Of a stretch of DNA of 64,000 bases, positions 1 through 64,000 are shown in pieces. The number at the start of each line of letters is the position of its first letter. Positions within the stretch are counted from its first letter, which is position 1. The translations under genes and the position numbers were made by a program. The stretch is from NCBI RefSeq assembly GCF_000337835.1, contig NZ_AOLM01000027.1:124001-188000 (forward strand). Reading direction: 5' to 3'. The DNA is from Haloferax sulfurifontis ATCC BAA-897 (lineage in GTDB: Archaea > Halobacteriota > Halobacteria > Halobacteriales > Haloferacaceae). The notes beneath the pieces were generated by a model, which did no database searches, had not been told where the DNA came from, and saw only the letters and a program-made list of their open reading frames with translations.

Positions 1-972
1 CTCCGTGGATATCAGCTCGCCGGCCTCGACGGCCGCCCGAATCTCGGCGACCGCCTCCGGGTCCGTCTCGGGACCGTAGAGGAACCGACAGTTGCGCCCC
101 GTCACCGACTCGGCGTCGTAGCCCGTGAGCGTCTCGAACGCCTCGTTGAGATAGACGACGGGGTCGTCGGGTAGCGAGGGGTCGATGGCGGCGATGCCGA
201 CGTCGACGGCGTCGAGCACCCGGTCTTTCAGTTCGACTTCCGCCCGGAGCGTGTCGATTTCGGTGAGTTCCCGAACGATACAGACGTGTCCCCCGTCGTC
301 CATCTGCGTCAGCACGAGGCGTTCCGGAACCGGCTCGCCGCCCTTGGTGAGGCCGGTCGAAAAACCCCGCCACGACCCCTCGGCTTCGAGTTGCGGGAGG
401 ATTTCGTCGTGGAACCGCCGGGCCTCGTCGTCCGGGTAGAGGATGGCCCAGTGTTCGCCGATGAGTTCGGTCCGGTCGCGGTCGTAGAGCGCGGCGTACG
501 CCTCGTTGAGGTACTGGTAGACGCCGTCGCCGTCGATGATGCCGATTCCCTCCTCGGCCGATTCGATCGCGAGAAAGCCGCGTCGCATGTGCGTCTCGGC
601 CCAGTACTTCTCGACGAGGTTCGAGACCTTGTTCGCCAAGACGGGATACTCCTCGGGACCGCCCTTCTGGAGGTACTCGTCGACGCCGGCGGAGATGGCG
701 CGACTCGCGATCTCCTCGCTCCCCTTGCCGGTAAAGAGGACGAACGGGAGCTCGATGCCCCGCTCGCGCGCCGCCGTCAGGAGTTCGAGCCCGTCCATCC
801 CCGGCATGTCGTAGTCGCTGACGATACAGTCGTACTCCCCGCCGACGAGTTCGTCGAGCGCCGACCCGGGGTCGGTGTGCGTCGCCGTCTCGACGTCGTC
901 GAGTTCGCGTTCGAGAAAGGTCGCGGACAGCTCCACCATCGCCTCGTTATCGTCGACCAACAGGATTCGCAT
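1..972 (-). CDS. Response regulator with PAS and LOV-like PAS domains (C-terminus cut by window edge)
   Basis: The reverse-strand reading starts at ATG 972 and runs off the window. Residues 1-120 are a receiver domain: the acidic pair Asp7/Asp8, the phospho-acceptor Asp53 in SDYDMPGMDG, and the haloarchaeal FTGKGSEE and YLQKGG motifs. A PAS domain follows (about 130-230), then a second PAS containing GRNCRFLYG, which matches the flavin-cysteine region of LOV domains. Such proteins usually carry a histidine kinase or a Bat-type output domain further on, but that part lies outside the window. The divergent neighbour at 1224 is a two-HTH protein and may be its partner, which is inference only. 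Confidence 0.85.
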   Translation of the reverse strand, partial: MRILLVDDNEAMVELSATFLERELDDVETATHTDPGSALDELVGGEYDCIVSDYDMPGMDGLELLTAARERGIELPFVLFTGKGSEEIASRAISAGVDEYLQKGGPEEYPVLANKVSNLVEKYWAETHMRRGFLAIESAEEGIGIIDGDGVYQYLNEAYAALYDRDRTELIGEHWAILYPDDEARRFHDEILPQLEAEGSWRGFSTGLTKGGEPVPERLVLTQMDDGGHVCIVRELTEIDTLRAEVELKDRVLDAVDVGIAAIDPSLPDDPVVYLNEAFETLTGYDAESVTGRNCRFLYGPETDPEAVAEIRAAVEAGELISTE

Positions 973-1223
973 CGCACGTCGCTCCGCGCTGAACGGAGCG
1001 ATACCGTGGAGTGGAGACACGTCCATACGTCTGTAGCGTCGCTTCAAGGCATAAAAACAGCTCGGGCGTCGGTCATCTGCGACGACCGAGCGACCCGGAC
1101 GAGCCCAAGCCACTCGACTCGCTGTCGGAAGGCGAGCGAGCGGACGCCTGTATAGAATATATATTACTAGAGGACACCGACAGCAATAAACTATATGCGA
1201 TGTGACACAGTTGACATCAACAT

Positions 1224-2417
1224 ATGGAAGTGGCCAGGAACGTCCGAGAGCTCGCGGCGGTTCTCGAACAGGTTACGGAGACGACCGGAGCGGTCTGCGA
1301 GCTCGAGTTGGCGAGCGGGAGGGACTCGGCCGTTGACGGTGCCGTGGCTTCGGTCACCGTCGAGTACGACCTCTCGTCGGAGTGCGCGGTCGACCCGGAC
1401 CGGCTCTCCGTCTCGTCGCCGTCGGCGTCGGTCACAGATGGCCGGCTTCGGCTCGGACTCGACGTGGCGCTCGCACCCCCGGCGAGCGGCGACGCCGACC
1501 CGCAATCGGCGTCGGCCGGCCGCACCGCCGAGCGCGACTCCGGATCGACCAAGCCGACCGAACCGACCGAGCCGACGGTCGCCCGAGCCGACGGTTCCGG
1601 GACGCACGACGCGGCGGGTGGCGCCCCCGTCGGGGCCGGCGTGTCGCCACCGACGATGGAGTCCGCAATCTCGACGGGGAGCGACGGAACACCGAAGGGT
1701 GACCGACCTGCATCCGCGTCGAGGGGCGACGCCACCGAAGCCGAGACCGAGACGAGCGCGGACGCCAGCACGACGACGGAGCCGGCGGTGGACGCGGACG
1801 CAAAAGCGGACACGGATGCGGAGCCGGAGCCGGAGCGCGACGCGGTCCCGGCGCATCACGACCCGGTTCGGCTTCGGGAGGTCTACGAGACCTGCGAGAC
1901 GTTCAAGGAGATGACCGCCGCTCTCGGGGTCGACGTGACCTCGCAGACGGTCCGCAACCAGATGATTCGACGCGGGATTCACGAGCCGGAGTCCTACGGA
2001 CAGTCGACCGAGACGACGGCTTCGAGCGGGACAAGCGACGCGGGCGACGGGGCGCGGACACCGGAGCCGCGCGTCGCTGACGACGAGAGTTCGGCCGGGG
2101 CAGACCCGCCAGCCGAGGCGAGAGGCGAGGCGGCCGCCGACCCGACGGGGCCGGTTGACCTCCCGCCGCTTCCCGCGTCGGTGGCCTCGCTCGACTGCTC
2201 GACCGAAGACGTGTGTGCGGCCGTCGCGGGTGCGAAGACGCTGTACGAAGTCGAGCGCCGCCTCGGACTCGACCGCGCCGAGGTCCGCGACGTCCTGACT
2301 GCGCTCGACCTCCTCGACCTCGTCACCGGACGGATGGCCCGGCGCGACCGGTCGGCGGCGAGTCCCGCCGACGTTCGAACGCGAGTGCGCGCCGCGTTCG
2401 ACGGAGAGTCCGAGTGA
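1224..2417 (+). CDS. Two-HTH putative DNA-binding protein with long disordered linker
   Basis: 397 residues. Residues 1-85 form a compact N-terminal domain. Residues 86-210 are low-complexity and rich in Asp, Glu, Ser, Thr and Ala, so probably disordered. Residues 214-252 look like a helix-turn-helix (VRLREVYETCETFKEM then SQTVRNQMIRRG). A second disordered linker leads to another helical, HTH-like segment (about 325-372, YEVERRLGLDRAEVRDVLTAL). The AATAAACTATATG box about 30 bp before the ATG supports this start. The gene is divergent from the receiver-PAS gene. I do not recognise a named family; a transcriptional regulator is the most likely role. Confidence 0.75.
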   Translation: MEVARNVRELAAVLEQVTETTGAVCELELASGRDSAVDGAVASVTVEYDLSSECAVDPDRLSVSSPSASVTDGRLRLGLDVALAPPASGDADPQSASAGRTAERDSGSTKPTEPTEPTVARADGSGTHDAAGGAPVGAGVSPPTMESAISTGSDGTPKGDRPASASRGDATEAETETSADASTTTEPAVDADAKADTDAEPEPERDAVPAHHDPVRLREVYETCETFKEMTAALGVDVTSQTVRNQMIRRGIHEPESYGQSTETTASSGTSDAGDGARTPEPRVADDESSAGADPPAEARGEAAADPTGPVDLPPLPASVASLDCSTEDVCAAVAGAKTLYEVERRLGLDRAEVRDVLTALDLLDLVTGRMARRDRSAASPADVRTRVRAAFDGESE

Positions 2418-3386
2418 ACCTTCCAAGTGAACCGGCCGGACGACCACCGGCGCGGCGGGAGGAGCGTCTCGTCCGCGACGGCCGACGCCGGAAGCGACGC
2501 CGAACTACCCCGAAAGACGACCGAATACCTCTGCTCGCAGAGTATGGCTGATATTTGATAGTTCTCGCTGTGCGGCCGTGACGCGCTCCGCAACTCGGCC
2601 GGAAGCGCGGTCACCGGCGTCAGTGAGTGCGCCCGAGAGGCACATTCAGTCGGGCTGACCAGCACGTTCGACACCCGGCCGCGTGCCGTCCGGAACCCAC
2701 GAGCACGCGGTGCGGATACGGCTCGAACGGCACACGGCTCGAACGGCACGAAACCGGACACTGGCAGACGTTTCGCGTTGACCCATTCGGCCGCCGAGAA
2801 CGTCCATCTCTCGTCGCTGTTCCCGAGGTCGTCGCAGAACGTCTCCCGTCCGTATTCGCCGGCCTCGGCGGCCGAGTGGTGAGTTCTGAGAACGAACTCC
2901 TGCATCGGTGACCGCCCGACCACGAAGCGGGACCCCGCACGCGACGCCGGACGCCTCTTCGGGAAACTCTCGGGTGAGCGCCGGTGTGTCTCCGTCCATC
3001 CGATTCAGCCGGGTCGGCGACCCTCTCTTCGAGGTTTTACATTCAGATGATAGTTTTATTGACCTATCGCGTTAGTAATACTTTTCGGGACGCGGCTTCC
3101 GACCGAGTATTGTGTTTTCGCGCACAGCGCCACGGACAGTTTTCACAGCCTCACTATTCACAGCCTCACTATAACGTAGGTACTAGCGTTATACTCTATC
3201 CGCGACACTCCCCCTAGTGCGTTGCTCTGCTTGGGGTCGGACGCGATGCGGCGCGGGGACTGATCGAGCGCCAACTGACAGAACTGCCCGCCGACGCCCA
3301 CGTAGTCGCGGGTTCGCGGGGAAGACGCACGGACTCGCGGGAGTCTGTGTCGAATCTTTATCCGTGTGGGCGTCTAGCAGGGAGGT
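2418..3386. other. Gene-poor interval of about 970 bp with short tandem duplications
   Basis: No open frame here has haloarchaeal protein composition. Two exact tandem duplications are visible: a 16-bp unit (ACGGCTCGAACGGCAC) at 2718-2749 and a 15-bp unit (TTCACAGCCTCACTA) at 3142-3171. The 3040-3200 part is AT-richer than its surroundings. The last 35 bp hold the promoter of the next gene (CTTTATCC near 3356). A short frame near 3245-3310 reads like a haloarchaeal protein fragment but has no start. Confidence 0.5.
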
Positions 3387-3992
3387 ATGAACGGCCCGGA
3401 CACCGCGGACGAAACGAGCTTCTATTTCGACTACGAGCTACAGGTCGATGCAACCCGCGACGCCGTAGCGAAGCTCGCTCGTGAGGTCCTCCAGTACGAG
3501 TGGGCCGACTACCTCCGCGCGTCGCCGCCGGCGGGCGCACACGCGTGGCACGCCCTCGACTCGGGGCGACCGTGGGGCCGCGTCACCCCCGCGGCGTGGG
3601 AGCGCGGCCGCGACAGCGGCTACGACCTCCACTTCGAGCACTACCCGACGCCGCGCGCCCTCCAGCGCGGGCAGTTCCGGCTCGAACTCCACCTCGAAGA
3701 CGGCGTCCACGGCGACGCCGACTTCTCCGGCGACTCGCCGTACGCGGCGCTCCGCGAGCGGCTCGTCGCGGCGCTCGACGAGCTGCGCGACGAACACGAC
3801 GACCTCCCGGCCGGCAAGTTCGGCACCGGGCGGACGCTCTGGCGGGTCGACTCCCGCTTCCTCGCGGGCGACACCGTCGCCTACTACGAGGCGCTCCGCG
3901 AGGCGCTGTCGGCGCACGACCCGTTCGTCGACGCCGTGGCGGCCGTTCTCGACGACGAACTGCCCGACGCCGACCCGTTCGAGCGCGACTGA
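3387..3992 (+). CDS. Conserved haloarchaeal hypothetical protein, 201 aa
   Basis: An acidic soluble protein without signal peptide or membrane segment. It is rich in aromatic residues (FYFDYELQV, YEWADYL, HAWHAL, YDLHFEHYP), suggesting a compact alpha/beta fold. Family not recognised. The ATG is preceded directly by GGGAGGT, and a TATA-like CTTTATCC lies about 29 bp upstream, so the transcript is probably nearly leaderless. Composition and codon use match the surrounding core genes. It stands alone, with spacers of more than 200 bp on both sides. Confidence 0.7.
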   Translation: MNGPDTADETSFYFDYELQVDATRDAVAKLAREVLQYEWADYLRASPPAGAHAWHALDSGRPWGRVTPAAWERGRDSGYDLHFEHYPTPRALQRGQFRLELHLEDGVHGDADFSGDSPYAALRERLVAALDELRDEHDDLPAGKFGTGRTLWRVDSRFLAGDTVAYYEALREALSAHDPFVDAVAAVLDDELPDADPFERD

Positions 3993-4216
3993 CGCGCCGG
4001 GGCGACCGCAGACTCGCGGGCCGCGTCGAATCACGCGAGTACCGACCGAGAGTGGTGCCGCACCCGAGAGGGGCGCGTCCGGTTCCCCCGACTGCTGTCT
4101 TTAGGACGCGCGGGTCCGTCAGAGCGACACCGACCGGTGTGAAGGCAACCACAACAGAAAGTGCACAATCCACCCGACAATACCACTATATAGTCACATT
4201 TGAACGATAATTCTCG

Positions 4217-4462
4217 ATGACTGCGAAAGAATTATACTCGATACCGCCCGTTAGTGAAACGATGGCACAAGCAATCGAGGTCGCCCCGCACGTAATCACG
4301 GAGGGGTCGACCATCCGGCATTCGACGCTGTGTACGGAACAGACGGTGGTGGAGATCGAAGACGAGACCGTCCGGACGACGTACGACGACGAGGAGTTCG
4401 TCTACCCGCGCGAACAGCTCGCGGTCGACCTCTCGGTCGGTCGGTTCGAAGTCGTCTCCTGA
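4217..4462 (+). CDS. Small conserved protein, 81 aa
   Basis: A small acidic protein with alternating hydrophobic strands (TVVEIEDETVRTTYDDEEFVYPREQLAVDL), probably a mini beta-barrel; function unknown. An ATG at 4262 would give a 66-residue form. A clear TATATA at 4187-4192 lies 28 bp before 4217, which supports the longer leaderless form. It has no operon partner. Confidence 0.6.
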   Translation: MTAKELYSIPPVSETMAQAIEVAPHVITEGSTIRHSTLCTEQTVVEIEDETVRTTYDDEEFVYPREQLAVDLSVGRFEVVS

Positions 4463-4681
4463 CCCCGCTTCGGGACGGCGCGGGCCGCCGTCTCGGTTTT
4501 CGTCGTCGCTCACGGTTCCCGTACTCGGGTCTTCCCGGCCCGCTCGCGGTCCCCGTTTTCGTCGCGCTCGACGGGTTCGCTTCTCGCCGGACGCTCCGCG
4601 AGCGCCCGCGCCGACACGCGTCTGAAACGCGGACAGTTCGACTGCCAGTACTATTTTTATCGCCCACGGAAATCTCCGGGC

Positions 4682-5527
4682 GTGTCCTCCGCAGACCCTC
4701 CGCGCTCGCCGGGTACGCTCGCCGTGAGCGCCAAAGAGACCGGCCAGTCGCTGTACGAACGGGCGTACAACACCCTGCTGACGGGGGTGGCGATTATGAT
4801 TCCCATCGTCATCACACTGTACGTCCTGCGCGTCGGCATCGACTTCGTCAGAAACGCCCTCGAACCGTTCATCGAACTCCTGCGCTGGGCGGGCGTCATC
4901 AGCCGCTTCGAGAGCGTCGAGTTCATCAGCCTCCTCATCGACCTCGGCGTCTACTCGTTCGTCGTCGACTTCTTCACCGAGTTGGTGGCGCTACTCGTCC
5001 TCTTCGGCATCGTCGCGGTCGTGGGGACCGTCGGCCGCAACCAGTACGGCGAGAAAATCATCGGCGCGTTCGACCTCGTGATTTCGTCGATTCCGGGCGT
5101 CGGGACGGTGTACAAGAGCTTCCGCCGCATGGGCGACGTGGTCCTCGACGAGGGGGCCGACGAGTTCCAGGACGTGAAACTCGTCCAGTGTTTCGACGAC
5201 GACGTGTACGTACTGGGCTTCCAGACGGGGGGTTCGCCCGCGACCATCGAGCAGTCGACCGGCCACGGCGAGATGGTCTCGATGTTCCTCCCGCTCGCGC
5301 CGAACCCCGTCACCGGCGGCCTGCTCACCTACATCCCCGCCGACGACGTGTACGACATCGACATGACCGTCGAGGAGGGCGTCCGGAGCATCCTCACGAG
5401 CGGCGTCGCCACCGACGAGGACTCGGACGCGCTGGGCGTGAACATGTCCGAACTCCGCGGCACCGAGCGGTTACAGGACATCCGCGAATCGATGATTACG
5501 ACCGACCAGAAGCGGGACGACGACTGA
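4682..5527 (+). CDS. DUF502 family membrane protein
   Basis: 281 residues from a GTG start. An N-terminal amphipathic segment is followed by two membrane segments (about 35-58 and 85-115) and a soluble C-terminal half with IPGVGTVYKSFRRM and LPLAPNPVTGG, both typical of the DUF502 (COG2928) family. The molecular role is unknown; the family is widespread in bacteria and haloarchaea. The C-terminal tail after about residue 245 is charged. Monocistronic, with no signs of transfer. Confidence 0.85.
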   Translation: MSSADPPRSPGTLAVSAKETGQSLYERAYNTLLTGVAIMIPIVITLYVLRVGIDFVRNALEPFIELLRWAGVISRFESVEFISLLIDLGVYSFVVDFFTELVALLVLFGIVAVVGTVGRNQYGEKIIGAFDLVISSIPGVGTVYKSFRRMGDVVLDEGADEFQDVKLVQCFDDDVYVLGFQTGGSPATIEQSTGHGEMVSMFLPLAPNPVTGGLLTYIPADDVYDIDMTVEEGVRSILTSGVATDEDSDALGVNMSELRGTERLQDIRESMITTDQKRDDD

Positions 5528-5581
5528 TCGCAGAGGAGTCGAACGGGGCGCGTCGCGTTTTCGAGGCCGTTCCCCGGCGGC

Positions 5582-5812
5582 TTACCGGCCGCTTCCCCCG
5601 AACTCGCTCGACAGGATACCGGGGAGGTCGGTCAGCCAACTGACGACCGCGCAGACGACCATCACGCCGACCGCGGCCATGTAGCCCCAGACGGTGACCG
5701 CGTCGAGCACGAAGTCGATAGCGACGAATCCCGAGAGGATGACGGCACCGCTGACGGCCGCCGCGACGACCACGACCAGCGCGCCGTACGCCCGTGTCGG
5801 ATTGTCTACCAT
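5582..5812 (-). CDS. Small two-helix membrane protein, 76 aa
   Basis: From ATG 5812 the product has two hydrophobic helices (ALVVVVAAAVSGAVILSGFVAI and VWGYMAAVGVMVVCAVVSWL) and a short polar tail. An in-frame start 63 bp further upstream would add VHVYVTASTLSD, which looks like leader rather than protein, so the later ATG is preferred. Function unknown. Convergent with the DUF502 gene. Confidence 0.6.
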   Translation of the reverse strand: MVDNPTRAYGALVVVVAAAVSGAVILSGFVAIDFVLDAVTVWGYMAAVGVMVVCAVVSWLTDLPGILSSEFGGSGR

Positions 5813-6238
5813 ATCTGAGAGTGTAGATGCAGTAACATAAACGTGAACAACGCCCTCCAGCGACGAGAGCGACACCGGCCGTCCGACGACGACTCAACGG
5901 ATTCCGCGCGGGAAAAGCGCGCGCTCGCGGGCGACTTCGGAGACCAGAATGTGGTCAGAAGCCTCGGTAGTGGTGGTGGGTCTACGGAAGGAACACCGAG
6001 ACTTAATTATCCTGACCAGATGGTTATCTGTTAGGTGAGCCTAAATACGTATCGGAAATTATGGATATTCGCCGTTCACGCCGCCACGAGCGCCTACGAC
6101 GACCTTCCAGTCGCGGCGACGCGCGCCGAATCCGGATACCGCGTCCGGACCGAGCGCACCGCGAGCGTCGGAACTCCGGGACCGACACGACCTGCGCCGA
6201 CCGAGGTGTTTTTTATTGACACGTCCGATACCGGAGGT
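5813..6238. other. 426-bp intergenic region containing an iron-type operator
   Basis: It lies between divergently oriented genes. It contains the palindrome at 6030-6045 (separate entry) just downstream of an AT-rich CTTAATTATCC box, which looks like a promoter driving rightward. The next 190 bp hold only an Arg-rich frame (ATG 6061 to TGA 6219) that is unlike a haloarchaeal protein. The PRC-barrel gene appears to have its own box (TTTTTTATTGAC, about 6208-6219). Confidence 0.5.
6030..6045. promoter_or_regulatory. Palindromic DtxR/IdeR-like operator (candidate iron box)
   Basis: GTTAGGTGAGCCTAAA has the TTAGG...CCTAA inverted half-sites of DtxR/IdeR/SirR-type iron repressors. It matches the palindrome before the binding-protein gene at 35290 in 14 of 16 positions when that site is read on the other strand. 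It lies 194 bp before the PRC-barrel start and 218 bp before the leftward small gene, so its target is unclear. Confidence 0.55.
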
Positions 6239-6511
6239 ATGGTCCCCCAGTCACCGACGGGCATCGAACCGATTCCGAGCATCGAAGGCCGCCCCGTGTA
6301 CACCGCCTCGGGCGAGCGATTGGGCGAGGCCGTCGACCTCTGTGTCGACCTCGACGACGACCGCGTGACCGCGCTTCTCGTCTCCGTCGAAGACCCGCCG
6401 GAGGAGTTGGAGGTCGGTCCGCGCGGCGTCCGGGTTCCGTTCGAGTCCGTGCGCGGGATGGCCGACATCGTCGTCTTGGCGGGCGACCCGGCGCTCGGGG
6501 CCGCCGACTGA
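6239..6511 (+). CDS. PRC-barrel domain protein
   Basis: 90 residues with the pattern of a PRC-barrel: GRPVYTASGERLGEAVDLCVDLDDDRVTALLV then an RVPFESVRGMADIVVL strand. Family members act in RNA processing or as small adaptor modules. A GTG at 6035 would add 68 residues but lies inside the candidate operator, and the ATG at 6239 has a TATA-like TTTTTTATTGAC about 25 bp upstream, so the short form is preferred. A second PRC-barrel protein is encoded at 60854-61099. Confidence 0.8.
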   Translation: MVPQSPTGIEPIPSIEGRPVYTASGERLGEAVDLCVDLDDDRVTALLVSVEDPPEELEVGPRGVRVPFESVRGMADIVVLAGDPALGAAD

Positions 6512-6786
6512 CCGCGGCGGCTCCGCGTTCGACCGACCGCGCCGCTAGGCATACGTTGATATAGTCCGGCCAACGACTGTACGGCGGGCAGTCGCGTTGG
6601 TCAGGATGTGGACAGCACGATTGCCCAGTTACGGCGACCCGTCCCGCCTGCTCGCCTCTGACAGGCGGTCGGCGCCCGCCCGTCCGAACGCGGGTTGTGA
6701 GCCTCGCAACCCGCACCGACGGGAAACTCGTCGTCGGTGAACTACTGTGTAGATACGTTGATACGAGTGGATAGAGTAAGCGAGTT

Positions 6787-7146
6787 GTGAGTTTCTACGA
6801 GTCGATTCACCAGTTCGTCGGCGAGCGCGAGACGCTCCGGTCGGTCAGCCACTACGAGGAGATGACGGTGCTCCTGACCGAGACGCGACTCGTCCAGATT
6901 CGACACGACGGCGCGCAGGCGACCCCCGACGAAGTGCGAGCGGTGCGGACGATACAGCTCAACCGGCCCGTCTTCGCCGACTGCTCCGTCGAACTCGAAT
7001 CGGACCGGACGGTCGTCGGCTTCCGCGACGGCACCGGCGAGACGGTCCGGATGGTCGCGTTGCCCGCCCGCGACTTCGAGTTCGCGGCGACGCTGTCGGC
7101 CGTCGTCGGCGACGCGGAAGTCGACGCTCCGTTCGCCGGGGAGTGA
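6787..7146 (+). CDS. Conserved hypothetical protein, 119 aa
   Basis: GTG start. A soluble protein of alternating strands (MTVLLTETRLVQIRHDG, TIQLNRPVFADCSVELESDRTVVGF), reminiscent of a PH-like or small beta-sandwich fold, but no family is recognised. The gap to the next gene (7204) is 57 bp, so co-transcription is possible. Composition is normal for the genome. Confidence 0.6.
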   Translation: MSFYESIHQFVGERETLRSVSHYEEMTVLLTETRLVQIRHDGAQATPDEVRAVRTIQLNRPVFADCSVELESDRTVVGFRDGTGETVRMVALPARDFEFAATLSAVVGDAEVDAPFAGE

Positions 7147-7203
7147 CCCGAGCGACCGCGGCGGGGGCGGCCGCGAGCCCGAGGGGGCGACGCGTCCGAC
7201 ATC

Positions 7204-8628
7204 GTGACAATCTATTTACTCGATACCGACGAACGGTCGAGTGACGTGGAACACACCGGTCGCTGTGCCTACGAGCACGTCTTCGACGCCGCCGACGAGA
7301 CGGGCGCCGACGAGTCGCCGTCGGTGTGGCGGTGTCCGCACCCCGCGAGCGACGGCGCCGACCGCTGTCTGTTCCATCGCCCCGTCGAGGAAACGCGGCC
7401 CGCGGCCGTCACCGAGGCGCTCCGCGAGGCGGTCGAAGACGACGCGCGGCCCTCGGCGTTCGTCGGTGGGGCGTTCGAGCGCATCGACCTCGCGGGGGTA
7501 ACGCCCGCGTCCGACGCGTCGCTGGACCTCCGCGGCGCGATGGTGAAAGCGGACATCGACCTCCGCGACGCGACGCTCGACGGCGCGCTCCGCCTCGACC
7601 GCGTCTCGGTCGGCGGCGCGGTGTGCATGCAACGTCTCGACGCGTCCGAGGCGGTCAGCTGTCGCCACCTGCAGGCCGGCGACCGCTGGGTGCTCTGCGA
7701 GGCGCGCTTCGGCGCGCGCTTCGACGCGACGGGCTTCAGCGCCGAGACGGTCGTGGCGACTGCGGCGCGCTTCGAGGGCGGGGCGACGTTCAGGAAGGGC
7801 GTCGTCGACGACGACGTGTCCGTCGCGGAGGCGTACTTCGGCGGGCCGGCGTGGTTCTCCCACACCCGACTGGACGGCCGCCTCGACCTCGGGAGCGCCA
7901 CGTGCGACCATCGGCTCTCGCTGGCGCACTGTCGCGTCCGCGGGGACGTCGTCGCCGCGGCGGCGACCGTCGACGACGGCCTCTCGCTCGAACACCTGAC
8001 GGTCGACGGCGGCGTCGACGCGACCCGACTCACGGTCGACGGCGGCATCGACGCGACGACCGCCGCCTTCGGCGACCGGGTCGACTGCACGGGACTCACC
8101 GCCCGCGGCGGGACCGTCGACTTCACCCACAGCGCGTTCGACGGCCCGGTCTACTTCGACAACGCGACGGTCGAGGGCCGGGCGCTCCGCTTCCGGAGCG
8201 CGCGGTTCGAGTCGGGGCCGGCGTCGTTCGTCCGCGCGACCGTCGACGGGGGGCTCGACCTCTCCGACGTGGTCTGTTCGGCCGAGTCGCCCGTCCGGTT
8301 GGTCGAAGCCGTCGTCGAAGAAAGCGTCGTCTGCGACCACGCGCGCTTCGGCGACGAGCTGTTCTGTTCGGGAGTCCGCGTCGCCCGCGACGTGGACCTC
8401 TCGGACTGCACCGTCGGAACGCTCACCTTCGGCGTCGAAATCGGCGGGCGGCTGGATTTCGCGTACGCGCACGTGACGGACGCCGCGGCGTTCGGCGACA
8501 CCGTCGTCCACGGTCCCGCTCGGTTCACCAGCGCGCGGTTCGACGCGGACCCGACGCTCACCGAGGCGACCCTCGACGACACGGTCGCGGCCTACGACGT
8601 GACCGTCGAGCGCGCCGGCGGCCCGTGA
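7204..8628 (+). CDS. Pentapeptide-like repeat protein with N-terminal Cys/His cluster
   Basis: 474 residues, GTG start. Residues 19-60 contain a Cys/His set (C19, then WRCPHPASDGADRCLFH) that could bind zinc. From about residue 100 to the end the chain is built of loose repeats of about 20 residues with A/V-x-F/L-x-x patterns (LDLRGAMVKADIDLRDATL, ARFDATGFSAETVVATAARF), as expected for a right-handed quadrilateral beta-helix of the pentapeptide family. No signal peptide or membrane segment is present, so it is cytoplasmic. The role is unknown; such helices often act as protein-interaction surfaces. Confidence 0.7.
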   Translation: MTIYLLDTDERSSDVEHTGRCAYEHVFDAADETGADESPSVWRCPHPASDGADRCLFHRPVEETRPAAVTEALREAVEDDARPSAFVGGAFERIDLAGVTPASDASLDLRGAMVKADIDLRDATLDGALRLDRVSVGGAVCMQRLDASEAVSCRHLQAGDRWVLCEARFGARFDATGFSAETVVATAARFEGGATFRKGVVDDDVSVAEAYFGGPAWFSHTRLDGRLDLGSATCDHRLSLAHCRVRGDVVAAAATVDDGLSLEHLTVDGGVDATRLTVDGGIDATTAAFGDRVDCTGLTARGGTVDFTHSAFDGPVYFDNATVEGRALRFRSARFESGPASFVRATVDGGLDLSDVVCSAESPVRLVEAVVEESVVCDHARFGDELFCSGVRVARDVDLSDCTVGTLTFGVEIGGRLDFAYAHVTDAAAFGDTVVHGPARFTSARFDADPTLTEATLDDTVAAYDVTVERAGGP

Positions 8629-8708
8629 CGCGGCGTCGGGTCGGCCGCCGGCGGCGGGACGAAGCCCGCGGCGAACATTATATGTCGCGCGGGGGAATGG
8701 TCTGAGGT

Positions 8709-9608
8709 ATGTCGAGTGACGGGCAGAACACCCTCATCGCCCTCTACCGACGGTACGTCGACGCCGACCCCGACGAGACGACCGTCTACGCGGGCTTCGC
8801 GCTGTTCTTTACGGCTATCGGACTGCTCGCCGTCGCGCTCGCGGCGGTGGTGTGGAGCGGCGGCATCCCGCCCGAGAACATCTTCAAGTACGAACTCCGC
8901 GAGGTCGCGGGCGTCACCGGCGCGCTCGGGATTCCCCTCCTCCTCGCCTCCGTCGTGGTCCTGCTCCCCTCGCGGTACCGGTTCCCGAAGCTCCTCGCGG
9001 GCGCGGGGCTGGTCGTCTGCGCGGTCGCCGTCGTCCAGTTCGTCGGCGCGTACCCCCACAACTGGAACGTCGCCGCGAGCGCCGACCGGAGCGGCCGCAT
9101 CGTCGGCGTCTACTCGCTCGGCGCGGTGGCGGTCGTCGCCGCGAGCGGCACGTCGCTCGTCGGCTTCCAACTCGCCCGCGCGAGGACGAGCGGGCCCGCC
9201 GCGGGCGGGAACGACGCGGAGTCAGACGCGGCCGACGAGGAAGACGAGGAAGCCGTCGCCGCGCAGGTCCGCCGCGACATGGACGAGGCGCTGTCGGACA
9301 GCGAACTGTCGTGGGGCGGCGTCCGCAAGACCGAGACCACCCGCCTGAAGCTCGATACCTCCGCCGTCGACGACGTCGACCGCGCGAGCTTCGAGAACGC
9401 GAAGGCGACCGAGACGCGCGGCGGGGGCGTCGACGACGCGGTCGCCGGCCTGCAGGGCCTCCGCGGCGGGAAGCAAGACACGGCGGTCGGCGACAGCACG
9501 GACGACCAGACCGCCGCGCTGGCCGAGTTACGGAAGCAACAGCAGGCGGAAGCCGAACGCGAGGACTCCGAGGGACTGGTCGACCGGATTCGCGGACTGT
9601 TCTCCTGA
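8709..9608 (+). CDS. Multi-pass membrane protein with charged helical tail, next to actin homologue
   Basis: 299 residues. Four hydrophobic segments lie at about 27-50, 66-86, 94-113 and 130-155. The cytoplasmic C-terminal half is acidic and contains AALAELRKQQQAEAERED, a probable coiled coil, ending in an amphipathic helix (GLVDRIRGLFS). I believe it belongs to a haloarchaeal DUF7139-type family but cannot verify that. A TATATG box (about 8680) sits 29 bp before the ATG and GAGGT abuts the ATG. It lies 126 bp upstream of the actin-homologue gene on the same strand, so it could be a membrane partner of that polymer (inference). Confidence 0.65.
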   Translation: MSSDGQNTLIALYRRYVDADPDETTVYAGFALFFTAIGLLAVALAAVVWSGGIPPENIFKYELREVAGVTGALGIPLLLASVVVLLPSRYRFPKLLAGAGLVVCAVAVVQFVGAYPHNWNVAASADRSGRIVGVYSLGAVAVVAASGTSLVGFQLARARTSGPAAGGNDAESDAADEEDEEAVAAQVRRDMDEALSDSELSWGGVRKTETTRLKLDTSAVDDVDRASFENAKATETRGGGVDDAVAGLQGLRGGKQDTAVGDSTDDQTAALAELRKQQQAEAEREDSEGLVDRIRGLFS

Positions 9609-9734
9609 GTCGGGTCGGGACGCCGGGCCGTCGGTTGGGAATCGACTCGGCGTCGTTCGGCGTTACATTCATCGACCGAACTGAACGTCAAGAGCGCATA
9701 CAGATTTATGCGACAGCCCTGCGACGCGTGAGGT

Positions 9735-10772
9735 ATGGCGAAAGGCCTTGACGTAGGAACCATGAACATCCTGTCCGCGAGTCAGGATGGGAGTGAGACC
9801 GTATTTGTCCAGCAACGAAACTCGTTCGTCGAAATCGACTACAGCGACATGGCGGAGCAGATGCTCTCGCGGAGCGACGTGCTCCACATCCGCAAGGACG
9901 ACAAAGTGTACGTCGTCGGTGACGACGCGCTCAACTTCGCGAACATCTTCGGCAAGGAGACGCGACGGCCGATGCAACACGGCATCCTCTCCAGCGAGGA
10001 GTCCTCCGCGATTCCGATGATCAAGCTCATCATCGAGCAGGTCGTCGGCTCGCCCTCCCGGCCGAACGAGCGCCTGTTCTATTCGAGTCCCGCCGACCCC
10101 ATCGACTCCGACCTCTCGACGCTGTATCACGACAAGACGCTCGAATCGATGCTCGGCGACATGGGCTACGACCCCGAACCCATCAACGAGGGGATGGCGG
10201 TCATCTACAGCGAACTCGCCGACAACAACTTCACCGGCCTCGGCGTCTCGTTCGGCGCGGGCATGACGAACATCTGTCTGGCGTACTACGCGGTGCCGGT
10301 CATGCAGTTCTCCATCGCCCGCGGCGGCGACTGGATCGACCAGCAGACCGCACAGGCCACCGGCACGGCCGTCGACAAGGTCACGTCCATCAAGGAAGAC
10401 GACTTCCAGCTCGACTTCCGCACGGACGTCGGCGGCGTCGAGGGCGCGCTGTCGATTTACTACGAGAACCTCCTCGACTACGTCATCGAGAACATCGAAC
10501 GCGAGGTCGACGAGGAGGACATCGAGGAGGGCCTCGACGTGCCCGTCGTCGTCACCGGCGGCACCTCCAGCCCCGACGGCTTCGAGGAGCTGTTCGAACA
10601 CCACCTCGAAGACTCGACGATTCCGTTCTCGGTCAACGAGGTCCGGAGCATCGACCGCCCGCTGTACAGCGTCGCCCGCGGGTCGCTCGTCGCCGCCCGC
10701 TCCGAAGAGGAGTCCGACGGGAGCACCTCCGAGCCCGAACCGGAAGCCGAAGCCGCGCCGGAATCGAACTGA
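9735..10772 (+). CDS. volA: Haloarchaeal actin homologue (volactin/salactin type)
   Basis: 345 residues. It has the two-lobed actin/MreB/ParM-like layout: an N-terminal phosphate-1 strand ([12 protein letters not shown]), a second phosphate region around residues 170-185 ([18 protein letters not shown]), and an adenosine-side [12 protein letters not shown] near 275. The last 25 residues are an acidic low-complexity tail. Gene order (CetZ nearby) and sequence features match the volactin/salactin proteins described as dynamic cytoskeletal filaments in Haloferax and Halobacterium. TTTAT near 9705 lies 28 bp before the ATG, and GAGGT abuts the ATG. The symbol follows the Haloferax name and is from memory. 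Confidence 0.8.
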
Positions 10773-10853
10773 GCGCCGACGCTGACTGACGGACCGACCG
10801 GACAGTACGTCACGACCGAGGTCGACGCGCCGCCGGCGACGCGCGAGCGCGCG

Positions 10854-11309
10854 TCACTCGTCGCCCGCGCGGTCCCCGCGGTCGCCGTCCTCCCCGTTTT
10901 TCAGGTGCGAGTCACTGGGCTCGCGGTCGGTGGCTTCGTCGTCGGCCTCGTCGTCACCGGCATCAGCCGCGTCGGTAGTCGTGTCGCTGTCGTCCTCGTC
11001 GCTCTCTGTGTGGTCCTCGTCGTCCTCTGTGCCGACCTCGTTGCGCTCGGATTCGACCTCGGTGTCGCCGTCGGTCGACTCGCCGCCGTCGGCTCCGCCA
11101 GCACCGCCCGCGTTCCCGTCCCGCTCGCGCGCCTCGCGGAGCGCCCGCTCGTGGAAGCGGGCTATCGCGTCGTCCCACGACTCTCGGCTCGGCGCGTCGC
11201 GCTCGTGGACCGTCTCGACGCCGACGAAGCCGCATCGCTCGCAGTAGCGCGCCGCGCGGCCGTCGAACGAAAGCGTCGAGAGGGGCTGTGAACACCGCGG
11301 ACAGGTCAT
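10854..11309 (-). CDS. Zinc-ribbon protein with hyperacidic tail
   Basis: From ATG 11309, 151 residues. Residues 3-26 form a Cys4 zinc ribbon (CPRC at 3-6 and CERC at 23-26). A helical part follows (SWDDAIARFHERALREARERD), then about 75 residues composed almost entirely of Asp, Glu, Ser, Thr and Gly, certainly disordered. The gene is convergent with the actin homologue and divergent from cetZ (122 bp between starts). Function unknown; its position suggests, without proof, a regulatory or adaptor role in the cytoskeletal cluster. A longer upstream start would add an Arg-rich stretch that is not plausible. Confidence 0.7.
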   Translation of the reverse strand: MTCPRCSQPLSTLSFDGRAARYCERCGFVGVETVHERDAPSRESWDDAIARFHERALREARERDGNAGGAGGADGGESTDGDTEVESERNEVGTEDDEDHTESDEDDSDTTTDAADAGDDEADDEATDREPSDSHLKNGEDGDRGDRAGDE

Positions 11310-11431
11310 GGCGTCTGCCGATGGTTCTCGCGGGGGTCGTATAGAACTACCCCGTCGGCGGCGCGTCCGAGTCTGGCTGTGACAGTGTACTAACAGAAGA
11401 TTCACCACTGATGACGTGTCAAAGAGAGACG

Positions 11432-12613
11432 ATGAAGGTCCTCTGCTTCGGCGTGGGGCAAGCGGGTGGAAACGTCCTCGACGCCCTCCTCCGGTACGAA
11501 CAGCGCACGAACGCCGACTACGTCGTCGACGCGGTCGCGTACAACACTGCGTCGGCCGACCTCCGCGGCCTCGACCTCGTTCCCGAGGAGAACCGCATCC
11601 TCTTCGGCGCGGACGAGGTGAGCGGCCACGGCGTCGGCGCGGACAACGAGCTCGCCGCGGAGCTCGCCGAGCGCGACAGCCGACAGCTCCTGCGGGGCAC
11701 CGACGGCGCGCCGACCTCCACGGCCGACGCCTTTCTCATCTTCGCTGGTCTCGGGGGCGGCACGGGGAGCGGCGCGGCCCCCGTGCTCGCAAAGCACCTC
11801 AACCGCGTCTACGAACAGCCCATCTACGGCGTCGGCATCCTCCCCGCCGCCGACGAGGGCGCGCTCTACTCGCGCAACGCCGCGCGGTCGCTCAAGGGGT
11901 TCGTGGACGTGACCGACCACGTGTTCGCGTTCGACAACGGCGCGTGGGCCGAAAGCGGCGAGGACGTCGCGGCGGCCCACGAGTCGATGAACGAGGAACT
12001 CGTGCGCCGCCTCGGCATCCTCTTGGCCTCGGGCGAAGTAGGCGAGTCGGGGTCGGTCGGCGAGAGCGTCGTCGACTCCTCGGAGGTCATCAACACCCTC
12101 CGCGGCGGCGGCATCTCGACTATCGGCTACGCGGCGAGCGAACTCCCCGAGAGCGACGGCGGCGGCGGATTCAGCATCTCGGGACTCTTGGGCGGGGGGT
12201 CGTCGTCGGCGGACGAACTCGACTCCATCAACCGCATCACGACCCAGACGCGGAAGGCGGTGCTCGGACGACTCACGCTCCCGTGCGACGTCGACTCCGC
12301 CTCTCGGGGACTGGTCGTCGTCAGCGGCCCGCCCGAGTGGCTCAACCGGAAGGCCATCGAGCGGAGTCGGACGTGGGTCGAAGAGCAGACCGGGAGCATG
12401 GAGGTCCGCGGCGGCGACTACCCGCTTCCGGAGTCGAACCACGTCGGCGTGCTCGTGCTCCTCGGCGACGTGTCGCGGAGCGACCGCGTGGCCGAGGTTC
12501 GGTCGACCGGCGTCGAGGCCGAGCGGGCTCGCCGCCAACGGGACGCCGACGCCGCCGCCAGCGAAGACAAAACGGAGGCCGTCGTCGACGACCGCCTCGA
12601 TTCCCTGTTCTGA
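11432..12613 (+). CDS. cetZ: CetZ-family tubulin homologue
   Basis: 393 residues from ATG 11432. Tubulin/FtsZ superfamily landmarks: GVGQAGGN at 7-14, the GTP-binding glycine loop GGGTGSGA at 108-115, and a catalytic T7 region after residue 195. CetZ proteins control cell shape and motility in haloarchaea rather than ring division. Here the region around 240-265 holds a Gly/Ser-rich insertion (GGGGFSISGLLGGGSSSADEL). Which paralogue this is cannot be fixed from sequence alone; the neighbourhood suggests the one near the actin homologue in Haloferax (called CetZ3, as I recall). An ATG 21 bp upstream adds only MTCQRET. Confidence 0.88.
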   Translation: MKVLCFGVGQAGGNVLDALLRYEQRTNADYVVDAVAYNTASADLRGLDLVPEENRILFGADEVSGHGVGADNELAAELAERDSRQLLRGTDGAPTSTADAFLIFAGLGGGTGSGAAPVLAKHLNRVYEQPIYGVGILPAADEGALYSRNAARSLKGFVDVTDHVFAFDNGAWAESGEDVAAAHESMNEELVRRLGILLASGEVGESGSVGESVVDSSEVINTLRGGGISTIGYAASELPESDGGGGFSISGLLGGGSSSADELDSINRITTQTRKAVLGRLTLPCDVDSASRGLVVVSGPPEWLNRKAIERSRTWVEEQTGSMEVRGGDYPLPESNHVGVLVLLGDVSRSDRVAEVRSTGVEAERARRQRDADAAASEDKTEAVVDDRLDSLF

Positions 12614-12731
12614 ATCGGCGACACCGGCGGTCCGTCCAGCGTTCTTTCACCGGTCTCGACCGCCGTCCGCGCCCGGTGTGGTCTCGGGTCGGAGAAAGTG
12701 TCAAATACTCCCTCGGCGAACAGTCGGACGC

Positions 12732-13127
12732 GTGTCCGAGATTAGCATAGCGGCGACGCCGCGCATCCTCGCCTACGGTCCGCCACCGGCGGGTCCGATA
12801 GCGACAGAGCGCGACGTGGACGTCGAGTTCGTGAGGTCGAGTCGGGTGTTGTTCGAGCGATTGACCGAGGGGCCGGTGCATCTCGTCGTCTGCCTCCACG
12901 CCCCGCCGGCGTTCGACGGCGTCGAGGCGGTCAAAGGAATCCGCCGGTTCGACGCGACGGTTCCGGTGGTACTGGCGTCGCGGGTCCAAAACACGATGCT
13001 CAATCTACAGGCGATTCAGTCGCAGGTCACATGGAGCGTCGGTCTCGCGGGCGACGTGCCCGTCGAGGAGGCGCTGTCGGAACTCGTCGTCGACGCGAGC
13101 GAGTGGATAGAGCGACAGGTAGAGTAG
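12732..13127 (+). CDS. Degenerate receiver-like protein, 131 aa
   Basis: GTG start at 12732. The segment VHLVVCLHAPPAFDGVEAV followed by VPVVLASRV looks like strands 3 and 4 of a response-regulator receiver, but the phospho-acceptor Asp is replaced (LHAPP) and the N-terminal acidic pair is missing. It is therefore a pseudo-receiver at best. It follows cetZ by 118 bp on the same strand. Role unknown; pseudo-receivers often act as protein-protein modules. Confidence 0.6.
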   Translation: MSEISIAATPRILAYGPPPAGPIATERDVDVEFVRSSRVLFERLTEGPVHLVVCLHAPPAFDGVEAVKGIRRFDATVPVVLASRVQNTMLNLQAIQSQVTWSVGLAGDVPVEEALSELVVDASEWIERQVE

Positions 13128-13184
13128 CGAAATCGCGTCTGCCGAACCGCCCGAAGGCGAAGCTCACCCGGCGTCGAACCGCGG

Positions 13185-13469
13185 TCAGTCGTCGGTCGTC
13201 GGGAAGTCGAAACCCCCCCGCGAGGGGCCGCCGCGCTCGTCGGCGCAGTCCCCCGGAAACGACACCTGCGCTAGTTCGTTCTGCACTGCCCACAACCCCT
13301 CGAAGAGCCGGGCGAACTCGTCGTCCGCGTTGTCCGGGAGGTCGCGGGTGCATTCCCACAACAGTTCTTCAGCGCGGTCGATGTGCGTGGTGGCCCGGGC
13401 GAAGGCGTCTTCGGGACGACGGGGAGAGGAACGGTCCGCCATGTCCTGTGCTACGACACCGATGCGCAT
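13185..13469 (-). CDS. Small helical hypothetical protein, 94 aa
   Basis: From ATG 13469 the product is mostly helical (EDAFARATTHIDRAEELLWECTRDL, FARLFEGLWAVQNELAQV) with a Gly/Pro-rich tail. It has no membrane segment and belongs to no family I recognise. A start 69 bp upstream would add WRTIRQWCNDYNF, read from the AT-rich leader, and is less likely. It borders the AT-rich gap on its 5' side. Confidence 0.55.
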   Translation of the reverse strand: MRIGVVAQDMADRSSPRRPEDAFARATTHIDRAEELLWECTRDLPDNADDEFARLFEGLWAVQNELAQVSFPGDCADERGGPSRGGFDFPTTDD

Positions 13470-14057
13470 AGTCGTTTCAGTAGCTGTAACAAAGTTATAG
13501 TCGTTACACCACTGCCGGATTGTTCTCCAGACTGACAATCAGAATCATTTATATATTCGAAGCGATTGTGTTCAATTGGATGCAGTACCGTACAGAGTAA
13601 CCCCTCGGACGCATCCACTGACCGAACTCATCCCCCTTCCCCCCCTTCCCCATTAGGTTCGGTCACCCTTCACGGGGCGCGCGACCAATCTTTGCGAGCG
13701 ACAGCGATATTCACGACCGCCCGGAGAGTTACCGGTCGAGCGAACACGGTCGACTCGATCCCCAACCACAGAATAGTTTTAATTGTGAAATACTACGTGG
13801 GAGTGAAGAATGATGGACGCCAGAATTAATACTCGCACTTCCCATCGAAATCGCCATTTAATATTGAATATGTGGCCGATTAGAGCATAATTAAGTAAGT
13901 AACGAGATAATATAGATAAAAATATATTTATAAGATTATTTAATTTGATTCTATAATTTCTCATAATACAAGAATATTGTATGAGGCAAACACAACTGAT
14001 GGTAGAAAGGCGTTCGGTCCGAAAACAGACCGTCAGTCAGAACCGCGGGCGTCGCAA
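13470..14057. other. 588-bp gene-free gap with a strongly AT-rich core
   Basis: From about 13770 to 13990 the sequence is dominated by A and T (for example AATATATTTATAAG near 13920), in sharp contrast to the GC-rich genome. No coding frame or RNA gene is visible. The 3' end holds the terminator region of the leftward gene that stops at 14058. See findings. Confidence 0.6.
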
Positions 14058-14447
14058 CTACTTGCCGAATCTGATGCCGTCTTCGACCAGTCGGAGATTT
14101 CGTTCTCGGTCGATGTGCGGTTTCAGCCACTCGTACTCCTCGATTTGGAGGATGAGGTCCGCCTGCAGGTTCCGCCACGCGATGGCGTAGATGGGCGACT
14201 GCCCCCACGCGCGGAGCTCGGGGATGAACTCGTCGTAGCGCTCGTAGTGGCCTTCCAGACGTTCGAGCGCGTCGACGACGTAGCCGGCGGCCTCGGATTC
14301 CGTGTCGGCGCCCTCGATGGCGCGGTTCAGCCGCGTTTCGAGCCCCTCGACGGCGCGTTGCATGTCCTGTGCCGCCGTGCCGTCCGCCTCTGGGAGCGAG
14401 TCGATGATGGGTTTCGGAACGCCGAGCGAGAGTGGTTCGACAGCCAT
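14058..14447 (-). CDS. Helical hypothetical protein, 129 aa
   Basis: From ATG 14447 (MAVEPLSLG). The predicted structure is all-helical with heptad-like stretches (AAQDMQRAVEGLETRLNRAIEG, GYVVDALERLEGHYERYDEF) and a C-terminal segment rich in Trp, Tyr and Arg. No family recognised. The start nine residues upstream reads through a Pro/Arg leader and is not preferred. Its leftward neighbour is the AT-rich gap. Confidence 0.6.
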   Translation of the reverse strand: MAVEPLSLGVPKPIIDSLPEADGTAAQDMQRAVEGLETRLNRAIEGADTESEAAGYVVDALERLEGHYERYDEFIPELRAWGQSPIYAIAWRNLQADLILQIEEYEWLKPHIDRERNLRLVEDGIRFGK

Positions 14448-14634
14448 GCCTCGAACTGGGTGGCAAGGCGGCAAAAAGGCGGCGACGGCCGCATCACGGC
14501 GCGGGCGGTTGTCGACACCGCGGACGCCGTCGAGACCGCGGGACTGAGCGGCGTCGCCGCTCCTCGCGAGAAACAGCGCGCCGGGGTGCCTCCGAAGGCC
14601 GTCCCGACCTCCGGTTGCGGCGCGTCGTTCTCTG

Positions 14635-14943
14635 TTAGGCGTCCGTCTCGTCGGTCCGCGCCCTGAGTTCGGACTCGACGAGAGCGTCGAAGTCGACGCC
14701 GTCGGCTCGGTACTGGTCGCGGTTGTCGAGGACGACCAGCCCCTTGTCGGTGATTTCGTACAGCCCGGAGTTCGGCGCGGGCCCGACGCGCGCCAACAGG
14801 CCGTAGTCCGCGAGAATCGGCAGTCGCGTGTTGATGTACGAGCGGTTCTTATCGAGGATATACGAGAGATTCACGGCGGTGTTTCGCCTCCTATCTGCGA
14901 GCGCCTCGAGGATGTCGAAGTCAGTTGGGACGGCCAACTTCAT
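14635..14943 (-). CDS. Winged-helix transcriptional regulator (PhiH1-like)
   Basis: From ATG 14943, 102 residues. The layout is typical of haloarchaeal wHTH repressors: DFDILEALADRRRNTAVNLSYIL, recognition helix KNRSYINTRLPIL, ADYGLLARVGPAPNSGLYEITDKG as the wing. This pattern is shared with PhiH1-repressor-like proteins. A target is not visible; the upstream spacer (14944-15044) is AT-rich and could carry an autoregulatory site. The first in-frame ATG at 14994 reads through promoter-like sequence. Confidence 0.8.
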   Translation of the reverse strand: MKLAVPTDFDILEALADRRRNTAVNLSYILDKNRSYINTRLPILADYGLLARVGPAPNSGLYEITDKGLVVLDNRDQYRADGVDFDALVESELRARTDETDA

Positions 14944-15044
14944 ACACGGTTGTTCGTAGCCGCTGTTAAATAAACAACTTATGTGAACGGCCACCGAGCC
15001 GGGTTCGCGCGGCGGAGGGCGTCAGCGCGGCGGCCTCGAGCGGG

Positions 15045-15311
15045 TTACCGGTGTTCGAGCGCGTCGCGCGCGAGGCGCAAATCCTCGAGAATCCGCGTGT
15101 GTCGGTCGATTGCGTCGTCGATGTGGCGCTCCGTCACCGCCGTGTCGAACCCGGCGTCACGGTGGTACTGCGCCCGCAACAGATGCGATTCTAAGGCCCG
15201 CGAGGTCGAATCGCTCGCCGCCAACAGCGCATGGGTAATCGTCCAGTCTACCGCTCCCTCGTCGGGGAGGTCGTCGAACTCCGTTCGCCCCTTGTGTCGT
15301 TCTACCATCAT
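15045..15311 (-). CDS. Small helical hypothetical protein, 88 aa
   Basis: Acidic, entirely helical product (GAVDWTITHALLAASDSTSRALESHLLRAQYH, ERHIDDAIDRHTRILEDLRLARDAL) without membrane segments. It may start at 15311 or 15308 (consecutive ATG codons). Function unknown. It lies 101 bp before the wHTH start on the same strand, so the two may share a transcript. Confidence 0.6.
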   Translation of the reverse strand: MMVERHKGRTEFDDLPDEGAVDWTITHALLAASDSTSRALESHLLRAQYHRDAGFDTAVTERHIDDAIDRHTRILEDLRLARDALEHR

Positions 15312-15533
15312 TGCCCACGTTGGGCCGGGATGCTACTTAAAGTTATAGTGGCGAGATATTTCCGCCATACTCGGGTGCATAGAAAACCGGGGATAAATCC
15401 GATATAGCGGCGTTCAAAGGCTGATTAACCACCGCGACACGAATGGTCATTGGAATGTTATGTTTGTGATATCTACGGCGTGTCGGGCGGTTTTCGGGTC
15501 GCATCGGAGACTCCTCGCCGAACCGGGGTCGAA

Positions 15534-17291
15534 CTACCGCTCTTCGACGTGGCGAATCTCGACGCCGACGCCGCGGGTGGACTCGACCAGTTCGCGGCCG
15601 CCCATCTCCGCGCGGCCGATGGCGAACGCCTTCGGCCCCTCGACGACGACCTCGTCGCCCGGGCGGATGTCCTCGTCGGCGTCGACGACGCCCGGCGCGA
15701 GCACCGAGCCGTGGGGGACGAAGCCGTCGATTTCGACCGTCTTCGTCGGCGCGTCGCTGTCGCGCCACACCTTCGCGCCTTCGAGGGTGAAAGAGAGCAC
15801 GCCGTACTGCGGGACCATCGTCGCCAACTGCACGCCCGCGTCGTTCCACACCTGTAGCTTGGGGAACCGGCTCGTCATCTCCAGCTCCACGTCCGAAAAG
15901 AGCGCGTCGCCCGCGTCCGGGCCGAGTTGGTAGTCGGCGAGGGCCTTCACGACGTTGTGCTCGCGCTCCTCGCGGGTGAACTTGGGTTCGCCGTCGAGCG
16001 TCCGCATCAGGTTCCCGATGGACTCCGTCGTCGTCGGGTGTTCGGAGACGGTGAACTCCACGTCGAGGCCGAGGTCGTCGGCGACGCGCTCGACGATTTC
16101 CGTGTACGCGCCCGGCGGGACGTGCGCGACGATTCGCGGGTAGTCGTTGCGCTCCAGATAGCGCCGGAGCACCTCGGCGACGAACGACTTCTCGTCTTCC
16201 GACCAGTCGCCCGTGACGACCGAGTCGTAGTGCTGGGCGGGGTAGGTGAGTTCGAGTTCCTGCGGGACGACGCCGATGGGCGAGGTCATCGACACCATGT
16301 GCGCGCGGTACTGGACGGCCTCCTGGAACTGCCGGTGGCTCTGGGACTCGCTGTAGGGCTTTTTCGCCGAGCACGGCAGGAGCACGAGCGGGTTGTCGAA
16401 GCGGTTCCGATAGCGCTTGGTCACGCGGTCGGCGAACCGCTGAATCTCCACGCGGTCGATGGACTCCTCGGAGGCGGCGGTGAGCTCCGAGTCGCGGATG
16501 ACGGGGACCCGCTCCTCCATGAAGTTGTACTGCTGGTCGAACCGGCGGAACAGGGCGGTCAGCCACTGGCCGTGGCGGGCCTGCCCCTCGACGTAGTCGC
16601 GGAGCCGACCGTCGCGGACGCGGCGTCGGACCCGCGCGAGTTCGGCGCGCAGGGCGTTGGCGTTGTGGTCGGCGGCGTCGGCGCGGGTGAACTCCGAGGC
16701 GGGCGTGCGGCAGGCCTCGCAGGCGCAGGGGAGTTCGTCGAGGTCTTCGAGGAAGTACTCGCCGTCGCTGGTGAGGTAGAAGCCCTCCAGCCCGCGGGCG
16801 CGAGCGAGCGTCTCGTCGACGAGGTCGACGCCGGCGTAGACGAGAAGCGAGACGTTCCGGGGCGTGGCGACGCCCGAGAGCATCAGCGCCGTGTCGGCGG
16901 GGAGGTTCTCCTTCGCCTCGATGACGTTGTCGCGGAAGGCGCGCGCGTGGCCGACGAAGCCCTGCGCGTCGGAGAGGACGTAGGCGTCAGCGCCGTAGTC
17001 GTCGGCCGTGTCGGCGGTGACGACGGCGGCCGAGGGGTAGTCCACGTCGGGGTAGTCCACGGCGAACGACTCGCGCACCTCGTCGGCGCTCCCGGCGGGG
17101 AGCGAGCGATGCGGGAGCACGGTCAGCACGTCGTCGGAGCCGTCGGGGAGCTCGCGCTCGGCCGCCCAGAGACTGCCGGCGTCCGCGAGCACGTCGTCCA
17201 CGACCGCCGGCGTCGTCACCGAGTCGGAGAGCCGCAACTCCCCGATTCGGGCGGCGCCGTCGCGGGCGTGAACCTCGAAGTAATCGGTCAT
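15534..17291 (-). CDS. arcS: Archaeosine synthase ArcS (TgtA2)
   Basis: 585 residues. It converts preQ0 at tRNA position 15 to archaeosine after TgtA has inserted preQ0. Landmarks: a TGT-like N-terminal half with a Cys cluster at 189-194 (CACEAC), the diagnostic ArcS motif PCSAKKPY at 306-313 followed by SESQSH, and a C-terminal PUA domain (about 510-585, with VPHGSVLAPGV and PGDEVVV). Length agrees with full-length ArcS of haloarchaea. tgtA lies 4.6 kb away on the same strand, separated by unrelated genes. The ATG at 17291 is the natural start, since longer frames read into the divergent promoter. Confidence 0.93.
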   Translation of the reverse strand: MTDYFEVHARDGAARIGELRLSDSVTTPAVVDDVLADAGSLWAAERELPDGSDDVLTVLPHRSLPAGSADEVRESFAVDYPDVDYPSAAVVTADTADDYGADAYVLSDAQGFVGHARAFRDNVIEAKENLPADTALMLSGVATPRNVSLLVYAGVDLVDETLARARGLEGFYLTSDGEYFLEDLDELPCACEACRTPASEFTRADAADHNANALRAELARVRRRVRDGRLRDYVEGQARHGQWLTALFRRFDQQYNFMEERVPVIRDSELTAASEESIDRVEIQRFADRVTKRYRNRFDNPLVLLPCSAKKPYSESQSHRQFQEAVQYRAHMVSMTSPIGVVPQELELTYPAQHYDSVVTGDWSEDEKSFVAEVLRRYLERNDYPRIVAHVPPGAYTEIVERVADDLGLDVEFTVSEHPTTTESIGNLMRTLDGEPKFTREEREHNVVKALADYQLGPDAGDALFSDVELEMTSRFPKLQVWNDAGVQLATMVPQYGVLSFTLEGAKVWRDSDAPTKTVEIDGFVPHGSVLAPGVVDADEDIRPGDEVVVEGPKAFAIGRAEMGGRELVESTRGVGVEIRHVEER

Positions 17292-17403
17292 ACCCGCTTT
17301 CGGCCCCCGATAGGCAATTAACTTGTCTTCTGCGGGCGCGGCCGGCGACCGAGACCGACCACTCGGCCTACACGACTTAGCCCCCGCCACCCCAAGGGGA
17401 GGT

Positions 17404-17865
17404 ATGGACGCCTCCGACCCCACCGGCCCGTGGTCACGCGCCCGCGTCGACGACTTCCTCGCCGACGCGGCCGTCCCGGTCCGACTCTCGTGTCGCACCC
17501 CGGCGGACGACCTCTGGATGCTCTCTTTGTGGTACGAGTGGGACCCCGAGACGGCCGAACTCCGGTGTGCCACCGCGGCCGACGCCGACGTGGTGCGATT
17601 TCTCCGCGCCCACGACGACGTGGCGTTCGAAATCTCGACCAACGACCCGCCGTACCGGGGCGTCCGCGGCCGGGGAACCGCGACCGTCGAACCCGACGCG
17701 GAGAAGGCGGTCTTGCGGCGACTCATCACGCGCTATCTCGGCGACACCGACTCGGAACTGACCGAGCGACTGCTCTCGCCCGACCGCGACGAGGTCGTGA
17801 TTCGGATTCGACCCGAGCGGATGCACACGTGGGACTACGCGTCGCGGATGAAGCAATCGAAATAA
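17404..17865 (+). CDS. Pyridoxamine 5'-phosphate oxidase-like flavin-binding protein
   Basis: 153 residues with the split-barrel pattern of the PPOX/FMN-binding superfamily: an N-terminal helix, strands LWMLSLWYEWDPETAELRCATA, a helix (ADVVRFLRAHDDVAFEI), YRGVRGRGTATV and the C-terminal VVIRIRPERMHTWDY. Such proteins bind FMN or F420; the substrate cannot be told. GGGAGGT abuts the ATG and an ACTTAG box lies about 27 bp upstream. Divergent from arcS. Confidence 0.78.
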   Translation: MDASDPTGPWSRARVDDFLADAAVPVRLSCRTPADDLWMLSLWYEWDPETAELRCATAADADVVRFLRAHDDVAFEISTNDPPYRGVRGRGTATVEPDAEKAVLRRLITRYLGDTDSELTERLLSPDRDEVVIRIRPERMHTWDYASRMKQSK

Positions 17866-17970
17866 CCCCAAGCGGGGGGCGTGCCGCGCGGGGGTGGCTT
17901 TTCTGGCCCGCGCGGCGTACGAAAAGAGGGTGCCTCTGTGTGGTGGTGGGCCGGTGCGTCGTCAGCGGGG

Positions 17971-19998
17971 TTACCGACGCCGGGCGGCGACGAGCGCCGC
18001 CGCGACGAGCGCGACGAGGGCCACGACGAGACCGAAGCCGGGCGCGTCGGTGGACGACTCGGTCGTCGTCTCCATCGGCTCGTCCCCCATCTCGGTCGCG
18101 GGTTCATCGGTCATCGTCTCAGTCGGTTCGTCCGTCATCGAGTCGGTCGTCGTCTCGGTCATCGTGCCTTCGACCGTGTAGTCGGCCGTGGTGACGACCG
18201 CGCCGCCGGCGGCGACGTAGGGACCGTCGTTTTCGCCCTCACTGGTCACGAAGTCGTAGACCTCGTTGCCGTTGGTGTCCATGTGCGCCATCGGGACGAC
18301 GGTGCCGGACTCCTCGAACGGCGCGTCGAGGGTGATTTCGACGTTCTCGTGGGTGCCGGGTTCGAGGTACGCGGAAGTGCCGCGGACGCTCTCGAAGACC
18401 TGGCCCTCGGTGACGGTGCCGTCGTGGACCGTCACGAAGCCGCCGTCGTGGAGCGTGACGGACTCGACGGTGACGGTCGCGCCGTCGCCGGACTGGTCCA
18501 TCGCGGTCACGACCGCGTTGACCGAGGTGTGGGCGCTGGCGACGACCGCGCCGCCGTCAGCGGTGTACGGGCCGTCCGCGTCGCCCTCGCTGGTCACGAA
18601 GTCGTAGGCCTCGTTGTCGTTGGTGTCCATGTGCGCCATGGGAGTGAGCACCTGTGAGGAGCGAATCGGCTCGTCGAGGGTGACTTCGACGTCCTCGTGG
18701 ACGCCGGCGGGCAGGTACATCGAGGTGCCGACCACGCTGTCGAACACCGCGCCCCCCGACAGCGACGGGTCGTGAATCGTCACGAAGCCGCCCTGCGAGA
18801 GTTCGACTCGGTCGACCACGACGGTCGCGCCGTCCGACGACTTCGTCGTGTAGTCGACGCTGGCGGAGACGGTCGCGGTGCCGCTGTCGATGACGGCGCT
18901 CCCGTCAGCCGTGTACGGACCGTCGGCCTCGCCTTCCGACTCGGGGAAGGTGTACATTTCGTCGTCATCGGTGTCCATGTGCGCCATCGGGACGACGGTG
19001 GTCGTCTCGTTCAGCGGCGCGTCGAGGGTGACCCGCACGTCGCGGTGCAGACCGGGTTCGAGGTACATCGAGGTGCCGCGGATGCTCTCGAACACCGCGC
19101 CCTCGGTGACGGTGCCGTCGTGGACCGTCACGAAGCCGCCGTCGGGCAGGTACGCCGAGTCGACGACGACGGAGTAGCCGCCGGTGGCCTGCGCGGTGTA
19201 GTTCACGCTCGCGGTGTCCGAAGGCGTGGCCGTCGCGGTGTCGACGACGGCGCTCCCGTCAGCCGTGTACGGGCCGTCGGTCTCGCCCTCTGACTCGGGG
19301 AAGGTGTAGGTCTCGTCGCCGTCGGTGTCCATGTGCGCCATCGGGACGAGCGTCGTGTTCTCGGTCACGGGCGCGTCCAGCTCGACGCGGACGTTCTCGT
19401 GGACGCCGGCGGGCAGGTACGCGGAGGTGCCGCGGATGCTCTCGAACACCGCGCCCTCGGTGACCGTCGCGTCGTGAACCGTCACGAAGCCGCCCTGCGA
19501 GAGTTCGACGCGGTCGACCACGACCGAGTCGCCGGTCGTGGGCTGGTCGGACATCGAGACGGTCGCGCTCGCGTCGACCGTCGCGGTGTCGACGACGGCG
19601 CTCCCGTCGGCCGTGTACGGGCCGTCGGCCTCGCCGTTGGCCGCGACGAACGAGTAGACGCGGTCGCCGTCGGTGTCCATGTGGGGCATGGCGACGAACG
19701 TGCCGGACTCGTCGATTGGTTCGTCGAGGTGAACGGTCACGTCCTCGTGGGTGCCGGCCGAAAGGTACGCCGACGAGCCGACGACGCTCCCGAGGACGTT
19801 CCCGTCCGTGACGGAGGCGTCGTGAATCGTCACGAAGCCGCCCTCGGGGAGCGTGACGGAGTCGACCGTCACGGTCGTGCCGCCCGTCGCTTGGTTCTCG
19901 AAGGAGACGGCCGTGGTCTCCTGTTGTGCCGCGGCGGCCGCCGGGACGCCCCCGACGACCACTACGAGTGTCATCAGCACTGCGAGTGTGCGTCGCAT
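17971..19998 (-). CDS. Secreted five-repeat protein with PGF-CTERM anchor
   Basis: 675 residues. A Sec signal peptide (1-25, ending AAAAAQ) is followed by five tandem domains of about 116 residues starting near 30, 146, 264, 380 and 496. Each has GGFVT-V/I-HD, a G-T/S-S-A/M-YL motif, an HMDT-D/N-x-D/N loop and DGPY. I believe this is the DUF7282 family. A Thr/Glu/Asp-rich stalk (610-650) leads to PGFG, a hydrophobic helix and RRR, the archaeosortase A sorting signal, so the protein should end up lipid-anchored on the surface. The DxDxD loops resemble calcium-binding loops (inference). Monocistronic. Confidence 0.85.
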   Translation of the reverse strand: MRRTLAVLMTLVVVVGGVPAAAAAQQETTAVSFENQATGGTTVTVDSVTLPEGGFVTIHDASVTDGNVLGSVVGSSAYLSAGTHEDVTVHLDEPIDESGTFVAMPHMDTDGDRVYSFVAANGEADGPYTADGSAVVDTATVDASATVSMSDQPTTGDSVVVDRVELSQGGFVTVHDATVTEGAVFESIRGTSAYLPAGVHENVRVELDAPVTENTTLVPMAHMDTDGDETYTFPESEGETDGPYTADGSAVVDTATATPSDTASVNYTAQATGGYSVVVDSAYLPDGGFVTVHDGTVTEGAVFESIRGTSMYLEPGLHRDVRVTLDAPLNETTTVVPMAHMDTDDDEMYTFPESEGEADGPYTADGSAVIDSGTATVSASVDYTTKSSDGATVVVDRVELSQGGFVTIHDPSLSGGAVFDSVVGTSMYLPAGVHEDVEVTLDEPIRSSQVLTPMAHMDTNDNEAYDFVTSEGDADGPYTADGGAVVASAHTSVNAVVTAMDQSGDGATVTVESVTLHDGGFVTVHDGTVTEGQVFESVRGTSAYLEPGTHENVEITLDAPFEESGTVVPMAHMDTNGNEVYDFVTSEGENDGPYVAAGGAVVTTADYTVEGTMTETTTDSMTDEPTETMTDEPATEMGDEPMETTTESSTDAPGFGLVVALVALVAAALVAARRR
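18190..19910 (-). repeat. Five in-frame repeats of about 350 bp coding for the surface-protein domains
   Basis: The five protein repeats are visible at DNA level, for example in recurring segments encoding GGFVTVHD and PMAHMDTD. Units are spaced 348-354 bp. Divergence between units is considerable, so the duplication is not recent, but short identical blocks remain and could recombine. Confidence 0.7.
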
Positions 19999-20250
19999 GT
20001 CTCAGAGGGGGACGAATATTTAAAAGAAGATTTTCCGAACTGTCACCCAAATCTCTCCCCGATGTGTCCCCAGTCGCCCGATTTCGGCGGCCAGAAGCCT
20101 TATACAGGGATTGGGGAGCACCCCGTCTCAGGGGCGAACACGACGGCAGACTGCCGTCGGTTCGACCGGGCGACCCGCGACGCGAAGGCGGCGAATCGGG
20201 CCCGATGAGACGAGGTTAAATAGCGTTCGTCCACCAACTATCGCTATCGG

Positions 20251-21114
20251 ATGTCCTACAGCTACACGGGCGACGCGCATCTCGGGCTCGCGGCGTCCTA
20301 CCGCGCCGACGACGACCCCTTCCCCACGGACACGTCGCTTTCGTTCCCGCGGCGGAACCACCTGCGAGAGGACGTAGACCTCATCAAGCGCCTCCTGTTT
20401 CCCCGCTGTTGGAACGCGGGGCCGTGGGTCGCAGACGAGGAACTCCTCCGCGACGCCGTCGCCAACTTCGGCGCGCTCTGCTACTCCGGCATCGACCCCT
20501 ACACGGACGAGGACCCCGAGCCAATCGTGGACGAGGTGGTCAGGCGACTCCCCGACATCCGCGAGACGCTGAAGAAAGACGTGGAGGCGGCGTACAAGGG
20601 CGACCCCGCCGCCCGCGGCTACGTCGAAATCATCCGGTCGTATCCGGGCGTGCAGGCGATTGTCGTCCACCGGGTCGCCCACGCTTTCTACGAGGCCGGC
20701 GCGCCCGCGTACGCCCGCGAACTCGCCGAGTACGCGAAGATGGAGTCGGGTATCGACATCCACCCCGGCGCGACCATCGGCGACTACTTCTTCGTCGACC
20801 ACGGCACCGGCGTCGTCATCGGCGAGACGACGACCATCGGCGAGTGGGCGCGCATCTATCAGGACGTCACGCTCGGCGCGCTCCACTTCGAGGAGGACGA
20901 AGACGACGAACACTCGCTCAAGAAGGGGTACAAGCGCCACCCGGACATCGGCGACAGCGTCGTCATCGGCGCGGGGACCAAGGTGCTCGGCGCGGTCTCC
21001 GTCGGCGACCACGTGAGCATCGGCGCGAACTCGTGGGTCACCGAAGACGTGCCGGACCACACGAGCGTCTACATCTCCGAGCACCCGACTCACGAGCGGA
21101 AACACCGGAACTGA
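20251..21114 (+). CDS. cysE: Serine O-acetyltransferase
   Basis: 287 residues. It makes O-acetylserine, the cysteine precursor, from serine and acetyl-CoA. The N-terminal helical part (1-145) resembles the EpsC-type extended domain, and VVHRVAHAFYEAG precedes the hexapeptide-repeat left-handed beta-helix (about 168-275): IDIHPGATIGDYFFVDHGTGVVIGET, then VVIGAGTKVLGAVSVGDHVSIGANS. The catalytic His of the DHGTG motif is present. A loop rich in Asp and Glu (EEDEDDEH, about 213-220) is an insert within the helix. A TTAAAT box lies about 32 bp upstream. No partner cysteine synthase is in view. Confidence 0.88.
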   Translation: MSYSYTGDAHLGLAASYRADDDPFPTDTSLSFPRRNHLREDVDLIKRLLFPRCWNAGPWVADEELLRDAVANFGALCYSGIDPYTDEDPEPIVDEVVRRLPDIRETLKKDVEAAYKGDPAARGYVEIIRSYPGVQAIVVHRVAHAFYEAGAPAYARELAEYAKMESGIDIHPGATIGDYFFVDHGTGVVIGETTTIGEWARIYQDVTLGALHFEEDEDDEHSLKKGYKRHPDIGDSVVIGAGTKVLGAVSVGDHVSIGANSWVTEDVPDHTSVYISEHPTHERKHRN

Positions 21115-21160
21115 GCGGGCGGGGCGGAGAATCAGACGGGAACGGGAGCGCGCGGCGTTT

Positions 21161-21466
21161 TCAGTCGAACGTAATCCACGCGAGGAACGCGAGGCCGAGC
21201 GTCTCGAAGACGTGCAACAGCATCATCAGCCGCCACGCGATGACGGGCACGTCGGTGCTGAACCACCCCGAGAGCGTCGGGTCGAGGATGTACATGTAAA
21301 AGGCGAGCGCGTTCTCGGCGAGGAGGAACACCCCGAACACGAGGAGGCCGACGGCGTGTTTGGACCTGAAGGTCAGGTAGTTTCGGGCCCACACCGCCGA
21401 CAGTGCGAGGAGCACGACGACGTTGACGCCCGAGGAGACCGTCGCGACGTCCACCCAGATACTCAT
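21161..21466 (-). CDS. Small membrane protein paired with a winged-helix regulator
   Basis: From ATG 21466, 101 residues with three to four hydrophobic helices (VNVVVLLALSAVWARNYL, HAVGLLVFGVFLLAENALAFYMYI, VIAWRLMMLLHVFETLGLAFL). No catalytic motif is visible. It follows the ArsR-like regulator gene by 79 bp on the same strand. Pairing of a regulator with a small membrane protein is recurrent in haloarchaea, where the membrane part may sense or sequester; that is inference. Confidence 0.65.
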   Translation of the reverse strand: MSIWVDVATVSSGVNVVVLLALSAVWARNYLTFRSKHAVGLLVFGVFLLAENALAFYMYILDPTLSGWFSTDVPVIAWRLMMLLHVFETLGLAFLAWITFD

Positions 21467-21545
21467 TCGTTCTCCCCTTTCCCCGTCATCCTGATATACG
21501 CTTTCCCAAATCTTTCCATAATCACCGCGTCCCTGTCTCGCACGC

Positions 21546-21821
21546 TCAGTCCATCCGCTCGACGATCGTCTCGACGGTCTCCCAGTTGGCGCGACACCGC
21601 GGCGACGGGAGGTAGACCGCGCCGTAGTCGTCGCCGCTTCGCTGGACCACGTCGTTGTCCATGAGCACGTCGAGGTGGTGTCGGACGGTCTTGTAGTCGA
21701 GGTCGAGCGTCTCGGCCAACTGGTTGGCGTTTCTGGGCTGTTCCTCGACGGTCTTGAGGATGCGCACACGGTTTTCACCGCCGCGGGTTCCCGTGAGCAC
21801 GTACCAGAGGACAGCCTCCAT
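21546..21821 (-). CDS. ArsR-like winged-helix regulator
   Basis: From ATG 21821, 91 residues. A compact wHTH: GGENRVRILKTVEEQPRNANQLAETLDLDYKTVRHHLDVLMDNDVVQRSGDDYGAVYLPS. The conserved pattern of core helix, recognition helix (YKTVRHHLDVL) and wing is complete. No metal-binding cysteine pair is seen. It is upstream of the small membrane-protein gene, probably in the same operon, and 73 bp beyond the tgtA stop. An earlier in-frame ATG (21932) overlaps tgtA and is rejected. Confidence 0.78.
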   Translation of the reverse strand: MEAVLWYVLTGTRGGENRVRILKTVEEQPRNANQLAETLDLDYKTVRHHLDVLMDNDVVQRSGDDYGAVYLPSPRCRANWETVETIVERMD

Positions 21822-21894
21822 CGTGTTCGTTGATACGTCGGGTGAACCTAAGAGCATCGACCGGCAGACGCCGACGCGACCGGCTGGGGCAACG

Positions 21895-23442
21895 TCACTC
21901 GTCTGACAGTCCGGTGGAGTCGCCCTCCTCACGCCCGTCGTCTGACTCCTCGTCGGCCAATCGCTCGGAGACCGCCGACAGCGACTCCAACTCGACCGAG
22001 TCGGGCACGCGAGCGAGGGCCGACTCGGGCCAGTCGTCGTGCGCCAGCGTGAACGCCGCGTCGGGGTTCTCCTCGACCAGCCGCGAGACGCCGCGGGCGG
22101 CCTGCTCGTAGGCGTCGCGGTCGAGTCGCTCGGGGACCTCGGCGGTGAGCGGGTACGTCTCGGACAGCGCCCGCGGGAACGGACCGAACGGCGGGACGAC
22201 GCGCCACGTCGCGTCGAAGTCGTCGCCGGAGGGGATACCGCCCTCGGTGAGGAGGACGTGCCCCTCGGCGGTCAGGCGGTCCATGCGGGCGTGGTGGCGG
22301 GCGACCTCGGGTCGGTGTGCGCTCTCGTTGGAGGCGTAGAAGAACGCGCCCTTCGAGGCGGGGTCCTCGCGTTCGAGCTGGTCGGCGTGGTCGAGGAGGG
22401 CCCGGTAGCCGTCGAGCATCGCCGGGTGCGAGCGGGCGCGCTCCTCGACGAGTTCCATGAGGTCGCCGTCGCGGATGGCCTGCTTGATGCGGCGGAGTTC
22501 GGCGAAGGTGACGTGGAGGTTGTGCTCGGCGAGCAGTTGCTCCTGTCGTTTCGACCCCGCGGCCCGGAGGTCGTCGGGCGAGTGCTCCGTGCAGATGGGG
22601 CAGGTACACGGGAGATACTCGAGGTCTTCGAGGTGTTCGGTCCCGCGAACCGTGAGATAACGGCCGTCGCGGGCGTAGAGGGCGTAGGCGGCGGAGTCGA
22701 ACAGGTCACAGCCGAGCGCGACGGCGAGCGCGAGCATCATCGGGTGGCCCGCGCCGAACAGGTGGACCGGGGCGTCGACGCCGAGACCGCGTTTGGCGGC
22801 CGCGACGGCGTCGACCATGTCGTCGTAGCGGTAGGCGTTCATCATCGGCACGACCGCGCCGACGGGGAACACGTCGAGGTCGGTCGCGTCGGCGTGGCCG
22901 CCGGCCTCCTCGCGGAGATCCGGGTAGGTCGACCCCTGAACGGGCGCGTTGACGAGCATCTCGCCCGTGTCGGCCGCCTCGGCGTCGGCGAGAGCTTGCC
23001 TGGTGATTTCGAGGTCCGTCTCGGCCTGCTCGCGGGCCACGTCCGGCGGCGTCGGGATGTCGACCGGCGTGGCGATGTCGGTCCCGATGTCGCGCTGGAA
23101 CTGCAGAATCTCCTCGGTCGTCGTGTCGATTTCGCCGTACTCGGCGAGCTGGAACGACCCCGAGTCGGTCATGATGGCCCCGTGGAAGTCGAGCATCTCG
23201 TGGAGGCCCACGTCCAGCGCCTCCTCGCGGAGGTGCTCGTTCGTCTTGATGATGTAGGAGTTGGTGATGAGGATGTCCGCGCCGAACTCGGATTCCAGTC
23301 GCGCGGGCGAAATCGTGTCGATGTTCGGGTTGACGACCGGCAGGAGCGCCGGCGTCTCGACGGTGACCCCCGCACGCGGGACCGAAAGGCGGCCGATGCG
23401 GCCGGCGAGGTCCCCGTCGCGGAGTTCGAAGTGGTCGCGCAT
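21895..23442 (-). CDS. tgtA: Archaeosine tRNA-guanine transglycosylase TgtA
   Basis: 515 residues. It exchanges guanine 15 of archaeal tRNAs for preQ0, the first step toward archaeosine. Catalytic landmarks: Asp93 in DSGSFQ, Asp249 in CDLFDS (the numbering agrees with the nucleophile Asp of characterised archaeal TGT), and the zinc cysteines C279, C281 and C284 (CTCPIC) with a downstream His. The C-terminal extension (about 370-515) is acidic and lacks an obvious PUA domain, consistent with the split TgtA/ArcS arrangement of haloarchaea in which ArcS carries the PUA. A start 81 bp upstream reads through promoter sequence. Confidence 0.93.
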
Positions 23443-23628
23443 GGAGTGGCGTTTCCCGAGCGCGGCGGTAAGGGTTGCGTTCGCGGGGCGGCCGGCCGCC
23501 GAAAAATGGACGCACGGATACATACCAGATTATTCCTTGATATGTTCTAGATAATATACACGAGAGGTATCAAACGTGATTTTTTGGGCGAACAGTTTAC
23601 AAAGAGATTGGCTCAACCGAACAGTCAG

Positions 23629-23910
23629 ATGTTAGCCGACTTATCGCCACTCGAAGTAACCGCGCTCGCCGTCGCCCTCGTCGGGCTCGTACCGGTTATC
23701 ACGCAGTACAGAGACGAGACCAAACTGTTCGCCGCGGGCTACGTCCTGCTCGTCGTCGGGATGGTCGCGACGAACGTCGAGGCGCTGTTCCTCGGGTCGG
23801 TGCTCAACTTCGTCGAGCACGCGTTCGGCATCGGCCTCGCGGGAGTCACGTTCTTCGCGGCGGCGTACGTCCGCCGGAAAAACGTCATCAAAGGCGGTGA
23901 GGGCTCGTGA
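23629..23910 (+). CDS. Three-helix membrane protein coupled to a chemotransducer
   Basis: From ATG 23629, 93 residues: three membrane helices ([52 protein letters not shown]) and a short basic end. Its stop overlaps the GTG start of the transducer by 4 bp, so the two are almost certainly translated together. The size and topology suggest a membrane sensor subunit or partner rather than an enzyme. An upstream in-frame ATG at 23584 adds a polar stretch within the promoter region. Confidence 0.72.
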
Positions 23911-25427
23911 TAATCGACGCGTTCTTCGACGCTATCGGAACCCTCGGGTTCATCGGCGCGGCGGTGCTGGCGTGGCTCAACTACCGCGACACCGACGCGG
24001 AAGCGTCGTTCTGGCTGACGTACGCGTTCGCTTCCGTGCTGGCGATTCTGTGGATGGCCAGCCTCACGCTGGAAAAGGTCGGCATCTATCCCGAGGTGTT
24101 CGACCTCGCGAGTTCGCCGCTCATGACCGCCACGGTCGCCGTCTTCGCCATCGGCGGCACCGCGACGCTCGCCATCGTCGCGGACATGAAGGAGCTCGTC
24201 AGCGACGCCGAAGAACGGCGGCGCGAACTCGACGCGCTCACGACGGACCTCGAACGGCAGGCCGAGAGCTACGGCGACGCGATGCAGACGGCCGCCGACG
24301 GCGACCTCACCGTCCGCGTCGACGCCGAGAGCGACAACGACGCGATGCGTCGCATCGGCCGCGGGTTCAACGAAATGCTGGAGGCCATCGACTCGGTCAT
24401 CGTCCAGATACAGACGTTCGCCGAGCAGGTCGACGACGAGAGCTCCGAGGTCACCGCGAGCGCGGACGCCGTGAAGACGACGAGCACGGACGTGGCCAAC
24501 AGCATCGAAGAGATTTCGGCGGGCAACGAGACGCAACACCGGAACCTCAACGCCGCCGAGTCCGAACTGAGCAACCTCTCTGCGACCATCGAGGAGATCG
24601 CCTCGTCGTCCGAGGAAATCGCGCGGCAGTCCCAACAGACCGTCGGGCGCGCCAAGGAGAGCCAGGAGGCCGCCAGCTCGACCATCGAGAAGATGGAGCA
24701 GTTGGAGTCGCGGTCGACGGAGACCGTCACGGAGGTCGAAGACCTCCAGCAGTCGGTCACCCAGATCAGCGAGGTCGTCGACCTCATCGACGACATCGCC
24801 GAGAAGACGAGCATCCTCGCGCTCAACGCCTCCATCGAGGCGGCGGGCGCGGGCGACGCGGGCGAGGGGTTCGCCGTCGTCGCCAGCGAGGTGAAGACGC
24901 TCGCGGAGGAGACCGCCGAGGCGACCCAGGAGGTCGACTCGCTCATCGGCGACATCGAGCAGTCGACCGAGAACGTCGCCGAGGACACCTTCGAGACGCA
25001 GGCCGAGGTCGAAGCCAGCCGCGAGACCGTCGGCGAGACCGTCGACGTGCTCGAGGAAATCGTCCACAAAATCGAAGACAGCAACGACTCCATCCAGTCT
25101 ATCAGTAGCGCCACCGACGAGCAGGCGCAGTCGACCCAAGAGGTCGTCACGATGATGGACGAGATAACGAACCTCAGCGACCGGACGGCGTCCGAGGCGC
25201 AGAACGTCTCCGCCGCGGCCGAAGAACAGACGGCGGCGACCCAGCAGATTGCGGCGTCGTCCTCGTCGCTGTCGGAGCGCGCACAACAGCTCAAATCGCT
25301 CGTCGCGCGGTTCGAATCCGGGCGCGCGGCCGGCGGCGCACCGGGCCGCGAAACCGCGACGCCCGCGGCTTCGGCCCCCAACCGGGCGATGCGGGCCGAC
25401 GGCGGCGACGACGACCGCCCGAACTGA
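23907..25427 (+). CDS. Methyl-accepting chemotaxis transducer (Htr) without extracellular domain
   Basis: 506 residues. Three N-terminal membrane helices (about 10-25, 33-54, 70-92) are followed by a HAMP-like linker (93-165) and the long transducer coiled coil. The signalling tip lies near 300-336 ([33 protein letters not shown]) with flanking methylation-type Glu/Gln heptads. No large extracellular domain exists, so sensing must occur in the membrane or through the upstream three-helix protein. The C-terminal 45 residues are disordered and Ala/Gly-rich. GTG start overlapping the upstream stop. Ligand unknown. Confidence 0.88.
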
Positions 25428-25504
25428 CCGACGACAGACGACCGGCGCGCGAGCGAGCGCCCGACGAACGTTTTTCCGCCGGCTCGCGCGCCGAGAGGAC
25501 GCGC

Positions 25505-27376
25505 CTACGCGCCGACGCCCCAGAAAAAGGCGATGCCGGCCACGGTGACGACCGACAGGAGCAACTGCAGGGGCGCGCCGACGCGGAGGAAGTCGGAGAA
25601 CCTGTAGCCGCCGGGACCGTAGACGAACAGGTTCGTCTGGTAGCCGACCGGCGTCATGAACGCCGTCGACGCCGCGAACGTCACGGCGAGGACGAACGAG
25701 AACGCGTTGGCCCCGATTGATTGGGCGGCGCTGGCGGCGACCGGAATCATGAGCACGACGCTCGCGTTGTTCGAGATGACGCTCGTGAGCAACCCGGTCG
25801 CGAGGTAGAACACCCACAGGACGCCGATTGCGGGGAGGACCGTCGCCGTCGAGGCGACGGCGTCGCCGAGGAGCGCCGCGGCACCCGTCTGTTGGAGCGC
25901 GACGCCGAGCGGGATGACGCCCGCGAGCAGGAAGATGACGTTCCACTCGACCGATTTGTACAGTTCGTTCGGCTTGAGGACGCCGGTGAGAATCATCGCG
26001 ACCACGCCACCGAGCGCCGAGACGACGATGGGGAGGACGTTGAACGCCGGGAGCGCGACGACCCCGGCGATGATGGCGATGGCGAACGGCGTCTTCTCGG
26101 TTCGGTAGTCGACGTCGTCGAACTCGTGGGCGACGATGAAGTCCTCGTTTTGGACGAGGCGCGTGAGGCTGTCGGGCGGGGCCTGCACGAGGAGCGTGTC
26201 GCCGACGCGGATGTCGATGTCCTCGAACCGGTCGCGGACGACCTTCCCGCGGGTCCGAAAGGCGAGCACGTTCGCGTCGTAGCGCTGTCGGAACGTCGAA
26301 CTGGCGAGGCTCTCGCCGACGAGAAACGAGCCCGAGGGGACGACGACCTCGACCATGACCGGCTCTGCTTCGCCCGGGTGGAGGTCGCTCTCCGAGCGGG
26401 GGCCGCCGACGAACGTCAGCCCCTCCGAGCGCATGATTCGTTCGAGCGTCTCCCGGTTCGTGCGGAGCCGGAGCGTGTCGTTCTCGTGAATCTCCTTGCG
26501 GGCCAGCGGTTCGAGGAACTGCTCGCCGTAGCGGATGAGCTGTAGCACGTCGATGTCGAGGTCGTCGTCGCCGAGCGCCTCTTGGACGGTCTGCCCGATG
26601 AGCGACGAGTCCGCGGGGACGACCACGTCGGCGAGGTACTCCTGGAGCGCGTACTCCTCGACGAGGTCGTCCTCGGCGGGCACCCGCTTGGGAATCAGGC
26701 GCACGCCGACCGTCATGAGGTAGACCGCGCCGACCGCGAAGACGATGACCCCGAGCTTGGTGAACTCGAACATGCCGAAGGCGTGGAGGCCGAGACCGGG
26801 CGACTCCTGTCCGAGTTGGGCCGCGATGTCGCTGGCGAGGATGTTCGTCGACGTGCCGATGACCGTCAGGGTGCCGCCGAGCATCGAGGCGAACGAAAGC
26901 GGCATGAGGAGCTTCGACGGCGAGATCTTGCCCTTGTGCGCGAGGTCGACGACGACCGGGACGAGGATGGCCACGACCGGCGTGTTGTTGATGAATCCCG
27001 ACACCGGGCCGGTGACGCCAATCGTCGCGGCGAGTTGCTTCGTGCGGCTGGTGCCGGCGAACTCGGCCATCTTCCGTCCGATTTGCTGGACGACGCCGGT
27101 CCGGTTGACGCCCGTGCTGAGGATGAGCATCGCCAGCACGGTGATGGTCGCGGGGCTGGCGAACCCAGACAGGCCCTCTCGCGGCGAAATCTGCGTCCAC
27201 GGCTCCAGCATCATCAGGAGGACCATCACCACGATGGCGGTCACGTCGATGGGGAGCCACTCGGTGGCGAACAAGACGAGAGACAGGAGAATGAGCGCGA
27301 AGACGACGAGCATATCGCCCGTGACGGCCGCCGGGACGAGTCCCTCGACTACCGACACGAGTGTGGAGAAGAACAC
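25505..27376 (-). CDS. SLC13/DASS-type permease with two RCK-C (TrkA-C) domains
   Basis: 623 residues. The N-terminal membrane half (about 20-210) contains the SLC13-type SFASMLGGTLTVIGTSTN motif, and the C-terminal membrane half (about 415-620) contains ISNNASVVLMIPVA and PVGYQTN. Between them are two RCK-C regulatory domains (about 235-310 and 325-400; VVVPADSSLIGQTV and VVVPSGSFLVGESL are the typical strand-helix beginnings). Anion or sulfate transport is the usual role; the substrate is not determinable. The large antisense frames over this gene are artefacts of GC-rich codon use. Confidence 0.88.
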   Translation of the reverse strand: MFFSTLVSVVEGLVPAAVTGDMLVVFALILLSLVLFATEWLPIDVTAIVVMVLLMMLEPWTQISPREGLSGFASPATITVLAMLILSTGVNRTGVVQQIGRKMAEFAGTSRTKQLAATIGVTGPVSGFINNTPVVAILVPVVVDLAHKGKISPSKLLMPLSFASMLGGTLTVIGTSTNILASDIAAQLGQESPGLGLHAFGMFEFTKLGVIVFAVGAVYLMTVGVRLIPKRVPAEDDLVEEYALQEYLADVVVPADSSLIGQTVQEALGDDDLDIDVLQLIRYGEQFLEPLARKEIHENDTLRLRTNRETLERIMRSEGLTFVGGPRSESDLHPGEAEPVMVEVVVPSGSFLVGESLASSTFRQRYDANVLAFRTRGKVVRDRFEDIDIRVGDTLLVQAPPDSLTRLVQNEDFIVAHEFDDVDYRTEKTPFAIAIIAGVVALPAFNVLPIVVSALGGVVAMILTGVLKPNELYKSVEWNVIFLLAGVIPLGVALQQTGAAALLGDAVASTATVLPAIGVLWVFYLATGLLTSVISNNASVVLMIPVAASAAQSIGANAFSFVLAVTFAASTAFMTPVGYQTNLFVYGPGGYRFSDFLRVGAPLQLLLSVVTVAGIAFFWGVGA

Positions 27377-27424
27377 GTCTGTTCGAGGGGCCAGCGAAGG
27401 AAAAAGGCTGGTATCCCCGGCCGC

Positions 27425-28198
27425 TCAGAACAGCAGGCCGGTCGGAACCCCGCCGGGGTTCATCTCGGTGAGCTTGAACACGAGGTACGCCAGCGAGAAC
27501 AGCGTCGCGTTGTACGCGCCGTGGATGAGCGCCGGGACGGCGATGTTGTCGGTCAGTTCGTACGCCGTGCCGAAGACGACGCTCGGGAGGAACAGGATGC
27601 CGATGGTGACGAGTCGGCCGCCCGCGCCGCCGGTCAGCGCGACGTAGTGAATCGCGGCGAAGATGGCGCTGGCGAGGGCGATACCCGGCACCGGGCCGAA
27701 CGACTCGCGGATGCGGTTCTGGACGACCCCGCGGAACAGCAGTTCCTCGCCGGGGCCGATGAGGAGGAACGACGCCGGGACGAGGAGCAACAGCACCTCG
27801 GGGTCCTGCGCGGCGATTTCGGTCACCTGGTTCGACCCCGCTTGGACGCCGAACGTCGAGACGAGGAACGCGCCGACGAACGCCGCGGCGAGCGCCGTCA
27901 CGTAGCCGAGGACGACCGCGACGACGTCGCGGAGCGACGGGACGGAGACGCCGAAGTACGAGCGGTCGAGGCCGCGGTACCGGCTGTAGACGAGGGCGAC
28001 GCCGCCGAAGGCGATGCCCTGCAGGAGGACGAGCGAGATGACGATGAGCGCGAGCGGCGTCAGTTCGACGCCCGCGCTCACCGCCGCGAACTGCGTGATG
28101 ACGACGAGTATCGTTCCGACGACGAGACCGCCGCCGCCGAGGGCGATCGCCGCGAGGAAGGACCGAGCGAGGTCAGGGAGGCGCGTCGTAGTAGCCAC
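27425..28198 (-). CDS. CPBP-family intramembrane metalloprotease
   Basis: 257 residues with about seven to eight membrane helices. The family's three motifs are present: EELLFRG at 151-157, His184 in FAAIHYVAL, and a His/Asn pair in LIHGAYNATLF near the C-terminus. CPBP (Abi) proteases cleave membrane proteins and include CAAX-type and bacteriocin-immunity members; the substrate here is unknown. Downstream and on the same strand is the SLC13 permease (48 bp gap). A second CPBP gene is at 59598. Confidence 0.88.
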   Translation of the reverse strand: MATTTRLPDLARSFLAAIALGGGGLVVGTILVVITQFAAVSAGVELTPLALIVISLVLLQGIAFGGVALVYSRYRGLDRSYFGVSVPSLRDVVAVVLGYVTALAAAFVGAFLVSTFGVQAGSNQVTEIAAQDPEVLLLLVPASFLLIGPGEELLFRGVVQNRIRESFGPVPGIALASAIFAAIHYVALTGGAGGRLVTIGILFLPSVVFGTAYELTDNIAVPALIHGAYNATLFSLAYLVFKLTEMNPGGVPTGLLF

Positions 28199-28311
28199 AG
28201 GCGACCAGTTGGAGCGCCGGCGTCAAAATCCTTCTCGCCTCGGAACGGGGTTCGAGGGGCGAACGCGACGCGAGCGACCGGGCACAACGCGACCGGACGC
28301 GCACGGGCCGA

Positions 28312-28860
28312 CTACTCGCCGGCGAGTTCGTAGTAGAGCACGCCGAGGACCGTCCGCGCGTCGCGGACCTCGCCCGCGAGGACGGCCCGCGTGAGGTCGT
28401 CGTAGTCGACCGTCGTCGGGCGGATGCTCTCGTTGAAGTCGAGGTTCTGGTCGGCGCTCGGCTCGCACCCGCGCGCGACGAAGTAGTGGTGGACCGAGTT
28501 GGCGATGCCGTTGGACGGTTCGACGGTCACGAGCGGCTCGACCGATTCGGCCTCGTGGCCGGTCTCCTCGGCGAGTTCGCGCCGGGCGGCCGCCGCGTAG
28601 TCGTCGTCGTCAGGTTCGGTGCCGCCGGCGGGGAGGCCGCGGTTCGTCCGGCCGACGGCCTGTCGCCACTCGTCGATGACGACCACGTTGCCGTCGGGCG
28701 TGAAGGGGAGGACGACGACCGCCGCCGGCTCGTCGACGTAGTGGAAGTCCGTCTCGGTCCCGTCGGGGAGCCGAACGTCGTCCATGCGGATGTCGAAGCC
28801 GGGACACGAGTAGTCGATGCGCGTGTCGGTTGTCTCCCACGCGAGGTCGTCGTCGCTCAT
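28312..28860 (-). CDS. Nudix hydrolase (ADP-ribose pyrophosphatase-like)
   Basis: From ATG 28860, 182 residues. The Nudix box reads GGTEPDDDDYAAAARRELAEETG, a match to GX5EX7REUXEEXGU with a longer Gly-to-Glu interval containing Asp residues. The preceding VVVIDEWRQAVGRTNRGLPAG is the strand and loop typical of ADP-ribose and GDP-mannose pyrophosphatases. Substrate inferred only from these resemblances. An ATG nine codons upstream is possible but reads METPPPRED. Confidence 0.85.
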   Translation of the reverse strand: MSDDDLAWETTDTRIDYSCPGFDIRMDDVRLPDGTETDFHYVDEPAAVVVLPFTPDGNVVVIDEWRQAVGRTNRGLPAGGTEPDDDDYAAAARRELAEETGHEAESVEPLVTVEPSNGIANSVHHYFVARGCEPSADQNLDFNESIRPTTVDYDDLTRAVLAGEVRDARTVLGVLYYELAGE

Positions 28861-28905
28861 GTCTTCACGTGGCGGCGGTGTTTCCAAAAGCGTCGCGATA
28901 CCCCG

Positions 28906-29637
28906 CTACCCAGCGTCGTCGAACGAGACGGTCGCGAGGTCGGCTTCGAGGTCGTCGACGTACTCGTTGTACGCCTCGACGAACGCGACGAAGTCGCCGG
29001 CGAGTTCGCGCACGTCGGGCGCGGCGGGGGGTTCGTACTGCGACAGCAGGTAGATGCCGCCCTCGCCGCCGACGCGCAGGTACGACGCCCGCGGGCCGTC
29101 CCACTTCAGCTCCCAGCGGGTGCCGCCGACCCGCTGGGTGAAGGTGCCGTACTCGCCGTCGAAGCGGTTGAGTTCGCCCGCCATGGTGTCGGCCACCTCG
29201 CGGATGGTCGAGACGAGTTGGTCCCGCTGGGCGACGATTTCCTCGGTCGTCGTCACCGCGGGGAACTCCGTCGGCACGTCGTCGAGGACGCCGTCGAGCG
29301 ACTCGACGTGGTCGTTGTACGCCTCCACGAACGCCGGGTAGTCCTGCATCGCCGTTCCGAGCGCCTTCGGCTCCGGGGGCTGTTTGGTCGAGACGACGTA
29401 CGTCTCGCCGCCCGACTTCCCCTTGAACCGGAGGTACTGGAGCGCGCCCGCCTCGTACTTGAGCGTCCACGTCCCGCGGCGCGTCTTGAACGTCTCTTGG
29501 CCGTAGTCGCCGCCCTGGAGGATGGCGAGCTCGCGCGCGATGGTCCCCGCGTGGGCCTCGACCGCGGCGACGACCTCGTTGCGGTTGGCCGCGACGTCGT
29601 CGACGCTCGTGATATCGAACGAGAGGGCGTCAGTCAT
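28906..29637 (-). CDS. Internally duplicated hypothetical protein, 243 aa
   Basis: The protein is two copies of one domain of about 105 residues (13-120 and 131-237). Matching landmarks: GDYGQETFKTRRGTWTLKY versus GEYGTFTQRVGGTRWELKW, ALQYLRFKGKSGGETYVVS versus RASYLRVGGEGGIYLLSQ, and YPAFVEAYNDHVESL versus FVAFVEAYNEYVDDL. Each copy has a central beta-sheet flanked by helices. No signal peptide and no family I can name. It lies 45 bp upstream of the Nudix gene on the same strand, so it is probably co-transcribed with it. Confidence 0.75.
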   Translation of the reverse strand: MTDALSFDITSVDDVAANRNEVVAAVEAHAGTIARELAILQGGDYGQETFKTRRGTWTLKYEAGALQYLRFKGKSGGETYVVSTKQPPEPKALGTAMQDYPAFVEAYNDHVESLDGVLDDVPTEFPAVTTTEEIVAQRDQLVSTIREVADTMAGELNRFDGEYGTFTQRVGGTRWELKWDGPRASYLRVGGEGGIYLLSQYEPPAAPDVRELAGDFVAFVEAYNEYVDDLEADLATVSFDDAG

Positions 29638-29715
29638 GGTCGGAGGGTGGGAGTTAGAGGGGGATAAGTGCGTCCGTCGCCGGCTTTATCACCGCTAGTA
29701 CACGTCTCGAACGTG

Positions 29716-30474
29716 ATGAGCCAACACAGGGCAACGATTGGTGGGACAATCGGGGGCATGGCACGACGGGCGAACCCGGCTTTTGCGGGTGGCATCGTCG
29801 CCGTCTCGGTGGTCGCACTCGCGTACGCGGTGACGGTCGGGTCGCTCCAGCAACACACGTTCGTCCACGTCATGGCGGGCCTGCTGTGGACGGGCACCGA
29901 CCTGTTCATGGGGGCGATTCTCGGGCCGGTCATCGGCGGGCTGACCGACGAACAGAGCGCCGCGGTGTTCGAGCGCCTCACGCCGAAGACCGCGTTTTTC
30001 CTCCCGTCGATGGCGCTCGTCACCATCGCGGGCGGCATCACGCTCGCCCAGCGACTCGGGGTGTTTCCCCACGCCGAACCGTGGCTCGCGCTGTTCACCG
30101 CCGCGAACCTGATTCCGACGCTCCTCCTGCTCGGGCGTCGGCTGAACGCGTGGCGCGACCGGCGCTGGCAGGTCGTCTTCGCCGTCGCCACCGTCGGGTC
30201 GCTCGCGTGGGTCGCGACCACCATCGGCGACTTTCAGATGACGACCCCGGCCATCATCGTCGCGCTGGCGGTCGTCACCGTCCTCTCGGTGCAGGGCTTC
30301 GGCTTCCTGATGCCCGGCGAGATACGGATGTACTTCGAGATGACCTCCGACGACCCGGACCCCGGCGTCATCTTCGCCATCGGAAAACAGAACGCCATGC
30401 TCGGCGGCGTGCAGGGGCTGTTCCAACTCGTCCTCATCGCCGAGATTGTGTATCTCCGCTACGGCGGCTTCTGA
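29716..30474 (+). CDS. Multi-pass membrane protein, unknown function
   Basis: From ATG 29716, 252 residues with six to seven hydrophobic segments (for example GGIVAVSVVALAYAVTVG, FVHVMAGLLWTGTDLFMGAIL, VVFAVATVGSLAWVATTI). The HVMAGLLWTGTDLFMG segment with a conserved His resembles membrane helices of haem- or copper-handling proteins, but no family can be assigned. Divergent from the internally duplicated gene (78 bp apart). Alternative starts exist at 29668 and 29758. Confidence 0.65.
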   Translation: MSQHRATIGGTIGGMARRANPAFAGGIVAVSVVALAYAVTVGSLQQHTFVHVMAGLLWTGTDLFMGAILGPVIGGLTDEQSAAVFERLTPKTAFFLPSMALVTIAGGITLAQRLGVFPHAEPWLALFTAANLIPTLLLLGRRLNAWRDRRWQVVFAVATVGSLAWVATTIGDFQMTTPAIIVALAVVTVLSVQGFGFLMPGEIRMYFEMTSDDPDPGVIFAIGKQNAMLGGVQGLFQLVLIAEIVYLRYGGF

Positions 30475-30504
30475 GGTGAGCGCGGAGCGGCCGCGCTCGC
30501 GGCC

Positions 30505-31122
30505 TCACTCGGTCCGGCGGAACACCCGGAGCGTGTCGCGGTCGCCGTACTCGCGGGCGACCTGTTCGAAGCCGAACTGCGTGAACACGGCCGCCCAGTC
30601 GCGGTAGTACAGCGGGAAGTCGTACTCCTCGTCGTTGACGCCGCGGTCCTCGGGCGGGACGGACCGGTCGCCCTCGTTTTCGACGGTGACGACGTAGTCG
30701 CTCGCACTTCGAGCGACCGCCTCGAACGCCCACGCGTCGTCGGGGTGGACGTGCTGGAGCGTCTCGACGGAGTAGACGGCGTCGAACTGGCCCGGAGAGA
30801 ACTCCTCGGCGACCGCCTCGATTGCGTCGGCGTAGAACGTCCCGCAGTCGGCGAGGTCGGGGTAGGCGTCGGCCATCACCTCGAAGCAGTCGGGGTTGAT
30901 GTCGACGCCGTGGAGGTTCTCGAAGCCGTGTTCGCGGAGGTGCGAGAGGTGCCGACCGGGACCACAGCCGAGTTCGAGAATCGACGCCGAGGGGTCGAGA
31001 CGCTCCTCGAAGACGCGCCGAATCGACTCGCTCGTCTCGTTCGGCCCGTAGTACGCGTAGTACTCCGGGGAGAACTCTCCCGACCGGTCTGCCCACTTCC
31101 GACGAACGTCGTTAGCATCCAC
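30505..31122 (-). CDS. Class I SAM-dependent methyltransferase
   Basis: From GTG 31122, 205 residues. Motif I is LELGCGPGRH (after the ASI strand), motif II is the acidic GVDINPDC, then FDAVYSVETLQHVHPD (motif IV) and a motif VI region with YVVTVENEGD. It is a Rossmann-fold methyltransferase of the Methyltransf_11/25 type; the substrate is unknown. A frame extending 147 bp upstream lacks haloarchaeal composition, so the GTG is preferred. Convergent with the membrane-protein gene at 29716. Confidence 0.82.
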   Translation of the reverse strand: MDANDVRRKWADRSGEFSPEYYAYYGPNETSESIRRVFEERLDPSASILELGCGPGRHLSHLREHGFENLHGVDINPDCFEVMADAYPDLADCGTFYADAIEAVAEEFSPGQFDAVYSVETLQHVHPDDAWAFEAVARSASDYVVTVENEGDRSVPPEDRGVNDEEYDFPLYYRDWAAVFTQFGFEQVAREYGDRDTLRVFRRTE

Positions 31123-31375
31123 GGTGTCGGAGACCGACCGGCCACGCGTAAAGCCTCGTCGGCTGGGGGCAGACGCGTCCGAGCGCAGAACTGCCGATAC
31201 CACAGGATATCGCGGAATCGGCGACGAACCTCGGGGCGAGTGCGGGGGAGAACCGACATACCAGAACATTCGTCTACAAACACCGACGATTCAGAAAAAG
31301 ATTCAATAAAATAACCCCCATGACAGCACGACCCTCACAAGTCTTATCCGTAAAGGGCGTGTGTGTTCAAAAGCA

Positions 31376-31570
31376 ATGGCGAAAGGAAACGTTGATTTCT
31401 TCAACGACACTGGCGGCTACGGTTTCATTTCGACGGACGATGCTGACGACGACGTGTTCTTCCACATGGAAGACATCGGCGGCCCGGACCTCGAAGAAGG
31501 CACGGATGTTGAGTTCGACATCGAGCAGGCCCCCAAGGGCCCCCGCGCGACGAACCTCACGCGCCTTTAA
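31376..31570 (+). CDS. cspA: Cold-shock domain protein
   Basis: 64 residues. The five-stranded cold-shock fold is complete, with RNP1-like GGYGFISTDD and RNP2-like DVFFHMED, in an acidic haloarchaeal version. It binds single-stranded RNA or DNA as an RNA chaperone. A CTTATCC box near 31343 lies about 30 bp upstream. A GTG five codons earlier would add only VCSKA. Followed by a hairpin at 31584. Confidence 0.92.
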   Translation: MAKGNVDFFNDTGGYGFISTDDADDDVFFHMEDIGGPDLEEGTDVEFDIEQAPKGPRATNLTRL

Positions 31571-31583
31571 ACTAATTTAGTAC

Positions 31584-31598
31584 GCCGCGTTTCGCGGC
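31584..31598. terminator. Hairpin downstream of cspA
   Basis: GCCGCGTTTCGCGGC is a perfect 6-bp stem with a three-base loop, 14 bp after the cspA stop. It may protect or terminate the short transcript. Archaeal termination usually relies on T-tracts, and none follows directly, so the role is uncertain. Confidence 0.4.
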
Positions 31599-31684
31599 AG
31601 AACGATAACTCACATTTTGCGTATATTCGACCGGCGAGCGACGCGTTCGCGGCCGGTCGGCTACGCGACCTATCCACGCACCAC

Positions 31685-33940
31685 TCAGAGCGTGTCGGCC
31701 GCACGGGCCTGCTCGGAGCGCCGCCGCGCCTGTTCGAGTCGCCGGTCGGTCGCCCGCGAGAGCGACCCCGGGAGCTCCCCGCGAGCCGCGGCCAGCCGCT
31801 CGGCCACGCGTTCGAGTCGCGCGGCGACGGTGTCGAGACTCTCGTCCGCCCGTCCGCGGTCGCCCGCCTCGGCGCGTTCGGCGGCTCTGCGTGCGGCCTC
31901 CGCGACCGAGTCGAGCGCCTGCGCCAGCCCGCGAACCGCGTTCTCTCGTCCGCCGCTCGCCGCAGTTCCCGTCGAGTCGTTCGGAGTGTCCGTCTCCGCC
32001 GAGTCGTCCGAATCGTCAGCGCCGTCACTGTCGTCGTCGACCGCCGCGACCGCCGCGGCCGTCTCCGCGGAGATGTCTGCGAGGAACGTCGAAAGCGACG
32101 CCTTCCCGGTCCGCGGCTCGTCGATGCGGACGCTCGGAATCGGGTCGGGCGCGGCGTCGCCGTCCGAATCCGACTCTCCGTTCACGGGGTCGGGGTTCAC
32201 CCGGAACGCGCCGAGTTCGTCGTCGCTGTCGCGGACCTCGACGGTGTACGCGCCGCCGCGGTGGACGTAGACGGCGTCCGGCCCGGACAGCGGCGCGTCG
32301 TACAGTCGGCCGCCGAAATCGTCTTCGAGCGCGAGCGCCGCCAGGTCGCGGTCGGTCCCGTCGGCGTCGACCTCGACTTTCGTCGCCGACTCCCGCGCGA
32401 CGAGCGGGACTTCGCCGTCCACCCCCGCGGTTGTGACCGTTTCTCCGTCACCGTCGCCGGATGACGATTCAGTCTCCGTCGCGGACGCCGGCCCGGACCC
32501 CGCGTCACCGACGCGAACCGTCTCGCTGTGGGGAGCCGCCCCCGCGCCGTTGACCGTGAGTCGGTGCTCGCCCGCGGGCACGCCCCGGAGGACGCCGAGA
32601 CCGCCGAACGTCGGCGCGGCCTCGGGGTCGCTCTCCAAGAGGAGGACGGATTCGACGCCCGACTCGCGGGTCGTCACGCCCTCGCCGTCCGGCGCGTCCG
32701 CGTCGGTGACGGCCTCCGTCACCCGAACGAAAAGCGTGTTGAGCGTCGAGGGCGCGTCGACGACGTCGTACCGCTCGGCGAGGGCGCTCCGGTGGGTCGG
32801 GTCGGAGATGTCGGCCGCGGGGTCGGCGTAGCGCGGCTGACTCCACGGCGCGCTCGTCGTCGTGAGGTGGCTCGCAATCGCGTCCTCGACGAAGCCCGGG
32901 ACCGCGAACTCGAAGCTCAGTTGCGGCCCGGTGAACGCGGCGATGTGCTCGACTTCGCCCGCGGGGACGAGCGCGTATTCGATGTCGGCGTCGCTGTCGC
33001 CGGCCGTCTCGGGGGCGAACACCAGCCCCGTCGACCGCGCCGGGAGGTCCGTCGGCGGCGACGACAGCGCGTCGAACGACCGCACCGTGAGCGCCTCGCC
33101 GACGAGGGAGTCGCGCGTGACCGACGGGAGCCGCTCGTCTTCGTACACCGGCGCGCCGTCGAGTTCCGGAACGACGTAGGGCAGGCGCGCGCCCTCGTCT
33201 CGCGGGAGCCCGTAAGCGATTGGAATCTCCGCGGCGTCCTCGATGCGGTCGAACGCCCGGTTCGTGATGTCCGCGAACGTCCCGCCCGTCGGGAGCCGCT
33301 GGAACCGGTCGGCCCGGTCGTTGAGCGACAGCGCGCTGGAGTGCGACCCGAGTTCCGAAAGCACCCGCGGCGGGCGCGCGGGGTCCGGGTCGAGAAATTC
33401 GTTGTTCGGCACCGACCGCGAGTGGGAACTCGCGACGTACAACTGCGGGACCGGCTCGTCGTCCGCCGTGTCGACGAAGACGTGCAGGACCTCCCAATCG
33501 TGCCAATGGAAGTTCGTCGTGAACTGGTCGAACACCGAGTAGAACCAGTACTGCACCGCCGTCAGTGACGACCCCTCGTAGCCGACCACGTTGTAGAACA
33601 CCGTCGGCTCCGGTGCTCGCTCGCCGGTCTCCCGCTGGGTCGCGTGATAGCCGTCGAGCGCGTCGAAGCCGTCGACGACCGTCTCGCCGTCTCGGTCGCT
33701 CGCGTACGACCGAGGGTCCGTCGGGAACCACGTCTCGTCGGCCTCGAAGTAGAGCGTCGGCGCGAACCGCGCCGCGAGGTCGCGGGCGACGTCGTCGTCG
33801 ACGCGCTCGGTCGGGGCGGCGGTGCTGGTGGTTTCGGCCGAGTCGCCGCCGAGGGCAGAACACCCGGCGAGCGACCCGACGCCGGCGCTCCCGAGCGCGG
33901 CGAGGAACGCCCGGCGGTCGACCGCGGGTCGGTCCGTCAT
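31685..33940 (-). CDS. Tat-exported lipoprotein with Vps62/NPP1-like domain
   Basis: From ATG 33940, 751 residues. A twin-arginine signal (VDRRAFLAALG) ends in the lipobox LAGC at 24-27, so the protein should be a surface lipoprotein. Residues 57-180 read RFAPTLYFEADETWFPTDPRSY, then YWFYSVFDQF and HWHDWE (145-150), a pattern shared by Vps62-like and NPP1-like proteins. The middle is beta-rich. From about 485 to 510 and 645 to 670 are acidic Ser/Asp linkers, and the last 75 residues form an Arg/Ala-rich helical coil (VAEAARRAAERAEAGDRGRADES). Function unknown. The Vps62/NPP1 link is by motif only. Confidence 0.7.
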   Translation of the reverse strand: MTDRPAVDRRAFLAALGSAGVGSLAGCSALGGDSAETTSTAAPTERVDDDVARDLAARFAPTLYFEADETWFPTDPRSYASDRDGETVVDGFDALDGYHATQRETGERAPEPTVFYNVVGYEGSSLTAVQYWFYSVFDQFTTNFHWHDWEVLHVFVDTADDEPVPQLYVASSHSRSVPNNEFLDPDPARPPRVLSELGSHSSALSLNDRADRFQRLPTGGTFADITNRAFDRIEDAAEIPIAYGLPRDEGARLPYVVPELDGAPVYEDERLPSVTRDSLVGEALTVRSFDALSSPPTDLPARSTGLVFAPETAGDSDADIEYALVPAGEVEHIAAFTGPQLSFEFAVPGFVEDAIASHLTTTSAPWSQPRYADPAADISDPTHRSALAERYDVVDAPSTLNTLFVRVTEAVTDADAPDGEGVTTRESGVESVLLLESDPEAAPTFGGLGVLRGVPAGEHRLTVNGAGAAPHSETVRVGDAGSGPASATETESSSGDGDGETVTTAGVDGEVPLVARESATKVEVDADGTDRDLAALALEDDFGGRLYDAPLSGPDAVYVHRGGAYTVEVRDSDDELGAFRVNPDPVNGESDSDGDAAPDPIPSVRIDEPRTGKASLSTFLADISAETAAAVAAVDDDSDGADDSDDSAETDTPNDSTGTAASGGRENAVRGLAQALDSVAEAARRAAERAEAGDRGRADESLDTVAARLERVAERLAAARGELPGSLSRATDRRLEQARRRSEQARAADTL

Positions 33941-34048
33941 CTGTCTAGCTGGTGAAGTCGAGGACGGCACAAATCTCTTGTGTCGGGCGGCGACGGAGAA
34001 TGCGGGGCCGGTTGGCGGGGCCGTCGGTGCGGCGTGGGCGACCGCCGC

Positions 34049-35290
34049 TCAGAAGTCGCCGTTGATGATGTCGGCGACGTGCTGGCGGTCGAACAGCTGT
34101 TCGTCCACGGGGATTTCGGGGTACGGGCCGCCGTCCGAGGTCGGCCATTCGCCGAACGTCTGGGGATAGAACTGCTTGGCGCTCATCTCGAGTTGGAAGA
34201 GGTTGAGAATCGGCCCCTGATAGCGCGCGCCCTGCGGGTAGACGCGGCCGTTCCGGACCGCCGAAATCTCCGCGGCGACGGGGTCGGCTTCGAGCGTCGC
34301 CCGGAGGTCGTTCATGCTGACGCTCGGTTGCATCCCGCTCAGGAAGAGGACCACGTCGGGGTCGGCCTCCAACAGCGCCTCGAAGTCGACGGTCGACCCG
34401 GACTCGATGGAGCCCTCGAACGCGTCGTGCGGTTCGAGCGGCCGGATGTGCGAGGTCATAAAGCCGGGGTTGCCGACCGTGTACGCCCAAATCTGGCCTT
34501 CGATGTCGGACGCGGTGAGCAACACGACGCTCGGGCGCTCGTCTTCCGGCGGAAGCCCTTCCTCGATGGTGGCGAGCAGGTCGTTGCGGACGGCCGCGAG
34601 CGCCTCGTAGCGTTCCTCCTCTCTGAGCACCTGCGCGACCTTCTCGAACTGCTCCCACAGCGTGTAGTACTCGTAGTCGCCGGTCCACTCATCGGTCGGC
34701 GACGCGTGACGGCCGCTCAGCGAGTTCCCGAACCACGGCGAGATGTTGTCGGCGACCTCCTCGATGTCGGCCATGTCCCACTGTTCGAGTTGGACGACCC
34801 ACGCCGGGTCGGCCAGATGCACGTCGCTGTCGAGTTCGTACAGCTTCTCCTTGCTCGTCTCCCACGAGGGGTACAGGTCCGCCCAGTCGACCTCGACGCC
34901 GGGGAGCCGCGCCGTGAACTGCTTCCACGTCGCGTCGTAGTACGCCGGCCCGTTGACCGCGTTCACGTCGTCGCCGCGGCCGAGCGCGAACGCCATCCCC
35001 GCGTGGTGGGAAAGCCGCGTGAAGATGCTCTGCGGCGGCTCGTCGAACTCGACGGTGCCGACCGGCGACATCGTCACCGAGTACGACGCGTCCGCGGGCG
35101 TCTCGGTCTCCGTGTCGGTGGTCGCCTCGGTCGCGGTCTTCGCCGCCGACTCGGTGTCGGCGTCTGCCGTCGACGCCGAATCACTTCCCCCGGTACAGCC
35201 GGCGAGCAGGCCGCCGCCGACGGCCGCGCCGCCGTATTTCACGTAGTCGCGCCGCGTCAGTCCCGTCCGTGGCGTCTCGTCGTGCTCCAT
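34049..35290 (-). CDS. ABC transporter substrate-binding lipoprotein (iron/siderophore or cobalamin type)
   Basis: From ATG 35290, 413 residues. A Tat lipoprotein signal (LTRRDYVKYGGAAVGGGLLAGC) is followed by a Thr/Glu-rich stalk (about 30-65) and a periplasmic-binding-protein-II-type/TroA-like fold: PVGTVEFDEPPQSIFTRLSHH, EPHDAFEGSIESGSTVDFEALLEADPDVVLF. No permease or ATPase gene is adjacent, so it is an orphan that must use a distant transporter. A palindrome of iron-repressor type lies 5-20 bp before the ATG, which points to iron-dependent expression (inference). Confidence 0.85.
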   Translation of the reverse strand: MEHDETPRTGLTRRDYVKYGGAAVGGGLLAGCTGGSDSASTADADTESAAKTATEATTDTETETPADASYSVTMSPVGTVEFDEPPQSIFTRLSHHAGMAFALGRGDDVNAVNGPAYYDATWKQFTARLPGVEVDWADLYPSWETSKEKLYELDSDVHLADPAWVVQLEQWDMADIEEVADNISPWFGNSLSGRHASPTDEWTGDYEYYTLWEQFEKVAQVLREEERYEALAAVRNDLLATIEEGLPPEDERPSVVLLTASDIEGQIWAYTVGNPGFMTSHIRPLEPHDAFEGSIESGSTVDFEALLEADPDVVLFLSGMQPSVSMNDLRATLEADPVAAEISAVRNGRVYPQGARYQGPILNLFQLEMSAKQFYPQTFGEWPTSDGGPYPEIPVDEQLFDRQHVADIINGDF

Positions 35291-35294
35291 AGTT

Positions 35295-35310
35295 TTTAGG
35301 CCCACCTAAA
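35295..35310. promoter_or_regulatory. Palindromic DtxR/IdeR-like operator before the binding-protein gene
   Basis: TTTAGGCCCACCTAAA lies 5 bp before ATG 35290. On the coding strand it reads TTTAGGTGGGCCTAAA and follows an AATTATCAAT promoter box, so a bound repressor would cover the transcription start. The same 14 of 16 bases recur at 6030-6045. Confidence 0.65.
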
Positions 35311-35774
35311 ATTGATAATTGCTTCGGTTCTCGGGGCGCGAGTGGGGGCGTTGCGAGTGAAACAGTGTTTCGTTGACTCAGCTGTGCGACTGTCTCACCA
35401 GCGACTCGGCAGTGACGCTCGTTCACAGATACCGTCCTAAACTCAGGTGGTTTCGGTACAGGTGCCGGCTCAGATTCGAACGTCCCTCGCTGTCGCTCGG
35501 GCGTTCGAATCTTCAGTCGTCCAGACAACTGTTTCGGGTGGACTCACACACGCTACGCGGTGCTCGTTGGCGTTGAAAGGGGTAGAAATGGGCCACTGTG
35601 ACTCGCTTCGCTCGTCGCAAGCACCCGCTCACTGCGTTCGCGAGTACGGCTCAGATTCGAACCACGGTCACTCACTTCGTTCGTTCCCTGATTCGAATCT
35701 TCGCCGGGTGAAATCTCCCACACCTTTCAGACCACTGGCTGTCGCTCGTGGGTCGTGAAAGGTGGGGAGAATAT
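35311..35774. repeat. Intergenic tract with copies of the tRNA-Pro 3' end
   Basis: The 18 bp GCCGGCTCAGATTCGAAC of the tRNA T-arm and acceptor (35777-35794) recur exactly at 35464-35481 and, except the first base pair, at 35646-35662. Both copies are followed by an inverted TTCGAATCT that would make a hairpin. No protein gene is seen in the tract. Most likely these are scars of element integration at the tRNA, or repeats generated from it. Confidence 0.55.
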
Positions 35775-35846
35775 GGGCCGGCTCAGATTCGAACTGAGGT
35801 TACGGCCACCCGAAGGCCGAAGGATACCAAGCTACCCCACCGGCCC
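35775..35846 (-). tRNA. tRNA-Pro (anticodon CGG)
   Basis: 72 nt, reverse strand. The acceptor stem GGGCCGG pairs with CCGGCCC, the anticodon stem CGGCC pairs with GGCCG around loop TTCGGGT (anticodon CGG), and the T-arm CTCAG-TTCGAAT-CTGAG is complete. The D-arm has the G10-T25 and mismatched 13-22 pairs usual for archaeal tRNA-Pro. No CCA is encoded, and no intron is present. It reads CCG proline codons, frequent in this GC-rich genome. Confidence 0.93.
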
Positions 35847-35930
35847 GCATTTTGAGGCAAGCCACCGTCGCGTTTAACAGTTGTGATTGTGGGCCACCGT
35901 CAGACGGCGTGACACACCGCCGACCCCGAC

Positions 35931-36527
35931 TCAGTACCGCGAATAGCCCGCGGTGTCGAGGTAGTTGTGTGCGACCGTAATCGAGTGGTCGGCGTGGAGA
36001 ATCTCGGGGCCGAGGCGGACCCGCTCGTCGGCGGCGGCCGCCAGCAACTCGGCCTCCTCGTCGGTGAAGTCGTGGTGGTCCGAGAGGACGAAAAGCGGGT
36101 TCTCGGGCGGTTCGACCTGAACCACGGGGTCGCCGTCCTCGTGGAGTTCGACCACGGTCGCGTCGCGGGCGGCCTCCTCCAGCGTCGTCTCGAAGCCCAT
36201 CCGGCGGATGGAGACCCCCGGTGACGACTCGGCGGGCATGTGGCCGATGGCCTCCTCGCGCTTTTCGAGCGCCTTGCGAATCAGGGCGGCGGTGGAGCGC
36301 TCGTCGGGGTTGAGTCGGCGGAGTTCCGAGCCCTCGAAGCGGACGGTGTACTCGTCGCCGAGGACGAGGTGGACCCGAACGTCCTCGCGGATGTCGTGCG
36401 AGAGGAAGAACGCGGAGTTGACACAGCGACAGAGCACGTCGAGTCGGCCGGCCCCGCCCGCGATGTCGTCGAGCGAGAAGTCGGGCGTCGTCGGCGCGTC
36501 GTGGCCGATGACGATGAATTGGCGCAT
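35931..36527 (-). CDS. trmY: tRNA (pseudouridine(54)-N(1))-methyltransferase TrmY
   Basis: 198 residues from ATG 36527. Belongs to the DUF358/SPOUT methyltransferases: begins [21 protein letters not shown], has a central [20 protein letters not shown] segment, and the SAM-binding trefoil knot near [16 protein letters not shown]. It methylates N1 of pseudouridine 54 in archaeal tRNA. That pseudouridine is made by Pus10, whose gene lies at 48404 in this window. A longer frame (to 36653) is promoter sequence. Located next to tRNA-Pro. Confidence 0.93.
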
Positions 36528-36665
36528 GAATCCGACTCGGCGCGTGAGGGTCTTATCGCTGTTCACTCGCGCGGGGACGCGGGGGCCGACGGCGCGAGAA
36601 GAGAGCGCCGGGCCGACGGCGACGACGCGAATCACCCCGACCGCGCACGTCATAGCCGCTGGACG

Positions 36666-36680
36666 CTTACCTCAGGTAAG
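36666..36680. promoter_or_regulatory. Inverted repeat at the ABC exporter start
   Basis: CTTACCT-C-AGGTAAG is a 7-bp inverted repeat with one central base. Its last base is the first base of the GTG start. It could be a repressor site or, if the ATG at 36707 is used, part of a leader. Confidence 0.4.
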
Positions 36681-38605
36681 TGAGCCACCAAGCCGGGCGC
36701 GACCCGATGGTCCGCCTGTTCGCCGAGTACGGACGCGAGAACCTCGCGTGGTTCGTCGTCGGGCTACTGGCGAGCGTCTTGGGGCGACTCATCGCGGTCG
36801 TGCCGGCGCTCGTCCTCGGGGTCGCCATCGACGCGGTGTTCTTCAGAAACACGGCGTACGCCCTCCCGTTGGTCCCGTCGACGTGGTTACCGACGACCGT
36901 CTCCGGGCAGTTCTGGCTGAGTTTCTGGCTCGTCATCGGGGCGTTCGTCGGCGGCGTCGCGCTCTCGTGGGTGCAGGGTCTCGGCCTCGCCGTCTACTCG
37001 AACCGCGTCCAGCACGCCGTCCGGGTCGACACCTACGACGCGCTCCAGCGCCTCGACATGGCCTTCTTCGACGACAAACAGACCGGACAGGTGCTGTCGA
37101 TTCTCGACGGCGACGTGCGCAACCTCCGGACGTTCCTCGACAGCACGCTCTCGGGCGGCCTCCAGTTGGTCGTCGCCGTCGTCGGCATCGCGGGCGTGCT
37201 GTTCTACCTGAACGCCCAGCTCGCGGTCGTCACGCTCGTGGCCGTCCCCCTACTCGCGGTCTTCACCGTCTGGTTCATGCGGACGATTCGGCCGCTGTAC
37301 CGCGCGCTCCGCGAGAGCGTCGGCGCGCTCAACACCCGCATCGAGAACAACGTCTCGGGGATGGAGGTCATCAAGGCCTCGGCGACCGAGGACTACGAGA
37401 CCGACCGCGTCGCCGACGCCTCCATGGACTACTACCGGCGCGCCCTCGCGGTCGTCAGGCTCGACTACCTCTACCAGCCGTCGATGGAACTCCTCGCTGG
37501 CGTCGCGTTCGCCGCCACGTTCGCCATCGGCGGCGTCTGGCTCATCTTCGGCCCGCCCGGGCCCTTCACCGGCGACCTGCTCGTCGGCGAGTTCGTCACG
37601 TTCCTGTTCATGACCCAGCGGTTCATCGACCCGCTGTCCGGCGCGGGCCGCATCGTCAACTCCTACGAGAACGCCCGCGCCTCGGGCGAGCGCATCTTCG
37701 GACTGGCCGACCGCGAGGCCGTCGTCCGCGACGCGCCCGCCGCCGCCGCCCTCGACGCGGTCGCCGGTCGCGTGGAGTTCGACCGCGTGTCGTTCGCCTA
37801 CGCGACCGGCCGCGAGGTGCTCCGCGAGGTCTCGTTCGCGGCCGAACCGGGCGACACCGTCGCGCTCGTCGGCCCCACGGGCGCGGGGAAATCCACCGTC
37901 GCAAAGCTCCTCCTCCGGCTCTACGAACCCGCGGGCGGCGCGGTCCGCGTGGACGGCCGCGACGTGCGCGACGTTCGAATCCGGGACCTCCGCGAGGCCA
38001 TCGGCTACGTGAGTCAGGACGTGTACCTCTTCGACGGCACGGTCAGGGAGAACCTCCTGTACGGGGCGTTCGACGCGACCGAGGCGGAGATGGTCGCGGC
38101 CGCGAGAGCCGCCGAGGCCCACGAGTTCGTCTCGCGGCTCCCCGACGGCTACGACACCCGCATCGGCGAGCGCGGCGTGAAGCTCTCGGGCGGCCAGCGC
38201 CAGCGGCTCTCAATCGCCCGCGCGATGCTCCAAGACCCGCGGATTCTCGTCCTCGACGAGGCGACCAGCGCCGTCGACACCGAGACGGAACTGCTCATTC
38301 AGCGCGCGCTCGACCGCCTCTCGGCGGGTCGGACGACGCTCGTCATCGCCCACCGGCTCTCGACGGTTCGCCGCGCCGACGCCATCGTCGTCCTCGACGA
38401 GGGCGAAGTCGTCGAATCGGGCACCCACGACGAACTGGTCGAACTCGGCGGCCTCTACGCGACGCTGTGGGGTATTCAGGCAGGCGACGTGTCCGGCGTC
38501 TCGGCGGACATCCTCGCGCGGCTGGTCGAGCGAAGCCGCGCGGCCGACGACGCCGACGCCGACCGCATCGCCGACAGGGTCGCCGACGGCGGCGACGACG
38601 CCTGA
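36680..38605 (+). CDS. ABC exporter (fused membrane and ATPase domains)
   Basis: 641 residues from GTG 36680. Six membrane helices (about 24-330) followed by an ATPase: Walker A GPTGAGKST at 398-406, Q-loop YVSQD, signature LSGGQ at 502-506, Walker B ILVLDEATSAVD, and H-loop IAHRLSTV. It is a half-transporter that should dimerise; the substrate (lipid or drug) is unknown. An alternative ATG at 36707 starts MVRLFAEYG. The GTG abuts an inverted repeat (CTTACCTCAGGTAAG, 36666-36680). Divergent from trmY. Confidence 0.9.
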   Translation: MSHQAGRDPMVRLFAEYGRENLAWFVVGLLASVLGRLIAVVPALVLGVAIDAVFFRNTAYALPLVPSTWLPTTVSGQFWLSFWLVIGAFVGGVALSWVQGLGLAVYSNRVQHAVRVDTYDALQRLDMAFFDDKQTGQVLSILDGDVRNLRTFLDSTLSGGLQLVVAVVGIAGVLFYLNAQLAVVTLVAVPLLAVFTVWFMRTIRPLYRALRESVGALNTRIENNVSGMEVIKASATEDYETDRVADASMDYYRRALAVVRLDYLYQPSMELLAGVAFAATFAIGGVWLIFGPPGPFTGDLLVGEFVTFLFMTQRFIDPLSGAGRIVNSYENARASGERIFGLADREAVVRDAPAAAALDAVAGRVEFDRVSFAYATGREVLREVSFAAEPGDTVALVGPTGAGKSTVAKLLLRLYEPAGGAVRVDGRDVRDVRIRDLREAIGYVSQDVYLFDGTVRENLLYGAFDATEAEMVAAARAAEAHEFVSRLPDGYDTRIGERGVKLSGGQRQRLSIARAMLQDPRILVLDEATSAVDTETELLIQRALDRLSAGRTTLVIAHRLSTVRRADAIVVLDEGEVVESGTHDELVELGGLYATLWGIQAGDVSGVSADILARLVERSRAADDADADRIADRVADGGDDA

Positions 38606-38701
38606 CGGCGGCTCAGCGGTCGCTCGGAGGCGAGTGACAAAAAAGTCGAGTTCGAGACGGGAACGCGGGCGGCCGGCTTCGGTCGCGTCGGGGCGACGCA
38701 G

Positions 38702-39745
38702 TTACGCCGGCGTGGGCGTGGTTCCTCGGGTGGGTGCCGAGCCCGTTGTCGAACCCGGTGCCGGACCGGCCGGGGCGCCGGCTTCGGGCGTGGCCGGTTC
38801 GGGCGCGCCGGACTCCTTGTCACCGGAGACGAGGAAGTCCGCGAGGTTGCCCACGAGCACCTCGTTGTCGGCCTCGTAGGCCGACTCGGGCGCGAGGAAG
38901 TCGGCGTCGCCGATGGCGACGACCGTCTCGCTCTGGGCGGCGACCGTGTACGGGCCGGTCTTGCGAACCGACTCGACGCGGGTCTCGCCGCCGGAGACGA
39001 GCGCCGGCGAGACGCTGTCGTCCGAAATCGAAAGCGGCGCGGCGTCGCGGAACACGACCTCGTCGACGCCCTCGGTCAGGGCGGTGTCGCCCTCGGGCGC
39101 GGCGTAGACGTTCTCGTAGTTGAGGTAGTAGTCGTGCATGTTGTACAGCGACGAGGAGCCGAACGAGACCCCGTAGTCGGAGGTCAGGCCGGCGTCGCCG
39201 CCGGTGGTCCCGGACGACACCGAGACGGTGATGAGACCGAGGATGCTCGTCGTGCCCGCGGACTGCGGGTCGCCGAGGAGGGCGACGCGACCGCCGGCGT
39301 CTTCGAACGACCGGAGGCCGTCGAGCTGGTCGCTGGTGTACGGCCGTTCGGGGTTGACGACGACGAAGGCGTCGGCCCGCCGGAGCGAGGCGTTGAAGTC
39401 CCGCTGGGCGTCCTCGCGGGTGAGGTACTTCACCTGATGGCCGTTGGCGACGAGGGCGTCGACGAGCGGTTGCACGTCGGACTCGCTCACGTCGTTTTGG
39501 TGGGCCACGTCGATGAGGACGGTCTTCGGTGCGGCGTTCGAGTCCATCGCCACCTCGCCCGATTCGGGGCCGGGCGTGGCGACGAGTTCGTCCGCGTCGA
39601 ACGCCTGTTTCGCGGCGTTTTGGGTGTCTGCCGAGTCGTTGCCGCCGAGTTGGACGGCGTAGGGTGCCACCGCGGCCCCGACCAAGATGAGGGCGAGCGC
39701 GACCGCGAAGACGGCCGCCCCGCGGAGTAGGTTACGCTGAGACAT
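38702..39745 (-). CDS. DUF4350-type membrane-anchored protein
   Basis: 347 residues. An N-terminal membrane anchor (8-30) is followed by an extracytoplasmic glutamine-amidotransferase-like domain: TVLIDVAHQNDVSESDVQPLVDALVANG, AFVVVNPERPYTSDQLDGLRSFEDAGGRVALLGDP, and later ETVVAIGDADFL. Catalytic cysteine is not seen, so it probably binds rather than cleaves. The C-terminal tail (about 318-347) is Pro/Gly/Thr-rich. The start lies 14 bp inside the end of sppA, so the two are translated together. Confidence 0.78.
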   Translation of the reverse strand: MSQRNLLRGAAVFAVALALILVGAAVAPYAVQLGGNDSADTQNAAKQAFDADELVATPGPESGEVAMDSNAAPKTVLIDVAHQNDVSESDVQPLVDALVANGHQVKYLTREDAQRDFNASLRRADAFVVVNPERPYTSDQLDGLRSFEDAGGRVALLGDPQSAGTTSILGLITVSVSSGTTGGDAGLTSDYGVSFGSSSLYNMHDYYLNYENVYAAPEGDTALTEGVDEVVFRDAAPLSISDDSVSPALVSGGETRVESVRKTGPYTVAAQSETVVAIGDADFLAPESAYEADNEVLVGNLADFLVSGDKESGAPEPATPEAGAPAGPAPGSTTGSAPTRGTTPTPA

Positions 39746-40631
39746 TGCCGATCACCTCGTCTTCGTACTGCACCTGTCCGTACACCATCAGGAACTGCGG
39801 GGCGCGAACGCCGTCGTAGCCCATGGGACTCTCGTCGACGACGACCGTCGAGTTGCCGTTCTGCGAGCTGAGAAGGATGATTCCCGAGCGGGTCGGCGGC
39901 TCCTTCTCGACGACCTCGTAGTTTTCGAGGCCGGCCTCGGAGGCGGCGCGGTCGATGGCCGTCTGGAGCGTGCCGATATCGTCGGCGTAGCCGTTCTGCG
40001 TGGCGCGAGCGCCGGTGTAGACCTTCGCGTAGGCGACTTCCTCGCGCGACAGCGAGAGCTCGTCGCCGCGGTGCTCCATGACGCTACCGACGAAGGCGTG
40101 TTTCAGCGTCTCAATCTGGGCTTCGCGTTGGTCGACGGTCATCGAGGCCTTGTCTGGCCCGGTGCGAATCTCGTTGGACGAGCCGCCGATGGGGGCCGAC
40201 CCGCGGACGCCGACGCTCCCGATTATCGAGGAGGGCGTCACGTAGATGCTCTCGGAGGGGAGCATCGTGTAGTACGCGCCCGACGCGCCCGCGCCTTGGA
40301 CGCTCGAAACGACGGGCATCTCTTGGGCGGTCCGATTGACCGCCATGTACATCCGCTCGGAGGCGGCCGCGGAGCCGCCGGGGCTGTCGACCTGCAGGAC
40401 GACCGCCTTTACCGATTCGTTCTCTCGCGCTTCGTGGAGATCCTCTTCCAGCTGGTCAGCTGTGTAGGAGGTGATGGTCCCGTCGACCGAGATGACCGCG
40501 ACCCTGTCTGGGGTGGGCGCGGCCGCGTCGTAGACGACGGGGGCGAGGAATGCTCCAACCAGGACGGCCGCGACGAGGGCGAGGACCGAGACGGTCCGCG
40601 TCGACGCCGCGGAGGAGGGTTTTGATACCAT
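39732..40631 (-). CDS. sppA: Signal peptide peptidase SppA
   Basis: 299 residues. A single N-terminal membrane segment (15-38) anchors the protease. The ClpP-like fold contains VVLQVDSPGGSAAASERMY, nucleophile Ser117 in GAGASGAYY, and the general base Lys161 in TGPDKASMT. SppA digests signal peptides left in the membrane. It is the first gene of a two-gene unit with the DUF4350 protein. Confidence 0.9.
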   Translation of the reverse strand: MVSKPSSAASTRTVSVLALVAAVLVGAFLAPVVYDAAAPTPDRVAVISVDGTITSYTADQLEEDLHEARENESVKAVVLQVDSPGGSAAASERMYMAVNRTAQEMPVVSSVQGAGASGAYYTMLPSESIYVTPSSIIGSVGVRGSAPIGGSSNEIRTGPDKASMTVDQREAQIETLKHAFVGSVMEHRGDELSLSREEVAYAKVYTGARATQNGYADDIGTLQTAIDRAASEAGLENYEVVEKEPPTRSGIILLSSQNGNSTVVVDESPMGYDGVRAPQFLMVYGQVQYEDEVIGNVSA

Positions 40632-40773
40632 ACTGCGGACGAGAGTTCTAGAGCCGGTGTCAAAATAGTTGTCATTAGAAAAGACAGTCTTGCGGACACG
40701 ACTGTCGGCACGCGTCGGGATCGTGAGTGAAGCCGCGACGCCGAGACACCGAAAAACGGGAGTCGTGACCGGT

Positions 40774-41559
40774 TCAGTCGGTCAGCCCGTAGCCGCGACG
40801 GAACAGCACGACGTTGAGGCCGACGACGCCGAGCGTGAGCGCCGTCAGCACGCCGAGAGACAGGTTCGGGTCCACCTCGGTGACGCCGAGGAAGCCGTAG
40901 CGGACGCCGTTGACCATGTACACCATCGGGTTGAGGAGCGACGCCTGCTGGAAGGTCTCGGGAATCTCGTTGAGCGAGTAGAAGACGCCGCCGAAGAACA
41001 CCAGCGGGCGGAGGATGAACTGGTTCATCATCGTCAGGTCGTCGAAGTCGTCGGCCCAGAGGCCGCCGACCACGCCGAGGCCCGCGAAAAGCAGGGTGAT
41101 GACGAGCATAAAGGCGACGAGGTAGAACGGTTGGGCGACGCCGACGGACGTGAAGAACGCGCCGATGAGGGCGACGAGCGCGCCGACGAGCACCCCGCGG
41201 GTCGCACTGGAGAGGACGTACGCGCCGACCATCGAGGAGTACGAAAGCGGCGAGGTGAGCGCCTCCTCGATGTAGCGGTTCCAGCGGCCGTGGAAGATGG
41301 AAAACGAGGCGTTCTCGAAGGCGTTGGAGACGGCTCCGAGGACGATGAGGCCGGGGAGGATAAACAGGATGTACGGGACGCCCGCGATTTCGTTGATGCG
41401 CTCGCCGAGGATGACGCCGAACACGGAGAAGTACAGCACGTTCGTGATAAACGGCGGGACGAACGTGTTGCGCGGGCGGCGGACGAACCGGAGGACCTCG
41501 CGGCGAAGCAGGGCGTAAAAGCCGGTCACGTCGAGGCTCGTGAGACTCGCGAGGCTCAT
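40774..41559 (-). CDS. ABC-2 type transporter permease
   Basis: 261 residues with six membrane helices and the ABC2_membrane signature around GFYALLRREVLRFVRRPRNTFVPPFITNVLYFSVFG. The start overlaps the stop of the ATPase gene by 4 bp. Together they should form an exporter of the drug, lipid or polysaccharide type; the substrate is not apparent. Monocistronic apart from its partner. Confidence 0.88.
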   Translation of the reverse strand: MSLASLTSLDVTGFYALLRREVLRFVRRPRNTFVPPFITNVLYFSVFGVILGERINEIAGVPYILFILPGLIVLGAVSNAFENASFSIFHGRWNRYIEEALTSPLSYSSMVGAYVLSSATRGVLVGALVALIGAFFTSVGVAQPFYLVAFMLVITLLFAGLGVVGGLWADDFDDLTMMNQFILRPLVFFGGVFYSLNEIPETFQQASLLNPMVYMVNGVRYGFLGVTEVDPNLSLGVLTALTLGVVGLNVVLFRRGYGLTD

Positions 41560-42509
41560 TGTTCGACCTCCGCGGTGGCGCGGCCCTCACCCTGTCTCGT
41601 CATCTCGACGAACACCTCTTCGAGCGACGTGCGGGAGATTTCGAGGTCGACGATTTCGTGGCCCTGCCGGTCGAGCGCCTGCACCACGTCGGGGGCGACG
41701 AGGCCGCCCTGTTGCGCCGTCACGACGAGACGGGTCCCGTCCAATTCGACCGCGTCGACGCGGTCGTCGTCGGCGGCGAAGTCGGGCACCGCCGTCGGCG
41801 GGTCGCGGAGTTGGACGACGATGTCGTCGGTGCCGCGGTCCATCAGTTCCTCGGGGCTGGCGACCTCGATGACGGAGCCGGAGTCGAGGATGGCGACCTC
41901 GTCGCAGAGGCGTTCGGCCTCCTCGATGTAGTGGGTCGTAAGGAGGATGGTCGTCCCGCTGTCGTTGAGGTCGACGATGGTCTCCCAGAGTTCGTGGCGC
42001 AGTTGCACGTCGACCCCGGCGGTCGGCTCGTCGAGGATGAGCAGGTCGGGGTCGGTGATGAGCGCCCGCGCGAGCATGAAGCGGCGTTTCATCCCGCCGG
42101 AGAGCCAGTCGAAGCGGGTGTCGCGCTTGTCGTAGATGCCGACGCGCTTGAGCACCTCGTCGGCGCGCTCTGCGGCCTCGTCGTGCGGAATCCCGTGGTA
42201 GCCCGCCTTGTGTTCGAGCACCTCACGGATGGGGAAAAAGCGGTCCACGTTGAACTCCTGGGGCGCGAGGCCGATGCGGTCGCGGGCCTCGCGGTAGTCG
42301 TCTTCCACGTCGTAGCCGAAGACGCTCGCCTCGCCGCCGGTCTTGCGGACGAGGCCGACGAGGATGTTGATGAACGTCGTCTTGCCCGCCCCGTTCGGCC
42401 CCAACAGCCCGAAGAACGACCCCTCCGGAACGTCGAGGTCGACGCCGTCGAGGGCGCGGACGTCGCCGTAGGACTTCGTCAGGTCGCGTATCTCAATCGC
42501 GGATGCCAT
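41556..42509 (-). CDS. ABC transporter ATP-binding protein (exporter partner)
   Basis: 317 residues. Walker A GPNGAGKT, signature LSGGM (DWLSGGMKRR), Walker B LLILDEPTAGVD and the H-loop LLTTHYIEEA are all present, with a C-terminal regulatory domain of about 100 residues typical of DrrA-like ATPases. Pairs with the permease at 40774 through a 4-bp overlap. Confidence 0.9.
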   Translation of the reverse strand: MASAIEIRDLTKSYGDVRALDGVDLDVPEGSFFGLLGPNGAGKTTFINILVGLVRKTGGEASVFGYDVEDDYREARDRIGLAPQEFNVDRFFPIREVLEHKAGYHGIPHDEAAERADEVLKRVGIYDKRDTRFDWLSGGMKRRFMLARALITDPDLLILDEPTAGVDVQLRHELWETIVDLNDSGTTILLTTHYIEEAERLCDEVAILDSGSVIEVASPEELMDRGTDDIVVQLRDPPTAVPDFAADDDRVDAVELDGTRLVVTAQQGGLVAPDVVQALDRQGHEIVDLEISRTSLEEVFVEMTRQGEGRATAEVEQ

Positions 42510-42855
42510 TCGTTGGTGCGTCGTCGGGCGTGGACGCGATTAAGCGTAGTGTCCGCGGAACGCCCCGTCACGGCGTGGCACGCCCGGTCGCCGGGGAAAC
42601 CGACGACGCTCGAACCCCGCTCAAGCAGTTAGATGTGTTACCACGTGTCAAATTAGGGCCTAATATCCGTTCGTACAGAACTAAGTCATTAACTAATATT
42701 ATCATTATCAATCATTAACTATTAGTACTCCTCGGCAGTCGAACCGGGTGAGGAGACATCCGATGGTAGTATCCGAAGCACACCACGCATCCGACCGCTC
42801 GACGACCGCGATTCGAACCGACCGCTACCGACCGCCGACCCCACCGACGTAACCG
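42510..42855. promoter_or_regulatory. AT-rich control region of the glyoxylate operon
   Basis: The stretch 42640-42730 is AT-rich and holds a palindrome ATTAGGGCCTAAT (42652-42664) and a direct repeat of TCATTAACTA at 42686-42695 and 42712-42721 (26 bp apart, about two and a half helical turns). No gene is seen. These are the best candidates for operators controlling the aceA/aceB transcripts in response to acetate. Confidence 0.5.
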
Positions 42856-43110
42856 ATGACAGACCGCGACAACACGACCCGAACCGACACGACGACCCGC
42901 ACGCCGACCACCCCTCGCTCGACGACGACTCGCCCTCGCGCCGCGCGGCGCTACCCCAACAACGAGGAGAACATGGACGCGCCGCTCGTCCCCTTCATCC
43001 GACAACCGGGCGAGGACGACGAGATGACCACTATCCGGCGCGAACTGGCCGCGCTCCGCGCCCAACTGAACCGCATCGAGCGAACGATGCAGTCCACCGA
43101 CACCCAATGA
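42856..43110 (+). CDS. Small protein translationally coupled to aceA, unknown function
   Basis: 84 residues. Residues 1-35 are a Thr/Arg/Pro-rich disordered segment, and the rest is [20 protein letters not shown] followed by a helical [18 protein letters not shown] that could form a short coiled coil. The stop overlaps the aceA start (ATGA). An internal ATG at 42973, preceded by GAGGAG, may be the real start and would give 45 residues. No family recognised. Confidence 0.6.
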
Positions 43111-44144
43111 ACCCGACCGAACTCGACAGCGACGTCTTCGCACAGGATGTTGACAACCAGAAGGCCCGCGAACTGCGGGAGATGCTGAACACGCAGGACT
43201 TCGTGTTCGCCCCCGGCATGTACCACGCCCTCGACGCCCGCCTCGCCGAGATGACGGGCCACGACGCCGCCTACATGTCCGGCTACTCGACGGTCCTCGG
43301 GCAGTTCGGCTTCCCGGACCTGGAGATGGTCACGATGACCGAGATGGTCGAGAACGCAAAGCGCATGGTCGAGGCGACGAACCTCCCGGTCATCGCCGAC
43401 TGCGACACGGGCTACGGCGGCATCCACAACGTCCGCCGCGCCGTCCGCGAGTACGAGAAGGCCGGCGTCGCCGCCGTCCACATCGAAGACCAGACGACGC
43501 CCAAGCGCTGTGGTCACATCGCCGGCAAGCAAATCGTCTCCCGCGAGAAGGCCAAGGCTCGCTTCGAGGCGGCCGTCGACGCCAAGCAGTCGGAGGACAC
43601 GGTCGTCATCGCCCGCACCGACGCCTACGGCTCCTCGAACGGCGACTGGGACGAGCACGTCGAACGCGGCCGCATCTACGCCGACGCCGGCGTCGACATC
43701 GTCTGGCCCGAGATGCCGAACCCGTCCCGCGAGGACGCCGTCGCCTACGCCGAGGAGATTCACGAGACCCACCCGGACCTGAAGCTCGCGTTCAACTACT
43801 CGTCGTCGTTCGCGTGGTCCGAAGAGGAGGACCCGCTGACGTTCCAGGAGCTGGGCGACCTCGGCTACAAGTATATCTTCATCACGCTGTTCGGCCTCCA
43901 CTCGGGCGCGCACTCCGTCTACGAGGACTTCAAGAAGCTCGCCGAACAGGACGAAGAGGGCCAGTTCGACCTCGAACAGCGCTACCTCGACCACCCGACC
44001 GAGAGCCACCACGAGCTGTCGTTCGTCTCGCGGTATCAGGACATCGAGACGCAGTTCGACCCCGAGGCGCGCCGGCGCATCGAGGAGTCCGAAGGGTTCA
44101 GCGAGGAGCAGGCCGACCCCATCACGAGCAACGACGATGACTGA
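43107..44144 (+). CDS. aceA: Isocitrate lyase
   Basis: 345 residues. It splits isocitrate into succinate and glyoxylate. The catalytic loop KRCGH is at 133-137 (Cys135), metal-binding ADCDTGYGG at 97-105, and IEDQ in front of the loop. This is the short, haloarchaeal class of isocitrate lyase, without the large insert of the E. coli enzyme. Overlaps the small gene upstream by 4 bp and aceB downstream by 8 bp, so all three form an operon. Confidence 0.93.
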
Positions 44145-45438
44145 GCGAAGACACGACCGCGAGTTCGTGCGGACGTTCTTCACCTCGCCGACGGCCGTCG
44201 AGGGCGAAGACGACTCCGCGAAGATGCTCCGACGGGCGGCCGGTCTCCGCGGGATGCAAGCGCCCGACGTGTGGGTCCCCGACAACGAGGACGCCACCGC
44301 GCCGTCGATGCGCGACGAGGGGGCCGAGAACATCGTCGAGGTCGTCGCCGAACGCGGAGCCGACTTCCCCGGCGAGATTCACCCGCGGATGGTCTGGCAC
44401 CGCGACAGCCCCGAGACCCGGTATCAGGGCTTCCAGCACATGCTCGACATCACCGACCCCGAGCGGGGCGCGGTCGAGCACATCGACGGCTTCGTCATCC
44501 CCGAGGTCGGCGGCATCGACGACTGGAAGAAGGCCGACGAGTTCTTCACCATCGTCGAGAACGAACACGGCCTCGACGAGGGGAGCCTCGCCATGTCGGT
44601 CATCATCGAGAGCGGCGAGGCCGAACTCGCCATGGGCGACCTCCGCGACGAGATGGGCAAGCCGACGAACAACCTCGAACGCCTGTTCCTCCTCGTCGAC
44701 GGCGAGGTCGACTACACGAAGGACATGCGGGCTATGACGCCCACCGGCGAACTCCCGGCGTGGCCGGAGCTTCGACACAACACCTCCCGCGGGGCCAGCG
44801 CCGCCGGCTGTATCGCCGTGGACGGCCCCTACGACGACATCCGCGACGTGGAGGGCTACCGCGAGCGCATGACCGAGAACCAGGCGAAGGGGATGCTCGG
44901 CATCTGGTCGCTCACGCCCGGGCAGGTCGTCGAGGCCAACACCTCGCCGCTCCCGCCGAAGACCGGCAGTTGGCTCCTCGATGCGGGCGGCGAGGAGGTC
45001 GAACTCGCGTCCGAGGACGGCGTCGAGGCGTACGACGGCGACCGCCTCTCGCTCGAACCCACCGACGAGGGCTACGAACTCCGCGTCGGCGGCGACGCGC
45101 GGGAACTCACCGCGGACGAACTCCGCGAGGAACTGCTCGGGCTGACCTCGTACGTCCCGAGCATGGACGACATCGTCGACTCCATGGAGGAGTTCGAGGC
45201 GGCCAAGGAGGCCGGCCGCGGCGCTATCGCCATGACGCAGTCGGCGACGCTCCGCATCGGCGGCACCGAAATCGACATCGCCAAGGACCGCATGTGGGAC
45301 GAGGCGACCTATCAGGCCGCGATGACGCCCATCAGCCTGTTCCAAGACGTGTACGAGAACCGCCCGGACCAACACGAGGAGTTGGAAGAGCGCTACGGCG
45401 CGGGCGTCGTCGAGCGCGCGATGGAGGTGGGCCTCTAA
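44137..45438 (+). CDS. aceB: Malate synthase, haloarchaeal type
   Basis: 433 residues. It joins glyoxylate and acetyl-CoA to malate. This is the haloarchaeal short malate synthase class, a TIM barrel related to the CitE lyases: [16 protein letters not shown] near the N-terminus, [36 protein letters not shown] and ARGAIAMT-like segments further on. It overlaps aceA by 8 bp (ATGACTGA). Confidence 0.92.
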
Positions 45439-45612
45439 GCTCGGCCACCGACCACAGGGGGTCCGCCGTCGGCCCCGCGTCCGGCTTGGTCAGACGACGG
45501 CGTCCGGTTTCGTAGCTCTGCGACGCGCTCGCCCGAATCGTGGGGGCGACGCGTCGCGCTCGTTTTTCCGCTCGACGCTATCCTCAAGTCCCGCCCGCGC
45601 GACTCGCTGGGT

Positions 45613-46194
45613 GTGGACGATTCGACGAACTCCTCGGCGACGCCCGCGGCGACGAGCGACGGCGTCGGCGTCGGCGACGAACCGTTAGAACCCGACGCAG
45701 TCGTCGACTTCGAGTCGGCGGGCGTCGGCGACGAGGAGACCCTCGCGCGGCTCCGCGCGGTGAGCTTCTACCTCGACGAGGCGTTCGAGATTCCGGGGAC
45801 GAACTACCGCGTCGGTCTCGACCCGATACTGGGGCTCGTGCCGGGAATCGGCGACGCGACGGCCTCGGCGCTCTCGGCGTACATCCTCGTGGAGGCCGCC
45901 ATGCTCGGCGTGCCGCGGGCGACGCTCGCGCGGATGCTCGGCAACGTCGTCCTCGACGCGACCGTCGGGTCGCTCCCGCTCGTCGGCGACGTGTTCGACG
46001 CGGCGTGGAAGGCCAACGCCCGGAACGTCCGGCTGTTGGAGACCCGGTACGACGACGCCTCCCCCGCGGCCGCGGCGGCCGACCGGCGCTTCCTCTTGGC
46101 CGCGGTCGCCGCTATCGCCCTGCTCCTCGTCGCGCTCGGCGCGGCCACAGTGCTCGTCGCTCTCTGGGTGCTCGGACAGGTCGGATTATTGTAA
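45613..46194 (+). CDS. DUF4112 membrane protein
   Basis: 193 residues from GTG. After a disordered acidic start (1-45) it has the DUF4112 signature: YRVGLDPILGLVPGIGDATASALSAYIL and VGSLPLVGDVFDAAWKANARNVRLLE, followed by one C-terminal membrane helix (FLLAAVAAIALLLVALGAATVLVALWVL). Function unknown. Monocistronic. Confidence 0.82.
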   Translation: MDDSTNSSATPAATSDGVGVGDEPLEPDAVVDFESAGVGDEETLARLRAVSFYLDEAFEIPGTNYRVGLDPILGLVPGIGDATASALSAYILVEAAMLGVPRATLARMLGNVVLDATVGSLPLVGDVFDAAWKANARNVRLLETRYDDASPAAAAADRRFLLAAVAAIALLLVALGAATVLVALWVLGQVGLL

Positions 46195-46294
46195 TTACTC
46201 GATATACGAACTATGAGAACCCGTCGTGTGCGTCGTTATCTAGCCCCAAACTGTAAACTAAAAGACATATATAGTAGCTTGCAAATCGTGGCGT

Positions 46295-46930
46295 ATGGAA
46301 CGACGTACCTTCCTGAAGAGCGTCGCCGCGACGGGAGCCCTCCTCACCACCGCCGGTTGTATGGGCGGTGGCTCCGAGTCACAGCCGACCTCGGGTAACG
46401 AGACGGGTAACGGCACCGCCGGGGAAACGACGACCGAGGCCGAGCCGGCCGAGGTTCCCGACCCCGAGCTCGCCTTCCGCACGAACGGCGGCGTCCTCCG
46501 CGTCGTCCACATGGGCGGCGAGAAAATCACCGACGAGTCGACGAGCGAGGTCTACGTCGCCGTCGACGACGAGCGCGCCGCGACGTGGGTCGACGACAGC
46601 GAAGAGACCGAAGACTTCCCCGTCTCGGTCGGTAACTTCCAGAAAATCGAGTCCGCGGAGACCGGTTCGACGGTCGAAGTCGTCTGGGTCGGCACCGAGG
46701 GTGCCGAGGAAGTCCTCGCGACCCACGAAGTCGCCGCCGAGGAGACCGCGACGGCAACCGAGACGACCACAACGACGACGAACGAGACGGTCACCGAGAC
46801 GACGACGGCAAACGAGACGGTCACGACCACCGAAACCACGACCGCGAACGAAACCGCGACCGCGACGGCCACCGAGACGACGACCGCGAACGAGACGACC
46901 ACGTCGTCCGGCAACGAGACCAGCAACTGA
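46295..46930 (+). CDS. Tat lipoprotein with pilin-like domain and glycosylation-rich stalk
   Basis: 211 residues. Twin-arginine signal and lipobox (RRTFLKSV...TTAGC). A compact beta domain (about 55-145) resembles the archaeal type IV pilin core (LRVVHMGGEKI, VEVVWVGTEGAEEVLATHEV). The last 65 residues are Thr/Glu-rich with repeated N-E-T sequons, so heavy N-glycosylation is likely. A TATATAG box is 25 bp upstream of ATG 46295, so the transcript is probably leaderless. Unusual placement of a pilin-like domain on a lipoprotein; see findings. Confidence 0.75.
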   Translation: MERRTFLKSVAATGALLTTAGCMGGGSESQPTSGNETGNGTAGETTTEAEPAEVPDPELAFRTNGGVLRVVHMGGEKITDESTSEVYVAVDDERAATWVDDSEETEDFPVSVGNFQKIESAETGSTVEVVWVGTEGAEEVLATHEVAAEETATATETTTTTTNETVTETTTANETVTTTETTTANETATATATETTTANETTTSSGNETSN

Positions 46931-47077
46931 GCAACGCGACTGACGCCGGCTCTAACATCGGCGTCGGACGTGACGGAGCTTTTTTTTGAAGACGGGTCGA
47001 GACTCGCGCCGTCACCCTCGGAGCGACAGTTTCGCGAGCGTCCGCCGACCGCCTGCGAGGTCGGCGACGGGACCGAC

Positions 47078-48055
47078 TCAGTCGTCGGCCGGGAGGGCGT
47101 CCGGGTCGACCGCCGGCTCGGGCGCGACGAGACCGACGCGGACGCCGAGGCGGCGACCCAGCGGGCCGAGCGCGTCGCGCTTCATGAACGCGAAGCCGAG
47201 GAGGATGAGCGCGAAGCCGGCGATGGTGACGGGGCCGACGCGCTCGCCGAGGAACGCCCAGCCGGAGATGGCGGCGACGACCGGCGTGACGTAGTTGACG
47301 AGGCTGATTTCGACCGCGCCGATGCGGTCGAGCAGGACGAAGTAGGCGATGAAGCCGACGGCGCTACACAGCACGGCCAAAAACAGGAGCGCGGCGACGA
47401 CCTGCGGCGACCACGCCACGCTTTCGAGGCCGGATTCGCCGAGGACGGGGCTCGTGACGTGGAGCATGCCCGCGCCGAGGAGCATCATCCACGCCTGCAT
47501 CGGGACGACCGGCGGGTTGCCGGGGAGACGCTTGACGAGCACCGAGCCGAACGCCCACGCCGCGGCGGCGAGAAACAGCAGGACGACGCCGAGCAGTTGG
47601 CCGCCGACCGACCCCGAGGCGAGGGCGATGAGTACCGTTCCGGCCAACCCCAGCAGGACGCCGAGGAAGCCGAACGCGTCGAGGCGCTCGTCGGGGAGCA
47701 TCGGCCACGCGAAAAGCGGCGTGAGGACGGGCGCGAGGCTGATGACGATGGCCGAGACGCCGCTCGTCACGTACCGCTGGCCGGAGAACAGAAGCGAGAA
47801 GTGCGCGCCGATGAGGAGCGCGCCGCCGACGGAGACGACGACCCACTCGTCGCGGCCGCGGGGCCGCCAGTCCTCCGCCGCGAGCAGGCCGTAGACGAAC
47901 AGCATGGCGCCGGCGACGTCGTACCGGAGGGCGGCGAACAGCACGGGCGGGAGGGCGTCGAGGCCGACCTCGATAGCCATGAAGGAGGTCCCCCAGAGGA
48001 CCGCGATGGTCGAAAACAGTGCGAGCGTCCGATTCGTTTGCGTATTGATAGACAC
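47078..48055 (-). CDS. EamA/DMT-family transporter
   Basis: 325 residues from GTG 48055. Ten membrane helices in two five-helix EamA repeats: VLWGTSFMAIEVGLDALPPVLFAALRYD in the first and AAAAWAFGSVLVKRLPG in the second. It exports metabolites such as amino acids or nucleosides; the substrate is unknown. A frame 84 bp longer is not haloarchaeal in composition. The 5' spacer carries the tandem array at 48211. Confidence 0.82.
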   Translation of the reverse strand: MSINTQTNRTLALFSTIAVLWGTSFMAIEVGLDALPPVLFAALRYDVAGAMLFVYGLLAAEDWRPRGRDEWVVVSVGGALLIGAHFSLLFSGQRYVTSGVSAIVISLAPVLTPLFAWPMLPDERLDAFGFLGVLLGLAGTVLIALASGSVGGQLLGVVLLFLAAAAWAFGSVLVKRLPGNPPVVPMQAWMMLLGAGMLHVTSPVLGESGLESVAWSPQVVAALLFLAVLCSAVGFIAYFVLLDRIGAVEISLVNYVTPVVAAISGWAFLGERVGPVTIAGFALILLGFAFMKRDALGPLGRRLGVRVGLVAPEPAVDPDALPADD

Positions 48056-48210
48056 GAGATATCGACCGTAAACCCAGGTGTTGAAGCGGCTACCACGCCG
48101 CCGTACATCAAATTTCTCGGAGCCGAGATAGCACTCCACTCGGGTCGTGTTGACAAACGTCTCAGTTCGACGGAACGTCGGCGAGACCGTCGGCGACGAC
48201 GAGTCGCCGC

Positions 48211-48340
48211 GGCGGCGACGCGACGACTGCGGCGGCGACGCGACGACTGCGGCGGCGACGCGACGACTGCGGCGGCGACGCGACGACTGCGGCGGCGACG
48301 CGACGACTGCGGCGGCGACGCGACGACTGCGGCGGCGAGG
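48211..48340. repeat. 20-bp tandem repeat array, six units
   Basis: Six consecutive units of CGACGACTGCGGCGGCGACG from 48221 to 48340 plus a half-unit before them; only the last unit has a base change (GAGG for GACG). The unit is not a multiple of three, so it does not code a repeat protein. It lies between the start of the transporter gene and the start of pus10. Not CRISPR, since there are no spacers. Confidence 0.95.
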
Positions 48341-48403
48341 CGGTGAGCCGGCGACCCGGCGAACAAAGTAAGCTAGTTACGCGCGCCCCGATAGAGACCG
48401 ACC

Positions 48404-49687
48404 ATGAGCATCCTTGAGGACGCGCGAGCGCTCGCCGAGAGCGGGCCGGTCTGCGACGCCTGTCTGGGCCGGGCCTTCGCCGAGCGCAGTTTCGGGCTGA
48501 CGAACGCCGAGCGGGGCAAGTCGCTCCGGGTCGCCGCCGCCCTCGACGACGACGAGCCGTACGAGGCCGTCGACACCGAGGACTGCTGGGTCTGCGAGGG
48601 GGCCTGCGCCGAGTTCGACGACTGGGCGGAACGCTGTGCAGAGGCCATCGAGGACGTCGAGGTCGAGACGTATCAGGTCGGCACCCGCGCGCCGCCGCTC
48701 GTCGAGGAGAACGAACTGCTCCTCCGCGAGGGCGCGGGCCTGCCCGAGGACGCCGGCGAACTGTTCAAATCCGAGTTCAACCGCGAGGTCGGAAAGCGCG
48801 TGGGGCGACTCACCGGCACCGAGGTCGACTTCACCCGGCCCGACGTGCAGTTCCTCCTCGACATCGAGGCCGACACCGTCGAGGCGCAACTCAACTCCGC
48901 GTTCGTCTACGGGCGCTACCGGAAGCTCGCCCGCGACATCCCGCAGACCGAGTGGCCCTGCCGCGAGTGCGACGGCTCGGGCTACAAGGGCAAAGAGCCG
49001 TGCGACTACTGCGGCGGCTCCGGCTACCTCTACGAGGACAGCGTCGAGGGCTTCGTCGCCCCCGTCGTGACGGACGTGATGGACGGCGTCGACGCGAAGT
49101 TCCACGGCGCGGGCCGCGAAGACGTGGACGCGCTCATGCTCGGCACCGGCCGGCCGTTCGTGGTCGAAATCATGGAGCCGCGTCGCCGCAGTATCGACGT
49201 AGAACAGCTCGAAGGCGACATCAACGCGATGGCCGACGGCGAAATCGAAGTCGAGGGGCTTCGGCTCGCCACCTACGACATGGTCGAGCGCGTGAAGAAA
49301 CTCGACGCGAGCAAGGAGTACCGCGCCGCCGTCGAGTTCGACGACGACGTGACCGACGAGGAACTGGGGGCCGCGCTGGACGAACTCACCGGCGCGACCA
49401 TCGAGCAGTACACGCCGCACCGCGTCGACCACCGCCGCGCGAGCATCACCCGCACCCGCCACGTCTACGACGCCACCGGCGAGCTCGAAGACGCGCGCCA
49501 CGCGACCGTCGAAATCCACGGCGAGGGCGGTCTCTACATCAAGGAACTCATCTCCGGCGACGAGGGCCGAACGAATCCGAGCCTCGCCGGCATCCTCGAC
49601 ACGGGCGCGGTCGTCACCGCGCTCGACGTGATTGCGGTCGAAGGCGAGGACGAACCGTTCGAGGACGACGAGTTCTTCAAGGACTGA
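48404..49687 (+). CDS. pus10: tRNA pseudouridine synthase Pus10
   Basis: 427 residues. It makes pseudouridine at positions 54 and 55 of archaeal tRNA. The N-terminal THUMP-bearing domain has zinc cysteines at C17, C20, C61 and C64. The catalytic Asp is in GREDVDALMLGTGRP (Asp240). Two CxxCxGxG zinc motifs lie at 186-206. Pseudouridine 54 is the substrate of TrmY (36527-35931). The start codon follows the spacer with the tandem array by 60 bp. Confidence 0.93.
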   Translation: MSILEDARALAESGPVCDACLGRAFAERSFGLTNAERGKSLRVAAALDDDEPYEAVDTEDCWVCEGACAEFDDWAERCAEAIEDVEVETYQVGTRAPPLVEENELLLREGAGLPEDAGELFKSEFNREVGKRVGRLTGTEVDFTRPDVQFLLDIEADTVEAQLNSAFVYGRYRKLARDIPQTEWPCRECDGSGYKGKEPCDYCGGSGYLYEDSVEGFVAPVVTDVMDGVDAKFHGAGREDVDALMLGTGRPFVVEIMEPRRRSIDVEQLEGDINAMADGEIEVEGLRLATYDMVERVKKLDASKEYRAAVEFDDDVTDEELGAALDELTGATIEQYTPHRVDHRRASITRTRHVYDATGELEDARHATVEIHGEGGLYIKELISGDEGRTNPSLAGILDTGAVVTALDVIAVEGEDEPFEDDEFFKD

Positions 49688-49765
49688 GTCGAGACCCCGG
49701 CGAGCGTCGGCCGGCGTCGTCGCGGACCGCAACCTCTAATTTTCCACCCCAAGACCCGACCAGAT

Positions 49766-50413
49766 ATGCACGTCGGCGTCGACGAAGCCGGAAAGGGACC
49801 CGTGTTGGGTCCGATGGTCGCCGCGGCGGTCCGGGCGGACCCCGACGCCCTCCCGGACGGAATCGCCGATTCGAAGCGACTGACTCCCGAGCGGCGCGCG
49901 GAACTCGCCGCGAAACTCCGGGAGCGCGACGACGTCGAAGTCGGCGTCGCGTTCGTCGAACCCGAGACCATCGACGACCCCGAGACGGACATGAACCTCC
50001 TGACCGTCCGCGCGCAGGTCGAAGCGGCCGCCGCAGTCGCCGTCGACGCCGACGAACTCGTCTGCGACGCGGGCGACGTGAGCGAGTCCAGATTCGGCCG
50101 GCGCGTCCGCGAGGGCGTGGCCGAGGCGGGCGTCTCGGTCGAGGTCCACGCCCAGCACCGCGCGGACGACGAACACGCCATCGTCGGCGCGGCGAGCATC
50201 GTGGCGAAGGTCGAACGCGACCGGCGGGTCGAAGCGCTCGCCGCGGAGTACGGCGAGGTGGGGAGCGGCTACCCGAGCGACGGGACGACCCGGAAATTCC
50301 TGCGGGAGTACGTCCGCGAACACGGCATCCTCCCGGACTGCGCGCGGAAGTCGTGGTCGACCTGCGCCGACCTCATGGCCGCGCACGAACAGTCGTCGCT
50401 TGGGGACTTCTGA
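49766..50413 (+). CDS. rnhB: Ribonuclease HII
   Basis: 215 residues. It removes ribonucleotides from DNA and RNA primers. The active-site tetrad pattern is visible: GVDEAGKGPVLGPMV (Asp6, Glu7), later Asp in VDADELVCDAGD and AHEHAI-like DEHAIVGAASIVAKVERD with the second acidic residue. Follows pus10 by 78 bp, so they may share a transcript. Confidence 0.93.
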   Translation: MHVGVDEAGKGPVLGPMVAAAVRADPDALPDGIADSKRLTPERRAELAAKLRERDDVEVGVAFVEPETIDDPETDMNLLTVRAQVEAAAAVAVDADELVCDAGDVSESRFGRRVREGVAEAGVSVEVHAQHRADDEHAIVGAASIVAKVERDRRVEALAAEYGEVGSGYPSDGTTRKFLREYVREHGILPDCARKSWSTCADLMAAHEQSSLGDF

Positions 50414-50482
50414 GTCGACTGGGGACCGGCGCTCGAAAAAGTGGAGGGTCGGAGCGGTTCGAAAGCGAGTCGCGAGCGGGAC

Positions 50483-50713
50483 CTACCGCATCTCGGCGAG
50501 TGCGACGTACCCGCCTTCCTGCGCGGAGAGCCACGTCGTCAGCAACTCGTCTTCGGAGAGTCCTGCGGGGAAGATGGTGCACTCGTCAGGTGCGTCGTCG
50601 TACGGGGCGACGATGGCGACGAACTCCTCGTCGTCGCCGGCGGACCGCCGCGAGGCGTCCGGCCGGGTCGTTGTCGCGTCCGTGTCATCGTGTCGAAGGG
50701 GCGTATCGTCCAT
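50483..50713 (-). CDS. Small conserved protein, 76 aa
   Basis: After 30 disordered residues the product reads FVAIVAPYDDAPDECTIFPAGLSEDELLTTWLSAQEGGYVALAEMR, a compact domain with conserved Cys and Trp. I believe it is one of the small haloarchaeal DUF families but cannot name it safely. An AT-rich box (TTTTATAGG, near 50770) lies about 60 bp upstream. Convergent with rnhB. Confidence 0.6.
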   Translation of the reverse strand: MDDTPLRHDDTDATTTRPDASRRSAGDDEEFVAIVAPYDDAPDECTIFPAGLSEDELLTTWLSAQEGGYVALAEMR

Positions 50714-51004
50714 GAGTGGAGTGCGTGCACCGTGATTACCGACGGGCGGCGGTTGGTTAGTTGCCGCTTCACTCAGTATTTTATAGGCAGTCTATATGAT
50801 TCTATCGGCGAATACCCCCCGGTGGGGACGAACGAAATCGCCGCAGTCTGCCGATTCTGAAATAGGGAACGTCCGAGAGCGTCGGAGTGCTATCAACTGC
50901 GAGAATCGCGTGAACGGGCCGAGCGGCGAGCGCGCCGACTCGGGAGACACGAATCGGAGCGGCGAACGAAAAGAGAAAGCGCGTCAGCCGAAGCGGGGTC
51001 GGCC

Positions 51005-52579
51005 TCAGCGGTCCTCGGTCAGGAGGAGTCGGAGGATGTCACCGTACGCCGGGCGGGTGACGAGCACGCCGACGATGACGCCGAGGATGGTGAAGATGGC
51101 GAAGCCCTGGAGGTCGCCGAGCGAGAGCACGGCGAGCGGGCTCATGGCGATGATGGTCGTCGCGGCGGCCGCGCCGATGACCCAGAAGGCCCGGCGGAAC
51201 CGCGACTGGAAGACCTTCCGCGACGTCACGGAGCCTTCGGCCATCACCTCGTCGGCGATGATGATGAGGTCGTCCACCCCGGTCCCGATGACGGCGATGA
51301 AGCCGGCGATGACCGAGAGGTCGAGCGGGTAGCCGATTGCGGCGGCGAACCCGAGGAGGATGTACACCTCGGAGAGGCCGGTGACGATCATCGGCAGGGC
51401 GACCTGCGGCTTGCCGTAGCGGACGAAGACGACGCCGGCGACCGCGAGGACCGCGATGATACCCGTGATGAGCGAGTCGAACTTGAAGCTCTCACCCTGA
51501 CTCGGGGAGATGTACGACGAGGTGCCGCTGTCCTCGCCCGAGAGGTCGAGGCCGGCCGGGAGCGCGCCGGCGCGGAGGTTGATGGCGATTTCCTGTGCCT
51601 CGGAGGTGTTGCGCGTCTGGAGCTGGAAGCTCGGCGCGTCGGCCCACTCGCCGGCCCGCATGGTGTCTGCGAGCCCGCCGCTCATGCCGAAGGCGTTGAC
51701 GACCTCGCCGTTGACGACGAGCAGGAGACAGCCCTCGGTCGTGTTCCGGCCGCCGTCTTCCATGTAGGTACACCGCGTCCCGCCGGGTTGGGCGAGGCCG
51801 GTGTCCTGAACCGCCGTCTGGAACTCTGACGCGGGCTCGTCGCGGACGGAGACGGGGACGAACGCCCCGCTTCCCGTCTGGGACTCCTGTGCGGTCCCGA
51901 TGGAGGTGAAGTCGGCCTGCGTCAGGACGGCCTCGCGCGTCTCGTAGGTCCGCGACCCGTTGTCCGTGCCGGTCGGGTAGTAGATGTCTATCTGGACCGT
52001 CCCGCGCTCGCCGACGAGGTCGACGACGTCGGACTGGTCGCGGTTGGGGACCTCGACGAGGATGAAGTGCTCGCCCGTCGCCGTGGTCACCTGCTGGACC
52101 GTCCCGCCGGAGAGACCGGCCTCGTTGATTTTCGACTGGAGGACGCGGACCGTCTCCTCGCGGGTCGTCGCGGTGACGCCGTCTCTGACCTCGCCGTGGC
52201 CGTAGCCAGCGGCGTCGAGCGCGGCGCTCAGGTCGTCGGTCGTGACGTTCTCGATGGTCGCTTCGACCGTGTTGGACTCCGCGCCCGTGCGGGCGATGAC
52301 GTCGGCGGCGTCGGCGCCCGCTATCTGGGCGGCGACCTGCCGTTCGACGACGCGCTCGGAGTCGCCGTTGAACTGGACGTCCTCGGCCGTGACACCGACG
52401 AGCGGCGCGCGGATGCGCGTCCCGCCGTCGAGTTGGAGGCCGAACTGGAGGTTCGTCGCGCTGTCGTCCTCGCCGATTGTGGACTGGTTGCCCATCGTCG
52501 GCGAGAAGAGGGCGAACGTCGAAAACAGGATGGCCACGACGAGGAAGATGACCCGCCAGTTGTCGCGGAGCGTGCTCAT
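51005..52579 (-). CDS. secD: Protein-export membrane protein SecD
   Basis: 524 residues. Six membrane helices: one near the N-terminus and five in the C-terminal third. The P1-like extracytoplasmic domain follows the first helix (FGLQLDGGTRIRAPLVGV), and VSVRDEPASEFQTAVQDTG and ITGIIAVLAVAGVVFVRYG lie before and within the membrane part. SecD and SecF draw translocated proteins across the membrane using the ion gradient. Its start overlaps the secF stop by 4 bp. Confidence 0.92.
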   Translation of the reverse strand: MSTLRDNWRVIFLVVAILFSTFALFSPTMGNQSTIGEDDSATNLQFGLQLDGGTRIRAPLVGVTAEDVQFNGDSERVVERQVAAQIAGADAADVIARTGAESNTVEATIENVTTDDLSAALDAAGYGHGEVRDGVTATTREETVRVLQSKINEAGLSGGTVQQVTTATGEHFILVEVPNRDQSDVVDLVGERGTVQIDIYYPTGTDNGSRTYETREAVLTQADFTSIGTAQESQTGSGAFVPVSVRDEPASEFQTAVQDTGLAQPGGTRCTYMEDGGRNTTEGCLLLVVNGEVVNAFGMSGGLADTMRAGEWADAPSFQLQTRNTSEAQEIAINLRAGALPAGLDLSGEDSGTSSYISPSQGESFKFDSLITGIIAVLAVAGVVFVRYGKPQVALPMIVTGLSEVYILLGFAAAIGYPLDLSVIAGFIAVIGTGVDDLIIIADEVMAEGSVTSRKVFQSRFRRAFWVIGAAAATTIIAMSPLAVLSLGDLQGFAIFTILGVIVGVLVTRPAYGDILRLLLTEDR

Positions 52580-53439
52580 CGGGCCACCCCCTCGAACTTG
52601 TACCAGCGAAGGAGGGTCACGTTCAGCATGTAGGTGTTCATCAGGTCGGCGGTGAGGCCGAACACGAGGACCGTGCCGATGGCGGCGAGCAGTTGGATTC
52701 CGAACAGCGTCGCCGTGATGGTCATGACGATCATCGCCGCGATGGACGTGAGCGTCATCGTCACGCCGGTCCGCATGGCGCGCGCGGTCGACTCGTAGAA
52801 GTCACCGGAGCGCCGGAGGACGTGGTTGTTCAGGAGGATGTCCGAGTCCACCGAGTACCCGATGAGCATCAGGAGGGCCGCGACGGTCCCCAGCGACAGT
52901 TCGATGCCGAAGAGGTTCATCAGCGCCACCGGGATGACGATGTCGGAGAACGCCGAGAGGACGACCGCGATGGAGGGGACAAAGGAGCGGAACATGGCGA
53001 ACACGAGGACGCTCATGCCCGCGAAGGCGACCGCGAGGCCGCCGAGGGCGAGCAGTTGCGTCTCGCCGCCGAAGTTGGCCGACACGGCGTCGATAGACCG
53101 GACTTCGAAGCCGGCGTCTTCGGCCTGCGTCTGGAGTTCGCTCGACGTCGCGCTCCCCGACTGGAACGTCACGACGTAGGTTCCGTCGGCCGCGACGGAG
53201 CGAATCGACTCGGGCTGGCTGTCGAAGGCCGCCGTGACCTCGCTTTGCGGGGCATCCGTTGCGATGCGGAGTTCGGTACCGCCGGTGAAGTCGACGCCCG
53301 GATTCACCGGCGCACCAGTCGCGACGTACCACCCTCCGATGACCAGTAGGGCCACCGCGAGGACCGCGAGGGGGACGGCCGCGAGTTGGCGATTCGTGTA
53401 CCGGGTGTAGTCTACCTCCGGTACCGTAAACTCAACCAT
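52576..53439 (-). CDS. secF: Protein-export membrane protein SecF
   Basis: 287 residues from ATG 53439. Six membrane helices and the SecF motif PGVDFTGGTELRI after the first helix, plus LMLIGYSVDSDILLNNHVLR before helix 5. Partner of SecD downstream. The frame continuing to 53649 runs into the divergent promoter and is rejected. Confidence 0.93.
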   Translation of the reverse strand: MVEFTVPEVDYTRYTNRQLAAVPLAVLAVALLVIGGWYVATGAPVNPGVDFTGGTELRIATDAPQSEVTAAFDSQPESIRSVAADGTYVVTFQSGSATSSELQTQAEDAGFEVRSIDAVSANFGGETQLLALGGLAVAFAGMSVLVFAMFRSFVPSIAVVLSAFSDIVIPVALMNLFGIELSLGTVAALLMLIGYSVDSDILLNNHVLRRSGDFYESTARAMRTGVTMTLTSIAAMIVMTITATLFGIQLLAAIGTVLVFGLTADLMNTYMLNVTLLRWYKFEGVAR

Positions 53440-53566
53440 GGGTTGCGGTCCTGAGCGGTGCGGAATAAGGTTTCTTATCCGCGGACGGTCTCGGCCGCGG
53501 CGCGGTCTGGCGAGCGCCCGGCGAACCCGCGACAGGCCCATAGTCGTTGGCCGACAATCGTGAACT

Positions 53567-53908
53567 ATGACGACCGAACCGACGGCGACCCGCGTGGTCG
53601 TCTCCTTTCCCGACGAACTCAGCGCGTGGGGCCGCGACCAGCTGACCACGGACCATTTCGTGACCTACCTGCGGCGGGTCCACGAGGACGCCGCGCCGGG
53701 CGACGAGTGGGAGGAGTTCCTCGACGTGGGCTGTTGCGGCGACGCGCTGACGCTGACGCTCCGCGTGGAGGAACTCGACCCGGCGGACGCGACCCACGTC
53801 GGCGAGGGGACGGCAGTCGAGTTCGTCGAGCGCGAGGGGAGCGTCCACGGCGGGTGGTGCGTCCAGAGCGCGGACGGGCCCGTCTCCTCGACCGGAAAAC
53901 AGCGGTAG
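53567..53908 (+). CDS. Conserved haloarchaeal hypothetical protein, 113 aa
   Basis: A soluble acidic protein with RVVVSFPDELSAWGRDQLTTDHFVTYLRRVHED and a conserved Cys pair (VGCCGDALTLTLRVEELD), then GGWCVQS. The paired cysteines and third Cys could bind metal or form a disulfide. Divergent from secF (127 bp apart). Function unknown. Confidence 0.62.
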   Translation: MTTEPTATRVVVSFPDELSAWGRDQLTTDHFVTYLRRVHEDAAPGDEWEEFLDVGCCGDALTLTLRVEELDPADATHVGEGTAVEFVEREGSVHGGWCVQSADGPVSSTGKQR

Positions 53909-53945
53909 GAACGCGAGACAGAAGCCGGGGTGAAAAAGCGCCCTG

Positions 53946-54437
53946 TCAGGGCATGTAGCGGACCGCGACGACGCCCGGTTGCGAGCGGATTTCGACGCGG
54001 TTCACGTCGAGTCTGGCGGCCCGCGAGAGCAGTCCCTCCCTGTCGTCGAGGATGTCGTCGACGGCCTGTTCGGTCATGTCGTCGGGGACCGACAGGACGT
54101 GAATCTCGCCGGTCCCGGCGCGTTCCTCGCGGACGAGTTCGCCGTCGGGGTTGTCGGCGGCGATGTCGCGGGAGTTCGTCGTCGGCGACTCGGTCGAGCG
54201 CTCGACGGAGACGGTCCAGCGCGACTCGACTTCGACGAGTTGCCACGAGACGTTCATCGGCGGGTCGGGCGCGACGGTCCCGCGGACGGCTTCGTCCTCG
54301 GAGACGCCGGGGTTCGACGAGAGCGCGTGGACCTGCCCGGAGTGTACGTCCTTCAGGACGGCCGACTCCTCGTCGGCGGCGGTGACGAGAAACGTTCCCG
54401 TTCGCTCGGACTCGGTCTCGGTCTCGGACTCGGTCAT
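53946..54437 (-). CDS. DUF5812-like hypothetical protein, 163 aa
   Basis: From ATG 54437; a GTG one codon earlier is also possible. After an acidic Ser/Thr/Glu stretch there is GTFLVTAADEESAVLKDVHSGQVHALSSNPGVSEDEAV, a two-part beta domain with a linker, then EIHVLSVPDDMTEQAVDDIL near the end. I believe this is DUF5812; function unknown. Convergent with the 53567 gene. Confidence 0.7.
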   Translation of the reverse strand: MTESETETESERTGTFLVTAADEESAVLKDVHSGQVHALSSNPGVSEDEAVRGTVAPDPPMNVSWQLVEVESRWTVSVERSTESPTTNSRDIAADNPDGELVREERAGTGEIHVLSVPDDMTEQAVDDILDDREGLLSRAARLDVNRVEIRSQPGVVAVRYMP

Positions 54438-54551
54438 CACCCGCTGTACGCCACCGGGCCTTTTCCCCGTTTCGGGCGCTCACGACGGCGTGTGCCACCG
54501 ACACCCACGGCGACGGTGGGCTTTTCTCGCGGCGCGCCGACGCGACTGACG

Positions 54552-55151
54552 ATGCCCGCGCTCTGGCGGTTGACCCGGACCGAGACGGCCCGCCGCGTCT
54601 ACGACGCGCTCAAGGCCCGCGGCCTCACGGCGACGCAGATGGACGAGTACGTCGCGGACGCCGACGCGGCGGACGCCGACCGCGGCCCCCCGGCGGGAGT
54701 CGAGATCCGCGCGCTCGACCCCGAGGACGCGCGCCGGTTCGAGGCACGCTACGACGCGTTTTCCGAGCTTCGAGACGACGAGACGGCGGTGTGTGCGTTC
54801 GATGGCGGGCCGGACGTGGAGCGTGCTCTCGTCGGCTACCTCTTTCTCGGCGACCCCGGCCTGACGTACCACGTCCACCCGCTGGAGGCCGACGTGACCG
54901 TCCCCGGCGGCTACGTCCGCCGGGTGTTCGTCGCGCCCGAGGCGCGGAACCGCGGCATCGCCACCGCGCTCGTTTCGCGGGCCGTCGCGGTTGCCGCCGG
55001 GCAGGGGGCTGAGACGGTCCACGCGCTCGTCGCCCGCGACAACCGACCCTCGCAGTGGACCTTCGAGAGCGTCGGCTTCCGCGTCGCCCGCACCCGATCG
55101 TACTACCGGGTCGGCCCGTGGCGACGCCGGCGCGTCAAACCGCGTTCATAG
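54552..55151 (+). CDS. GNAT-family N-acetyltransferase
   Basis: 199 residues. The acetyl-CoA signature V-x-P-E-x-R-N-R-G-I-A-T-A-L is at VFVAPEARNRGIATALVSRAV, followed by the LVARDNRPSQWTFESVGFRV end of the fold. The N-terminal 60 residues are an extra helical region (TARRVYDALKARGLTATQMDEYV). The acceptor is unknown. Monocistronic. Confidence 0.82.
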   Translation: MPALWRLTRTETARRVYDALKARGLTATQMDEYVADADAADADRGPPAGVEIRALDPEDARRFEARYDAFSELRDDETAVCAFDGGPDVERALVGYLFLGDPGLTYHVHPLEADVTVPGGYVRRVFVAPEARNRGIATALVSRAVAVAAGQGAETVHALVARDNRPSQWTFESVGFRVARTRSYYRVGPWRRRRVKPRS

Positions 55152-55278
55152 CCGTATAGAGCGCTCAGTTCCGTCCCGAGCGCTCCGTTCGGGAACCCAA
55201 GTATATAGATATTTGAATTATATATACTATAGCGATTAGATTTATACTCAATCGGCCGAGTGTGTCGGACAGACAGGC

Positions 55279-55977
55279 ATGACGGACGAACTCAGGTCAG
55301 CAGTTCTCGGGCGGCTGGACGCGGTCGACGCGCGGGCGAGCGAGGTCGTGCGCTCATCGACGGGGGAGAACATGATTTCGCGGCTCGGGGTCGCGGACTG
55401 GTTGAGTCTGGGCGCGCTCTTCTGGGCGTGGGTCGGCGCGATACTGTTCGTGTCGGGCGAGCCGAACTGGGCCATCGTGGCCGTCCTCGCCGGCTTCGCC
55501 TTCGACAAGGCCGACGGCTACTACGCCCGCAAGACCGGGACCGCCTCGGCGTTCGGCCGACAGATAGACTCCTTTATCGACATCTTCGCGTACCTCGTGT
55601 CGGCGGCGCTCCTGTACCACGTCGCGCTCGCGCCCAACCCGGTCGTGAGCGCCGTCGTCGGCTTCGTCGTCCTCGCGTTCGGCGGCCTGCGACTCATCCG
55701 CCACAACAGCGAGGGGTTCGGCGACGATTCGGGAACCTCGTACTACCACGGGACGACGGTCGTCCACACGCACCTCGTCGTGCTGGCGAACTACTTCCTC
55801 CTCCAGTTCGTCCCGCTGTGGAACGGCTGGGTCGCGGGCGCGACCATCGTGGCGGTCTGCCCGCTCATGACCTCCGACTACAAGGCGTACAAGACAGACG
55901 CGGGACACGTCCTCGTCGGCGTCGCCGGCGTCCTGACGGTCGCCGGCTGTCTCGCGCTCGAATTCGGTGTGGTATGA
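55279..55977 (+). CDS. CDP-alcohol phosphatidyltransferase
   Basis: 232 residues, about six membrane helices. The CDP-alcohol signature is DKADGYYARKTGTASAFGRQIDSFID (D-x2-D-G-x2-A-R-x8-G-x3-D-x3-D). It makes a phospholipid by transferring a phospho-lipid moiety from a CDP-activated donor; the head group is not clear from sequence. First gene of a three-gene unit with overlapping 4-bp ends. Confidence 0.88.
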   Translation: MTDELRSAVLGRLDAVDARASEVVRSSTGENMISRLGVADWLSLGALFWAWVGAILFVSGEPNWAIVAVLAGFAFDKADGYYARKTGTASAFGRQIDSFIDIFAYLVSAALLYHVALAPNPVVSAVVGFVVLAFGGLRLIRHNSEGFGDDSGTSYYHGTTVVHTHLVVLANYFLLQFVPLWNGWVAGATIVAVCPLMTSDYKAYKTDAGHVLVGVAGVLTVAGCLALEFGVV

Positions 55978-56678
55978 GCGGTCGGACGCGGGACTCGCGA
56001 GGGCCGCGAACGCTCGCGGTCGACCTCCACGTCCACACCGACGCCTCCTACGACTGCGAGATGTCGGTCGAAGCGGTGCTGAGCCGCGCGGCGTCGGTCG
56101 GCCTCGACGCGGTCGCACTCACCGACCACGACTCGGTCGGGTCGCTCCCGCGGGCGTTCGACATCGCCCACGAGTACGGCGTCCGGGTCGTCCCCGGCGT
56201 CGAGGTCTCGACGGCCGACGGCCACCTCCTCGCACTCGGCGTCGACGACCCGCCGGCGACGGGGCGACCGCTCCCCGAGACGGCGCGGGCGGTCCGCGAG
56301 TCGGGCGGGCTCGCGGTCGTCCCGCACCCGTTTCAGACGTTCCGGCACGGCGCGTCCCGGCGGGCGATTCGGGACGTCGACGCCGTCGAGGTGTACAACG
56401 CCCACACGCTCACCGGGTTCAGAAACGGGCAGGCGCGGCGCTACGCCCGCCGGCGGGGACTCCCGGGCACGGGCGGGAGCGACGCGCACCGGCCCGCGCT
56501 GGTCGGACGGGCGTACACGGCCGTCTCGGTCGAGACGGACGGCGGCGTCACGACGGACGCCATCTTGGACGGGATTCGCGCCGGGCGAACCGTCGCGCGC
56601 GGGACGCGAACGACCGCCCGTCAGTACCTGCGGAAGTACGCGCTGAACGCCCGGCTCAAGACCGCCTCGTTCCTGTGA
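55974..56678 (+). CDS. PHP-domain phosphoesterase
   Basis: 234 residues from ATG 55974. The PHP metal-binding motifs are present: DLHVHTDASYD at 17-27, LTDHDSVG, PGVEVSTADGHLLALG, VVPHPF and SDAHRPAL. Such enzymes cleave phosphoesters, including nucleoside and sugar phosphates. Overlaps the CDP-alcohol transferase gene by 4 bp and the TVP38 gene by 4 bp. Confidence 0.88.
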   Translation: MSGRTRDSRGPRTLAVDLHVHTDASYDCEMSVEAVLSRAASVGLDAVALTDHDSVGSLPRAFDIAHEYGVRVVPGVEVSTADGHLLALGVDDPPATGRPLPETARAVRESGGLAVVPHPFQTFRHGASRRAIRDVDAVEVYNAHTLTGFRNGQARRYARRRGLPGTGGSDAHRPALVGRAYTAVSVETDGGVTTDAILDGIRAGRTVARGTRTTARQYLRKYALNARLKTASFL

Positions 56679-57358
56679 CCGGTCGGCTGTTCGACTCGAC
56701 CGACGCGCGGAACGCGGCGCTCGTCAGAGTCGGAGCCGTCGCAATCGCCTTTTCCGCCGTCGCGGTCGGCGTCGCCGCGTTCGCCCCGCGACTCGCCGAC
56801 CCGGCGTGGGTCCGCTCGGCCGTCGAATCGACCGGGGCGTTCGCCCCGTTGGTGTTCGTCGGTATCCAGACGCTTCAGGTGATTCTCGCGCCGATTCCCG
56901 GCCAAGCCCTCGCCGCCGTCGGCGGCTACCTGTTCGGGACGGTCGCCGGGACGGTCTACAGCATGGTCGGCGTCGTCGCCGGAAGCGCCGTCGTCTTCCT
57001 GCTCGCCCGGCGCTTCGGCCGGCCCGCGGTCGAGCGACTCGTCGCCGACGACGCGCTCGCGCGGTTCGACGGATTCGCCGACCGCCGGGGCGTCGCCGGC
57101 CTGTTCGTCCTGTTTCTCCTGCCGGCGTTCCCGGACGACGCGCTCTGCGCGCTCGCCGGGCTCTCGCCGCTTCGACTCCGGACGCTCGTCGTCCTCGTCG
57201 CGGTCGGTCGCCTGCCGACGTTCGCCCTCGCGGCGGCCGCCGGGCGGAACGCGGGCGCGGCGAACTACGGGACGGTGGCGCTCCTCGTCGGAATCGGCGT
57301 CGTCAGTTCTGTGGTCGTCTACCGCTACCGAGACGAGTTGGCGGCGAGAGTCGGCTGA
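56675..57358 (+). CDS. TVP38/TMEM64-family membrane protein
   Basis: 227 residues from GTG 56675. The VTT/DedA signature is clear: ILAPIPGQALAAVGGYLFG, GAVFLLARRFGRP-like GSAVVFLLARRFGRPAVERLV, and FLLPAFPDDALCALAGLSPL. Members act in phospholipid scrambling or polyprenyl-phosphate recycling in other organisms. Its place in this operon suggests a lipid role (inference). Confidence 0.85.
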   Translation: MTGRLFDSTDARNAALVRVGAVAIAFSAVAVGVAAFAPRLADPAWVRSAVESTGAFAPLVFVGIQTLQVILAPIPGQALAAVGGYLFGTVAGTVYSMVGVVAGSAVVFLLARRFGRPAVERLVADDALARFDGFADRRGVAGLFVLFLLPAFPDDALCALAGLSPLRLRTLVVLVAVGRLPTFALAAAAGRNAGAANYGTVALLVGIGVVSSVVVYRYRDELAARVG

Positions 57359-57396
57359 GAGTGGAGCGGGGCGAAAACGAGTCGGGCGATGGGAGA

Positions 57397-57930
57397 TTAC
57401 CGGAGCAGTCGGTGGATTCCGTAGATGCCCGCCGCGCACGCGACGGGCGGAACGAGCCCGTAGACTGCGGGCAGGTCGTAGAGCAGTCGGACGACGGGGA
57501 CGAGCGCCGAGACGGTCACGGGGCCCACCGTGAACGGCTCGGCCGGCGTCTGAAGCTCCGCGGGCACCGACGCGAGAAGCCCCACGTACACCGAGGCCAT
57601 GAACAGGAATCCCGCGAGCGCGAGGCTCAGGTCGTACCGCGGTTTCGACCCGGTGCGGCGGTGTCGTCGGGCGACGAACAGTATCGGGGCGACCAGCGGC
57701 GCGACGACGAAAAGCCCCACGAGGACGTAGAACGACCGCGAGAGGGTGAGCGACCCGCCGGGGACGCCGGCGGTCGCCCCGATGAGGACCACGAGTCCGA
57801 AGGCGACGAACAACGAGACGACGCCCGTCGCCAGCGCACCGACGAGCACGTAACACTTGAACAGCCACGACTCGCTGTGCCGGAAGGCGTACGGGAACGC
57901 GCCGATGACGCCGCCGTAGTCGTCTGCCAT
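57397..57930 (-). CDS. Four-helix membrane protein, unknown function
   Basis: 177 residues with four hydrophobic segments (for example CYVLVGALATGVVSLFVAFGLVVLIGATAG and SFYVLVGLFVVAPLVAPILFVARR). No catalytic motif. The frame of 702 residues that continues upstream is antisense to pgi and is not real. Divergent from pgi (72 bp). Confidence 0.68.
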   Translation of the reverse strand: MADDYGGVIGAFPYAFRHSESWLFKCYVLVGALATGVVSLFVAFGLVVLIGATAGVPGGSLTLSRSFYVLVGLFVVAPLVAPILFVARRHRRTGSKPRYDLSLALAGFLFMASVYVGLLASVPAELQTPAEPFTVGPVTVSALVPVVRLLYDLPAVYGLVPPVACAAGIYGIHRLLR

Positions 57931-58002
57931 CGGTCGCCCTTGGGAGCGGCCGCGATTAAAGCGACCGGTGTCGTTTTGACGCCGGGCGACGCGGCATCCT
58001 GT

Positions 58003-59295
58003 ATGCAGGTAGACCTCGGGAACGTCCTCGACACGGCGTCGGCCCACGGCGTCTCGCGCGAGGCGCTCGACCGACTCGACGGCCGCGTCGCGGCCGCCCA
58101 CGACCGCATCGAACGCGGCCGAGAGGCCGGCGAACACGGCTACGAATCGCTGAACCTCCCCAACAGCACCGACCCCGCGGCGATTCGCGACGCGGTGAGT
58201 CGGTTCGACGACCCCTCGGCGGTCGTCACCGTCGGCATCGGCGGGAGCGCCCTCGGCGCGGCCACCCTCACCGACGCGCTCGAAAGCGACGTGGACGCCC
58301 ACTACCTCGACAACGTCGACCCCGAGGCCGTCGAGCGCCTCCTCGACTCGCTGGACCTCGCGTCGACCGTCGTCAACGTCGTCTCGCGGTCCGGCACGAC
58401 CGCCGAGACGCTGGCGAACTTCCTCGTCGTCCGGGAGGCGATGGCCGACGCGGGCGTCGACTGGGCCGACCGAACCTTCGTCACGACCGGCGAGGAGGGC
58501 AACCTCCGCGACCTCGCCGACAAGCACGACCTCCCGTCGCTCCCCGTCCCGGACGGCGTGCCCGGCCGGTTTTCGGTGCTCTCGACGGTCGGCCTCGCCG
58601 CCGCGGCCCTCTGCGGCCACGACATCGAGGCGGTCTTGGAGGGCGCGGCCGCACAGGAGGCGCGCCTGTCGGACTCGCTTTTCGACTCGCCGGCGTACGC
58701 CTACGGCGCGGTGTCCTACGCGCTCGCCGAGCGCGGCATGCACCAGAACGCGATGATGCCCTACGCCGAGTCGCTCGAAACGTTCTCCGAGTGGTTCGCC
58801 CAGCTGTGGGCCGAGTCGCTCGGGAAAGACGGCCTCGGCCAGACGCCCCTGCGGGCGCTCGGCGCGACCGACCAGCACTCCCAGCTTCAACTGTACCGCG
58901 CCGGCCCGCGCGACAAGCTCGTGACCCTCGTCCGCGCCGCGGAGCGCGAGGACGTCGCCATCCCCGAGACCGACCTCGACGGCCTCGCGTACCTCGGCGG
59001 CTCGTCGCTCGGCGACCTGCTCGACGCCGAGTTCGAAGCGACCGAGGCGAGCCTCGCCGCCGCCGACCGCCCGAGCGTCCGCATCGAACTCGACCGCGTC
59101 GACGAGTACGGCCTCGGCGAACTGCTGTACGCGATGGAGGCCGCCTGCGTCCTCTACGGCGAACTCGCCAGCGTGGACACGTTCGTCCAGCCGGCGGTCG
59201 AGTGGGGCAAACGCGCCGCCCGCGGCCTGCTCGGCGGCGGCGACTTCGAGGAGGCGGACGCCGTCGCCGACAAAGAAGAACTGGTCGTCGAGTAG
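58003..59295 (+). CDS. pgi: Glucose-6-phosphate isomerase
   Basis: 430 residues. It converts glucose-6-phosphate to fructose-6-phosphate. SIS-type substrate motifs: VTVGIGGSALGAATLTDAL, VVSRSGTTAETLANF, and the catalytic GATDQHSQLQLY. It is a true PGI (not the cupin type found in some archaea). A possible control region lies in the 72 bp before the ATG. Confidence 0.93.
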   Translation: MQVDLGNVLDTASAHGVSREALDRLDGRVAAAHDRIERGREAGEHGYESLNLPNSTDPAAIRDAVSRFDDPSAVVTVGIGGSALGAATLTDALESDVDAHYLDNVDPEAVERLLDSLDLASTVVNVVSRSGTTAETLANFLVVREAMADAGVDWADRTFVTTGEEGNLRDLADKHDLPSLPVPDGVPGRFSVLSTVGLAAAALCGHDIEAVLEGAAAQEARLSDSLFDSPAYAYGAVSYALAERGMHQNAMMPYAESLETFSEWFAQLWAESLGKDGLGQTPLRALGATDQHSQLQLYRAGPRDKLVTLVRAAEREDVAIPETDLDGLAYLGGSSLGDLLDAEFEATEASLAAADRPSVRIELDRVDEYGLGELLYAMEAACVLYGELASVDTFVQPAVEWGKRAARGLLGGGDFEEADAVADKEELVVE

Positions 59296-59359
59296 AGTCG
59301 GTCGCTCTGCTGGCGCGGGGTCTTTTCGGACTCCCGCCAGCGACGACTCCCGAACAGTC

Positions 59360-59500
59360 CACGGGGCGGGACTGAAAGGGGCCGCCGCGAGGGCGAACCC
59401 CAGGGCGGTGAGGACCGCAGGCCGGAAGCGGAGGACCGCGACGGCCCGCGGGAGCCGTCGTGGCGGGGGCTTTCGAGGGGTTCCGCAGTCCGGCCCTCCT
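59360..59500. ncRNA. Candidate structured RNA (multi-hairpin)
   Basis: The region between pgi and the CPBP gene can fold into an outer GGACTG (59369-59374) with CAGTCC (59486-59491), GAAAG (59374-59378) with CTTTC (59470-59474), and inner hairpins GCGGT-GAGG-ACCGC (59405-59418), GCGG-AGGA-CCGC (59428-59439) and GACGGC/GCCGTC (59440-59459). The strand is not known. It has no coding frame of haloarchaeal type. It could also be a decayed repeat element. Confidence 0.4.
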
Positions 59501-59597
59501 CTCAAAACGGCGCAAGCGACACAGACTCACGTGACTCCACAGACTGGTGAGAATCGACCCGAATCGGTTATCCGACACCGTTCCGAAGGGGGGGACA

Positions 59598-60335
59598 ATG
59601 GCACACGACACCGCCCGCTCGTCTGCGAGCCCCGCAGACCACCTCCAGGCGTACGGTGGCATCATCATCGTCGTCGCCCTTTCGCTCCTCGTCGGCGCGA
59701 CGCTCGGCTCGGTCGCCGCCGGCCTCGCTCGCGGCGTGGTTCCGGGCGACACCGCGCTCATCGGCGCGATACAGACCGCCGGACAGTTCGTCGGCTTCGG
59801 CGTCGTCGGCGCGGGCTACCTCTCCATGCGCGACGACTGGGACCTGATTCGGTTCGAGCGACCGACCGCGCGCGACGCCCTGTGGATTGCGGGCGGGTTC
59901 GTCGCCGTGATGGGCGTCTACCTCGGCGCGTCGGCGCTGATGTCCGCGCTCGGCATCCAGAGCGGCGACAGCGTCATCGCCCAGCAGGGCCGCGAGAACC
60001 CGGTGTACTTCCTGTATCTCACGGTCATCACCATCGTCCTCGTCGGCCCGGCGGAGGAGCTTATTTTCCGCGGCATCGCCTTCGGTGAACTCCGCCGACT
60101 CTGGGGTCCCGCGCCCGCGGTCGTCCTGTCGAGTCTGGTGTTCGCGTCGATTCACCTCTGGTCGTTCTCCGGCGAGGGGCTGTACGTCTCGCTCGGGATG
60201 GTGTTCGTCCTCGGGAGCGTCCTCGCGGTCGTCTACGAGCAAAGCGGGAACCTGCTCGTCGCCGCGCTGGTCCACGGGCTGTACAACGCGGTCCAGTTCC
60301 TCGTGAGCTACGCGCAGGCGACCGGCATGGTCTGA
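59598..60335 (+). CDS. CPBP-family intramembrane metalloprotease (second copy)
   Basis: 245 residues with about seven membrane helices. Motifs: EELIFRG at 153-159, His in FASIHLWSFSGEG, and HGLYNAVQFL near the C-terminus. Not a close copy of the 27425 protein; the two share only the family motifs. Substrate unknown. Confidence 0.88.
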   Translation: MAHDTARSSASPADHLQAYGGIIIVVALSLLVGATLGSVAAGLARGVVPGDTALIGAIQTAGQFVGFGVVGAGYLSMRDDWDLIRFERPTARDALWIAGGFVAVMGVYLGASALMSALGIQSGDSVIAQQGRENPVYFLYLTVITIVLVGPAEELIFRGIAFGELRRLWGPAPAVVLSSLVFASIHLWSFSGEGLYVSLGMVFVLGSVLAVVYEQSGNLLVAALVHGLYNAVQFLVSYAQATGMV

Positions 60336-60376
60336 CGGTCTGAAAAAGGAACAGCCGAACCGCTGGCTCGGCCGGC

Positions 60377-60835
60377 TTACGCCGGGTTCTTCCGCGACAG
60401 CTCCATCCCGCAGATGGGACAGCGCTCTTTGTGCTCGTCGAACTCGCGGCCACAGCCCTGACACTGGAACTTCCAGCTTCGCTGTTCTGCGATGCCGTCT
60501 TGGGCGATGACTTCGACGCCGACGTTGAGCCGCTCGGCGACGTTCTGCATCGCGTAGTCGTCGGTGACGAGCGTCGCGTCGAGTTCGAAGGCGGCGGCGA
60601 TGAGCCGTGTGTCGGTCTCCGAGAGCACGTCGCGGTCGCCGGTCTCGCCCGCGGCGCGGAGCACCTTGTCCACGGTTCCCTGTCCGGGGATGTGGACGTA
60701 CATGCCCGCGCCTTCGAGGGCGTCGAAGCGGAAGGCGTGCTCGCCGGTGAGTTCTTCCTTGACGAGGGGAATCGAGGCCGTCTCGTCGTCGGTGTGGTAC
60801 TCGTGGATGAACGCAGAAGCGTCGAGAATCCGCAT
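60377..60835 (-). CDS. nob1: Endonuclease Nob1 (rRNA maturation)
   Basis: 152 residues. PIN domain (Asp5 in MRILDASAFIHEY, a central acidic SETDTRLIAAAFELDATLVTDDYAM) followed by a C-terminal zinc ribbon (CQGCGREFDEHKERCPICG). It cuts the 3' end of 16S rRNA. The preceding PRC-barrel gene ends 18 bp upstream, so they are probably co-transcribed. Confidence 0.92.
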   Translation of the reverse strand: MRILDASAFIHEYHTDDETASIPLVKEELTGEHAFRFDALEGAGMYVHIPGQGTVDKVLRAAGETGDRDVLSETDTRLIAAAFELDATLVTDDYAMQNVAERLNVGVEVIAQDGIAEQRSWKFQCQGCGREFDEHKERCPICGMELSRKNPA

Positions 60836-60853
60836 TGAGAATCTATCCTGAGT

Positions 60854-61099
60854 CTACCGTTGGACGACGATGTAATCCTTGACCGCCTGCACGCGGTTCA
60901 CCGGGACTCGGAACCGTCCGCGGTCGTCCCGGTCGAACGAGACGCGACCGGGGGATATCTGCTCGTTCGGCTGGACGAGCAGGTCGTGAAGCTCGCCCGA
61001 CTTCATGTCCATCGTGATGTTGTACAGCATCCCGAGTTCCGTTCCGTCGGAGCCCATGACGGCCTTCCCGGAGAGGTTCTCGGCGAGTATGTCGGCCAT
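60854..61099 (-). CDS. PRC-barrel protein paired with Nob1
   Basis: From ATG 61099, 81 residues. PRC-barrel pattern: LAENLSGKAVMGSDGTELGMLYNITMDMKSGELHDLLVQP, then RVSFDRDDRGRFRVPVNRVQAVKDYIVV. Its place before nob1 and next to infB suggests ribosome assembly (RimM-like), which is inference. An ATG two codons upstream is possible. Confidence 0.88.
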   Translation of the reverse strand: MADILAENLSGKAVMGSDGTELGMLYNITMDMKSGELHDLLVQPNEQISPGRVSFDRDDRGRFRVPVNRVQAVKDYIVVQR

Positions 61100-61296
61100 A
61101 CACACCCCTTCCTCGTCGGTTCACATAAACGGTACGGGCACGTCTGACGGGCGGCCGACGAACGCCCCGACCCGCCTGCGGGCCGCGAGAACAGTCGACA
61201 CGGTGACTCGCGGACTCGCGGGCGCGGTCGTGACGATGGACTTAACTTGAGTCACCGACTCGATTCCGGTAAGAGCTTTCTCCGGGGCGATTCTCC

Positions 61297-63099
61297 ATGT
61301 CCGACACTGATTCGACGTCACAATCCGATACGCTTCGCACACCCATCGTGGCCGTCCTCGGCCACGTGGACCACGGGAAGACGAGTCTTCTCGACAAGAT
61401 TCGCGGCTCCGCCGTCAGCGAGGGCGAAGCCGGCGCCATCACCCAGCACATCGGCGCGACCGCGGTCCCCTTAGACACCGTCTCGCAGATGGCCGGCAGT
61501 CTGGTCAAGCCCGAGGACTTCGACCTCCCGGGGCTGTTGTTCATCGACACGCCGGGCCACCACTCCTTCAGCACCCTCCGCTCGCGCGGCGGGGCGCTCG
61601 CCGACATCGCCATCCTCGTGGTCGACGTGAACGACAGCTTCCAGCCGCAGACCGAGGAGGCCATCGACATCCTCAAGCGGACGGGAACGCCGTTCATCGT
61701 GGCCGCGAACAAGATAGACACGACGCCGGGCTGGAACCCCCAAGAGGGGGCCCCCATCCAGAAGACCTACGAGGAGCAGTCCCAGCGCGCCCGCTCGAAA
61801 CTCGACGAGAAACTGTACGAGATTATCGGCGAGCTCTCCGACCGGGGCTTCTCCTCGGACTTCTACTGGCGCGTCCAGAACTTCCAGTCCAACATCGGCG
61901 TCGTCCCCGTCTCCGCGCTGACCGGCGAGGGCATCCCCGACCTGCTGGGCGTCCTGATGGGGCTGTCCCAGCGCTACATGAAAGACGAGATGGCCATCGA
62001 CGTGGCCGGTCCCGGCTCCGGGACGGTCCTCGAAGTCAAGGAGGAACGCGGCTTCGGCGCGACCCTCGACGTGGTCCTCTACGACGGGACGATTCGCGCG
62101 GGCGACACCATCGTCGTCGGCGGCGCGAACGACCCCATCGTCACCGAGGTCCGCGCGCTCCTCCAGCCCCGCCCGAACGCGGAGATTCGAACCGAAAAGC
62201 GGTTCGACAAGGTCGACGAGGTCCGCGCCGCGGCCGGCGTGAAAATCGCCGCGCCCGACCTCGAAGACGCGATGGCCGGCGCGCCGGTCCGCGTCGTCGG
62301 CGACCGCGACCTCGACGAGGTCGTCCGCGAGGTCGAAGCCGAACTCGCGGACATCGAGGTCACCACCGAAGAGGAGGGCGTCGTCGTCAAGGCCGACACG
62401 CTCGGCAGTCTCGAAGCCATGGCGAACGCGTTACAGGAAGCCGAAGTGCCCATTCTCCGCGCCGAGGTCGGCGACGTGGCCCCGCGCGACGTGGCGGTCG
62501 CCTCGACCGCCCGCGAGTCCGAACACAAGGTCATCCTCGGGTTCAACGTGGACGTGCTCTCGAACGCCGAGGCCGAACTCGAAAAGAACGACGTGAAGCT
62601 GTTCGAAGACGACGTCATCTATCAGCTCGTCGAGGAGTACGAAGAGCACGTCGAGGAGATGAAACGCGCCCAACAGGAGACGATTCTCGACAAAATCGTC
62701 CGCCCGTGTCGCTTCCGCATCCTCCAGGACCACGTCTTCCGGCAGAACAACCCCGCCGTCGTCGGGGTCGAAGTCATGTCCGGGACCATCAAGAACAACA
62801 TGAACGTCGTGAAGTGGGAAGACGGCGAGGCGAACCGCGTCGGTCAGCTCTCGGGCATCCAAGAAAACGGCGAGGACGTGTCGAGCGCCCGCGCCGGCTC
62901 GCGGGTCAGCGTCGCCATCGACGGCCCGACGGTCGGCCGCCAGATAGAGGAGGGTGACGAACTCTGGATCGAACTCCCCGAAAAGCACGCGAAGATTCTC
63001 GAACAGGAGCTCCGCGACGACATCCCCACCGACGAACTGGAGGCGCTGTCGGGCTACCTCGAAAAGCACCGCCGCCGCGACCCCTTCTGGGGAAAATAG
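61297..63099 (+). CDS. infB: Translation initiation factor aIF5B (IF-2)
   Basis: 600 residues. GTPase motifs: G1 GHVDHGKTS at 22-30, G3 DTPGH at 84-88, G4 NKID at 138-141. The beta-barrel domain II, alpha/beta domain III and beta-barrel IV follow. It joins the ribosomal subunits at initiation. Length matches archaeal aIF5B. Divergent from the nob1 operon. Confidence 0.96.
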   Translation: MSDTDSTSQSDTLRTPIVAVLGHVDHGKTSLLDKIRGSAVSEGEAGAITQHIGATAVPLDTVSQMAGSLVKPEDFDLPGLLFIDTPGHHSFSTLRSRGGALADIAILVVDVNDSFQPQTEEAIDILKRTGTPFIVAANKIDTTPGWNPQEGAPIQKTYEEQSQRARSKLDEKLYEIIGELSDRGFSSDFYWRVQNFQSNIGVVPVSALTGEGIPDLLGVLMGLSQRYMKDEMAIDVAGPGSGTVLEVKEERGFGATLDVVLYDGTIRAGDTIVVGGANDPIVTEVRALLQPRPNAEIRTEKRFDKVDEVRAAAGVKIAAPDLEDAMAGAPVRVVGDRDLDEVVREVEAELADIEVTTEEEGVVVKADTLGSLEAMANALQEAEVPILRAEVGDVAPRDVAVASTARESEHKVILGFNVDVLSNAEAELEKNDVKLFEDDVIYQLVEEYEEHVEEMKRAQQETILDKIVRPCRFRILQDHVFRQNNPAVVGVEVMSGTIKNNMNVVKWEDGEANRVGQLSGIQENGEDVSSARAGSRVSVAIDGPTVGRQIEEGDELWIELPEKHAKILEQELRDDIPTDELEALSGYLEKHRRRDPFWGK

Positions 63100-63190
63100 G
63101 CGACTCGTCGCGCCCCGAGTCTTCCGTTGACTCAGCATATCCGTGAGCCGCACGGCCGTCCCGTCGGGCGAAATAGCTAACATTCAGACG

Positions 63191-63232
63191 TTCGTACTCG
63201 GTTCCGAGTGGTTCGTACTCGGTTCCGAGTGG
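63191..63232. repeat. Exact tandem duplication of a 21-bp unit containing a palindrome
   Basis: The unit at 63191-63211 is repeated exactly at 63212-63232. Each copy contains the inverted repeat ACTCGG-TT-CCGAGT. The second copy ends 4 bp before the ATG of the small membrane-protein gene. A phasing of two helical turns is what paired operators often show. Confidence 0.9.
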
Positions 63233-63236
63233 TATC

Positions 63237-63560
63237 ATGCGCACACGAACACCCCATAGCGACAGCATCGTCACGAAAGCGACGCGGTACGACGCCATCC
63301 TCGCGACACTACCGCTCCCGCTCGCCGTCGGGACGGCGGTCGGCGCGCTCTCGCCGCTCCCACTTTCGCTCGTTGTCGGCGCGAGCGGCCTCGTCTCGGC
63401 GGCCGTGCTCGCCTACGGGTTGTTCGTTGCGACACCGCGGTCGGCGGCCGGTCCGACGGGCGAGTCGGGCGCGACCGCCGAGACGGAACTGCCGCTCGAC
63501 GACATCGAGTCCCGCGTCCGCGACGACGCCGGTCGAAACCGCCGCCGCGGGAGCGTCTGA
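63237..63560 (+). CDS. Small membrane protein behind a duplicated palindrome
   Basis: 107 residues with two membrane helices (ATLPLPLAVGTAVGAL and LSLVVGASGLVSAAVLAYGLFV) and a polar tail. Function unknown. The ATG follows directly after the tandem duplication. Because the leader is so short, translation may start at a later codon; none is clearly better. Confidence 0.6.
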   Translation: MRTRTPHSDSIVTKATRYDAILATLPLPLAVGTAVGALSPLPLSLVVGASGLVSAAVLAYGLFVATPRSAAGPTGESGATAETELPLDDIESRVRDDAGRNRRRGSV

Positions 63561-63590
63561 CCGGGGACGCTCGCGCGCTCGGCCCCGTGG

Positions 63591-63752
63591 TCAGGGACGG
63601 TTCCACTCCCAGAACCAGTACGCCGCGCCGAACAGCATCAGTCCCGCTCCGAGGGCCGACGTCGCCGGTTCGGGGAAGACAAACAGCAGGAAGCCGACGA
63701 TGATGAGCGTCGTCGGACCAATCTCGTCCGCGTAGCCGAAAAGCGAAACCAT
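63591..63752 (-). CDS. Very small membrane protein, 53 aa
   Basis: From ATG 63752. Two hydrophobic segments (PTTLIIVGFLLFVFPEP and ALGAGLMLFGAAYWFW). The start is directly preceded by GGGAGGT, as in five other genes of this window. Upstream in-frame codons read Lys/Asn-rich leader. Function unknown. Confidence 0.65.
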   Translation of the reverse strand: MVSLFGYADEIGPTTLIIVGFLLFVFPEPATSALGAGLMLFGAAYWFWEWNRP

Positions 63753-63923
63753 ACCTCCCTTTCGACGGCCTCCGTGAAGTGTATTGTTCTCGTTCTGAAC
63801 TGACGAGAGTGAGGAGGGGAGATGCAAGGCGAGCGACGGAGCGACGAGGAGAAAGCGGTCGGCGGGTCGCACCCGCGCGTCAGTCGCCACTCGGACCGCG
63901 ACGGCGACGGGGGTCGGTCGAGG

Positions 63924-64000
63924 TTACCGCGCGGCGGGCGTGAGGTCGTCGCCGACGGCGCTCATGACCTGAAACGCCGCGGTGGCGGCCAGCCCGCGGG
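63924..64000 (-). CDS. C-terminal end of an unidentified gene (cut by window edge)
   Basis: The last 25 codons read GLAATAAFQVMSAVGDDLTPAAR and stop at TAA (63924-63926). The composition is haloarchaeal. No name can be given from this fragment. Confidence 0.6.
   Translation of the reverse strand, partial: RGLAATAAFQVMSAVGDDLTPAAR

Follow-up and report, generated by a model that had tools for sequence, protein, structure and literature searches.

What holds or regulates the filaments of volactin, an actin homolog that shapes haloarchaeal disks and has a role in tissue-like development? Volactin has been reported to be apparently essential in H. volcanii. A 64,000-nucleotide stretch of the Haloferax sulfurifontis ATCC BAA-897 genome (the window) carries the volactin gene, volA, with four close neighbours. 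We asked which of these neighbours matter; it is this, not the adjacency itself, that is new here. The locus is laid out as follows.

8709 to 9608, forward strand: gene for a membrane protein matching PF23600 (DUF7139), here called DUF7139V
9609 to 9734, forward strand: intergenic gap of 126 nt; a TATA-like stretch precedes the volA ATG by ~27 nt
9735 to 10772, forward strand: volA, encoding volactin (actin homolog; ortholog of HVO_2015), matching PF25216
10854 to 11309, reverse strand: gene for a zinc-ribbon protein starting MTCPRC, with a marginal PF13453 match
11432 to 12613, forward strand: cetZ5 (counterpart of HVO_2013), matching CetZ_C and Tubulin; alternative ATG at 11411
about 12732 to 13127, forward strand: gene for a pseudo-receiver domain protein, below the Response_reg cut-off; alternative GTG at 12678

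Gene coordinates and domain searches confirmed this five-gene arrangement, which had been described in a sequence-only reading, and placed the CetZ start about 0.64-0.66 kb from the volactin stop, within the 0.7 kb claimed. The TATA-like stretch suggests that volA has its own promoter. The same reading had held the set to be undescribed. The linkage of volactin and CetZ5 is in fact already published for H. volcanii, and Schiller et al. (2024) marked hvo_2013-hvo_2020 as a shape region (PMC10869688). The published main text on H. volcanii volactin neither names nor tests the zinc ribbon or the membrane protein as a partner.

The window actin is a full-length member of the volactin family, scoring 450 bits against PF25216 (cut-off 35) over profile positions 1-321 of 321, and is 82-85% identical to eleven volactins from other genera. 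H. volcanii volactin (HVO_2015), whose filament tips contact the membrane, is of the same family and has the same neighbourhood numbering (HVO_2013 for CetZ5, HVO_2015 for VolA). None of the NCBIfam models for salactin, MamK, BeeR, MreBH and FtsA scored over its equivalog or subfamily cut-off, the best being MamK (41.9 against 400). Salactin of Halobacterium salinarum is also a haloarchaeal actin and dynamically unstable, but belongs to a separate family (14 bits, cut-off 400), and its genomic surroundings have been reported as poorly conserved (PMC10746226).

Two of the four neighbours are inherited with volactin across the class. Among 145 Halobacteria genomes, volactin was found in 87, the DUF7139V tail in 86 and the zinc ribbon in 84; the tail accompanied volactin in 86/87 genomes and the zinc ribbon in 84/87. 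DUF7139V tails and strong matches to the zinc ribbon were absent from all 58 volactin-free genomes. Nine genera mix volactin-bearing and volactin-free species, and gene labels agreed in all of them (9/9); a within-genus shuffle gives this agreement a probability of ~1e-8, a figure inflated by the one-step loss of a linked cluster. We favour, with a probability of about 0.58, the reading that volactin and two obligate partners, DUF7139V and the zinc ribbon, form one functional module. Both partners are strong candidates for parts that hold or control volactin filaments. Two Natronococcus-type genomes (G130 and G132) have volactin and DUF7139V with no detectable zinc ribbon, indicating that the zinc ribbon is not always needed.

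In Halorubrum, DUF7139V and the zinc ribbon stay paired (about 0.8-1.2 kb in the five cases measured), but volA and the pair are separated by 79 kb to 1.8 Mb or sit on different contigs. All three genes are nevertheless present in 12 species and absent from 3 (chance 1/455). The partners thus co-occur with volactin though unlinked, and linkage alone is no explanation. For solo volA genes in Halorubrum, neighbours were called with a codon-bias gene caller, longest open frames being unreliable at this G+C. Elsewhere, G002 has an unlinked zinc ribbon, and in G021 the distance is 25 kb. The synteny analysis covered 140 loci, and the cluster has survived repeated changes of gene order: DUF7139>volA<ZnR (ZnR, zinc ribbon) was seen in 38 loci, ZnR upstream and divergent in 5, ZnR upstream in the same direction in 4 and a downstream DUF7139-ZnR pair in 1. 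Unbiased clustering of neighbours placed DUF7139 directly before volA in 101/134 loci and recovered the zinc ribbon as the most frequent family directly after it. Conservation in other genera, on which the earlier proposal had been made to depend and for which a synteny comparison across haloarchaea had been suggested, is thus borne out class-wide for the membrane protein and zinc ribbon, but not for CetZ and the pseudo-receiver, which adjoin volactin only in Haloferax.

DUF7139V scored 124 bits against PF23600 (cut-off 30) and has hydrophobic segments near residues 30, 68, 95 and 137. AlphaFold gave a confident 4-TM bundle; the tail after it was modelled mostly at low confidence, its helices spanning 177-196, 242-253, 265-288 and 290-298, so that the tail is predicted to be mostly disordered with short helices. 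The multi-pass protein proposed earlier is thereby upheld, whilst its single coiled-coil tail is replaced by separate helices. Conserved motifs of the cytoplasmic tail (residues 165-299) are DIDEAM..LSWGGV, VDDQ.A.L.ELR.Q and a C-terminal RIRGLF helix. A structural search returned no significant match (best E 0.02, cytochrome b561), and an FtsA_C assignment at the C-terminus was dropped (E 0.21). DUF7139 tails from outside Halobacteria, a tiny set, did not significantly match the volactin-linked tail (best relevant E 0.08).

DUF7139V forms its own subfamily, which occurs only with volactin and is split 100/100 in the tree from a near-universal DUF7139 paralog. It is not a DUF7139-DUF7140 protein of the HVO_0739 type: DUF7140, a C-terminal Cys4 domain, is absent from DUF7139V and present in the other paralog of the same genome. 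The near-universal paralog appears to be HVO_0739, going by position, orientation and mRNA size rather than a sequence match. This type is probably the division protein CdpA, of which the literature yielded one passing mention. When cdrS-ftsZ2 was repressed, only HVO_0739, FtsZ2 and SepF decreased in the transcriptome as well as the proteome, which suggests a role for DUF7139 proteins as partners of cytoskeletal polymers and connects our membrane candidate with a family previously linked to archaeal cell division. The HVO_0739-type protein of the cdrS regulon resembles DUF7139V in its 4-TM DUF7139 module and long cytoplasmic tail, and its regulation ties it to a polymer system (FtsZ). It differs in being near-universal and not volactin-dependent, in its own DUF7140 domain and other tail, and in its separate branch.

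The zinc-ribbon protein is a marginal member of the TFIIB-type family PF13453 (23.1 bits, cut-off 22). Its conserved 55-residue core aligns as CPRC..C..CG(F/Y)...ESWDDA..RF, with the four Cys invariant in 45 sequences and pLDDT mostly >90; Foldseek found no significant structural match (best E 0.075). The hyperacidic tail noted before is real in the window (38 D/E in 90 residues) but absent from many relatives, which are only about 53-57 residues long. An "acidic adaptor" is thus not a reasonable description, as the acidic tail is lineage-specific and dispensable in evolution.

The co-occurrence profile could also reflect a regulatory or sensory role instead of anchoring. On this view DUF7139V might act as a membrane sensor and the zinc ribbon as a factor of the transcription or RNA-polymerase type, the two jointly controlling the amount of volactin without touching its filaments. 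This would fit the TFIIB/RPB9-like core, marginally above the PF13453 cut-off, and weak Foldseek matches to ZifS, a small zinc-finger protein, and to the zinc-ribbon subunits of Pol II and Pol III. It would also fit the regulation of volactin abundance during the rod-disk transition (PMC10869688, PMC12240190). However, the zinc-ribbon protein has no further nucleic-acid-binding domain, comprises about 55 residues in its entirety in many genera, and stays paired with the membrane protein even away from volA, favouring a membrane complex. We therefore consider purely regulatory partners rather unlikely.

In the favoured module of volactin, DUF7139V and zinc ribbon, DUF7139V would be a membrane receptor or organiser of volactin filament ends, acting via the short conserved helical motifs of its tail. 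The zinc ribbon would be a small soluble adaptor or regulator that uses its ESWDDA..RF helix to bind volactin, the DUF7139V tail or both, and may set the timing or place of filament attachment or turnover. The earlier term "membrane anchor" is reasonable; we infer the tip anchoring itself, along with physical contact and the adaptor role. If the proposal holds, DUF7139V would resemble MreC/MreD/RodZ, SepF and ZipA as a membrane protein coupled to a filament system, but no significant sequence or structural match was found. The analysis names two small conserved candidate genes, expected to be HVO_2016 (DUF7139V) and HVO_2014 (zinc ribbon) in H. volcanii, both open to tagging or deletion in a standard model organism.

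CetZ5 and the pseudo-receiver are neighbours of lower priority, and their position beside volactin is a local addition in Haloferax. The window CetZ scored 235 bits for CetZ_C (cut-off 21.6) and 105 for Tubulin (33), and fell below the FtsZ equivalog cut-off (77 vs 295). Relatives at 84-93% identity were confined to the volactin-bearing Haloferax sampled (4/4 genomes, against 0/2 volactin-free); all other best matches were <=57%. Candidates near volA outside Haloferax were rejected as CetZ5: that at L107 is closer to another CetZ paralog (71% vs 52%), those at L086 and L092 reach no more than about 42% identity to either paralog, and the L129 match is closest to an FtsZ-type sequence of its own genome (L002, 97%). 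The pseudo-receiver scored 20.9 bits against Response_reg, under the cut-off of 30.2, and has Leu at the CheY D57 position (MAFFT alignment). Its label was correct, since the phospho-acceptor Asp is absent. One volactin-free Haloferax has a relative at 57% identity; matches outside the genus are weak, of partial length and about 40% identical or less.

A single filament-membrane-signalling unit of all five genes (actin, CetZ, membrane anchor, acidic adaptor and pseudo-receiver), as first proposed, is improbable. The genes do adjoin in the named Haloferax loci, hvo_2013-hvo_2020 has been marked as a shape region, CetZ5 co-occurs with volactin among the Haloferax sampled, and VolA and CetZ5 increase together under disk conditions in H. 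volcanii (PMC12240190). By contrast, CetZ5 and the pseudo-receiver adjoin volactin in one genus only, and GFP-CetZ5 was diffuse and cetZ5 deletion without morphology phenotype in one study (PMC11312570), but deletion gave longer cells in biofilm in another (PMC10606840). Under the three-gene module, CetZ5 and the phosphorylation-dead receiver would have been added beside the trio in Haloferax, perhaps coupling it to the tubulin-type cytoskeleton.

Passive hitch-hiking of genes that move as one island and co-occur merely through joint gain or loss would suit the joint disappearance of all three genes in most losses and the single internal deletion in G060 that fused the beginning of DUF7139 with the end of volactin, but it is very improbable given co-occurrence at a distance and the shuffled gene orders.

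Beyond the volactin module, we tentatively raise the possibility that the DUF7139 family couples polymers to membranes generally in archaea, the HVO_0739 type serving the FtsZ ring and another type volactin. Many genomes add a coiled-coil rod whose head is a dead volactin; such a rod could then cap or template volactin filament ends. If true, one anchor family would be common to the tubulin-type and actin-type cytoskeletons. Membrane-tethered coiled-coil proteins bearing such a dead volactin head were observed in 25 genomes.

Three of the five genes singled out by the sequence-only reading, those for the actin homologue, its upstream membrane protein and a zinc-ribbon protein, very probably form a module acting in one process (probability about 0.93). 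All five are present where that reading placed them in the window, which belongs to a Haloferax genome (contig C27); they are listed here with one further gene upstream:

7204-8628: pentapeptide-repeat protein of the beta-helix type, encoded upstream of DUF7139V and kept at this place in Haloferax only
8709-9608 (+): membrane protein of family DUF7139, in its volactin-associated subfamily (DUF7139V)
9735-10772 (+): volA, the actin homologue volactin (PF25216, 450 bits)
10854-11309 (-): zinc-ribbon protein, a divergent gene between the two polymer genes
11432-12613 (+): cetZ5, the tubulin homologue, a CetZ
12732-13127 (+): protein with a receiver-like domain scoring under its family cut-off

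A separate promoter seems to drive volA, so the genes need not share one transcript.

A phylogenetic profile covered 145 evenly sampled Halobacteria genomes. Volactin scored above cut-off in 87, the volactin-linked DUF7139 tail was found in 86 and the zinc-ribbon core matched strongly in 84. Every genome with DUF7139V or a strong zinc ribbon also carries volactin, and neither was detected in any of the 58 volactin-free genomes, two of which (G099 and G142) gave weak, partial or low-scoring zinc-ribbon matches. Genome G060 holds only a fusion remnant, the DUF7139V start joined to the volactin end by one internal deletion (L221:1166-1624), and no zinc ribbon. The zinc ribbon was not detected in G130 and G132, which retain volactin and DUF7139V. 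In all nine genera having both volactin states, the labels of the three genes agree.

Gene order was compared by iterated profiles at 140 loci (60 and 80 from two sets overlapping in species). At 101 of 134 loci, the gene immediately upstream of volactin, in the same orientation, is DUF7139; the median distance between the matched domains is 108 bases. The zinc ribbon adjoins this pair. Most often it is downstream and convergent, but it can also lie upstream, in either orientation, and a third order exists as well; the cluster is kept through several arrangements. Such physical linkage could explain joint loss of the three genes. In genus g2, however, which is Halorubrum by comparison with named loci, the DUF7139V-zinc-ribbon pair is separated from volactin by 79 kb to 1.8 Mb or placed on another contig, yet each species has either all three genes (12 species) or none of them (3 species). 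Because the all-or-none pattern persists despite this distance, linkage alone is insufficient. G002 likewise has an unlinked zinc ribbon, and in G021 the distance is 25 kb.

In H. volcanii, volactin (HVO_2015) is described as apparently essential, forms dynamic filaments and is needed for timely disk formation; its filament tips touch the membrane, and the authors postulate binding factors yet to be identified (PMC10869688). Supplementary notes aside, we found no text in the literature that calls either the DUF7139 protein or the zinc ribbon a partner of volactin. In the AlphaFold model of DUF7139V, four helices form a membrane bundle predicted with confidence, whereas the tail is largely disordered apart from short conserved helices; a W, GG and the VDDQ..L.EL region of this tail are kept across genera. 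Within the three-gene module, DUF7139V would accept volactin filament ends at the membrane, an anchoring mechanism we somewhat favour, and the zinc ribbon would act as bridge or regulator. Conservation of the latter is limited to a confidently predicted core of about 55 residues with four Cys, one His and a helix E-S-W-x-x-A-x-x-R-F. The acidic tail is missing at many Natrialbaceae and Halococcaceae loci and, at the other extreme, exceeds 150 residues. The helix motif is doubled in Haloplanus and XH8 proteins (L140, L105), as would be expected of a binding motif.

DUF7139 overall is far more widespread than volactin: it occurs in 143 of the 145 Halobacteria genomes and also in some members of the phylum outside that class. 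In a tree, a fully supported split divides the volactin-linked from the near-universal subfamily; the placement of a single very long branch (L089) is uncertain. Single DUF7139 proteins outside Halobacteria (L230-L232) have tails loosely, though not significantly, like the volactin-linked tail. The near-universal protein of this genome (L180) bears a C-terminal Cys4 domain, DUF7140:

contig C10, 14035-15021: DUF7139-DUF7140 protein

From position and locus tags, we take it to lie between ftsZ1 (HVO_0717) and cetZ2 (HVO_0745). A rough gene count, an orientation opposite to both neighbours and a 990-nt gene length indicate that it is probably HVO_0739, presumably the division protein CdpA, which we treat as a lead. 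HVO_0739 is predicted to be a membrane protein; its monocistronic mRNA of 1,052 nt falls along with FtsZ2 and SepF upon cdrS-ftsZ2 repression (PMC8406309). Other DUF7139 proteins bear DUF1508 repeats, so the module acts as a membrane platform for a variety of cytoplasmic parts. In several haloarchaea (L222-L229) it is fused to long DUF1508 arrays, in proteins of up to about 1,000 residues.

Conservation beyond Haloferax, the check suggested for the whole set, held for DUF7139 and the zinc ribbon; CetZ5 and the pseudo-receiver, which has indeed lost its phospho-acceptor Asp, lie beside volactin in Haloferax only. The upstream pentapeptide-repeat, PRC-type and 119-residue genes are likewise essentially Haloferax-only at this place among the 140 loci. 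In Haloferax, CetZ5 and the dead receiver may, tentatively, connect the module to tubulin-type and signalling systems. The actin-CetZ adjacency is not a discovery, since hvo_2013 to hvo_2020 is already one of three regions suspected in shape determination (PMC10869688) and CetZ5 is HVO_2013 (PMC10927574). Both VolA and CetZ5 rise in disk-promoting conditioned medium (PMC12240190). CetZ5 deletion gave longer cells in biofilm (PMC10606840), whereas another study found no morphology or motility phenotype and a diffuse GFP signal (PMC11312570). A published CetZ neighbourhood survey dealt with the CetZ1 and CetZ2 regions (PMC9856176).

A side finding of weight is a giant membrane-tethered pseudo-actin, of which the literature read for the other points gave no account. 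In 25 of 145 genomes, the volactin profile matched a second ORF, about 770-1,340 codons long; each of these genomes also holds a normal volactin, with the giant gene not beside it. In most of the 23 proteins read (L094-L097, L202-L220; e.g. L204:687-3983, minus strand), an actin-like head is followed by a coiled coil of about 300-860 residues; at the C-terminus the proteins have a hydrophobic segment or hairpin. Both the GGT motif and the acidic residue of volactin's NEG motif have disappeared from all or nearly all of the heads, which are therefore probably dead ATPases. A protein of this kind could cap or template volactin filaments.

Follow-up and report, generated by a model that had tools for sequence, protein, structure and literature searches.

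A 20-bp tandem array upstream of pus10 in Haloferax sulfurifontis, probably a young and neutral minisatellite

The spacer between a transporter gene and pus10 in Haloferax sulfurifontis ATCC BAA-897 carries a 20-bp unit that is repeated head to tail. This raises the question of whether the array serves gene regulation or is a by-product of DNA copying. The first-pass annotation, made from the sequence alone, offered three options: a length-variable switch, a protein-binding array or a simple slippage product. The window analysed here is a stretch of 64,000 nucleotides from a draft Haloferax genome, which is distributed over 29 contigs. The last of the three options is favoured. With high confidence, we take the array to be a minisatellite (VNTR) of recent origin that is probably neutral and arose by slippage or unequal recombination; both slippage as the mechanism and the lack of a function are inferred. 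The features of the locus are as follows (window coordinates).

47078 to 48052, minus strand: gene for an EamA-family transporter (PF00892, E 1.1e-38; alignment)
48110 to 48119, minus strand: block reading AAATTTCTCG on the plus strand, putative TATA/BRE of the transporter gene (conservation in Haloferax)
48191 to 48209, plus strand: degenerate unit-like stretch 5' of the first unit, counted in the array by TRF
48210 to 48329, plus strand: six exact tandem copies of the 20-bp unit CGGCGGCGACGCGACGACTG (direct reading, exact string match, TRF)
48330 to 48338, plus strand: 9-bp partial seventh unit CGGCGGCGA, identical to the first nine bases of the unit
48366 to 48381, plus strand: AAGTAAGCTAGTTACG, putative core promoter of pus10 (conservation in Haloferax)
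48404 to 49687, plus strand: pus10, tRNA pseudouridine(54/55) synthase (TIGR01213, E 9.2e-162, 538 bits)

The six-unit array and the identity of its neighbors, as first described, were confirmed by exact string matching, TRF, Pfam and TIGR01213 (the Pus10 protein also matches Pus10_C and Pus10_THUMP_arc in Pfam). Its position had been given with an offset of one or two bases. The units had been called nearly identical; the identity stands, but the six copies are in fact exact. By including the degenerate unit upstream, TRF arrives at a wider range, 48191-48342 (score 262, period 20, 7.7 copies, 95% matches). The array is far above chance expectation: when the 351-bp spacer was shuffled 500 times with its dinucleotides preserved, the best TRF score was 64, and no shuffle reached 100. 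Over 464 kb of the same genome (the window plus 400 kb), no other high-identity array comes close to it in strength, and only one other, of 22 bp and 3.1 copies, passes the thresholds (at least 3 copies, 85% matches, period at least 7, TRF score 80). Minisatellites and VNTRs consist of highly identical head-to-tail units of roughly 10-100 bp, and the six 20-bp units are of this kind. A CRISPR array was considered and rejected, as the units abut head to tail with no unique spacers between the repeats.

TRF also calls other repeats in the window. A Thr/Glu/Ala/Asn-rich tandem repeat with periods of 18-42 bp (46749-46922) is located at the C-terminal end of the ORF at 46295-46930, the start of which resembles a Tat lipoprotein signal. 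A degenerate long tandem repeat (18248-19844; period about 348 bp, 4.6 copies, 72% matches) probably represents repeated protein domains, judging by its length. A perfect 21-bp repeat is found at 63190-63233 (2.1 copies).

The transporter gene and pus10 are divergently transcribed, which places the array between their 5' ends. A coding role was checked by reading both frames. The pus10 frame is open for just three codons 5' of its ATG. The transporter frame stays open across the array, but it has no ATG, GTG or TTG start 5' of 48139, which is where the mechanically called ORF begins; the start codon judged by conservation is the GTG at 48052. The array is noncoding, as had been proposed.

The spacer contains two conserved blocks, for which we assume promoter roles on the basis of conservation and position. 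Aligned across 15 Haloferax genomes, the transporter block reads AAATTT/CTCGG; it is located about 90 bp from the array. The pus10 block starts 27 bp downstream of the array and 38 bp before the ATG of pus10. The pattern AAGTAAG[CG]TAGTTACG occurs exactly 38 bp 5' of pus10 in all 15 Haloferax genomes, and the block is a single site in the H. sulfurifontis genome when up to 2 mismatches are permitted. Of 100 other haloarchaea, 29 have a looser version (up to 4 mismatches) at 37-38 bp, compared to 0.7 per 100 in shuffled sequences. Inverted arms (GTAA/TTAC) are found inside the block, which may be a plain core promoter or a pus10-specific operator. Between the two blocks, much of the spacer differs in length and sequence across the genus, and the array is in this variable part. 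The distance from the pus10 block to its gene is constant at any spacer length in the 15 genomes. The array lies upstream of both putative core promoters, each of which keeps its normal distance to its own gene.

The closest comparison is with Haloferax denitrificans ATCC 35960, which is graded as the same species. The flanks are 97.60% (1 kb left) and 97.87% (2 kb right) identical, excluding gaps (60 gap columns on the right side). At the same site, H. denitrificans has one unit followed by the identical 9-bp partial unit, so that the difference is exactly 100 bp, which corresponds to five units. Six units in one strain and one in the other is whole-unit variation as seen at VNTR loci, although the comparison within the species cluster covers two strains and the copy number, being taken from a draft assembly, may be wrong. 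In the alignment, a second unit is found at the locus in none of the 13 other Haloferax genomes, and two of these (Haloferax marisrubri and genome G014) have one imperfect unit-like stretch. Across the aligned genus, the unit is not conserved. Within the order, two of 392 genomes contain the exact unit, at this locus alone: six times in H. sulfurifontis and once in H. denitrificans. As H. denitrificans has a single unit and the other Haloferax genomes lack a second one, parsimony favours an expansion in the lineage of the window. The array had been suspected to be young and length-variable, and a comparison of copy numbers among strains had been proposed, with a constant number, together with no effect of a deletion on expression, counting against the idea; the distribution described here agrees with youth, and the number differs between the two strains compared. 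The lack of differences among the six units is by itself a weak sign of youth, because by our own estimate about 1-2 substitutions are expected over 120 bp at this strain divergence.

A second intergenic array from the same genome (contig C19, L124:5247-5313; 22 bp, 3.1 copies) is unrelated to the 20-bp array and is located in a different spacer. In H. denitrificans, it has 2.1 copies and is exactly 22 bp, or one unit, shorter. Whole-unit change thus occurs at two unrelated loci and is not special to pus10.

The sequence of H. denitrificans suggests how the array may have originated. There, GCGGCGGCGA occurs at both ends of the single unit as a 10-bp direct repeat with a spacing of 20 bp. In H. 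sulfurifontis, the 9-bp partial unit, taken together with the G before the first unit, gives GCGGCGGCGA. The ancestral spacer would have contained one GC-rich 20-bp stretch, whose initial bases, together with the preceding G, recurred 20 bp further on as GCGGCGGCGA. A second unit could then have been generated by replication misalignment across GCGGCGGCGA, or by unequal recombination between chromosome copies, and further slips in the lineage of the window would have led to six units. Such a repeat is the expected seed for slippage. Slippage or unequal recombination across it would yield exact 20-bp duplications. The array probably persists because it is sited where the spacer is under no constraint, 5' of both putative core promoters. 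Assistance by hairpins is at best weakly supported: compared with shuffled sequences, folding is slightly better for the plus strand of the array (z -2.36) but clearly worse for the minus strand (z +4.43), which limits the argument to one strand. Neutrality is probable, and a weak effect through promoter spacing is conceivable.

A related question is whether the position upstream of pus10 is itself a hotspot for such arrays. This was prompted by a Halorubrum MAG (L042, identical to L187), which has an independent 20-bp array (CCGATCGACGGAGTCGGGCG, 3.5 copies, 100% identical) ending 65 bp upstream of pus10; by TRF, the H. sulfurifontis array ends 61 bp upstream. In L104, a 16-bp array ends 53 bp 5' of pus10. 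In a survey (at least 2.8 copies, 85% matches, period at least 7, TRF score at least 60, within 400 bp), arrays were found upstream of pus10 in 5 of 115 regions. Control genes, taken from a codon-usage gene caller, had arrays in 13 of 651 cases overall, in 10 of 307 with a spacer of at least 100 bp and in 6 of 176 with a spacer of at least 200 bp. Roughly 3% of haloarchaeal genes whose spacer is 100 bp or longer thus have such an array on their upstream side. The rate at pus10 is not clearly higher (5 of 115 versus 10 of 307), and convergence at a hotspot was rejected. Two of the five arrays (those from H. sulfurifontis and L187) were known before the survey, as were those of L068 and L104; leaving out the H. 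sulfurifontis and L187 arrays, the count is 3 of 113. One of the control arrays is the L068 array again, seen from the side of its other neighbor. The upstream region of L131 comprises 109 bp of sequence in all, and the 100 survey genomes from outside Haloferax are a nonrandom choice from near the top of a ranked list.

A mobile or scattered element was also considered. This does not fit with the exact unit being confined to this locus in two of 392 genomes. The viral contigs searched gave no match to a 25-base pattern, and we read weak matches elsewhere (68-91% identity) as GC-rich background.

Among the alternatives to a young minisatellite, a length-variable switch comes first, and we regard it as very unlikely. 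Here, the number of units would set the distance between the divergent promoters and hence the expression of the transporter gene or pus10, similar to phase variation. In its favour, the array has divergent promoters on its two sides, and its length differs by 100 bp between two strains. The change, however, is located 5' of both putative core promoters, so that promoter-to-gene distances are unaltered. Moreover, 13 other Haloferax genomes manage without a second unit, and the length of the spacer varies freely in the genus. In phase variation, the unit number alters promoter geometry or a reading frame; this array is outside of genes and upstream of the putative promoters. Pus10 performs a general tRNA modification, which would be an unusual target. 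The switch option gained no positive support, and the single copy in a near relative makes a recent copying stutter likelier than a switch.

That the true copy number is other than six due to an assembly error is highly improbable. In a draft assembly of 29 contigs, short reads can miscount a perfect repeat of 130 bp. Assemblers, however, usually collapse repeats and seldom invent copies. In addition, H. sulfurifontis ATCC BAA-897 has been sequenced with 454 reads of more than 400 bp on average, according to the accessible part of the source (PMC3404096), and these would span the array if they were used for this assembly.

One may also speculate that tandem expansions just 5' of core promoters serve as adjustable spacers or insulators, with whole-unit gains tuning the crosstalk of divergent haloarchaeal promoters. 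The 20-bp array of the Halorubrum MAG and the 16-bp array of L104 would then be parallel cases. This idea is hardly probable.

The least probable reading is a protein-binding array, with each unit being an operator or a site for an architectural protein on one helical face: a period of 20 bp, about two helical turns, would place the sites nearly in phase, but the units lack the dyad that is typical for many archaeal repressors (the longest perfect palindrome within the array is the 4-bp CGCG), and the exact unit occurs nowhere else in the genome and is absent from 390 of 392 genomes, so that neither a regulon nor a conserved site is indicated. A regulator-binding unit would be conserved in relatives or repeated elsewhere, and this one is neither; the binding option has no positive support. 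The helical argument, to which the first-pass annotation had drawn attention, did not hold up. In 20 kb from each of 40 relatives, high-identity arrays in coding and noncoding regions have many other sequences and periods ranging from 12 to 38 bp, so that two helical turns are not a preferred length and a special 20-bp period was rejected.

The young minisatellite remains the preferred reading, and the locus is a clean example of an expansion from one to six units, for which the sister strain still shows the seed repeat. The array can serve as a marker in strain typing and to measure slippage in polyploid haloarchaea. Should the number of units, contrary to expectation, change the expression of pus10 or of the transporter gene, this would be an archaeal length-variable switch.

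Several known systems can be compared. In bacteria, phase-variable promoter repeats usually alter the spacing within a promoter or beside an activator site. They share with this array the position of tandem repeats near a promoter, but the array is located outside both putative core promoters. Prokaryotic minisatellites and VNTR loci are a closer match, having short identical head-to-tail units at one noncoding locus and whole-unit differences between close strains; unlike these, the array is known from two strains and not from population typing. Among the matches listed for haloarchaeal tandem repeats, archaeal VNTRs and Haloferax Pus10 or slipped-strand events, the portions of text that were available do not mention this array. 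Frequent changes of intergenic distance in haloarchaea are described in the available portion of one report (PMC7760734). Prokaryotic satellites, as far as the consulted sections of a survey describe them (PMC6749651), are short, local and species-specific arrays, as is this one, and some are attributed to DNA duplication errors. The short-repeat satellites of Halobacteria in these same sections are mostly multiples of three and coding, whereas this array has a 20-bp unit and is intergenic (PMC6749651). The nearest haloarchaeal case is Haloquadratum walsbyi, for which the excerpted part of the report (PMC3119063) describes strains that differ in short tandem repeat copy number ('Indel_PolyRepeat'). 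The likeness consists in repeat-copy changes at the strain level in a haloarchaeon and in short direct repeats at the ends of indels; that text stresses deletions between direct repeats, whereas parsimony points to an expansion upstream of pus10 (PMC3119063).
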